A stretch of 34,081 bases of DNA from Desulfobacterales bacterium. Lineage in GTDB: Bacteria; Desulfobacterota; Desulfobulbia; Desulfobulbales; BM004. The stretch covers positions 1 to 34,081 of the forward strand of contig JAKITW010000023.1 in assembly GCA_021647905.1 (NCBI GenBank), in the 5' to 3' direction. Every line of letters begins with the position of its first letter. The stretch's first letter is position 1. Made by a program: the position numbers and the translations under genes. This document shows, in pieces, positions 1 through 34,081 of this stretch. A model generated the notes under the pieces. That model was given only the letters and a program-made list of their open reading frames with translations. It made no database searches and was not told where the DNA came from.

Positions 1-333
1 GGCTGTTCATAAACAGGCTATCAAGCAGGAACTCGCTTCGCCGCGGCGGCGATTCGGAACCCATAAGCATATCCTGCCGAAGTTGTTTCAAATTCCGCTT
101 TTGCCGTCACGGCTGCGGCTCAGGGTCCGCTACACCGTTCGGTATAAGAAAACCCTTTCCCGGTCCAACCTCAAACGTACGGGGTTTACCGAAAGCTTAC
201 CGTCGGTGCGGGGTCGGACCAAGACAACATCTTTAAATTACAAGATAAATTCCTGAAGATGGCCTCTTTTTTTGTCTTTAAACCGGCTATTTCACCATCA
301 AAATGGGAACTATAAGGAATTCAGGGACTGGGG
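1..333. other. Left-edge region with no recognised gene
   Basis: No gene with a credible start is visible. On the plus strand one frame stays open from the window edge to a TGA at 254-256 (about 84 codons). Its translation is rich in Arg, Lys and Leu and I recognise no family in it. It could be the tail of a gene starting outside the window, a decayed mobile-element fragment, or chance. The stretch after it, before the 101-bp element, has stops in all frames. Confidence 0.3.
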
Positions 334-448
334 AAAGCTTGATGAACCCGTAACAACCCGAAAGGCTTCAAATGCCACCCAATAAAATCAACAAGTTACA
401 AGACGAATCACGTCCGTCGAGCGGGTTGTTGCGAGACCGACAAAGCTT
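334..448 (+). mobile_element. 101-bp MITE-like element, copy 1, with 7-bp target duplication
   Basis: The element itself is 341-441. It is flanked by the 7-bp direct repeat AAAGCTT at 334-340 and 442-448, which looks like a target-site duplication. A copy differing at one base lies at 10016-10116. The outer 20 bases are imperfect inverted repeats (15 of 20 match), with a perfect core AACAACCCG / CGGGTTGTT. It has no coding capacity, so it fits a non-autonomous element moved by a transposase encoded elsewhere. It sits 5 bp past the mazF stop codon, and the right duplication overlaps that stop. Its long stem could also act on mazF transcripts. Confidence 0.8.
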
Positions 449-788
449 AGAGACCTAAAACTTCCATTAGGAACTGGTCAATTTGAGTCATAAGAGTTGG
501 AGGACAGCTCAGTAAGGGGCCGTCAATAAGTCTTTTGTTGTCAATAGCGCGTACTTGATCGACAAGAAGATCGGAGTTCTTTTTCAGCCTTTCCCCGGCA
601 GGGATGCGCAAGCGAAGCGGTTCCGCATCGTCGATAAGATTCGTGGTAAGGGGAATAATTAAAGTTGACGGATGGCTTACGTCAAGGAGCTCCTGGCATT
701 GAACAATCAGCACCGGCCGAACTTTTCCGGCCTCGGTGCCTTTGCCGGGATTGAGATTGGCCAGCCAGATTTCGCCGCGGTTATACAT
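447..788 (-). CDS. mazF: MazF/PemK-type endoribonuclease toxin
   Basis: This 113-residue protein belongs to the MazF/PemK toxin family, ribosome-independent mRNA interferases that cut cellular mRNA when the antitoxin is lost. The N-terminus RGEIWLANLNPGKGTEAGKV followed by RPVLIVQ is the classic MazF beta-barrel opening. The T-NLI and LLVDQVRAID stretches match the later conserved strands, and the length is normal. An upstream ATG at 797 is in frame, but the ATG at 788 is preferred because a GAGG sits 9 bp before it, inside the antitoxin gene. The start overlaps the end of the antitoxin ORF, as usual for translationally coupled toxin-antitoxin pairs. A 101-bp mobile element abuts the stop codon. 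Family assignment is strong; the cleavage site cannot be read from sequence. Confidence 0.9.
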   Translation of the reverse strand: MYNRGEIWLANLNPGKGTEAGKVRPVLIVQCQELLDVSHPSTLIIPLTTNLIDDAEPLRLRIPAGERLKKNSDLLVDQVRAIDNKRLIDGPLLSCPPTLMTQIDQFLMEVLGL

Positions 789-1017
789 CAGGGGCATCCT
801 CTATCGCATCGAACTCCGCATTCACTCTCATGCTTTCTTCTCGAACCCGTCTGGATGCCTCCATAATACGCTTTTTCCGCAGTTCCCTGGCAACCTGTTC
901 ATTCATTGCCACCACTGCTCTGCGGACATACTCGGCCCTGGGCATATGTAGCGCCCGGGCTCGCTCATTGATCTCTATAAGGATATCATCCTGAATCCGT
1001 ATTGAAATTGTAGCCAT
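781..1017 (-). CDS. Ribbon-helix-helix antitoxin of the MazF pair
   Basis: A 78-residue protein starting with MATISIRIQDDILIEINERA, a ribbon-helix-helix (CopG/MetJ-like) DNA-binding module. A charged C-terminal tail follows that would bind and neutralise the toxin. It precedes the mazF-type gene, and the two ORFs overlap by 8 bp (17 if the upstream toxin start is used). A good ribosome-binding site (AAGGAGA, reverse complement of 1024-1030) precedes the ATG. Such antitoxins usually repress their own promoter. The upstream region holds the 8-bp palindrome AGTATACT (1048-1055) between two TTATTGTxACT repeats, a reasonable operator candidate. It is functionally MazE-like although RHH antitoxins differ in fold from E. 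coli MazE. Confidence 0.85.
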   Translation of the reverse strand: MATISIRIQDDILIEINERARALHMPRAEYVRRAVVAMNEQVARELRKKRIMEASRRVREESMRVNAEFDAIEDAPDV

Positions 1018-1029
1018 ATGTTGTCTCCT

Positions 1030-1065
1030 TTATTGTAACTATCATTTAGTATACTTATTGTGACT
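1030..1065 (-). promoter_or_regulatory. Candidate operator/promoter of the mazEF-type operon
   Basis: Two direct repeats, TTATTGTAACT (1030-1040) and TTATTGTGACT (1055-1065), flank the palindrome AGTATACT (1048-1055) directly upstream of the antitoxin start. The spacing of 25 bp and the position fit autoregulation by an RHH antitoxin. A near-identical copy of the outer half lies at 2234-2280. Confidence 0.45.
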
Positions 1066-1545
1066 CGTTTTGGCAACTCGATGTTTTCGTGGGGTCGTGA
1101 AGACAGCGCGTGAAGACAGCGGGACGTTCATGAAATAGTGTAATTCTAATCAGTTCGGTTCGTTCTTTGATACGCTCATCCACGGAGATAGCGGCATGTG
1201 CACGTCTGCGTGGGGGCAGGTCTTGCGTTATAAGTTTTTGTCGGGTGTGCGTGCTTGATCATGGCCCGTCACTAAGGGATAATTTTGAATTGTGAAGGGC
1301 TCAAGGCGCAGGGCGTAGGGGACTTGAGGTCCCGCCTACGCGCTAGGCTACGGCGGGCAAGCGGGGGCCGGAAGGGATTATTCGACAAGGGGACAGGCGA
1401 ATTATGGTTGAGGCGTCGCAACCTTTCATGCTACTTTTTCTTGAATCGGACGCGGTATTTCTCGGACAGCGGCATAATCAAACTAGTCAAGGATAGCCGA
1501 AGACGGCTTCAGTGGCTGTATGATGCCAAGGAAAACGACAAGTGC
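1066..1545. other. Intergenic region between the two toxin-antitoxin loci
   Basis: No supported gene. A 13-bp exact tandem duplication (CGTGAAGACAGCG) lies at 1096-1121. Two GGCGCAG-type heptamers lie at 1305-1318. A 115-codon plus-strand frame from 1285 runs antisense through the ParE-type gene and has no recognisable content, so it is not annotated. The region looks decayed. Confidence 0.4.
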
Positions 1546-1821
1546 CTATCGATCTTCCCGCGTATGCCAAATCCGCAATACATATATTACGGACTCCTGT
1601 ATCTCGTAGCGCATTTCATATCGGCCAACTAAAATGCGACGAACCTCCCGCGGTTCGAACTCTTCCAGTTTCGTACCGAGGCGAGGCTGTTCAAGGAGGC
1701 GGACTGGCGCTTTGGTGAGGGATTGTACGGTACGCGCCGCCGCCTGCTGGTTAACTGTCGCAAGAAAATCATAAAGTCGCACCAGATCGGCAAGCGCCCT
1801 GCTGGTCCATTGCAGTTTCAT
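1546..1821 (-). CDS. parE: ParE/RelE-superfamily toxin
   Basis: A 91-residue protein with the ParE-type layout: N-terminal WTSRALADLVRLYDFLA helix pair, a central RLLEQPRLGTKLEE segment, then RRILVGRYEMRYEI and IYVLRIWHTREDR. The last strand with the WHTRE ending is typical of ParE-like plasmid stabilisation toxins, which mostly poison DNA gyrase; some relatives are RelE-type nucleases. The ATG at 1821 overlaps the antitoxin stop codon in a TGATG junction; a TTG one codon upstream is less likely. Length is normal and there are no internal stops. Which of gyrase or mRNA is targeted cannot be decided from sequence alone. Confidence 0.88.
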   Translation of the reverse strand: MKLQWTSRALADLVRLYDFLATVNQQAAARTVQSLTKAPVRLLEQPRLGTKLEEFEPREVRRILVGRYEMRYEIQESVIYVLRIWHTREDR

Positions 1822-2081
1822 CAACGCGGCACAGGCAACGGCTTGTCGGTATCGAGACTATCCGCCCATGCCTGCACAGCCTGGTGATCGATGACATGAC
1901 CGGCATCGACATCGTCAAGTGCCTCCATGGTCAAACGTTGGCGTTCTTCTTCTTGGGCGATCCATGCCAGCAATGCCTGTTTCACGATCCAGCCACGCGA
2001 ACGTTCAAGACGAGTTGCAATCTGGTCCACTTTTTCGGCAAGCGGCAGAGGGATGTGAGCTGTCAGTACTTTGGTGTTCAT
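1821..2081 (-). CDS. parD: ParD/CopG-like ribbon-helix-helix antitoxin
   Basis: An 86-residue antitoxin. MNTKVLTAHIPLPLAEKVDQ opens a ribbon-helix-helix module (strand, then LERSRGWIVKQALLAWI helices). An acidic C-terminal tail follows that would wrap the toxin. The ATG at 2081 is preceded by AGGAGGA, a strong ribosome-binding site. The longer in-frame ORF to 2171 is not used: its extra codons come from a stray 34-bp mazF fragment at 2142-2175. It ends in a TGATG overlap with the ParE-type gene. A perfect 10-bp inverted repeat just upstream is a likely autoregulatory operator. Confidence 0.87.
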   Translation of the reverse strand: MNTKVLTAHIPLPLAEKVDQIATRLERSRGWIVKQALLAWIAQEEERQRLTMEALDDVDAGHVIDHQAVQAWADSLDTDKPLPVPR

Positions 2082-2103
2082 AGTAATCCTCCTGATTTTT
2101 GAA

Positions 2104-2132
2104 TCTATTTTAACCATAGTGATTAAAATAGA
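2104..2132. promoter_or_regulatory. Perfect inverted repeat upstream of parD-type gene (operator candidate)
   Basis: TCTATTTTAA (2104-2113) and TTAAAATAGA (2123-2132) are exact reverse complements separated by 9 bp. They lie 22 bp upstream of the antitoxin start and overlap where the promoter must be. Dyads of this kind are bound by RHH antitoxin dimers. Confidence 0.5.
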
Positions 2133-2141
2133 ATTAATCAA

Positions 2142-2280
2142 TTTCAGCCTTTCCCCGGCAGGGATGCGCAAGCGAGGAGATTTTCATTGTTGGTTGTGGC
2201 TGCGGCCCAAAAGTTATGGTCCAGCCATGCTGGTTAGTATACTTATTGTGACTCGTTTTGGCAAGTCGATGTTCTCATGG
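2142..2280 (-). pseudogene. Scar of a second mazEF-type copy (mazF fragment plus antitoxin promoter)
   Basis: The 34 bp at 2142-2175 are identical to the interior of mazF at 582-615. The 31 bp at 2234-2264 are identical to the mazEF upstream region at 1046-1076, with the match continuing with few mismatches to 2280. The two blocks keep the order and orientation of the intact locus, but everything between them (the antitoxin and the toxin N-terminus) is replaced by about 58 unrelated bases. This is best read as the remnant of a duplicated mazEF after internal deletion. It now sits upstream of the parDE-type pair and may contribute its promoter. Confidence 0.7.
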
Positions 2281-2331
2281 GTCGGACCAGCTAACTAGCT
2301 GAAAAAACGAGTAATAGTACTTGTTTTAGCC

Positions 2332-2388
2332 TGTCTTGTCGGAACTCCCCAAGATTCCCTATTACTGGATAGCGCACGGCCTGCTCGG
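2332..2388. repeat. 57-bp direct repeat, copy A, left of the DUF4143 ATPase
   Basis: Matches 3985-4041 in the same orientation with two adjacent mismatches (AT versus GC in the middle). The copies flank the ATPase gene at 2650-3882. On the minus strand both copies keep the frame EQAVRYPVxGNLGEFRQD, so they may be fragments of a former coding sequence that I do not recognise. Confidence 0.75.
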
Positions 2389-2597
2389 TATAGAGCATAA
2401 TCCGGAATGGGTGATCGGTCTCAAGCGCTGGTATGAAAGTAAGTTGAGGGCGGTTTTTTAGGCTGGCAAGGACGAGATGCGAGACCGGCAAACATGGCAT
2501 ATCACACACCGGTGTCATTCCGAGGCATAGGGGGCATAGGATCTTCATTCTTGACAGCAGCGGAATTTAGGGATTGAGGAAAAGTGAGACATAAAAG

Positions 2598-2639
2598 GCG
2601 CAGGGCGCAGGGCGCAGGGCTGAAAAAGCTCAAAGCTGA
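2598..2639. repeat. Heptamer tandem repeats (GGCGCAG x3, then AAAGCTS units)
   Basis: Three exact GGCGCAG units fill 2598-2618. They are followed in 7-bp phase by GGCTGAA, AAAGCTC and AAAGCTG up to 2639. The array lies just past the 3' end of the DUF4143 ATPase gene. Confidence 0.7.
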
Positions 2640-2649
2640 AAGCCCAAAG

Positions 2650-3882
2650 TCAATGCAGGAAACCGAACAACCAGAGAGGAATCCGATTTTTAAATCCTGT
2701 CTCAATATCATCCATGGCGAGATATGAGCGGCGTACATCCCGTATTTGGGTGAAATCCTTACCCTTGCCGCCGACCTCAACGGTAAACTCGTTATCAATC
2801 AGAAAGTCCCCTCTCTCCGGTGCGGTGAGGTTATGGTGCACCGATACCAGATTCATGAAAAAGGTCTCTCTGATATTGCCCCTGTTCTCTTGCCCGCGGC
2901 TGCAGATGGCAAGAATCTGGTTCGGGTTGTTCAGGTAAATTTTTTCCGGTTTTTCAAGTTGCCTTAGCCTGCTTGCGGTTTTCGGCAGGGTAAGTATCAA
3001 GCCCGCGTCTTCCAGAAAGGTAAGATAGGTCTTTAATGTTCTTTCATCACCGATTTCAAGGATGGTTTTCATCTTCTTCAAATCAGGCGTAAAAGGCACG
3101 GACAAGGAGATGACGGCAAGCAGTTTCTTGATTTTTTTAATACTGGCGCCGCTTAATCCGGGATGTACGGCAAGGAGATCATTTTCGATGGAGGTGTGGA
3201 TATTCTGTTCCAGGGTAATGTAGAAAAGCTCTTTGTCTTTGAACTCTTGAAAATATGGATAATAGCCAAAGGCAAGATAATCACGAAAAAGGGCAAGGAC
3301 TTTCGCCCCCTGTTGCTCAATGTCGTGAATGATATCCGGGGCTATCCGCTCATGGTTGGTGATGATCTCTAGCAGGGAAAAAGAGGGCAGGGCCATATCA
3401 CGGAACAGTTCGATGAATTCCCGGAAGGACAAGCCCGGCAGATGCCGGACAATAGCCCTTCTGCTCAGATCATGGCTCCCTTTGTGGATCTCAAGCGCGG
3501 AACTGCCTGAGGCCAGTATATTCAACTTGGGAAAGGTGTCGTAGATGCTCTTCAGCTCGCCGGACCAGTTCGGGTACTTATGAATTTCGTCAAAACAGAT
3601 GAGCCGGCCGCCGAAATTATGGAATTCTTCCGCTATCTCATACAAAGAACTCTGTCCCACCAGAAAGTGATCGGCCTGGATATAGAGAACCGGAGGCGTT
3701 GCAGAGTGACCATCAAAAGCATGTCGCAGGTGCTGAATCATAACGGTTGTTTTGCCCACGCCCCGCTGGCCCACGACAATGGAAAACCGGTTTTTCCCCA
3801 GTTCCGTCAAAAAACGGCGCTGGTACTTACGATCATAAATCCGAATAAAATGGCTGCTCAAGCTAAATAATTCTTCATGCAT
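2650..3882 (-). CDS. AAA-family ATPase with DUF4143 C-terminal domain
   Basis: A 410-residue protein of the widespread 'ATP-binding protein, AAA_14/DUF4143' family. Residues about 30-160 form the ATPase core, with Walker A GQRGVGKTT near residue 38 and Walker B LICFDEIHK near residue 97. A sensor-like NILASGSSALEI and the RRAIVRHLPGLSFREF region follow. The C-terminal half contains the winged-helix/DUF4143 part, including TYLTFLEDAGLI and the nuclease-like FLIDNEFTVEVGGKGKDFTQ. The molecular role of the family is unsettled. Members are common in accessory DNA, often in many copies, and the nuclease-like fold suggests a defence or selfish function. The gene stands alone between 57-bp direct repeats, which suggests it moved or was duplicated as a unit. 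An AGGA lies a short distance before the ATG. Confidence 0.88.
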   Translation of the reverse strand: MHEELFSLSSHFIRIYDRKYQRRFLTELGKNRFSIVVGQRGVGKTTVMIQHLRHAFDGHSATPPVLYIQADHFLVGQSSLYEIAEEFHNFGGRLICFDEIHKYPNWSGELKSIYDTFPKLNILASGSSALEIHKGSHDLSRRAIVRHLPGLSFREFIELFRDMALPSFSLLEIITNHERIAPDIIHDIEQQGAKVLALFRDYLAFGYYPYFQEFKDKELFYITLEQNIHTSIENDLLAVHPGLSGASIKKIKKLLAVISLSVPFTPDLKKMKTILEIGDERTLKTYLTFLEDAGLILTLPKTASRLRQLEKPEKIYLNNPNQILAICSRGQENRGNIRETFFMNLVSVHHNLTAPERGDFLIDNEFTVEVGGKGKDFTQIRDVRRSYLAMDDIETGFKNRIPLWLFGFLH

Positions 3883-3984
3883 GATCGTAATGTAATCCTA
3901 TCGAAAGTAATGGTCAATAGTAATTCACTCCTATGTGTCCGAAGGGTTTTCAGATACGATTCTGACAACCACCGCCAGAACCTT

Positions 3985-4041
3985 TGTCTTGTCGGAACTC
4001 CCCAAGATTCCCTGCTACTGGATAGCGCACGGCCTGCTCGG
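3985..4041. repeat. 57-bp direct repeat, copy B, right of the DUF4143 ATPase
   Basis: Second copy of the repeat at 2332-2388 (55 of 57 bases identical, same orientation). Recombination between the two would delete the ATPase gene cleanly. Confidence 0.75.
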
Positions 4042-4071
4042 CGAATAGCGTGGAAGCTGGCAAGCTAAATG

Positions 4072-4106
4072 ATACGCCATGCGCTCTGCGCCATGCCCGC
4101 TGCGCC
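4072..4106. repeat. Heptamer tandem repeats (ATGCGCC type)
   Basis: Five in-phase degenerate 7-bp units: ATACGCC, ATGCGCT, CTGCGCC, ATGCCCG, CTGCGCC. They sit just upstream of the nucleotidyltransferase gene. Related units lie at 7119-7146 (opposite orientation) and 7189-7216. Confidence 0.6.
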
Positions 4107-4123
4107 ATGGTTGATTCTTTGTG

Positions 4124-5320
4124 ATGCGCCCACCTCCTTTAAATAACAGCTATGCCCTGTTGGCCTTTTTTCTGTCGTCCTGGAAAAACAGGGAGACAAG
4201 GGCGGGGCTGGAAAAGGCGATGCGGCAAGGGCGGATCGACTGGGAAGGACTGTTGTTTCTGGCAAATCTGCACCTGTGCACCCCGCTATGGTACGTCTGC
4301 CTGAAATCTGACAAGTTGCTTTATCGGTTGCCCACGGAATTACAAGCTTATCTGGAAAATATTTACCTCCTGAACCTGGGGCGCAATGAGGCTGGCAAAC
4401 AGGAATTATCCAGGCTGCTCGCTGATTTTGCCGACCATTCCATTCCCGCGGTCCTGCTCAAGGGGGCGGCCACCTTTTGTGATCATCTCTATGGTGATCC
4501 CGGCGCCAGAATGATGGGAGATATCGATATCCTGGTGAACCCCCGGGATACCCGCGCCGTCTGTGCAATATTACGGGGCAGAGGATACGGAAAGGCGGAT
4601 AATCCGGAACTGGAGGTCAAGGATCCGGCCGCGGCAAGTCATCACCACCATTTGCCGGCCTTCCACCGGCCCGGCTCCCGGTTCCCGGTGGAGATCCATT
4701 ATAAAATCATCAGTAAGCAGGCGGGCCGGCTTTTTCCGCCCGCCATCCAGAGGGAAAGGTTTGTCAGGACAAGGCTGGACGGGCAGCCGGCGTATCTGTT
4801 GAACCCGACCGAGCGATTGATCCACAACGCAGGACACGCCCTGGTGCAAGGAATGACCTTCAGCCGTGGCCTGGTCTCGTTGCAGCAATTAAGCGATTTT
4901 TCCCACCTGGTCCAAAGGTATGGTCCACAGATCTCCTGGCCGGACTGGTTCAACCGCGGAACAGAAGCAGGGCATGGTATCGAGTTCCGCACCTATCTGC
5001 ACCTGGCGAACCGCTTACAGGGAGTGGAGGTTCCCCGGGATATCCCGCCGCTGAAACGGGCGAAATGGCATGCGGCGCGTATTGTGGCGGCCGGCAAGTA
5101 TATATCTGCCGATAATGGGAGACATCAGCGCAAATACGAAAGAATTCTCGGGCCATTGCTTAAGATTCTCGTTAAAGTTTATTATTATATGAGGTTGCCC
5201 GCCTTTGTCTGGGGAAATACGCGGTATACGGTTGGCAGTCGTTGTTATCCGGCGCGAATCCATCATCTTATGGTTAAAGCGGTCCAGGCCCGGAACTGGG
5301 CGAGGATTACCTATAGATAA
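4124..5320 (+). CDS. Nucleotidyltransferase family protein (PF14907-like)
   Basis: A 398-residue protein resembling the 'uncharacterised nucleotidyltransferase' family (NTP_transf_5). The signature is IPAVLLKGAATFCDHLYGDP followed by ARMMGDIDILV. GDID near residue 132 supplies the paired metal-binding aspartates, and VEIHY further on supplies the likely third carboxylate. The N-terminal hundred residues are helical, and the C-terminal part is helical and basic. Members often sit beside PqqD-like and HprK-like genes in peptide or exopolysaccharide clusters, and here a small peptide gene and a PqqD-HprK fusion follow directly. The reaction is expected to be transfer of a nucleotide to an acceptor; substrate and acceptor are unknown. 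The start is uncertain: GTG at 4121 and ATG at 4124 are adjacent and neither has a clear ribosome-binding site. Confidence 0.8.
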   Translation: MRPPPLNNSYALLAFFLSSWKNRETRAGLEKAMRQGRIDWEGLLFLANLHLCTPLWYVCLKSDKLLYRLPTELQAYLENIYLLNLGRNEAGKQELSRLLADFADHSIPAVLLKGAATFCDHLYGDPGARMMGDIDILVNPRDTRAVCAILRGRGYGKADNPELEVKDPAAASHHHHLPAFHRPGSRFPVEIHYKIISKQAGRLFPPAIQRERFVRTRLDGQPAYLLNPTERLIHNAGHALVQGMTFSRGLVSLQQLSDFSHLVQRYGPQISWPDWFNRGTEAGHGIEFRTYLHLANRLQGVEVPRDIPPLKRAKWHAARIVAAGKYISADNGRHQRKYERILGPLLKILVKVYYYMRLPAFVWGNTRYTVGSRCYPARIHHLMVKAVQARNWARITYR

Positions 5321-5546
5321 CCCGTTGTTGACAACCCTGGCCAATTGCATCGGTTTTTCCGTGACATCCGCGCTCTGCGCGGGAAAGCTTGCAGCCCGGC
5401 CGGCAACGGTGTAGATATCCGTATTATATTATCACTGACAGGCCGGCCAGGTCGCTTGGCGCCGGCAGATTTTGGACATGCTTCCGGATGGGGCGGGCAA
5501 TGTCGGTCACGGGTTGATTCCCCCTGCCGGGAACAAGGAGGTCGAA

Positions 5547-5759
5547 ATGTCGGGATCGAACAAAGAACCGGATCCGGTTGGCACGGGAAAAGATGTTGCG
5601 GATGAGAAACGCCGGGCTTTTTTGCGTAAAAGTGTGTATGCGGCATACGCCACCCCGGTGATTATGTCCATGCTGGTTGGCAAGAGTAGCGCCCAGATGT
5701 CGGGCGGTAACAGGTTCAGACGGCGAGGGAGGAACCAGTACGGGGATGATCCGGAGTGA
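5547..5759 (+). CDS. Small peptide with Tat-like/YxxP leader (candidate modification substrate)
   Basis: A 70-residue protein. The start at 5547 is chosen because AAGGAG lies at 5535-5540; a longer in-frame ORF from 5472 lacks this support. Residues 1-20 are acidic and polar. Residues 21-27 (KRRAFLR) resemble a twin-arginine signal, followed by a hydrophobic stretch to residue 44 and an SSAQ that could be a cleavage site. The same stretch contains YATPVI, which fits the YxxPx(L/I) leader motif recognised by PqqD-like recognition elements in lasso-peptide pathways. The last 20 residues are rich in Gly, Arg and Asn and end in DDPE. It lies between a nucleotidyltransferase gene and a PqqD-HprK fusion gene. 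Whether it is a precursor peptide or simply an exported small protein cannot be decided from sequence. Confidence 0.65.
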   Translation: MSGSNKEPDPVGTGKDVADEKRRAFLRKSVYAAYATPVIMSMLVGKSSAQMSGGNRFRRRGRNQYGDDPE

Positions 5760-5845
5760 ACATTTCCTGCCACCGGGGAAAGTCCGTCAAACCCCGTGAG
5801 TTCCGCTTTTACCTGATCCGGTAACCTGCTTTCGAGGTATGCTCC

Positions 5846-7117
5846 TTGGTCAGGGAACGATCCGATAACGCTCTGCTGGAGCAACCCTCCCCATCGATTT
5901 ACTTCTTTGCCTTTTCTGAAGGCGGGGTCCTTTTCTCCGCAAGGACCCGTCGAATCATGACCCTGAATCATTCGGCCGCGGTTATCTGGTGTCTCCTGGA
6001 GCGGATGTCGACCCTGGAGGAACTGGTAACAGAGATGACCCGGCACTTCCCGGTGGACAGGGCAACCGCGTATCAGGATACAACGGCTGTCCTGACGGTC
6101 TTGCGCGCCAAGGGGTTTGTCGGTGACCGGCCGCCTCCCGGTACGCCGGGAACCAAACACAGGGCAGGGCACCAGCAATCCGGTAAACTCCAGGCCGGTA
6201 AGATGTTACAGGCGCCGGGTCTTGCAACAAAGGGGCCGCGGTTCGATGAACCCCGCTGCTGGGCCTTCAGGCAATCTTATCAGATCTTGAATCATACGGC
6301 TGAGTTCTGCATTCAGGATCTTCGGCTCGGTTCGTCTTTCCGGCCGCTGATGCAACAACTGGCTGATAAGAACAACAGCGCCGCGGACACGGAGATCTGG
6401 GTACTTCCGGGTACAGGAGGGGGGGACACCTGGGATATTCTCCGGGACCGCAGGTTGCTTTTCGAGAAGGTGCCCACGGAAAGGGTGCTGCCATGCCTGT
6501 TTTCCCTGGCCTTTGCCGGGTACTGTGACGCCTTTGCCAACCGGTTGCTTTTACATGCCGCGGTCCTGGCAAAGGGGGAGCGGGCGATCATTTTTCCGGC
6601 AACGGCCGGGTCCGGCAAGACCACCCTGGCCGCGGTCCTTGTCATGCGGGGCTGGCGGTTTTATTCCGATGAACTCGCCGGGCTCAGCGTTGAGAAGCTG
6701 ACGGTCGCCCCGTTTGCCCTGCCCATGAGTATCAAATCAGGCTCGGTAAGTCAACTGGCGCCCTACTATCCCGGATTGCAGTCAGCGGAGGTCCACCAGC
6801 GGGCCGATGGAAAGGAGGTTCGATATCTGGTGCCGCCCCTTGACCGGATAGCCGGGCCAGGGGCGGAGGCGATGATTGAGGCGGTGGTCTTTCCCAGGAT
6901 TAAAAGACCGTCGCCGACCGGCCTGGTGGAACTCGGCAAGGCAGAGGCCCTGATGCGGCTGGCAGAGACCTGTTCCTCGGACCGGGATCTCATCCCCGGA
7001 GACATAGAGGCAATGATCAGGGTTGTGGAACAGTGCGCATGCCTGGAACTTGTTTTTTCAGATCCGGAGGAAGCGGCCGGGTTGCTGGAAAACAGCTTGA
7101 CGGGCCGGGCCGGCTGA
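5846..7117 (+). CDS. PqqD-domain / HPr-kinase-like fusion protein
   Basis: A 423-residue protein with two modules. Residues about 22-93 match the PqqD fold, a winged-helix peptide-binding element (GGVLFSARTRRIMTLNHSAA, AVIWCLLER, then a helical LEELVTEM). After a Pro/Gly/Lys-rich linker, residues about 225-400 resemble HPr kinase/phosphorylase: LLLHAAVLAKGERAIIF, Walker A TAGSGKTT at 253-260, and FYSDELAGL at 273-280, where HprK carries its catalytic acidic residue. The usual arrangement is two neighbouring genes (HprK-related kinase plus PqqD protein); here they are one chain. It could bind the small peptide encoded just upstream and phosphorylate it or a partner. The start is a TTG with GAGG 8-9 bp before it, and no in-frame ATG exists before residue 38. 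The modules are clear; the substrate is inference. Confidence 0.82.
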   Translation: MVRERSDNALLEQPSPSIYFFAFSEGGVLFSARTRRIMTLNHSAAVIWCLLERMSTLEELVTEMTRHFPVDRATAYQDTTAVLTVLRAKGFVGDRPPPGTPGTKHRAGHQQSGKLQAGKMLQAPGLATKGPRFDEPRCWAFRQSYQILNHTAEFCIQDLRLGSSFRPLMQQLADKNNSAADTEIWVLPGTGGGDTWDILRDRRLLFEKVPTERVLPCLFSLAFAGYCDAFANRLLLHAAVLAKGERAIIFPATAGSGKTTLAAVLVMRGWRFYSDELAGLSVEKLTVAPFALPMSIKSGSVSQLAPYYPGLQSAEVHQRADGKEVRYLVPPLDRIAGPGAEAMIEAVVFPRIKRPSPTGLVELGKAEALMRLAETCSSDRDLIPGDIEAMIRVVEQCACLELVFSDPEEAAGLLENSLTGRAG

Positions 7118-7118
7118 A

Positions 7119-7216
7119 GGCGCATGGGGCAGAGGGCATGGCGCAAAGGGTGAAGGGATTTGCGATTTGTTCTCAGTTGTTTTATCCTGTGCGCATTGCG
7201 CCTTCAGCTATGCGCT
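7119..7216. repeat. Two opposed heptamer arrays (GGCGCAN and NTGCGCC)
   Basis: Units GGCGCAT, GGGGCAG, AGGGCAT, GGCGCAA at 7119-7146 are followed after about 40 bases by GTGCGCA, TTGCGCC, TTCAGCT, ATGCGCT at 7189-7216, in the reverse sense. Folded together they could form a long imperfect hairpin between the fusion gene and lapG, which might terminate or slow transcription. Confidence 0.5.
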
Positions 7217-7257
7217 TCCCCGCTTGCCAGCCAGATCGCTTGTCCCAAGGAGATCCT

Positions 7258-7965
7258 TTGCCCAAAAAACACCGCATTCTGTGTGCTGCGATCCTGCTCG
7301 TTTTTTTTGCCGCCACCGGTGTTGCGCTCACCAGGGTGAATTTTCGGATTGACAGCAAGATCATCGACCAGGCGGTGCGACGGTACGGAGACCAGGCCCG
7401 GGTCTGGCTGGAGCGGTGGCAGGAGTTGATCCGGCAGGACAGCACTGTTCCGGAGCGGGAGCAGCTCAAAAGGGTTAATGATTTTTTCAACCAGCTGGAG
7501 TTTGTTTCCGACATCTCCCACTGGGGAAAAAGCGATTACTGGGCCACCCCGGTGGAGTTTCTCAGCAGCCGGGGGGGGGACTGTGAAGATTTTTCCCTGG
7601 CCAAGTACTTTACCCTCAGGGCAATGGGGGTTCCGGAAAGCAAGCTGAAGCTTACCTACGTCAGGGCCCTCGACTTTGACCAGCCGCACATGGTCCTCAC
7701 CTACTACACCAGCCCTGGCGCCGAGCCGCTGGTCCTCGACAACATCAAAAAAACCATCAAGCCGGCCTCAAAACGGAAAGATCTGGTGCCGGTCTACAGT
7801 TTTAACGGCAGCGGGCTCTGGCTGGCAAAGCAACGGGGTCGCGGCATGATGCTGGGCGGCCGCAACCGTCTCACCCTCTGGCAGGATCTCCTAGAACGGA
7901 TGCCGGAAGGTCTGTTGACAGAGCCGGACAAAAAATTGACCGCAGACAAGGGGAATCGACCATGA
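7258..7965 (+). CDS. lapG: LapG-like periplasmic cysteine protease (BTLCP family)
   Basis: A 235-residue bacterial transglutaminase-like cysteine proteinase. In Pseudomonas, LapG cleaves the N-terminus of a giant surface adhesin and releases the cell from the surface. An N-terminal hydrophobic segment (ILCAAILLVFFAATGVAL) directs it to the periplasm. The catalytic triad is visible as Cys109 in SSRGGDCEDFSLAKY, His144 in DQPHMVLTYY, and Asp161 in EPLVLDNI. The TTG start at 7258 is chosen because AAGGAG lies 5 bp before it and the signal peptide follows at once; the frame is open back to 7033 but that part overlaps the previous gene. The stop overlaps the lapD start in ATGA. No candidate adhesin substrate is in the window. 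Confidence 0.9.
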   Translation: MPKKHRILCAAILLVFFAATGVALTRVNFRIDSKIIDQAVRRYGDQARVWLERWQELIRQDSTVPEREQLKRVNDFFNQLEFVSDISHWGKSDYWATPVEFLSSRGGDCEDFSLAKYFTLRAMGVPESKLKLTYVRALDFDQPHMVLTYYTSPGAEPLVLDNIKKTIKPASKRKDLVPVYSFNGSGLWLAKQRGRGMMLGGRNRLTLWQDLLERMPEGLLTEPDKKLTADKGNRP

Positions 7966-9992
7966 CACTGTATCGACAGCTCATTCTTTTCATCCTTCTT
8001 CTGTTCCTGCTTCTCTTTACCGGAAGCTGGCTGGCAAAGCTTGAAAGCACCCGCTCGTTTCTTTTCAACCAACTGCAATCACACGCCCAGGATACGGCCA
8101 CCTCCCTGGGACTGTCGCTGTCGCAGTGCATGGCTGATAACGATATGGTGGCGGTTGAGTCCCGGCTCAACGCGATTTTCGACCGGGGCTATTACCGGCT
8201 GATCCGGCTCACGGATGTTTCCGGCGCTGTTTTAAAAGAACTTACCCTTAAGGTGAAAATCGAAGACGTTCCGCAATGGTTTGTCCGGTTGTTCCCCTTA
8301 GAGACCCCCTATGCCCGGGCAAACGTGATGTCCGGCTGGTACCAGTCCGGCACCCTCATTGTGGAGAGCCACCCGGGCTATGCCTATAAGATGCTCTGGG
8401 AGACGGCCACCCGGATGACCATCTGGTTCGCGGGTGCTGGACTTGTGGTCTTGATCGCCGGCAGCCTGGGCCTGCGGATTCTGCTCCGCCCCTTGCAGGA
8501 GGTGGAGCGCCAGGCCGAGGCGCTCTGCAACAAGGAGTACCGGATCCAGGAACACCTGCCCCGGACCAGGGAGTTGCGGCAATTGGTCGCAGCCATGAAC
8601 CGCATGACCATCAAGGTAAAGGAGATGTTTGAGGAGCAGGTGGCCATTGCTGAACGGCTGCGGCAACATGCCTACAGCGACTCCCTCACCGGACTGAGCA
8701 ACCGTCGTTATCTCGCCAGCCAGGTAGCCGCACATTTTGAGCGTAACGAAAACGCGATCCAAGGGGCACTCCTGCTGGTCCAGGTCCACGAACTGAAAAA
8801 ACTCAACCAGCAGAAAGGGCTTCAGGCCGGCGATCTGTTAATCAAGCGGGTGGCGGAAATACTCCAGGCCCAAGGTAGCCGGATATCGGGGGTCGAGGTG
8901 GCTCGGCTGACCGGCGGCGATTTCTGCATCTTCATGCCCGGCGCCTCACCTGACGATGCCGAACAGGCGGCGGCCGCCATTGTCAACCGGATGACCCTCC
9001 TGGCGGTGGAGCAACTCACCCTTTCCGACAATATCGGTCACGTGGGCGCGGCGGTGTATGAATGCGCCACCAATCTGGGTACATTGCTGTCCGAGGCGGA
9101 TCTGGCCCTGCGCACCGCCCAGCGGAATGGGCCGAACACCTGGCAGGTGGCAACAGTCACCCGGGACTGCGAGAACAAGTACCAGGGGGAACAGGCATGG
9201 CGGGCCGCGCTTGAGCGGGCCATAAGGGAACGGAACATCTTCCTGTTTGCCCAGCCCTCGGTTGCCTGTACGGACCGGGACCGGATTGTGCATCTGGAGA
9301 TCTTCTCCCGGGTGGTCCAGGAAGACGGCGCCCTGTTGAACGCCGGACTTTTCATGCCATACGCCGAGCGGCTTGACCTGGTTGCGGCCCTGGATCTGGT
9401 GGTCCTGGAAAAGGTGAAGGAGTTTGACAAGGCGGACCTGGGCACAGACCGGATTGCGATCAATATCTCCCCCTCGTCGCTCCTGGATGATTCCTTCAGC
9501 CAACGGACCGAATCCATCCTGCGCAGCCTGCCGGACAAGGCGCCGCGGATCACCTTTGAGGTGGTTGAATTCAGCGCCATCAACCACCTTGACCGGGTCA
9601 AGGAGTTCCGTGCCATGGTGGCCCGATACGGACACACCATCGGCCTGGATCATTTCGGCCGGAGTTTTTCCAACTTCGGATACCTGCAATCGCTGCGGCC
9701 TGATTTCGTCAAAATTGACCGGGCCTATATCAGCGAACTCAAAGGGCGAGAGAGCGACAGCGGTTTCTTTATCAGCTCCCTGTGCAGTGTTGCCCACAGC
9801 CTTGATATCGCCGTGGTCGCGATCGGGGTGGAGGAAGAACGGCAGTGGCAAATCCTGCAGGAACTCAACCTTGACGCCATGCAGGGCTACTTCATCGAAA
9901 AGCCCTATCCCATTAAGCTTCGCACCACCGGAAACGATCCACCAACCGATGATCGAGATTCTGAAAGGGTTTTCAAGGGCAGGAAAAGATAG
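7962..9992 (+). CDS. lapD: LapD-like c-di-GMP receptor with degenerate GGDEF and EAL domains
   Basis: A 676-residue inner-membrane protein: transmembrane helix at about 6-24, periplasmic LapD/MoxY-type domain to about 150, second helix at about 153-172, HAMP-like linker, GGDEF at about 235-395, EAL at about 415-660. The GGDEF signature is GGDFC (318-322), lacking the catalytic Glu. In the EAL domain the Glu of EAL is kept (HLEIFSR), but DDFG has become DHFG (563-566) and AEGVE has become AIGVE. Both enzymes are therefore probably dead, as expected of LapD, which binds c-di-GMP and sequesters LapG in the periplasm. It overlaps lapG by 4 bp. A 101-bp mobile element lies 23 bp after the stop. 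Confidence 0.9.
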   Translation: MTLYRQLILFILLLFLLLFTGSWLAKLESTRSFLFNQLQSHAQDTATSLGLSLSQCMADNDMVAVESRLNAIFDRGYYRLIRLTDVSGAVLKELTLKVKIEDVPQWFVRLFPLETPYARANVMSGWYQSGTLIVESHPGYAYKMLWETATRMTIWFAGAGLVVLIAGSLGLRILLRPLQEVERQAEALCNKEYRIQEHLPRTRELRQLVAAMNRMTIKVKEMFEEQVAIAERLRQHAYSDSLTGLSNRRYLASQVAAHFERNENAIQGALLLVQVHELKKLNQQKGLQAGDLLIKRVAEILQAQGSRISGVEVARLTGGDFCIFMPGASPDDAEQAAAAIVNRMTLLAVEQLTLSDNIGHVGAAVYECATNLGTLLSEADLALRTAQRNGPNTWQVATVTRDCENKYQGEQAWRAALERAIRERNIFLFAQPSVACTDRDRIVHLEIFSRVVQEDGALLNAGLFMPYAERLDLVAALDLVVLEKVKEFDKADLGTDRIAINISPSSLLDDSFSQRTESILRSLPDKAPRITFEVVEFSAINHLDRVKEFRAMVARYGHTIGLDHFGRSFSNFGYLQSLRPDFVKIDRAYISELKGRESDSGFFISSLCSVAHSLDIAVVAIGVEEERQWQILQELNLDAMQGYFIEKPYPIKLRTTGNDPPTDDRDSERVFKGRKR

Positions 9993-10015
9993 TTAATGGT
10001 TGTTTGTTAATTGTT
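9991..10015. repeat. Heptamer array (NGTTAAT type) interrupted by the 101-bp element
   Basis: AGTTAAT, GGTTGTT, TGTTAAT and a partial TGTT precede the element. If the element and one 7-bp duplication are removed, the array continues in phase with another TGTTAAT. Confidence 0.5.
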
Positions 10016-10123
10016 GATGAACTCGTAACAACCCGAAAGGCTTCAAATGCCACCCAATAAAATCAACAAGTTACAAGACGAATCACGTCCGTCGAGCGGG
10101 TTGTTGCGAGACCGACAATTGTT
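10009..10123 (+). mobile_element. 101-bp MITE-like element, copy 2, with 7-bp target duplication
   Basis: The element is 10016-10116 and is identical to copy 1 (341-441) except for one base (T in place of C at element position 8). Flanking direct repeats AATTGTT lie at 10009-10015 and 10117-10123. In this copy the inner inverted repeat extends to 14 bp with a single mismatch (CTCGTAACAACCCG against CGGGTTGTTGCGAG). It lies between lapD and the LOG-family gene. Confidence 0.8.
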
Positions 10124-10150
10124 AATGGTAACAGCATGTTAAAATCTATT

Positions 10151-10198
10151 AACCAAGAACCAAGAACCAAGAACCAAGAACCCCGACTCCTGACCCCT
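10151..10198. repeat. AACCAAG x4 heptamer array, then GACYCCT x2
   Basis: Four exact AACCAAG units occupy 10151-10178, followed by GACTCCT and GACCCCT at 10185-10198. The arrays fill much of the 9993-10296 gap, which otherwise holds the 101-bp element and no gene. Confidence 0.75.
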
Positions 10199-10296
10199 GG
10201 AGCAGGTATTAAAAGGTATGGATCTTGCCGCGGCCGGAGATGAGAGAGTCTTTTCTACGAGCCGGACAATGTAGCGATCAGTTGTGACCGCCCGGC

Positions 10297-12300
10297 TCAG
10301 AATAACTGGAGCAGCTCCTTGTAGGCACGGACCGCCACCTTGGGGTCCGAGGTCATGATCAGGTATTTCTTTATCCACTCGGGCGCTCGGCCGAGCGCCA
10401 CCATTTCAAGAATCTGGTCCTTGGCACCCTGCCAGAATTCTTCGGCCCCCTCGGTGCCGAACAGCACGATCGGCACCCGTTCCGAAATGGAGAGCTTGAA
10501 GTTACACAGGGTGATACCCAGTTCCTCCAGCGAGCCCAGCCCGCCCACGTTGAAGATCGGGAAGGTGGCCACCTCGAACCATTTCTGGCGGCTGTGGCGG
10601 CATTTTGACTGGAAGACCTGGCAGAAATCCACGTCAGTGGTCATGGCCTGGTCGGTGATCTCCAGGAAATTGGCACCAGAGAGGATCCCGTGCTTACGGG
10701 CGACATTATTGGCCTCTTGCATCACCCCGCTGCCGCCGCCGGTGATGATGCCGATGTTTTTTTGGCCCCAGAAATCGATCAGAGCCTGGATCAGCTCGTT
10801 TAACCGTTGGGCCGCCTTCCTGGTAAGTTTCTGGTTCGACCCGTAGAAGGCGAACAGCATCGATTTATGGAAGTCGGCCAGCCGCTCCGGCCGGACAAAA
10901 TAACCCTTGCCGTCCCGCATGGTGCTGACCATCAGCGACCCGGTCAGGTCAGATACCCAGTAGACATCGATCCCCAGGTCGTAGTATTCGCCCAGTTGGT
11001 TGTGGTCCCGGTCCGAGAGAAAGGGGCCGTACTTGCAGGACGGTTCGTAGAAGTAGATGGCCTTGATCCTGTTTTTGGAGGCCAGATAGATGATGTCGTG
11101 GTGCTCGACCACGTTGGGGAAATATTTCATGATCAGGGTGGCCGGTTGCTTCAGCCCCTTGATCCTGGCGGTGGCAAAGATGTGCGGGCAGGCGGACTGG
11201 GGCGAGGCGTAGCGCCGTACCATCGAGCAGTTTATCTTGGATACCCGGCAGGGCTCGTCCGGGCCGTTGAGCAGGATCGGCGCCTTGTTCAGGGTAGACG
11301 ACCTGCCTTGAACCACCACCAGGGGGCGATCGACAAAGTGGCAGGTGGAGTTCTTGATCGACTTGAATCTTTTTTGAAAGGTGTTCAGGAAAGGGTAGGA
11401 GAGGGAGTTGTCTTGAACCGCGGTTTTCCGTTTCGGTCTTCCGGAATTATCCCGGCGGCCCCGGTAGATCTTGGCCCGGATGACCGGGTTGACAATGGTG
11501 TTCTTGCTGTTGTTCACTATTTCAAGGTAGATGCCGACCCCCCTGGTCTTGATCGGGTCGAGCACGGTTGCCGGTAGGTGCTTGCCGAACTCGAAGCCGC
11601 TTTGCAGGACAACGTAGTGCTCGTTGAGATACATCGAGCAGGTGGTGATGATGCCCTCGTTGGGCGGGATGATCACCGTGTCCACCTCCTCGCGGTACTG
11701 GTACTGGTTCAATATCTCCCGGCCGTCATGCTCCAGCAGGATCCGGGCCAGGATTTTCCGGTCCGCGTCTTCCCGCAACCGGCAGATCGCGGAATGGGGC
11801 CTGATCAGAATGGTGCCGTCACTGGAGATGGTGGTGGAATCGGGAAGCTTCAGGTCGCCGCGCTTGAGCGCCGCCAGCACCTCGTCGGAGCTGAGCAGGG
11901 CCTCGGGATCGCAGTAGACCAGGCGGCCCACCGGAAAGCCTTCGTCAAAAAAATCCTTGAGAATATCAAGCCCGGGATAGCCGGGGATGACCCGGGTGGC
12001 GACCATCGACAGGCTGAGCCGGTTGCCCTCGATGGTGCCGAGCCGGGGGGCTTCGCAACTGATCTGGATACCGAGCCGGGCGATCCGGGAACGTTCGCTG
12101 AAAATAAAGGGATCATGCTGCTGGGTGAGGCGGGCAATGCTTTTTGCCGGGGGCTCGACCTGTTGTTTAAGCTCTTCGGACAGCTCAAAGGCGGCCTCAA
12201 AGGAGATGGATTGGTCGGTGCGGTGAAAGACCTTGGTAATGATGCCGTCGGAAGACTGAAGGAAACCGCGGAACGATTGAATTCTGTTTTCTGTTGCCAT
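10297..12300 (-). CDS. Large protein with C-terminal LOG-family Rossmann domain
   Basis: A 667-residue protein. Only the last ~170 residues are recognisable: FAFYGSNQKLT, IGIITGGGSGVMQEANNVAR near residue 520 and FNVGGLGSLEELG near residue 586 match the LOG / 'lysine decarboxylase' Rossmann fold. Known LOG enzymes are nucleotide 5'-monophosphate phosphoribohydrolases, and the motif normally reads PGGxGTxxE. Here Pro is replaced by Val and Thr by Ser, while both Glu remain. The ~480-residue N-terminal part is unassigned. It contains repeated R-x-G-I-x-I phrases, RPHSAICRL and several Cys in the middle (PDEPCRVSKINCSM, SPQSACPHI). The start at 12300 is the first ATG before a plausible sequence; the frame is open to 12393. 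The ribosome-binding site is weak. Confidence 0.75.
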   Translation of the reverse strand: MATENRIQSFRGFLQSSDGIITKVFHRTDQSISFEAAFELSEELKQQVEPPAKSIARLTQQHDPFIFSERSRIARLGIQISCEAPRLGTIEGNRLSLSMVATRVIPGYPGLDILKDFFDEGFPVGRLVYCDPEALLSSDEVLAALKRGDLKLPDSTTISSDGTILIRPHSAICRLREDADRKILARILLEHDGREILNQYQYREEVDTVIIPPNEGIITTCSMYLNEHYVVLQSGFEFGKHLPATVLDPIKTRGVGIYLEIVNNSKNTIVNPVIRAKIYRGRRDNSGRPKRKTAVQDNSLSYPFLNTFQKRFKSIKNSTCHFVDRPLVVVQGRSSTLNKAPILLNGPDEPCRVSKINCSMVRRYASPQSACPHIFATARIKGLKQPATLIMKYFPNVVEHHDIIYLASKNRIKAIYFYEPSCKYGPFLSDRDHNQLGEYYDLGIDVYWVSDLTGSLMVSTMRDGKGYFVRPERLADFHKSMLFAFYGSNQKLTRKAAQRLNELIQALIDFWGQKNIGIITGGGSGVMQEANNVARKHGILSGANFLEITDQAMTTDVDFCQVFQSKCRHSRQKWFEVATFPIFNVGGLGSLEELGITLCNFKLSISERVPIVLFGTEGAEEFWQGAKDQILEMVALGRAPEWIKKYLIMTSDPKVAVRAYKELLQLF

Positions 12301-12599
12301 GAGAATGCCCTGTTTATTTTTTTGCAAAGCCGTTGCCCTCGCCAACGGCGGGAGTGAAGGCATTGTGACATCTGCGTTGGCAACGGACAACATTTTTCTG
12401 ACTTTCCGGCGGGGACTCGTAAAACGGAACCTGGGGACAGGTATGGCAAAGAAGAGTGTCCCCGCAACGGGTGATGTTGCCCGGAATTATCAAGTTTTCC
12501 GGTCGAGGTGTTTATGTTTGGGCGGCTATGAAACGGAATGACGTTACTCTAGGGAAGTCTCTACGGCAACGAGTAAGGAAGATTTGCGTGGAAGGAAAT

Positions 12600-12675
12600 T
12601 GGTGCCCCCGGTAGGATTCGAACCTACGGCTCCAGGATTAGGAATCCTGTGCTCTATCCCCTGAGCTACGGGGGC
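12600..12675 (-). tRNA. tRNA-Arg (CCT)
   Basis: Full cloverleaf on the minus strand: acceptor GCCCCCG/CGGGGGC, D arm GCTC-AGGGGATA-GAGC, anticodon stem CAGGA/TCCTG with loop TTCCTAA giving anticodon CCT, and T arm with TTCGAAT. The discriminator is A, and CCA is encoded at 12602-12600. No integrase or attachment-site duplication was seen beside it. Confidence 0.95.
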
Positions 12676-12691
12676 AATTTGATCGGCTGGC

Positions 12692-12719
12692 ATAATACCC
12701 GAATCGGGCAAGAAATCAA
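12692..12719 (-). promoter_or_regulatory. Sigma70-type promoter for tRNA-Arg
   Basis: Reading on the minus strand, TTGATT (12719-12714) and TATTAT (12697-12692) are separated by 16 bp. They end about 17 bp before the mature tRNA 5' end, a good fit to a housekeeping promoter. Confidence 0.55.
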
Positions 12720-13067
12720 TATCAATAGATGAGGGGCCATCGGTTCGGGCGGCTGACCACCCGATTCATTATACTTTTTCTCCTCTGTGGCGGTAAACAT
12801 TCCCGGGGTAATTGCCATCCTTCCTTGCCGCGAAAACAGCGCGACTCCCTCCCTCTCCCTGGAACTGACCAGGAATCCTTTGTACGAAAAAAGTGATAGT
12901 TCTTGTCTGGTACTTTAGTGGTAAAAAAAAACTAGGCTTGTGTTTTCGAATGGAACCGTCTAGAGTCGGCAGTTAATTTTTCCAGGCAACCCGGGGGGGA
13001 CGAAAAAACAAGACGTTCGCTGCATTATCGTCGCCCGTATACCCAGGAATCAAAGCGATATTGGAGC
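12720..13067. other. Intergenic region between tRNA-Arg and the PilZ gene
   Basis: No gene or recognised RNA. The region includes A/T-rich runs near 12928-12936 and a G run near 12992-12998. I looked for a c-di-GMP riboswitch upstream of the PilZ gene and did not find its conserved core. Confidence 0.4.
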
Positions 13068-13076
13068 GTGAAATCC

Positions 13077-13466
13077 GTGGCTGTAGAAGGGGAGAGAGGG
13101 GAGCAGAGACGGCATGAACGGTATCCGGCCAAGGAGGGCGGAGTGGCCTCTCTGCGGATCGGTTCGGATGTCAGGCTCGGGAGCATCGTTGATGTGAGCC
13201 GGGGCGGGTTGGCGTTCCGTTACATAGACGAGGCCTCGCACCAGGGTGAGCGCAATGTTGCCCTGGATATCCTTTACGGCCAGGACGACTTCCTGCTTGA
13301 AAAGATTCCAGCCCGGGTGGTCAACGACTTCGAGACCGTGAACGAATTCTCCTTCAACCTTCTGCCGGTGCGCCGTTGCAGTCTCAGCTTCGGCGAGTTG
13401 ACCGCCCAGCAGGAGGAGCAACTGGAGTATCTCCTGGCCAACTATACCCCCCGCGTCCACTCCTGA
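13077..13466 (+). CDS. PilZ-domain protein (c-di-GMP effector)
   Basis: A 129-residue single-domain PilZ protein. The c-di-GMP binding motifs are both present: RRHERY (RxxxR-type, near residue 12) and DVSRGGLAFRY (DxSxxG-type, near residue 40). A beta-rich middle and a helical C-terminus (LTAQQEEQLEYLLANY) follow. It would bind c-di-GMP in the cytoplasm and act on an unknown partner; it is not fused to an output domain. The start is uncertain. GTG at 13077 has TTGGAG about 10 bp upstream, while GTG at 13068 is too close to the same element. LapD and the HD-GYP protein in this window are other c-di-GMP components, but no direct link is visible. Confidence 0.82.
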   Translation: MAVEGERGEQRRHERYPAKEGGVASLRIGSDVRLGSIVDVSRGGLAFRYIDEASHQGERNVALDILYGQDDFLLEKIPARVVNDFETVNEFSFNLLPVRRCSLSFGELTAQQEEQLEYLLANYTPRVHS

Positions 13467-13533
13467 TCCTGCATTTTTCTTATTTCCCGTATTTTCCCAA
13501 AGCGTGTTGGCCGGCCCTGGTTGCGGAATCAGG

Positions 13534-13968
13534 TTAGATATTACCTTCGATCAGGCGCAGGAGGCTGGCCAGGTCCATGGCCCCGGGCTGACGGAAGACC
13601 TGCCGGCCGTTTTTGAAAACGGCAAGGGTGGGGATGCTGCGGATCTCATACCGGGCGGCGATCTCTTGCTCGGTTTCGGTGTTGAGCTTGGCCATTCTGA
13701 CCCGGGGTTCCAGCCGGGCCGCGGCCTGCTCAAAGACCGGGCCCATTGCCTTGCAGGGTCCGCACCAGGGGGCCCAGAAATCCACCACCAGGGGGATCTC
13801 GTTCCGGGCAAGATGGATGTCAAAGGTGTTTTTATCTAATTCCAGGGGCTGGCCGACAAACAGTTTTTTTCTGCAGCGGCCGCAGCTGGGTTGCTCGGCG
13901 ATCCTTTCCCCGGGGACCCGGTTGACCGCATTGCAGTGGGGGCAGACGATATGCAGCGCGCTCATCAC
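13534..13968 (-). CDS. trxC: Thioredoxin 2 (TrxC) with N-terminal zinc ribbon
   Basis: A 144-residue TrxC. Cys9, Cys12, Cys29 and Cys32 (CPHC and CGRC) form the zinc-binding ribbon that distinguishes TrxC from TrxA. The thioredoxin fold follows with FWAPWCGPCKAMGP; the redox pair is Cys69 and Cys72. The cis-proline loop SIPTLAVFKNG is present. It is a cytoplasmic protein-disulfide reductase, zinc-regulated in E. coli and linked to oxidative stress. Its start overlaps the stop of the upstream DUF4126 gene by 4 bp, so the two are cotranscribed. Confidence 0.93.
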   Translation of the reverse strand: MMSALHIVCPHCNAVNRVPGERIAEQPSCGRCRKKLFVGQPLELDKNTFDIHLARNEIPLVVDFWAPWCGPCKAMGPVFEQAAARLEPRVRMAKLNTETEQEIAARYEIRSIPTLAVFKNGRQVFRQPGAMDLASLLRLIEGNI

Positions 13969-14642
13969 CTCTCCTTTCCGGCTGGGCCGGGCGTGGTATT
14001 GTTTCCCGGATCATTGCTGATCGCCTGATCATCCCGGCCGTCCCCGAACAGTCGTTTGATAGAGGCAAAAAGGGTCTTTATTCCCTGCCAGATTCTGGGC
14101 AGCAACCAGATCATCAGGATGATGAACAGTACCAGCAGGCAGATAAAGACAATGGGATGGTGCAGGGCGATCCACAGGCCGCCGATCACCGCCACATCTT
14201 CGCCGAGCGAGGCGATCCAGTTGGAAAAGGGCTCGGGCGAGGCATTGATCAGCAGCCGGGAACCGGACTTGGTGGCATGGGTGCCGGCGGCCAGGCCACC
14301 GCCCAGGATTCCGGCGGTCAGGATGACGGCCGGGTCCATATTGCCAACCGCGCCAGCGGCCAGCAGGGCCCCGGCCGGAATCCGGATAAAGGTATGGATG
14401 GTATCCCAGCCGCTGTCCACCCCCGGGGTCTTGTCAGCCACGAACTCGGCCAGGTACATGATCCCGGCCGCGCCGATCACCATCGGATTCATCAGGATCT
14501 CCAGCTGTTCGGGCAGAATTATGTTGTTGGTCACCCCGAGGAGACCCAGGACCAGGATGGCGGCATAGAGGTTGATGCCGCTGGCCCAGGCCACCCCCAT
14601 GGACAGGGCGATGATGCTGCTGATATGGTCAAGCTGCTCCAT
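13965..14642 (-). CDS. DUF4126-family membrane protein
   Basis: A 225-residue integral membrane protein matching the DUF4126 pattern: ALSMGVAWASGINLYAAILV at the N-terminus, then LPEQLEILMNPMVIGAAG, EFVADKTPGVDSGWDTIHTF, and a glycine-rich GILGGGLAAGTHATKSGSR segment. About five hydrophobic stretches are visible, the last near residues 165-185. A basic cytoplasmic tail with a Pro/Gly/Asn end follows. Function of the family is unknown. It overlaps trxC by 4 bp and follows a small zinc-ribbon gene by 16 bp, forming a three-gene minus-strand operon. Confidence 0.82.
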   Translation of the reverse strand: MEQLDHISSIIALSMGVAWASGINLYAAILVLGLLGVTNNIILPEQLEILMNPMVIGAAGIMYLAEFVADKTPGVDSGWDTIHTFIRIPAGALLAAGAVGNMDPAVILTAGILGGGLAAGTHATKSGSRLLINASPEPFSNWIASLGEDVAVIGGLWIALHHPIVFICLLVLFIILMIWLLPRIWQGIKTLFASIKRLFGDGRDDQAISNDPGNNTTPGPAGKER

Positions 14643-14658
14643 GGTTCCCCCCTCTGTT

Positions 14659-14868
14659 TTAATCGCTGCAGCCGCAGTTATCTTCCTCTTCCCAGCAGTC
14701 CCGGCAGACCCACAACTCCCAGTTCTGCTTCCAGATCAGCTGTCCCGCCGGCACCAGGACCTTGCAGGACTCGCAGGTGTCGAGCCGCCGGTCATCCTCT
14801 GTTTTTTTATTTGTTTCGTCCATGTCCCGGGTCACGGTTGTTTCCCCCGGCGAATATTTATAGGTCAT
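14659..14868 (-). CDS. Small zinc-ribbon protein
   Basis: A 69-residue protein with CESC (residues 32-35) and CRDC (55-58) spaced as a zinc ribbon, a Trp-rich IWKQNWELWVC between them, and an acidic, Cys-containing end (DNCGCSD). The first 25-30 residues look unstructured, and an alternative ATG at 14823 would give 54 residues. It is the first gene of the DUF4126-trxC set. No specific family is recognised; a role in metal or redox handling is only a guess from its neighbours. Confidence 0.65.
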   Translation of the reverse strand: MTYKYSPGETTVTRDMDETNKKTEDDRRLDTCESCKVLVPAGQLIWKQNWELWVCRDCWEEEDNCGCSD

Positions 14869-14983
14869 CCGGCCTGAAGCGTATTAATGGACAGAAAAAA
14901 CAGTGGGCGGTGGATGGTGAAAAAACATGGAGCAGTGGTCGTGGTCAGAATATAATATTCTCTGCCCTCTGATAAACCGGAAG

Positions 14984-16192
14984 TCAGGTTTCACTGTCCA
15001 GCGTTGAGCCGTTACCGTTGCCCGGCTGTCTGTTTCTGGCTGCTTTCAGCACCGAATAACCAACAATTCCCGAGAGAAACGACCCTGCAAGGATTGCCAG
15101 TTTGTCCGTATACTGAAAAATACGGGCATCTTCAAATGCCAACGAGCCGATAAACAGGCTCATGGTAAACCCGATTCCGGTTAATACTGATACACCATAG
15201 AATTGCATCCAACCACTGTCTTTTGGAAGTACGGCAAATTTAAGTTTTATTGCCAGCCAGCTGAAACCGAACACCCCGAGCTGCTTGCCGATGAACAGGC
15301 CAAGCATGATGCCCAGCGGTAACGGTCCGGCCATTTGGCTGAAAGACATCTGGGTGACCTTTACGCCTGCATTAACAAAGGCAAACAGGGGCAGGATGAA
15401 AAGGGCCACCCAGTAATGGAGCCTGCGTTCGATCTGTTTTACGGGTGAAACAGGCTGGTTGTTCGCATCTTTTGCGTTCAGCGGAATTGTAAACGCCAGG
15501 GCCACTCCCGCCAATGTTGCGTGGACACCGGACTTGAGAACGCTCACCCATAATACCAGCCCGACCAGGAAGTAGGCTGTTTTCCTGGCAACGCCGAATC
15601 GATTAAGGGCGATTAAGACCGCCAGGGCCATGGCGGCAACGGCAATGGACAGGGCGGACAGGTCGGTTGCATAAAAAAGGGCGATAATTATGATTGCCCC
15701 CAGATCGTCGATAATGGCCAATGCCATTAAAAATATTTTAAGGGAAACAGGAATCCGGTTGCCCAGCAGAGAGAGGATGCCCAGGGCAAAGGCAATATCC
15801 GTGGCAGTCGGTATTGCCCATCCGCTGATCGCGACGGGGTCGTTGCGGTTGAAGGTTAAATAGACCGCCGCTGGAACCACCATTCCGCCAACCGCGGCAA
15901 TGCCGGGTAATATAAGCCGGTTTAAGGAGGACAAATGTCCTTCCAGTGTTTCCCTCTTCACCTCCAGGCCGATTAACAGGAAGAAGATCGCCATCAGGCC
16001 GTCGTTTATCCAGTGGTAAAGCGACTTATCAATACTGAATATACCGATTCGTATTTCCACCGGGATATGTAGAAACGATTCATACAACGTTGACAGTGAC
16101 GTATTGCTTAATATCAGCGCCAAAACAGTCGCAAACATCAACAAGATGCCACTTGTTGATTCTTTTTTTATGAATTTTTCGATTGTTTTCAT
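14984..16192 (-). CDS. nhaA: NhaA-type Na+/H+ antiporter
   Basis: A 402-residue inner-membrane antiporter of the NhaA family, which expels Na+ (or Li+) in exchange for protons and keeps pH and sodium homeostasis. The diagnostic segments are present: FFLLIGLEVKRE, GWAIPTATDIAFALG with Asp132, and ALAIIDDLGAI with the transport pair Asp162-Asp163. They correspond to Asp133, Asp163 and Asp164 of the E. coli protein. About twelve hydrophobic segments and a normal length support an intact gene. It stands alone on the minus strand with an inverted repeat about 75 bp upstream. Confidence 0.96.
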   Translation of the reverse strand: MKTIEKFIKKESTSGILLMFATVLALILSNTSLSTLYESFLHIPVEIRIGIFSIDKSLYHWINDGLMAIFFLLIGLEVKRETLEGHLSSLNRLILPGIAAVGGMVVPAAVYLTFNRNDPVAISGWAIPTATDIAFALGILSLLGNRIPVSLKIFLMALAIIDDLGAIIIIALFYATDLSALSIAVAAMALAVLIALNRFGVARKTAYFLVGLVLWVSVLKSGVHATLAGVALAFTIPLNAKDANNQPVSPVKQIERRLHYWVALFILPLFAFVNAGVKVTQMSFSQMAGPLPLGIMLGLFIGKQLGVFGFSWLAIKLKFAVLPKDSGWMQFYGVSVLTGIGFTMSLFIGSLAFEDARIFQYTDKLAILAGSFLSGIVGYSVLKAARNRQPGNGNGSTLDSET

Positions 16193-16267
16193 TTCACGGG
16201 AGTGGCAGAAGGATATCAGCGGATTCCATGCATGGTGATTTACATAAAACAGCCCATAGATCCAAAT

Positions 16268-16302
16268 CCTGTTTCAAAGAAATCCACGGCCCTTGAAACA
16301 GG
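16268..16302. promoter_or_regulatory. Perfect inverted repeat upstream of nhaA
   Basis: CCTGTTTCAA (16268-16277) and TTGAAACAGG (16293-16302) are exact reverse complements with a 15-nt loop. No T-run follows on either strand, so it is not a standard terminator. Its place, 76 bp before the nhaA start, suits an operator or a leader hairpin. Confidence 0.45.
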
Positions 16303-16479
16303 AGGGAGAATCCATGAGCCTGGTAAATTTATCCCAAGATCACCCAAGATCAAAGCTTTTTCGGTTAACAATGTTACGTTCGGTTGTTTTTTTTACTCCT
16401 GATTTGTAACCACTCACAGGGTAAGCCCCGCCGGACTCCGGGTTCGGTGCCCTGTGAGCGCGGATATGCTTTTCGTTTT

Positions 16480-17334
16480 TCAGCTGGCGGCCGGGGAGGG
16501 CGGCTCGTTTATCCGCAGCCGGTTCTTTATGAGCAGAATCCCGCCGAAGATGATCAGACCACCGCCCAGCCAGGCGGTGGGCCCGGGGATCTCGCCCCAG
16601 AAAAAGTACCCGTAGAACACGGCCAGAACCACCGAGGCATAGCTGGACGAGGCCACCACCGGGGCCCGGTCGCGCTGGTAGGCCAGGGTCATGAACAGCT
16701 GGCCCAGGCTGGCGAACAGGGCAATGCCGATAATAAAGGGCCACAGTCCGGCGGCGGGCATGACAAAGCGGGGGATGACCCAGAGTCCGGTGGCCAGGGC
16801 GGTGAGCACGGTGAAGTTAAAGACGATCACCAGGGGGAAGTCAGTGGCATTGAGGCGCCGGACCATGATATGGGCCAGGGCCGAGAAAAAGGCCGCGCCC
16901 AGGGCGGCAAAAGCGGCCAGGGACCAGGACGCGCCGGGCCGCATGATTAAAAAAACGCCGACAATGCCGGTACCGATGGCCACCCAGGCCGAGCGCGGGG
17001 TTTTCTCGTTAATCAGGAGCGGCGCCAGCAACGAGAGGATAAGCGGCTGGGACCGGCCGATAAAGATGCAGTCGGCCAGGGGCATATGGGTCAGGGCATA
17101 AAAAAAGCCGAACATGGCGGTCATGCCGCAGGCGCTGCGCAGGAGAATGGTTTTTTTTGCCTGCACCATCAGGGGCCGCTTGCGGACCCGGATGATCAGC
17201 AGGAGGATCGGTATTGAGAGCAGGCAGCGCAGGAATACCAGCTCGGCCAGGGGGATACCGGTGCCCGCGCCCTTGATCAGGGCGGACATGGTGGCAAAGC
17301 TCGTCGAGGCGAGCAGCATGAAAAATATTCCCAT
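16480..17334 (-). CDS. EamA/DMT-family transporter
   Basis: A ~284-residue permease with ten predicted membrane segments in two EamA repeats. The first repeat starts at FFMLLASTSFATMSALIKG with the ELVFLRCLLSIPIL helix and FFYALTHMPLADCIFI. The second starts near WSLAAFAALGAAFFSALAHI and ends with YASVVLAVFYGYFFWGEIPG and GGLIIFGGILLI. DMT exporters move amino acids, nucleobases or other small metabolites; the substrate cannot be predicted. The ATG at 17334 is used; the frame extends six codons to a TTG at 17352, and neither has a strong ribosome-binding site. Confidence 0.88.
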   Translation of the reverse strand: MGIFFMLLASTSFATMSALIKGAGTGIPLAELVFLRCLLSIPILLLIIRVRKRPLMVQAKKTILLRSACGMTAMFGFFYALTHMPLADCIFIGRSQPLILSLLAPLLINEKTPRSAWVAIGTGIVGVFLIMRPGASWSLAAFAALGAAFFSALAHIMVRRLNATDFPLVIVFNFTVLTALATGLWVIPRFVMPAAGLWPFIIGIALFASLGQLFMTLAYQRDRAPVVASSSYASVVLAVFYGYFFWGEIPGPTAWLGGGLIIFGGILLIKNRLRINEPPSPAAS

Positions 17335-17506
17335 CAGGCGATTCCGGATCAAAAGGCCGGCAAAGCAGGCCGGGCCATGGTAAACAAAAAGGGTCGAAAT
17401 GACAATCCAGCGGGAGGCGGGGGGGCCGGGTCCGTGGACGTCCGGCCGTGGGGTTATCTGAAAGTTGTCACAAGGCGCCGACCTTGCCGTGCCGGAGTGA
17501 CGACTT

Positions 17507-18601
17507 TTAGATAATGTAGTGGCTCATCATCTTTTTTACTGATTCCGGGCCGTAAAACAGTTCCCGGAATCTCCTGTATCCCGCCTCACCCATCTGCGGC
17601 CATTGGCCCGCCATGGCCAGCAGCCGTTCAATGGCCGTTGCCAGGCTGCCGGGGTCATCGGGCTCGGCCACGATTCCGGTCACCCGGTCGACAACCGCCT
17701 CAATGCTGCCGGTCCGGGTACAGACCACCGGCAGTTTCATGGCCATGGCCTCCATGACCGCAAACGGCAGTCCCTCGCTCCGCGACGGCTGGACGTAGAT
17801 GTCGGCAACGTTCAGTATCCGCCAGGCCTGGTCACGGATCCCGGGCCAGTGGACCAACCGGGAAATACCCAGCTCATCCGCCAGCCCGGGCAGTTGTGAC
17901 TGCTCGGGATCTATCCCGACAACCACCAGGTGGAGATTTTTCTGCTTGTCTTGCCGGACAATCCGGGCCAGGGCCTTAAACAGGACATCAACCCCCTTTA
18001 CCTCGTGGTCAAAGGCGATGCAGGCCAGGACCACGGCCTGCTCCGGGATGGCGTACTGTTCCCGCAGCCGGCCTTTTTTTTGCCCGGAAGGCGTATGTTC
18101 CCCGAAAAGACCCAGGTAGTGGGTGGTCAGTCTGTTGGCGGCAACGCCTCCCTGGATCAGGGCATCCCGGACCAGGTTGGAGACCGGCAGGATCCGGTCA
18201 TACCGGTTATAGGCGGCCGGCCATAATTTACAGGGCACCAGGTGGACCGAACTGATACATTTCCTTACCCCGAAAAGCCGGGCCACCAGGGGGGTAAGCA
18301 GCAGGGCGTACCGGTTGACAAAGTGGGTGTGGATTATTTCCGGCCGGACTGTGCCCAGCAGCCGGACAAGCGTGAACAGGGCCTGGAGCGGATTTGTGTT
18401 TACCGGCCGGACAAGTAGTTTTGCGTGCAGATCTTTCAGGTCATTCAGGTATGCCGTCACCTCTGGCAATGATTCGTACTGGAAGACCGTCTTGTACCGA
18501 TGCTGGTTGCAGAGCCTGGTCAACTGGACAAAGTAGTTCTCCAGGCCGCCGTACTTGGCACCGCCCATGCCGGTTATGTGCAGGATGGTTTTGGGATGCA
18601 T
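17507..18601 (-). CDS. Family 4 glycosyltransferase
   Basis: A 364-residue GT-B glycosyltransferase of the GT4 type. The N-terminal domain begins ILHITGMGGAKYGGLENY, where the glycine loop contacts the acceptor side. The C-terminal donor-binding domain has VVLACIAFDHEVKGVDVL, YVQPSRSEGLPFAVMEAM (the E-x7-E motif) and VVCTRTGSIEAVV. It would transfer a sugar from a nucleotide donor during surface polysaccharide or glycolipid synthesis. The ATG at 18601 is chosen over the open frame to 18691: it follows the deacetylase-like gene's stop after one base, so the two are translationally coupled. Confidence 0.9.
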   Translation of the reverse strand: MHPKTILHITGMGGAKYGGLENYFVQLTRLCNQHRYKTVFQYESLPEVTAYLNDLKDLHAKLLVRPVNTNPLQALFTLVRLLGTVRPEIIHTHFVNRYALLLTPLVARLFGVRKCISSVHLVPCKLWPAAYNRYDRILPVSNLVRDALIQGGVAANRLTTHYLGLFGEHTPSGQKKGRLREQYAIPEQAVVLACIAFDHEVKGVDVLFKALARIVRQDKQKNLHLVVVGIDPEQSQLPGLADELGISRLVHWPGIRDQAWRILNVADIYVQPSRSEGLPFAVMEAMAMKLPVVCTRTGSIEAVVDRVTGIVAEPDDPGSLATAIERLLAMAGQWPQMGEAGYRRFRELFYGPESVKKMMSHYII

Positions 18602-18602
18602 G

Positions 18603-20213
18603 TCAGGAGTCCCGGTCCCTGGTTGGCGCAGCCCTGAGCAACCCGGAGAAGCCGACACATCGATAGCCGGCCGATTGCATTGCCTTGACAAAGGTGTAAA
18701 GGGAACTGCTGGTCAAGGTTTTCCATAGATATTTCCAGGCGCCCGGTTGGCGGGAGATCCGGGCCGAAGTGAGCAGCGTCAGCAGGCCGAGAGAGAGCGC
18801 CCGGCGGAAAAAGGACCGGCGCCGGTCCTCCAGGTCCGCGGCCAGCCGCGCCTGCAGGCCATTGGCCCGGATGGCCTGCGGATCAACCTGTTGCATGATG
18901 AACTGTTTGAACAGCTCCCGGTTGTTGTCCCGGTGCTGCATATAATGGATCGGGATCCCGGCAGCGGCATAACAGCGCCAGAAGCCGGGGTCTGCATAGG
19001 CAAGCATGGTGCGGCCCGGTCCCATGGTCTCGGTGAGGTTGACGAACCCGGCCTCCGGGTCCCGGCTCAACAGGGGGCCGCATTGGCCGCTTGCAACGTG
19101 CCGGCAGGAGTCAACAATGGCCCGGTAGCGTCTGCCCGCCACCTGTTTGGTGATACCCGGGTTATAGCCCCAGGCCGGGGCGACAAAGCCGGTGGGCGAG
19201 ACCCCGAACCGCTGTCTGATCTCCGCCTCGCAGGCCTTTAGATGCTGTCTGGTCTCTTCCTGGTCAAGGTCAAGAAACTCCCGGGGATCAAGCTCCTTTT
19301 TCCCCGAGGCCGGGTCGCGGAGATGGATCATGCCGTGGCAGCCGATCTCAAGGGCGCCGGATTTCACGCCCATGGCCATCTCCTGAATGGAAGCGGGCAT
19401 GGCCGGGGCGATCGGCACCGGGCCTTGGGCCGCTGCCTGGTAATGGGAAGAGTACATCATGGTTATTATGCCGCCGGTCCGTTGGGCAAACCGGCGCAGC
19501 CGGCGGATCATCCGGGCCCGGGCCCGGTCGAGCCGGGGCGATATGGTCCCGCCCAGCATGACGATTTTTTCAGCGGTAAGCGGCAGGTCGTCTATTCTGA
19601 TTATTGCCAAAGGCTCCATCCGGGGGTGAATGTTTTTTACTATCCGGTGCAGCCAGTTGGAGAGAATCGGGTAGAGCATCGGCGCGGCCGGCGCCCCGAA
19701 CTGCCAGGGGTCCACCCCGGCCAGCAGATGGGGCGGGTTGAGCGCGATTATCGGCAGGCCTTGATGGCGGACCAGTATCTCCAGGGCCGGCCTGTCCGGG
19801 ATCAGGGTAAAGGAGATGCCGGGCGCTGGAATCTCCAGGATGTCGGGCACCCCCTTGAGGAGCGGGTTCCGGTGCGCCATCCTGAAGGTGTTGCAATAGC
19901 CGTTTGAACCGGTTTTTTCCTGCTGCCGCCGGGCCAGGGGGCGGTCATGGATATCAATGCCGGTGTTTTCCAGGAAGGTGACAACCGGGGCACTGGCGTA
20001 ACAGCCGGTCAGGGAGGCGGCAGCCTGGATCTCATCCTCGGAGACAGCAACACTGTAGGCCATAGCCGGTTCGGTGTGCGCGGCAATAGTCTCGAAGGAG
20101 CGAAAAGAGACCGGGATGTTCCAGAGCAGGCTCAATTGGCGCCAGGCCATGATGTGCCGCCGGGCCAGGTTGTTCGGCTCTTCTTTTCCCGAGATAACGA
20201 CAATCGGTGCCAT
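18603..20213 (-). CDS. Polysaccharide deacetylase-like protein
   Basis: A 536-residue protein. The central part resembles the NodB-type deacetylase barrel: LAIIRIDDLPL near residue 204 (metal-binding Asp pair), ALEIGCHGMIHLRDP near residue 291 (His-x3-His) and GFVAPAWGYNPG near residue 344. Before it lie about 190 residues without a recognisable domain, ending in LAGVDPWQFGAPAAP. After it lie about 150 residues, including a basic region (LEDRRRSFFRRALSLG) and a hydrophobic LGLLTLLTSARI. It likely removes acetyl groups from a surface glycan made with the coupled glycosyltransferase. The ATG at 20213 is preferred over a TTG at 20243. Confidence 0.72.
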   Translation of the reverse strand: MAPIVVISGKEEPNNLARRHIMAWRQLSLLWNIPVSFRSFETIAAHTEPAMAYSVAVSEDEIQAAASLTGCYASAPVVTFLENTGIDIHDRPLARRQQEKTGSNGYCNTFRMAHRNPLLKGVPDILEIPAPGISFTLIPDRPALEILVRHQGLPIIALNPPHLLAGVDPWQFGAPAAPMLYPILSNWLHRIVKNIHPRMEPLAIIRIDDLPLTAEKIVMLGGTISPRLDRARARMIRRLRRFAQRTGGIITMMYSSHYQAAAQGPVPIAPAMPASIQEMAMGVKSGALEIGCHGMIHLRDPASGKKELDPREFLDLDQEETRQHLKACEAEIRQRFGVSPTGFVAPAWGYNPGITKQVAGRRYRAIVDSCRHVASGQCGPLLSRDPEAGFVNLTETMGPGRTMLAYADPGFWRCYAAAGIPIHYMQHRDNNRELFKQFIMQQVDPQAIRANGLQARLAADLEDRRRSFFRRALSLGLLTLLTSARISRQPGAWKYLWKTLTSSSLYTFVKAMQSAGYRCVGFSGLLRAAPTRDRDS

Positions 20214-20246
20214 GAATATCCGTGATAACCGGTAAGGAGTCAAAAA

Positions 20247-20262
20247 TACGTTATTACGTTAT
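20247..20262. repeat. Exact 8-bp tandem duplication (TACGTTAT x2)
   Basis: Two head-to-tail TACGTTAT units lie in the AT-rich divergent region between the deacetylase-like gene and pepF. They overlap where a minus-strand promoter would be expected and could be a binding site or chance. Confidence 0.35.
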
Positions 20263-20492
20263 ATTATGTAACATCTCTTGTTTAACACAACTTGAAAGCT
20301 TCAGGTAGAATGAAATAAAGAACAGGAATCGGGCCAACTCCTTCTTGCCGGCGGAATGGATCGCAGCCCCGGCCGGCAACTGAAATTGGATTCTTAAAAT
20401 CCGTTGACCAGGCGGCCGGGCGCCGGTATCATCTTTTTTTTAAAAAAAACCGCGACCGCGCCTGGGCCGGCCGGCAGAGACATGGGAGAATC

Positions 20493-22265
20493 ATGGGCAC
20501 ATCGATTAACCACACCCTGGGAACCAGTGAAGTCATCTGGAACCTGGACCATCTGTATCTCGGGTATGACGATCCGGCCATTGCCGGGGATGAGCGCAAG
20601 GCTGAGTCAGAGGCCGCGGCGATCAACCGCGGGTTTGCCGGCCGGGTGGCCGGGCTCGGTCCGGAGGAGCTTCTGCAGCTGGTCCGGCGGCTGGAGTCCC
20701 TGGAGACCATCCTCGGCCGGCTGTCCACCTTTGCCTTTTTAAACTTTGCCGTTGCCACCGATGACCAGCAGGTGAGCGCTTTTCTGCAGCGGGTCCGGGA
20801 ACTGGCCAGCCGGGTGGGCAGGGAGACGGTCTTTTTTGAGCTGGAATGGAACCAGCTGGATGAGGAGCGGGTCAAGGCCCTGCTCGCCTCCGGGAACCTG
20901 GCCTCGTATCGCCATTATCTTGGCGCCATGCGCCGTTATGCCCCGCATCAGCTCTCTCAGGTCGAGGAGAAACTGCTTCTGGAACGGGCCCCGGTGGGGC
21001 GCGGTTCCTGGACCACCCTGTTTGAGAAGGTGATGGGAGCCTTCAAGTTCGGCGAAAAGGGCCGTACCGAAGAGGAGGTGCTTTCCGATCTCTATCATGC
21101 TGAACGCGAGGTGCGGCAACAGGCGGCCGCGGAACTCACCGCAGGGCTTAACAGCCAGCTCCACGTACTCACCCATGTATTCAACACCCTGCTGGCCGAC
21201 AAGATGATCAACGACCGGCTGCGCAGGTATCCCTCCTGGGTCAGTTCCATGAATCTGGGCAACGAACTGGAGGATTGCACCGTGGAGGTGCTCATCAAGG
21301 CGGTGATCTCGCGTTACGATATCGTCCAGCGCTACTACCGGGTGAAGAGGGAACTTATCGGACTGGATGAACTGAAGGACTATGACCGCTATGCGCCCCT
21401 GCCCCATCTGCCTGATACCAAAATTCCCTGGACCGAGTGCCGGCGGATGGTCCTGGAGGCCTTTGCCGGGTTCTCGCCGGACATGGCCGGGATCGCCGAG
21501 CGGTTTTTTGAAGAGCGCTGGCTTCACGCGCCGGTGGGCAAAGGCAAGCGGGGAGGCGCCTTTGCCCATCCCTGCGTGCCGGAGGTCCATCCTTACGTGC
21601 TGGTCAATTATACCGGCACCCTGCGCGACGTCTCCACCGTGGCCCACGAACTGGGCCATGGGGTGCATCAATGCCTGGCCGCGGATCGCGGTTATTACAA
21701 CAGCGACACCCCCCTGGTCCTGGCCGAGACCGCCTCGGTCTTTGCCGAGTTGATCGTGTTCAAGGCCCAGCTTGCTTTACTGGACAACATTGATGAGAAG
21801 CGGGCCTTTATCTGCCAGAAGCTGGAATCGGTTTTCGCCACCGTATTCCGGCAGATATCCATGAACCGGTTCGAGGACCTGGTGCATAACGGCAGGCGGG
21901 ATGGGGGGGAGCTGTCCACTGAGGCGATTTCCAGACACTGGCTCGCCACCCAGCGGGCGATGTTCGGCGACTCGGTGACCATGACCGATGATTATGCGGT
22001 CTGGTGGTCCTATATCCCCCATTTCCTGAGTACCCCGGGCTATGTCTACTCCTATGCCTTTGGCGAACTGCTGGTGCTCGCCCTTTACAACCTCTACGAG
22101 CAGGAAGGAGACTCTTTTGTGCCCAGGTATCTCGACCTGCTCAAGGCCGGCGGCAGCCGGAGCCCCTATGAATTGCTCAAACCGTTCGGAGTTGATCCGG
22201 ATGATCCCGGGTTCTGGACCGGCGGCCTGGCGATCATCGACCGGATGCTGACCATGGTCGAATAG
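20493..22265 (+). CDS. pepF: Oligoendopeptidase F, M3 family metallopeptidase
   Basis: A 590-residue cytoplasmic zinc metallopeptidase of family M3 (PepF/M3B), which cuts medium-length oligopeptides. The zinc motif HELGH is at residues 385-389 in STVAHELGHGVHQ, and the third ligand Glu is in LVLAETASVFAELI about 28 residues later. The N-terminal helical lobe (WNLDHLYLGYDDP onward) and C-terminal SYAFGELLVLALYNLYEQEG are typical of the family. The length matches the usual ~600 residues. It is transcribed alone, convergent with rsmI. Confidence 0.94.
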   Translation: MGTSINHTLGTSEVIWNLDHLYLGYDDPAIAGDERKAESEAAAINRGFAGRVAGLGPEELLQLVRRLESLETILGRLSTFAFLNFAVATDDQQVSAFLQRVRELASRVGRETVFFELEWNQLDEERVKALLASGNLASYRHYLGAMRRYAPHQLSQVEEKLLLERAPVGRGSWTTLFEKVMGAFKFGEKGRTEEEVLSDLYHAEREVRQQAAAELTAGLNSQLHVLTHVFNTLLADKMINDRLRRYPSWVSSMNLGNELEDCTVEVLIKAVISRYDIVQRYYRVKRELIGLDELKDYDRYAPLPHLPDTKIPWTECRRMVLEAFAGFSPDMAGIAERFFEERWLHAPVGKGKRGGAFAHPCVPEVHPYVLVNYTGTLRDVSTVAHELGHGVHQCLAADRGYYNSDTPLVLAETASVFAELIVFKAQLALLDNIDEKRAFICQKLESVFATVFRQISMNRFEDLVHNGRRDGGELSTEAISRHWLATQRAMFGDSVTMTDDYAVWWSYIPHFLSTPGYVYSYAFGELLVLALYNLYEQEGDSFVPRYLDLLKAGGSRSPYELLKPFGVDPDDPGFWTGGLAIIDRMLTMVE

Positions 22266-22337
22266 CAAGATCACGGGGTGGTGCGGATAAGCGAGTGCAA
22301 CGAGACTCCGGGATGCGCTACCCGATGATCGTTCAGG

Positions 22338-23186
22338 TCAGTGCTTGTCCCAGACGGCCAGGGCCTCCTGATAGACCCGGGACCGGGCAAGACCCAGGTC
22401 CTGGCTCAGCCGCTGGACCGCCTCTTTCAGGCTTGTTCCTTTTTCCTTATACCAGGCAAGGGCGGCGGCAAGATCCTCGGGCGGGGTTTCCTGCGGGACC
22501 GCACCCCTGATCAGTATCACTGATTCGCCCTTGATCTCCCGTTCGCCAAGCTCTTCCAGCAATTCCACCAGCCGGACCGGTCGCAGCTCCTCGTGCAGCT
22601 TGGTCAATTCCCGGGCCCAGAATATCTGGCGGTTGCCGAGGATCTCCAGGCAGGCGGCAAGGGTTTTTTCGAGCCGGCGGGGAGACTCGTAAAAGACCAG
22701 GTCCCGTTGTTCGTGGACCAGCGAGGTGAGCAGCCGTTGTTGTTCCGCTGCCCGGGAAGGGAGAAAGCCGAGAAAGACAAAGGCGCTGTTCAAGAACCCG
22801 GCAACGCTTATGGCGGTGGTCAGGGCCGAGGGGCCGGGAACGGGCACCACCGGGACGGATACCGCCCGGGCGGCCCGGACCAGGATCGAACCCGGATCGG
22901 AGATTCCCGGGGTGCCGGCATCGGAGACCAGGGCCACGTTGCGGCCCTGGAGCAGGGCCTGGATAATTTTTGCGCTCCGGGACTTTTCCTTGTCCTTGTA
23001 GTAGCTCTTGAGCGGGGTGTTGAGCCCGAAATGGGTCAGCAGTTTTCTGGTATGCCGGGTGTCCTCGGCAGCGATCAGATCAACCTCGCCCAGGATCCGG
23101 ATTGCCCGCAGGGTAATATCCTCCAGGTTGCCGATGGGAGTGGCCACCACATAAAGGGTGCCGGTCTGGTGCAGGGGTCTGCTCAT
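22338..23186 (-). CDS. rsmI: 16S rRNA (cytidine1402-2'-O)-methyltransferase RsmI
   Basis: A 282-residue RsmI. It uses S-adenosylmethionine to 2'-O-methylate C1402 in the decoding site of 16S rRNA. The tetrapyrrole-methylase fold is recognised by GTLYVVATPIGNLEDITLRA, IAAEDTRHTRKLL, VALVSDAGTPGISDPG and VPGPSALTTAISVAG. FLPSRAAEQQRLL and the ELTKLHEE segment follow. A helical RsmI-specific C-terminal domain is present. It is transcribed alone, and the 386 bp upstream separate it from a divergent gene. Confidence 0.96.
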   Translation of the reverse strand: MSRPLHQTGTLYVVATPIGNLEDITLRAIRILGEVDLIAAEDTRHTRKLLTHFGLNTPLKSYYKDKEKSRSAKIIQALLQGRNVALVSDAGTPGISDPGSILVRAARAVSVPVVPVPGPSALTTAISVAGFLNSAFVFLGFLPSRAAEQQRLLTSLVHEQRDLVFYESPRRLEKTLAACLEILGNRQIFWARELTKLHEELRPVRLVELLEELGEREIKGESVILIRGAVPQETPPEDLAAALAWYKEKGTSLKEAVQRLSQDLGLARSRVYQEALAVWDKH

Positions 23187-23572
23187 GGTCTGGCTCCGGA
23201 ATAGTTGGAAAAAGGTAACCGTTCACCAGGGGCTATGGATTTACGGAAACCATCATTCTACAGCAGGGCAGGGCGGGAGCGCAATCGTAATTCCCGGCCG
23301 CCGGCCGGCCGGGTCACTATTTGCTGCTGTTTCATCACCGCGGCCCGGGCTTGCCTCTAACTCCGCCCCGGTTCATTGTTTTTCAGGCGCGTCCTGGTAT
23401 TCCGACCTGGTAAAATACTAGCATAACCCTGGTACTGATGGGCATATAGTCGTTGCAGAGTTGCTGAAATCTGGATATATTTGCTGCGTTGTATACCACA
23501 TTGTGGCAGTTGCCGGGGGTAATAATAACGGTCTTCCCCGGAGACAAAGAGAGAGAAAGGAGAGGGGCTGCC
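23187..23572. other. Divergent intergenic region without a gene
   Basis: It should hold the promoters of rsmI (minus) and the DRR/ERR-motif gene (plus). I see no convincing sigma70 or sigma54 promoter, no RNA gene and no repeat beyond a short CCGGCCG-rich patch near 23299-23311. Confidence 0.4.
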
Positions 23573-24199
23573 ATGACCAGCAATGGCGCCGAGATGGCGG
23601 GTAGTGTCGGCAGGAGTCGGAAGGATGCTCAAAAAAGAGAGCCTGAACCGTTCAAGCGGTCCGGTCTTGACCGGCGGTCGGGCGATGACCGGCGGCGGGC
23701 CTATCATGTCGATTATTTTGATCAGGGCGGTGTTGAGCGGCGTTGCGGCGAGAGGCGGAACCCGGAGGAAAAGCGCGATGGCTGGATTCGGGTCGGCAAG
23801 TGGGTGGGGATCTGTATCGGCCCGCATTGTCTTGCCGCCGGCCGGAAAAAATCCGCGGCCAGGCAGTTCCCCGGCCAGGGCCACGGCATGCTCGGGGCCC
23901 CGCCCCTGGAGAGGAGTATCTCCGGGATTATCGAACGTCAGCTTGAAGAGAATGACCCGGCCATTGTGGGACGAACCATCAGGCGTCTCTGTCGAGACGG
24001 AATGGCCCGGTCCGAGGCCATGCATGCCGTGGGCCTGACCTATGCGATGCTTGTTTTCCAGGGTATGGAGGAGAACCGGCCCTTTGACATAGCGGAATAT
24101 GTAGTCCGGTTGGGCTCCATGCCCAGCCTGGCATGCCGTCCGGCAGCAACCGACCTCGGGGCGGGTGATTCCGCAATGACATCATTCCCGAACCCGTGA
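23573..24199 (+). CDS. Hypothetical protein with DRR/ERR motif region and helical C-terminal domain
   Basis: A 208-residue protein of unknown function. Residues about 30-75 contain LDRRSGDDRRRAYHVDYF, then VERRCGERRNPEEKRDGW and IRVGKW. This DRR...ERR...W pattern recurs in small uncharacterised proteins of Desulfobacterota. The C-terminal part (IIERQLEENDPAIVGRTI, RLCRDGMARSEAMHAVGL, then MEENRPFDIAEYVVRLGSMP) looks like a separate helical module also common as a stand-alone hypothetical protein. The combination may be a fusion. The ATG at 23573 follows AAGGAGA and is preferred over the frame's opening at 23489. The ~30 residues at each end look disordered. Confidence 0.65.
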   Translation: MTSNGAEMAGSVGRSRKDAQKREPEPFKRSGLDRRSGDDRRRAYHVDYFDQGGVERRCGERRNPEEKRDGWIRVGKWVGICIGPHCLAAGRKKSAARQFPGQGHGMLGAPPLERSISGIIERQLEENDPAIVGRTIRRLCRDGMARSEAMHAVGLTYAMLVFQGMEENRPFDIAEYVVRLGSMPSLACRPAATDLGAGDSAMTSFPNP

Positions 24200-24247
24200 C
24201 CTTGCCGGCCCTGCCCGGCAACCTTGTTTTCAGACGGAGACCCGGGA

Positions 24248-24302
24248 TTGACATTCGGGGAAGGGTTTGTTAAATTATATATATGAGTGTCTGATCATAT
24301 AT
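24248..24302 (+). promoter_or_regulatory. Promoter and ArsR-type operator of the metal efflux operon
   Basis: TTGACA (24248-24253) and a -10-like TAAATT (24271-24276) are 17 bp apart. Immediately downstream, ATATATGA (24279-24286) and TCATATAT (24295-24302) form a perfect 8-bp inverted repeat with an 8-bp spacer. The ATATGA...TCATAT dyad over the transcription start is the standard SmtB/ArsR operator design, consistent with metal-relieved repression. Confidence 0.7.
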
Positions 24303-24316
24303 GCATAAGGGGCGGT

Positions 24317-24676
24317 ATGACCCATCACCAAGATCTCTGCGACTGCCGGGTGATCCACCGGGACCTGGTGGAGCGGGCGCGGAACATGGCCCTTGCGCCA
24401 GGGGTGCTTGACGATCTCAGCCGGATCTTCAAGGCCCTGGCCGATCCCTCGCGGCTTAAGATAATCCGGGCCCTCGAACAGCAGGAGATGTGTGTCTGCG
24501 ACCTGGCCGCCCTGCTCGGAATAAGCGAGTCAGCGGTCTCGCACCAGTTGCGGCTGCTGCGGACCATGCGGCTGGTCAGGAACCGGCGGGCCGGCACTAT
24601 TCTCTACTATCGGCTGGACGACAACCATGTGGCCGGCCTGATCCGCCTGGCCCTGGAGCATGTTAATGAAAAATAA
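24317..24676 (+). CDS. ArsR/SmtB-family metal-responsive repressor
   Basis: A 119-residue winged-helix repressor. Two metal sites can be read. An alpha-3N-type site has Cys59 and Cys61 in QEMCVCDLA plus Cys8 and Cys10 near the N-terminus, as in CadC. An alpha-5 site has Asp102, His104, His115 and Glu118, with the same spacing as in SmtB. The recognition helix is ISESAVSHQLRLLR. It should sense Zn, Cd or Pb and release the operator just upstream. The ATG at 24317 follows AAGGGGCGG; a GTG at 24287 lies inside the operator and is unlikely. The permease gene follows after 60 bp. Confidence 0.88.
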   Translation: MTHHQDLCDCRVIHRDLVERARNMALAPGVLDDLSRIFKALADPSRLKIIRALEQQEMCVCDLAALLGISESAVSHQLRLLRTMRLVRNRRAGTILYYRLDDNHVAGLIRLALEHVNEK

Positions 24677-24715
24677 CCGTTCAAGCCGTTCGAACGATCA
24701 AACGGTTTGAACGAT
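24675..24715. repeat. Degenerate AACGGTTCA-type tandem repeats between arsR-type gene and permease
   Basis: Units AACCGTTCA, AGCCGTTCG, AACGATCA, AACGGTTTG, AACGATTA lie head to tail with an 8-9-bp period. The same unit occurs in the 5S-23S spacer (33503-33547 and 33607-33667). Confidence 0.6.
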
Positions 24716-24736
24716 TATTTTATTGTGAGATTTCCC

Positions 24737-25897
24737 ATGGATTTTATTATTCAGGTATTACAGGAATCATGGCATCTTTTTCTGGATGCAGCCGTTTATA
24801 TCCTCTTCGGCCTGCTGGTGGGCGGCCTGCTCAAGGTATTTCTCCATCCGGCCTTTGTGGCGAACCATCTGGGCCAGGGCCGGTTCGGCTCGGTGATCAA
24901 GGCCGCCCTGCTCGGCATCCCGATTCCCCTCTGCTCCTGCGGGGTGCTGCCAGCGGCGGCCTCATTGAAAAAACAGGGCGCCAACAACGGCGCCACCACC
25001 GCCTTTCTCATCTCCACCCCGGAGTCCGGGGTCGACTCGATAGCGATTTCCTATGCCCTGCTTGATCCGATCATGACCGTGGCCCGGCCGGTGGCTGCTT
25101 TTTTTACCGCCGTGGCCGCCGGAGTGGTTGAAAACATCTTTCATACCCAGAAGGAGGAGGACTGGCTGCGGGTGGTGGACAGGAGCTGCCCGGTGGACAA
25201 CTGCTGCGACGGTAACGACTGTCCGCCCGACAAGCATGCCCGGCATCACGGATTTTTCGAGAAACTGCGGATAGGGATCGGTTTTGCGGTCAATGATCTC
25301 TGGGCCGAACTGGCGGGCTGGTTCTTTGCCGGGTTAATTCTGGCCGGGGTGATCAGCGTCCTGGTCCCCACCGAGATGATGAGTAGTTATCTGGGCGGCG
25401 GGCTGCCCTCCATGCTGATCATGCTGGCGGTGGGTATCCCGATGTATATCTGCGCCACCGCCTCCACCCCGGTGGCCGCGGCCCTGATCCTGAAAGGGGT
25501 GAGTCCGGGCGCGGCCCTGGTTTTTCTCCTGGTGGGGCCGGCCACCAATGTTACCTCGCTGTCAGTGCTCTTCGGCATTCTCGGCCGCCGGGCCACGGCG
25601 ATCTACCTGGTCATGCTTTCCCTGTTCGCGGTGGTCAGCGGCCTGATCCTTGACCGGATCTATTCGGGATTCGGGATTTCGGCCCAGGTAGTGATCGGCC
25701 GGGCCGCGGAACTGGTACCTGCCTGGCTCCAGCTCGGCTCGGCCCTGCTCCTGCTTATTTTCTCGATCCGGCCCTTGCTGGCCATGATTCGTCGGATCGG
25801 CCGCCGGTCCCACTCCCACGGCCAGGGCCACGGGTCCTGTTCCCCGGGGTGTTGCGAGACTCCCGGAATCAGGGACAAGATCAACGGGAAAGGGTGA
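24737..25897 (+). CDS. SO_0444-type Cu/Zn efflux permease
   Basis: A 386-residue permease of the PF03773 'predicted permease' group, SO_0444-like heavy-metal exporters. The two conserved cores are LGIPIPLCSCGVLPAAASLK and VGIPMYICATASTPVAAALI, followed by LLVGPATNVTSL. A cytoplasmic loop is rich in Cys and His (CPVDNCCDGNDCPPDKHARHH in pieces), and the tail HSHGQGHGSCSPGCC is a further metal-binding region. About eight membrane helices are visible. With the upstream metal repressor it forms a metal-resistance operon. The ATG at 24737 is preferred over a TTG at 24707 inside the repeats. Confidence 0.87.
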   Translation: MDFIIQVLQESWHLFLDAAVYILFGLLVGGLLKVFLHPAFVANHLGQGRFGSVIKAALLGIPIPLCSCGVLPAAASLKKQGANNGATTAFLISTPESGVDSIAISYALLDPIMTVARPVAAFFTAVAAGVVENIFHTQKEEDWLRVVDRSCPVDNCCDGNDCPPDKHARHHGFFEKLRIGIGFAVNDLWAELAGWFFAGLILAGVISVLVPTEMMSSYLGGGLPSMLIMLAVGIPMYICATASTPVAAALILKGVSPGAALVFLLVGPATNVTSLSVLFGILGRRATAIYLVMLSLFAVVSGLILDRIYSGFGISAQVVIGRAAELVPAWLQLGSALLLLIFSIRPLLAMIRRIGRRSHSHGQGHGSCSPGCCETPGIRDKINGKG

Positions 25898-25901
25898 TCG
25901 C

Positions 25902-28778
25902 TTACCCTCCCCGGGCAAAATCCACCGGGCAGCGGACCGTGCTGCCGGCCTTGTTCTTGAACAGTAAAAAACCCTTGTCCAGGCCGTGACGATAAAGGTC
26001 CCGGGTAATGCGCACATCGTCGCTGCAGTATTGGGCAAGCTCCTCCATCCGGCCTTCCTGGTACCACTTGAGCGCCATCAACCCGTTGGCTGATTTTTTC
26101 ACCCCCAGGGTCACCTGGGCCAGATGGTCCAGTGACAGGCGGTAGCCCAGCCGGTTCCTGATCTCGGCCAGGATATCGAGGCTGGGCAGCCGGGCCAGGT
26201 CAAAGGAGGTATAGGCGGACAGGACCCGGTTGTCGAACCGGAGGGTATTGAATCCCACCACCAGCCCAAGCCCCTGCAGCCGGGCGATGAATGCATCCAG
26301 TTGATGCTCAAGATAGGGGGTGAAGGTATCGGTTGCCGAATCGTAGAGCACGGCCACGCTCACCCCCATCCGCTCGGCCCGGTGCCAGCCGCCCACCGCG
26401 TCGGCCGATCGGATGGTCTCCAGATCAAAGACCCCGTAGTGGATTGAATCCACCGCCCGGCGAATGGTCCGCGTTTTTTTATGAATGACCTTGGTCGCGA
26501 CCGGTTTCTCAGCAACAACACCGGTCTCCCGGCCCAGCAGCTCCAGAATTATTTGAGCACCCTTTTTATCCATGGGCCGGTTGCCGGAGCCGCATTTGGG
26601 CGAGTGCACGCAGGAGGGGCAGCCGATCTCGCAGCCACAGGAGCGTATCGTGTCCAGGGTATTGGCCAACAGCTCCTCGGCCCGGTTGAATGCCTGGCGG
26701 GCCAGGCCGATGCCGCCGGGATGACCGTCATAGATGAATATCGCTGGTTTTTTCAGCTGGGGGTGGAAAGGGTAGGCGATCCCGCCCACATCGTTGCGGT
26801 CGCAGAGCACCAGCAGCGGAAAGATACCAATGGCCGCGTGCTCGATGGCATGGATTCCGCCCATGAAGTGCAACCGGCGGGCCTGGACCTCTTGGGCCAC
26901 CGCATCCGGTATCTCGAACCATATCCCCTCGGTCTCGAATACCTGGGGCGGCAGCTCCAGCCTCTCGGTATTGATCAACCCCTGGCCCCTGACCTGCCGC
27001 CGCTGGAAACCAATGATCCGGTCAATGACCCGCAGCCGGCCGATATTTACCCGGCAGCCGCGTACCTGGCGGCTGTCCAGGATCTCCAGCACCGTGGTCT
27101 CCTTTTCGCTCAGCGGCCGGGTAAAAAATGAGACCTTTCGGGCAAGGGCAATCACCTCCCTGGTTTCGAGATCAAGGGAGGAGATCACGTAGGTGCACCC
27201 CTGGTGGAGGTAGACCGCGCCGGGATGGCACTCACGCAGACAGCGGTGGCCGTCGATCTCGCCCAGCAATGTGCGGTCTTGTTCCCTGAAGATCCGAAAG
27301 GGGTGGCTGCTGCCGCGCAGGTTCACCTGCCGGTGGGGATAGCGGCGTCCGGTGTGATACCGGTTGCCGTCCGCGGACAGGAGCAGATTGCCCTGCTCAG
27401 CCATCCGGCCGGCCAGGTCCCGGGCAGTGTTGCCGAGTATCGGGTCTGTCTTTTCCAGCGGCAGTTCGCCGGCCGCGCAGACAAGATGCCGGCGGATGAT
27501 TTTTTCGTTGTCCGGGTTCAGGACCACGGCCTCGACCTTTCTTGAGAAGAACTGGTCCGGGTGGCGCATGAAGTACTGGTCCAGGGCATCCTCCCGGGCC
27601 ACCAGGATCACCAGCGAGTCCCGCTCCCGCCGGCCCACCCGGCCGCTTCGCTGCCAGGTGGCGGTCATGGTCCCGGGATAACCGGACAGGATACAGATAT
27701 CGAGATCGCCGATATCGATGCCCAGTTCCAGGGCGCTGGTGGAGACCACTCCCAGGAGATCGCCGCTGCTGAGTTTTTTTTCGATTTTACGGCGCTCCCC
27801 GGGCAGAAAACCGGCCCGGTAGGCAGTAAGCTTGCCGGACTGTTCCTTCAATCTTGTCCTGGTCCAGATCGAGATCAACTCGGTCATTTTACGGGACTGG
27901 GTATAGACAATGGTGCGCAGTTTTTTCGAGATAGCCTGTTCAAGGAGCAGGCTCGCGGCATGGGCGGTCGAGTCCAGGGGATTGATCAGCAGAAAATGGC
28001 GGCCGGCCCGGGGCGCGCCGGAGCGGGTGACAACGGTCACCGGACGGCCGAGCAGGTTCTCCGCCATCTCAAGCGGGTTGCCCACTGTGGCCGAGCACAT
28101 GATGAACTTCGGGTCTGCCCCGTAATGGCGGCAGATGCGCTGGAGTCTCCTGATCACCCAGGCCATGTGCGAGCCGAAGATGCCGCGAAAGGTGTGGGCC
28201 TCGTCCAGGATAATAAAAGAGAGGCTGCTGAAGAAACCGGCCCAGCGGTCATGAAAGGGGAGCAGGGCCAGGTGGAGCATGTCCGGGTTGCTGATCAGGA
28301 TCCGGGGTGGATTCTCCCGCAGCTTGCGGCGCTGGGTGGCGCTGGTATCCCCGTCATAGATGGCGGTCCTGAATCTTTTTTCATCCGCCAGCCCGGCGGA
28401 AAGTTCGGAAACAGCCCGCAGCTGGTCCTGGGCCAGGGCCTTGAGCGGAAAGAGATAGAGCGCGGTTACATCCCGGTTGCCCAGGATCTTCTCGAACACC
28501 GGCAGGTTATAGATCAGACTCTTGCCGCTGGCAGTGGGGGTGGATATCAGGATGTCCTTGCCGGCCCGGATCGCGTCCACGGCCTCGGCCTGGTGGCGGT
28601 ACAGGGAGTCGATCCCGAGCCGGGCCAGGGCCGCGGCCAGTTCCGGGAACAGTGGCCGGGCCAGTTTTCCGGACCTGGTCTCCTGCCGCGGTATCCACTG
28701 GTGGTGGACCAGGCCGGGGCCGAGCCGGCGAGATTCTTTCACCTGCTTGATGTATTGGATGAGAGTTGATTGAGACAC
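25902..28778 (-). CDS. MrfA-type DEAD/DEAH helicase fused to an MrfB-like RNase H-fold exonuclease
   Basis: A 958-residue protein. Residues about 60-230 form helicase lobe 1: YRHQAEAVDAIRAGKDILIS, Walker A TPTASGKS at 80-87, DEAH at 192-195, then MCSATVGNP. Lobe 2 follows with STSALELGIDIGDLD and WQRSGRVGRRERDS. The C-terminal DUF1998 region carries CGCEIGCPSC and SPKCGSG (near 711-727), the zinc-binding cysteines of the Hrq1/MrfA branch. From about residue 775 an RNase H-like DEDD exonuclease follows: YGVFDLETIRS, LGLVVGFNTLRFDNRVLSAY, SLDILAEIRN, YCSDDVRITRDLY. In Bacillus subtilis, MrfA and MrfB are separate proteins that excise mitomycin-type DNA lesions; here both activities are one chain. 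The start is a GTG without a strong ribosome-binding site. Confidence 0.85.
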   Translation of the reverse strand: MSQSTLIQYIKQVKESRRLGPGLVHHQWIPRQETRSGKLARPLFPELAAALARLGIDSLYRHQAEAVDAIRAGKDILISTPTASGKSLIYNLPVFEKILGNRDVTALYLFPLKALAQDQLRAVSELSAGLADEKRFRTAIYDGDTSATQRRKLRENPPRILISNPDMLHLALLPFHDRWAGFFSSLSFIILDEAHTFRGIFGSHMAWVIRRLQRICRHYGADPKFIMCSATVGNPLEMAENLLGRPVTVVTRSGAPRAGRHFLLINPLDSTAHAASLLLEQAISKKLRTIVYTQSRKMTELISIWTRTRLKEQSGKLTAYRAGFLPGERRKIEKKLSSGDLLGVVSTSALELGIDIGDLDICILSGYPGTMTATWQRSGRVGRRERDSLVILVAREDALDQYFMRHPDQFFSRKVEAVVLNPDNEKIIRRHLVCAAGELPLEKTDPILGNTARDLAGRMAEQGNLLLSADGNRYHTGRRYPHRQVNLRGSSHPFRIFREQDRTLLGEIDGHRCLRECHPGAVYLHQGCTYVISSLDLETREVIALARKVSFFTRPLSEKETTVLEILDSRQVRGCRVNIGRLRVIDRIIGFQRRQVRGQGLINTERLELPPQVFETEGIWFEIPDAVAQEVQARRLHFMGGIHAIEHAAIGIFPLLVLCDRNDVGGIAYPFHPQLKKPAIFIYDGHPGGIGLARQAFNRAEELLANTLDTIRSCGCEIGCPSCVHSPKCGSGNRPMDKKGAQIILELLGRETGVVAEKPVATKVIHKKTRTIRRAVDSIHYGVFDLETIRSADAVGGWHRAERMGVSVAVLYDSATDTFTPYLEHQLDAFIARLQGLGLVVGFNTLRFDNRVLSAYTSFDLARLPSLDILAEIRNRLGYRLSLDHLAQVTLGVKKSANGLMALKWYQEGRMEELAQYCSDDVRITRDLYRHGLDKGFLLFKNKAGSTVRCPVDFARGG

Positions 28779-28833
28779 AAGATTTTTCTTTAATCCGGCC
28801 TGGTGCGTGCCGGGTTCCGGTTCGGGGGCGGTT

Positions 28834-28877
28834 ATTGTCAGCCTATTGTCAACCCTTTTCCGGTTTCATTGTCAACC
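28834..28877. promoter_or_regulatory. Triple ATTGTCA direct repeats upstream of the DUF1737 genes
   Basis: ATTGTCA at 28834, ATTGTCAACC at 28845 and ATTGTCAACC at 28868 are spaced 11 and 23 bp, about one and two helical turns. They lie between the helicase start and the small-gene pair and could be a regulator-binding array. Confidence 0.4.
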
Positions 28878-28900
28878 ATACAGAAGGGGAATGCGTGCCA

Positions 28901-29008
28901 ATGGAAACAAACCGGCCCGAAATGCAACCATGCAAAAGGTGCACGGCTGAGGTATGCTTGGGGACTGTGCGGCAGGAGGTAATACAACATTATCGTAAGG
29001 AGAGTTAA
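28901..29008 (+). CDS. Small Cys-containing protein upstream of DUF1737 gene
   Basis: A possible 35-residue protein (METNRPEMQPCKRCTAEVCL, then a helical GTVRQEVIQHYRKES). AAGGGG lies about 12 bp before the ATG, and its stop is followed after one base by the next start, which favours translation. The frame is open further upstream to 28766, but the earlier codons do not look coding. No family is recognised; CxxC with a third Cys hints at metal binding. Confidence 0.35.
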   Translation: METNRPEMQPCKRCTAEVCLGTVRQEVIQHYRKES

Positions 29009-29009
29009 T

Positions 29010-29207
29010 ATGAAACTGTACTCATTTCTGACCGGTCCGGATGACGAGACCTTTTGCAAAAGGGTATGCGAAAAGCTCAATAACGGCTGGGAGCTGTACG
29101 GCAGCCCCTCACTGACCTGCAACGGGGAAACAACCATTGCCGGCCAGGCGGTGGTCAAGGAGGTGGAAGGGGAATTCCATCAGGAGATCAATCTGAAAGA
29201 GATGTAA
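29010..29207 (+). CDS. DUF1737 domain-containing protein
   Basis: A 65-residue single-domain protein matching the DUF1737 pattern: MKLYSFLTGPDDETFCKRV, then EKLNNGWELYGSPSLTCNG and ETTIAGQAVVKEV. The family is small, soluble and of unknown function; the 'GWELYGSP' phrase is its signature. AAGGAG lies just before the ATG. It stands at the end of a two-gene set. Confidence 0.85.
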   Translation: MKLYSFLTGPDDETFCKRVCEKLNNGWELYGSPSLTCNGETTIAGQAVVKEVEGEFHQEINLKEM

Positions 29208-29245
29208 GGAAACAGCAACGCCAAGGCCTGTGCCTTTTCAAGAGG

Positions 29246-29290
29246 CCTCCGGGGTTCGCGCCGGATTGCCTACCCGTGATGCGCCGGAGG
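29246..29290. terminator. Possible hairpin after the DUF1737 gene
   Basis: CCTCCGG (29246-29252) pairs with CCGGAGG (29284-29290) around a 31-nt loop that has further GC pairing options. There is no T-run, so a factor-dependent or weak terminator is all that can be suggested. Confidence 0.25.
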
Positions 29291-29321
29291 CGGATCTTGT
29301 TCCCCGCGGTTCCCGGCAGCC

Positions 29322-29603
29322 CTATTTTTCTTCCGGCGGAAAGGTGGTTCGACAGGCATGGACAATGCCGAGAATAATGAAATAACCCGGAGAGCAGTAG
29401 GTAACGAACTTGATCGGATCCATGCGAAATATCAACCCCAATATTGCGCAGAAGATGGAAAAGATGGCCAGGGCGACCAAGGCTGACTTTACCAATACAT
29501 TATCCGGTGTGTTCAAGACAATAATCCCTGTCTGCCGGTTTCTTGGGGAATAGGGTGATTGGCTGCCGCTCCATGGTACCAGGGTTTCAAAAAAAATCCG
29601 CAA
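29322..29603 (-). CDS. Hypothetical small membrane protein
   Basis: A possible 93-residue protein with two hydrophobic segments: VLVKSALVALAIFSIFCAIL followed by GLIF, and FVTYCSPGYFIILGIVHAC. The short tail is TTFPPEEK. The start is a TTG without a ribosome-binding site, and no ATG precedes the first membrane segment, so the N-terminal 30 residues are doubtful. No family recognised. The two clear membrane helices argue against a chance ORF. Confidence 0.45.
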   Translation of the reverse strand: MRIFFETLVPWSGSQSPYSPRNRQTGIIVLNTPDNVLVKSALVALAIFSIFCAILGLIFRMDPIKFVTYCSPGYFIILGIVHACRTTFPPEEK

Positions 29604-29719
29604 GGAAATATTTTTTGATGAATTTTCTTGTCCGACAGAACGGGGTGACCCTTTTCAGGGGGTGGCCGTATAGTTGATCTTTAAAGAAAGCATGTTCAAC
29701 TCAGTGGGAAAAAAGCTGG

Positions 29720-32029
29720 ATGACCGGACTGGAATATATATCGGGCACCTCTCCTGAAAATGAAAACAGACCCGGACCGGGAGAGGACCGGGAAGATGTC
29801 AGCAAGGTGGTGGAGACGATCACCCGGTTGAATATCGCCCGCTACAATGTGGGCGCCTATCCGGAAGGACACCAGCTTATCCGGCAGAGTCTGGACTCCG
29901 CGCTCCGGAGCCTGCGCGCCTGCGTTCACACCCCGTCCGGGCTTGCGCTCGGGGCCGCCGGGGATGTCCTGCTGTACCGCGCCGAAACCCTTGCCCCTGG
30001 AAATTCCGCCTGCCGGGATCTTGCCGCGGCCCTGTACCAGCGGAATATTGCCGCGATCTCCTTTTTGCCTGGAATCGGCCGTGAAGAGCTGCTGCGGTTT
30101 ATCAAGCTGATCTCGATCAAGCCTCAAGAGATAACCTCCCAGGGCGGTCTGCAAAAAATTCTGAAAAAAAACGCTTTCCGGAATATCACCGTCAGGCCGG
30201 CCGACTACGGTACTCTCCGTTTTACCGAGCAGAAGGAGGCAGTCCGGCCAAGCGGGATCAAGCAGACCGGTTCCGATGAGGTGCTGCATTCTTTTACCGG
30301 CAATCTGATGGCGGAGATGAGTGCTGCCTCCCCGGAGCAGAGGAATGTACTCGGCCGGGAGGAACTCCAGCGGCCCAGGATGCTGGCCAGCCTGATTAAC
30401 GCCGACCGGACCGGGGCCGGGGAATTTCTGCAAAGCTATCAAAAAACCCTGGGGTCCTATTTTGACAAGAAGAAGGCCGCCAGGACAACGGATAACGGCG
30501 AGTCCGGCCGGTTGAGAGGAATCAACAACTTTCTCCAGGCCCTTGATCCGGAAAACCGCCGTCATTTCCTGGCCGTTACCCTGCAACTCTGTTCGTCGGT
30601 GCCGATATCGTCAGGGGTTGATTCGTTTTTCGAGGAATTGGACCGGGAACTGGCAATGGAGATGCTGTTGCAGGCCAATGAGCAGGGCGTGGAGATCTCG
30701 CCGTCGCTCATGAATTTCTTGCAGAAATTCATGCATTCCTTTACCGGCGATACCGCTGATTTCGATCAGGAGCAAGAGACGGAGGAGCGTACCCGGCCCG
30801 AGGCCCGGATCAGGAAGCTCTTCAAGCGGGAGGAATTTGAGCAATATGTGGTCGAGGATTATGCCCGGGTCCTGATGAAACTTGCCGATACCCCGCTGCT
30901 TGAAGACGGGGTGCCCAGGGAAGAGTTTCCCCTTGAAGAGTACCTGCAGACCCTGGATGGCCAATATCTCTATAACCGGATTGCCCGGGTCCTTCTGATC
31001 TTCATGAATAATGAAGAATCTCCGCAAGAGTATCGCCAGACCTTTGATTTGCTCATTTCCATAGCTGAAACCTGTCTTGAGCAGGGTGATTTCCTGCTCC
31101 TGAGCAACATTCTACAGACAGTGAACCTGCATCGCGAGCGCAAATCCGACCCGGAGCTGAGGGTGGTGGCAACGGAATGTTTTCAGAATTTTCAAAAAGC
31201 GCCGTTTCTGACCAGGGCCCTGGTCGCATTTGACGCACAGCTGGGCCATTTGACCCGCGCTCCGATCATGTTTCTGTATCTGCTGGGCGATGTGGTCGTC
31301 CCGGGGCTTCTGGACCTCTATCTGGATAAGGAGAACGACAAGGAGAGAAGAATTCTCCTGCATGTCCTGGAAAGTTTTCGGGACGCGGCAGTGGTTGAGG
31401 CCCGGAATCGGCTTGAGTACGCCGAGCCGGAACAGGCCGGTCCGTTGCTCCGGGTACTCAGCAGCTATGGAAACCGGGATACCGTGCAATTTTTAAAAGA
31501 ATTTCTCGACCACCGGGACCGAATGGTCAGGAAAGAGGTTTTTGCCGCCCTGCTTACCCTGCGGGACCAATGGGCCCTTGATTCCCTGGGGGAATTTCTG
31601 CGGTCCGACGACTGGTCGATCAAGTCAGGCGCGGTGGAGTATGTGGGCCGGTGCGGTCTGCACGAGTTTGTCCCGGATCTGGTTGCCATGCTGGAGGACA
31701 AGGGGTTTTTTCAAAAAGATTTCCAGGAACTCGAAACCGTGATCATGGCGTTGGGCCGGATCGGTGATCCGGCCACGGTCCCGGCCCTGGAAAATATCGT
31801 CCAGCGACGGTTCGGTCTGTATCCAGAAAAACTGAACCGCTTAAAACAAACGATATTCGACTCCCTTGAGCGGTACCCCGGTGTGAGCCTTGCCGGCTTG
31901 CTTGAAATCGGCCGGAAGTCAAAGAAGAAGAGCATCCGGCTGGCGTCTCAGAGGGTGATATTAAAGGGAATGGCCCGGGCAATCCAGGGTGTCGGCAGAG
32001 AGAGCAGCGATGATTCACGGTCGGGATGA
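29720..32029 (+). CDS. HEAT-repeat protein with HD-GYP-associated N-terminal domain
   Basis: A 769-residue protein of unknown function. Residues about 28-135 form a domain also found at the N-terminus of the HD-GYP protein encoded 105 bp downstream; shared features are a Tyr/Arg-rich helix, an 'ALxAxGDxLL' strand and 'ISFLxGIxxExLLxFIKLI'. The middle (about 190-500) is helical. Residues about 520-705 contain HEAT-like repeats, for example VRKEVFAALLTLRDQWALDS and IKSGAVEYVGRCGLHEFVPD. No signal peptide or membrane helix is visible. It probably works as a cytoplasmic scaffold with its HD-GYP neighbour. The ATG at 29720 has GTGGGA about 10 bp upstream. Confidence 0.72.
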   Translation: MTGLEYISGTSPENENRPGPGEDREDVSKVVETITRLNIARYNVGAYPEGHQLIRQSLDSALRSLRACVHTPSGLALGAAGDVLLYRAETLAPGNSACRDLAAALYQRNIAAISFLPGIGREELLRFIKLISIKPQEITSQGGLQKILKKNAFRNITVRPADYGTLRFTEQKEAVRPSGIKQTGSDEVLHSFTGNLMAEMSAASPEQRNVLGREELQRPRMLASLINADRTGAGEFLQSYQKTLGSYFDKKKAARTTDNGESGRLRGINNFLQALDPENRRHFLAVTLQLCSSVPISSGVDSFFEELDRELAMEMLLQANEQGVEISPSLMNFLQKFMHSFTGDTADFDQEQETEERTRPEARIRKLFKREEFEQYVVEDYARVLMKLADTPLLEDGVPREEFPLEEYLQTLDGQYLYNRIARVLLIFMNNEESPQEYRQTFDLLISIAETCLEQGDFLLLSNILQTVNLHRERKSDPELRVVATECFQNFQKAPFLTRALVAFDAQLGHLTRAPIMFLYLLGDVVVPGLLDLYLDKENDKERRILLHVLESFRDAAVVEARNRLEYAEPEQAGPLLRVLSSYGNRDTVQFLKEFLDHRDRMVRKEVFAALLTLRDQWALDSLGEFLRSDDWSIKSGAVEYVGRCGLHEFVPDLVAMLEDKGFFQKDFQELETVIMALGRIGDPATVPALENIVQRRFGLYPEKLNRLKQTIFDSLERYPGVSLAGLLEIGRKSKKKSIRLASQRVILKGMARAIQGVGRESSDDSRSG

Positions 32030-32134
32030 ACCAGGTTCTCCTTACAATTTTTCATTTATAATTACGGCCTGGTACCCACCCCTTGATGCGTTACGGCTCA
32101 CGGATCCAGGGAGTTGATATTGAGGACATAAGAG

Positions 32135-33289
32135 ATGGACCGATACGACAGTGAGGAGAAGATCCTCGATTTCATCATCAAGCTGAATGCCGCCATAGCG
32201 AATGTTCGTCTTTTTCCGCCCACCCATCACAGTGTTGTTGATTCCATTGAGTCGGCATACGCTGGACTGACCGGGATCCTCAACCGTTACCCGCGGCTTG
32301 CCCTGATTGCGGTGGGAGACGACCTGGTCGCCAACTCCAGCCGTTTAGCGGCAGGTCCCGGGGTCAGCCGGCTTGTTGTTCTTCTTCGGGAAAAGGCCAT
32401 AGATAACTTGACCTTCTTGAGAGGAATCAAGAAAGAGTCGCTGCGGGAACTGATCGAGGCCCTGGCTTTGCATGAGGCTGTTCCGGTCAGGGGCAACGCC
32501 TGGGTAAAGCTGTCCAGAATAGAGGGGGCGGGCGGGCAGGGTTCCCCGGCGGATTCCGGCCATGGGATCAACGGCGAGGCATATGATCTTGACCAGGATC
32601 TTGAGCCGTTGCTGGCTGCGCGCGGCTGCATGCGGAAGGAGGTAAAAAACGTCTATGAACGGGTCAGGCATAACCAGGATATCGAAATCCAGGCCCTTGA
32701 AGAGATTATCTCCAGCTTTGTCTACGGACCCACCTGGATGGTGAATCCGCTTTATCTGCTGGCCGATGTCAAATCATATGATGAGTATACCTTTGTCCAT
32801 ATGGTGAATGTATGCACCCTCACCATGAGTCAGGCTGAATCGCTGGGCTTCAAGGGAAAGCCGTTACGTCAGATCGGCCTGGCCGCGGTTCTGCACGACG
32901 TGGGCAAACTCTTTGTCCCGGACGAAATAATCAATAAACCAGGCAAGTTGAGCCCGGAGGAGTGGGAGATCATGGCGACCCATCCCCTCAAGGGGGTGGG
33001 TCATCTGATGAAGCTGAGTGAGATGCCGAAACTGGCGGTCGTGTGCGCCCTGGAGCATCATATGCGCTGGGATGGCCAGGGATACCCGGTGGTGGAAGAA
33101 GGCTGGAAACCCCACATCGTCAGTCAGATGATCTCGGTTGCCGATGTGTTTGACGCCATGCGCAGCAAGCGGCCCTATAGTGAGGCCAACCCCCGCCAGG
33201 TTGTCCTTAAGGTCCTGGAAGAGGGCCGGGGCACGGAGTTCAACCCTTTTCTGGTCGACAATTTTTTGAAAATCATCAGTCGATTCTAG
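32135..33289 (+). CDS. HD-GYP domain protein (putative c-di-GMP phosphodiesterase)
   Basis: A 384-residue protein. The C-terminal half (about 190-380) is an HD-GYP domain: VHMVNVCTLTMSQAESLGF, LAAVLHDVGKLFVPDEIINK with His254-Asp255, then MATHPLKGVGHL, ALEHHMRWDGQGYP with the GYP at about 316-318, and SQMISVADVFDAM. These motifs hold the metal ligands, so it is likely active on c-di-GMP (some relatives act on cGAMP). The N-terminal ~110 residues resemble the first domain of the HEAT-repeat protein upstream. An AGGAC lies before the ATG. Both genes are probably one transcript, ending at the hairpin after 33334. Confidence 0.88.
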   Translation: MDRYDSEEKILDFIIKLNAAIANVRLFPPTHHSVVDSIESAYAGLTGILNRYPRLALIAVGDDLVANSSRLAAGPGVSRLVVLLREKAIDNLTFLRGIKKESLRELIEALALHEAVPVRGNAWVKLSRIEGAGGQGSPADSGHGINGEAYDLDQDLEPLLAARGCMRKEVKNVYERVRHNQDIEIQALEEIISSFVYGPTWMVNPLYLLADVKSYDEYTFVHMVNVCTLTMSQAESLGFKGKPLRQIGLAAVLHDVGKLFVPDEIINKPGKLSPEEWEIMATHPLKGVGHLMKLSEMPKLAVVCALEHHMRWDGQGYPVVEEGWKPHIVSQMISVADVFDAMRSKRPYSEANPRQVVLKVLEEGRGTEFNPFLVDNFLKIISRF

Positions 33290-33334
33290 AAACCTGTTTC
33301 TTGCCGATCTGTCCACCGTCCTCAGCAGGCATAA

Positions 33335-33368
33335 AAAAAGGGTTCCCTCTAAAGAAGGAACCCTTTTT
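33335..33368. terminator. Bidirectional intrinsic terminator between the HD-GYP gene and the rRNA operon
   Basis: AAAAAGGGTTCC (33335-33346) pairs perfectly with GGAACCCTTTTT (33357-33368) around a 10-nt loop. The T-run on one strand and the A-run on the other allow it to stop transcription in both directions: after the HD-GYP gene (plus) and after 5S rRNA (minus). Confidence 0.88.
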
Positions 33369-33379
33369 CACAAAAAGAA

Positions 33380-33495
<116 letters not shown>

Positions 33496-33502
33496 AATAT
33501 AT

Positions 33503-33667
33503 AACGGTTCAAACGTTTAAACGGTTCAAACAGTTCAAACGGTTTTTATAAAAACTCAGATAACTGAACAGCAGGGATTTTTTTGATACGGCAACCGGAT
33601 TATTAATCAGTTCAATCAGTTCAAACGTTCAAACGGTTCAAACTGCTTGAACGGTTTAAACGGTTTG
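33503..33667. repeat. AACGGTTCA-type tandem repeats in the 23S-5S spacer
   Basis: Two clusters, 33503-33547 and 33607-33667, consist of 8-9-bp units close to AACGGTTCA, for example AACGGTTCA, AACGTTTA, AACGGTTCA, AACAGTTCA. The spacer is unusually long (about 180 bp) for a 23S-5S spacer and has no tRNA. Confidence 0.7.
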
Positions 33668-33678
33668 TCAAAAAAGAT

Positions 33679-34081
<403 letters not shown>

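Follow-up and report, generated by a model that had tools for sequence, protein, structure and literature searches.

The window, here the whole of contig C23 (34,081 nucleotides, from a genome of 2.7 Mb in 118 contigs), carries three consecutive genes on one strand: a PF14907 nucleotidyltransferase (NTase), a 70-residue peptide and a protein that joins a PqqD domain to an HprK-like kinase. An earlier sequence-only reading of this DNA had the gene coordinates and domain calls right (PF14907, E 7e-43; PqqD, E 2.4e-14; HprK_rel_A, E 1.6e-34), as well as the presence of YATPVI at residues 34-39 of the peptide and the Gly/Arg/Asn-rich character of residues 50-70. The features of the locus are as follows.

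4124..5320, + strand: PF14907 nucleotidyltransferase, 398 aa (Pfam).
Within 4124..5320, + strand: NTase conserved residues K113-G114, R129, D133-x-D135 and E190-x-H192, of catalytic type and unchanged across the 14 homologues compared from HprK loci.
5534..5541, + strand: strong Shine-Dalgarno sequence AAGGAGGT, 5 nt before the peptide ATG, read directly.
5547..5759, + strand: putative precursor peptide, 70 aa; open reading frame with aligned homologues next to this enzyme in five further genomes.
5610..5693, + strand: leader or Tat-like signal RRAFLRKSVYAAYATPVIMSMLVGKSSA, residues 22-49, defined by alignment; Tat and signal-peptidase roles predicted.
5610..5693, + strand: parts of the leader from the alignment, namely the twin Arg, the hydrophobic stretch and a Lys before SSA (an SxA-type site).
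5646..5663, + strand: YATPVI (Tyr34, Pro37, Ile39), corresponding in the alignment to the RRE-binding motif [Y/W]xxPx[I/L/V] as defined in PMC13381572.
5694..5759, + strand: variable tail QMSGGNRFRRRGRNQYGDDPE, including the stop codon, residues 50-70; tails differ in 6/6 genomes.
5700..5702, + strand: Ser52, Ser+3 past the predicted cleavage site and 18 residues from Tyr34; predicted phosphosite, from the homologues and the LppA Ser3 index.
5846..7117, + strand: PqqD-HprK fusion, 423 aa, TTG start (matches to PF05402 and TIGR04352).
5846..6130, + strand: PqqD/RRE domain (PF05402, residues 28-92), with Asn41 and Asp78 equivalent to N33 and D70 of LppB.
6524..7117, + strand: HprK-like kinase domain with His237, Walker A GSGKTT containing Lys258, and Asp275-Glu276 (TIGR04352, Foldseek).

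We searched 258 genomes of the order with profiles. The fusion, full-length or nearly so (E < 1e-90), is present in seven of them (G000, G298, G320, G339, G349, G364 and G402, the G339 copy being split across two contigs). Strong matches to the peptide (E 7e-26 to 2e-36) were restricted to six genomes spanning three families, all of which carry the fusion beside it (Fisher 2e-11 over the 258 genomes, uncorrected for relatedness). The gene order is peptide to fusion in five of them and fusion to peptide in G402. Since the only strong matches each lie beside the same enzyme, the peptide is not a chance reading frame. The seventh genome, G298, has the fusion and an NTase but no clear peptide; its weak candidate is a Tat-like, Pro/Gly-rich ORF on a separate contig. 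A scan of the genome contigs with the single sequence gave no match, and an alignment-based scan gave nine distant loci.

The alignment of the six peptides shows invariant RR, FL, S, Y, YATPV, S and V. The conserved leader comprises RRxFL[RK], of which RRxFL is identical in 6/6, a hydrophobic stretch with YATPV[IL], where Tyr and Pro never change and the sixth place holds Ile or Leu, and an (S/A)xA site. The codons beneath YATPV vary synonymously, which implies that the constraint acts on the protein. The tails (approximately 19-33 residues) are hypervariable apart from Ser+3, present in five of the six, so that the expected conservation of tail residues was not observed beyond this serine. 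In G339 and G349, which belong to one genus, the leaders are identical at 28/28 positions and the tails are different. The tail is the probable mature peptide (core).

The PqqD domain has lasso B1 proteins and LppB as its nearest solved relatives. Profile alignment to LppB (9x8z) pairs N33 and D70 with the fusion residues N41 and D78, both invariant (7/7). These are the residues that LppB requires for YxxP binding, N33 at the kink at Pro and D70 at the Tyr hydroxyl (PMC13381572), whereas paeninodin-type RREs, readers of WxxP, have Gly at the first place and PbaB1 has Gln at the second. The proposal that a PqqD element may read the leader motif is supported by this pair and by the YxxP kept in every peptide. 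When the fusion model was searched with Foldseek, its N-terminal part matched lasso B1 proteins solved with a leader and its kinase matched HprK/P and PEPCK structures. The kinase residues H237, K258 and D275 are invariant in 15/15 sequences, and the catalytic set of the HprK/P fold is complete. The proximity of the PqqD domain to lasso B1, together with one weak Transglut_core3 match in the genome, would fit a precursor of the lasso type with its cyclase and B2 peptidase encoded at another genomic site. We consider this exceedingly improbable, given that neither the window nor the relatives' loci showed a lasso cyclase ORF and that the tails have no conserved ring-forming acidic residue; a lasso origin was rejected on the absence of a cyclase and of a B2 peptidase from the window.

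Linear Polyphosphorylated Peptides (LPPs), reported as restricted to Bacillota (Popov et al., Nat Commun 2026; PMC13381572), are encoded in capsular polysaccharide loci with a discrete RRE, an HprK-like kinase, an NTP transferase, an SpI-like peptidase (LppS) and an MsbA-like ABC exporter, and with no cyclase (PMC13381572). Their precursors follow the consensus YxxPxVLxHQxIxFETxxS, with the Ser at index 19, and the LPP kinase phosphorylates core Ser3 only, the phosphates being loaded there (PMC13381572). In the window peptide the predicted cleavage is SSA/QMS, the slash marking the cut, and a Ser likewise stands at index 19 counted from Tyr. This is the case in 5/6 homologues including the window (probability around 9e-6 at a Ser background of 6.9%), the G402 peptide having no Ser+3. 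Together with the constant presence of the fusion and its invariant kinase residues, the spacing lends support to the idea of a kinase-modified peptide; judging from the sequences, a defined serine of the small protein probably receives a phosphate before the protein leaves the cell.

The likeness to LPPs extends to the set of RRE, HprK-like kinase and NTP transferase without a cyclase, the YxxPx[V/I/L] leader with the Asn/Asp pair of the RRE (LppB N33/D70; binding is predicted here), the conserved N-terminus and variable C-terminus of the precursor, the Ser 18 residues past Tyr, and the polysaccharide-locus context. Differences are also evident. The RRE is discrete in LPPs and fused to the kinase here, a twin-arginine signal is unmentioned for LPPs whereas the leader here is Tat-like, and where the LPP leader continues HQxIxFET we find MSMLVGKSSA or similar. 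In place of LppS and the MsbA-like exporter, no SpI-like leader peptidase or MsbA-like exporter gene lies beside the window cassette, and none was noticed in the relatives' loci. Because two tested features, the dedicated peptidase/exporter and HQxIxFET, are absent, we do not file the cassette as an LPP member; it appears to be a variant that has the geometry of recognition and phosphosite by which LPPs are defined and would work like an LPP cassette.

The chemistry had been put forward as new for such a peptide, a view that has to be abandoned, since phosphorylation guided by YxxP/WxxP leaders, plus an NTase step, is known from paeninodin, pseudomycoidin and LPPs without a cyclase (PMC9266682, PMC13381572). 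It is not wholly new; what is new is the Tat-leader arrangement and its breadth. In paeninodin and pseudomycoidin (PadeK, PsmK, PsmN) an HprK-like kinase similarly acts on a peptide with an RRE-bound leader, and pseudomycoidin adds an NTase, but these systems have a lasso cyclase and a B2 peptidase, and paeninodin-type ones have WxxP leaders and Gly/Gln instead of Asn/Asp in the RRE. The HPr-rel-A system (TIGR04352, HprK_rel_A; TIGR04353, PqqD_rel_X) also places an HprK-related kinase A next to a PqqD-type chaperone, and in Sphingomonas (L118) a Tat-like protein adjoins the pair too. The window fusion differs in that its match to TIGR04352, confined to the kinase half (residues 227-415), reaches 119.3 bits against a curated cut-off of 200, below the HPr-rel-A threshold; the family titles name no substrate. 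In the open-access literature searched we found neither the HPr-rel-A system by name nor a report tying HprK/PqqD to Tat.

We then compared HprK-related loci beyond the clade, 42 further ones from the order and 17 from other sources (other groups of the phylum, Acidobacteriota, Planctomycetota, Chloroflexota, Myxococcota, and alpha-, beta- and gammaproteobacteria), with 60 control windows, each 7 kb long, drawn from the order's genomes. The regular expression [YWF]xxPx[ILVMAT], combined with a hydrophobicity rule and applied within 3 kb of the kinase, detected a Tat-like ORF with the motif at 20/42 order loci and 6/17 other loci (26/59 overall) versus 2/60 controls (Fisher 8e-8 and 1e-3 for the two sets), counts that are descriptive because the rule was set after the first cases had been seen. 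At 22/42 order loci, some of them at contig ends, the 3 kb around HprK held no motif protein. A W-type, RRxxLKK...K-W[TS]xP[ILV][VI]...LPAHA/xTSG, makes up most of the members in the order, with proteins of approximately 100-320 aa and Ser+3 in 20/21, the remaining one having Thr. W-type proteins with RR also occur outside these genera and in further phyla. The distance between the motif and (A/S)xA is mostly constant, at 15-16 residues. Among the neighbouring PqqD domains, the Asn is retained in essentially all cases and the Asp in most. Ten putative substrate proteins searched against Pfam/NCBIfam gave weak matches only and fell into no family, so that their tails point to no function. YxxP as an absolute rule was rejected, as the Tat-like neighbours at L113, L115 and L117 (Vibrio) have the Pro without Tyr/Trp; with the Tat-like neighbour at L118, which is without the motif, these show that it is not universal. 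At the level of sequence, the pattern extends over several bacterial phyla other than Firmicutes. A tentative extension, which we regard as possible, is a widespread exported class of peptides and 100-300 aa proteins in several phyla that would share a dual-use twin-arginine signal, where docking of PqqD at [Y/W]xxPx[I/V] would restrain export while the HprK-like kinase phosphorylates Ser+3 and the NTase builds on the phosphate.

Regarding the export route, the peptide displays the sequence traits of a Tat substrate: an RRxFLK-type motif, a hydrophobic stretch, an [AS]xA-type site (6/6 peptides) and a preceding basic residue, Lys in 5/6. TatC is present in the genome. The curated TAT model TIGR01409 gave no match to the window peptide, and one W-type relative reached 16.0 bits against a cut-off of 16.7. 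Since the TAT models are silent, the argument for Tat is the fit of the RRxFLRK core to the Tat consensus, together with the basic residue that precedes SxA; the export by Tat envisaged earlier is still plausible. The silent models, a hydrophobic region more polar than is usual in signals (Y, T, P, S) and the reliance of LPPs on their own SpI-like peptidase and an ABC exporter would all agree with an LPP/RiPP precursor that is read by PqqD and phosphorylated, but whose RR is no working Tat signal, with leader removal and export following Sec or another route, or the product staying inside. This is, in our judgement, unlikely, considering the invariant RRxFL, the twin Arg shared by W-type proteins of other genera and phyla, the mostly fixed position of (A/S)xA relative to the motif and the lack of a linked exporter or peptidase gene in the window.

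Thirty genuine Tat signals were extracted from the same genomes, about 26 of them in the right frame, and [YW]xxPx occurs in 0 of these about 26 correctly located signals. Taken together, the evidence suggests that one leader sequence may serve both as a Tat-type signal and as an RRE docking site. The Tat and YxxP readings had been offered as separate ones; both are retained here, now as two probable jobs of one sequence. We know of no structural example of an RRE holding a hydrophobic signal as a beta strand. No precedent for a Tat-type signal doubling as a recognition leader was found in the open-access literature. The bufferins (MNIO RiPPs) come near, in that their signal peptide has been proposed to be recognized by the modifying complex before export, with the difference that they combine a Sec signal with an iron-dependent oxidative enzyme (PMC12452194) and the cassette a Tat-type signal with a kinase.

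PF14907-type enzymes adjoin most HprK-related kinases of the order, but within the window's clade such a neighbour exists in G000, G298 and G339 only, with a divergent one farther off in G320. It lies near the peptide in the window and in G339 (at 1.3 kb) and is not near it in 4/6 peptide genomes, among them G349, where a contig end truncates the locus. Co-occurrence of the peptide with both enzymes was thus confirmed for the fusion, G298 having it without the peptide, and not for the NTase, which is no obligate neighbour in the clade. Comparison with solved sequences gave no relative of the NTase, and its fold model (pLDDT 64) matches nucleotidyltransferases weakly. This weak resemblance and the intact PF14907 active site could speak for nucleotidylation of an AMPylation-like kind by the NTase, with the HprK domain being regulatory or having another substrate. 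We deem it highly improbable, because the fusion of the RRE to the kinase makes the latter the leader-guided enzyme, the NTase is not near the peptide in most of the peptide genomes, and in pseudomycoidin the product of the homologous NTase gene adds hexoses to phosphoserine, acting after the kinase (PMC9266682).

The explanation that we favour, as fairly probable on present evidence, is an LPP-like maturation cassette for linear phospho-peptides outside Bacillota, whose Tat-type signal would be the RRE leader and which would use the ordinary signal peptidase instead of a dedicated one. The precursor would comprise a charged N-terminal extension, RRxFLRK, the hydrophobic stretch with YATPVI and K-(S/A)xA. 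The PqqD domain (RRE) of the fusion would bind YATPVI as an added beta strand, through Asp78 to the Tyr hydroxyl and Asn41 at the kink at Pro, and mask the export signal for as long as it is bound. The fused kinase would phosphorylate Ser+3, at its fixed 18 residues from Tyr, and the NTase, where present, would extend the phosphate with a sugar or nucleotidyl group. The released precursor would then be exported, most likely via Tat, and the ordinary signal peptidase would cut after (S/A)xA, so that the tail, short and phosphorylated, would be freed at the envelope and possibly serve exopolysaccharide. We infer leader binding, phosphorylation, masking, cleavage, the NTase step and function, as well as Tat export, from the comparisons given above.

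The docking motif, RRE residues and Ser spacing of LPPs are thus found outside Bacillota, within Tat-type signals and in several phyla. If the proposal is correct, it would provide probable substrates and a phosphosite for the HprK-related kinase A/PqqD pair, unnamed in the family titles, and account for the recurring hypothetical proteins whose signals end LPAHAxTSG. On the tentative extension, it might also couple Tat proofreading to post-translational modification, with the RRE as a chaperone of Tat signals, comparable to what is proposed for the Sec signals of bufferins.

The link between such peptides and polysaccharide loci is repeated here. In G298, G320, G339, G349 and G364 the cassette lies inside polysaccharide loci, with families for EpsE-type export, the EpsF/EpsG chain-length kinase, EpsL, CpsB and the Wzy_C O-antigen ligase. 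This setting, and the resemblance of the longer W-type relatives to secreted proteins, would also accommodate an ordinary Tat-secreted small protein that has an unrelated PqqD-HprK/NTase pair as its neighbour, either fortuitously or as a member of an exopolysaccharide island. Such a bystander is very unlikely in view of the co-occurrence in 6/6, the recurrence of the motif in several phyla, the motif-to-Ser spacing, the motif-free genuine Tat signals and the conserved YxxP-binding residues of PqqD; chance association was rejected, as the six peptide genomes all carry the fusion and the loci so clearly exceed the controls. For the peptide as an LPP-like product, our guess, made by the LPP authors as well (PMC13381572), is a function connected with the cell envelope or the matrix of a biofilm. 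The neighbours in the window are instead LapG and LapD, biofilm regulators, and polysaccharide export genes are located elsewhere in its genome. An inverted repeat surrounds the cassette.

Three observations from the fetched loci are listed here:

L075 5402-8225: HprK kinase, PqqD, nucleotidyltransferase and a radical SAM enzyme in one locus
L120 5109-5393: unannotated 94-aa ORF, Methylobacterium plasmid pMt-1
L207 1495-1776: ORF of about 93 aa in genome G298, Tat-like and rich in Pro and Gly

The genes named for L075 are adjoined by a 109-aa peptide displaying a YVAPII motif and an RGRGRARAR tail. The ORF of L120 (RRSALKAMGAVAAYTAPVLL...ARA, followed by SGS after the predicted cleavage site) adjoins an annotated PqqD-kinase fusion. 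Among the 258 genomes of the order that were scanned, G298 is the sole one having the fusion without a clear peptide, and its Tat-like ORF is a possible alternative substrate. Two W-type Tat-like proteins accompany a single kinase in each of L121, L123 and L134, resembling the clusters of Linear Polyphosphorylated Peptides, which carry one to three precursors.

YxxP-type peptides lacking RR were also observed at further PqqD/HprK-like loci (L024, L012 and L027/L029). They are the Cys/Gly-rich MTATKFKFPYESPKIL..., MDKKREYERPEIITYTEEE... and MKEPYEKPLI, the last being a leader joined to a decarboxylase-like start.

Other genes noted in the window are as follows:

447-1017, - strand: probable toxin-antitoxin pair
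1546-2171, - strand: probable toxin-antitoxin pair
7204-9992: LapG-like protease and LapD-like c-di-GMP receptor, immediately downstream of the cassette

One of the toxins is PemK/MazF-like and the other ParE-like, each with a small ORF upstream. The nucleotidyltransferase-peptide-fusion cassette is flanked almost exactly by the arms (4084-4109 and 7123-7148) of a 26-nt inverted repeat (88%). This repeat might be a vestige of mobility, or GCGC-rich repeats may have arisen there by chance. A 105-nt repeat pair of 99% identity is found at 339-443 and 10014-10118, spaced 9.7 kb.
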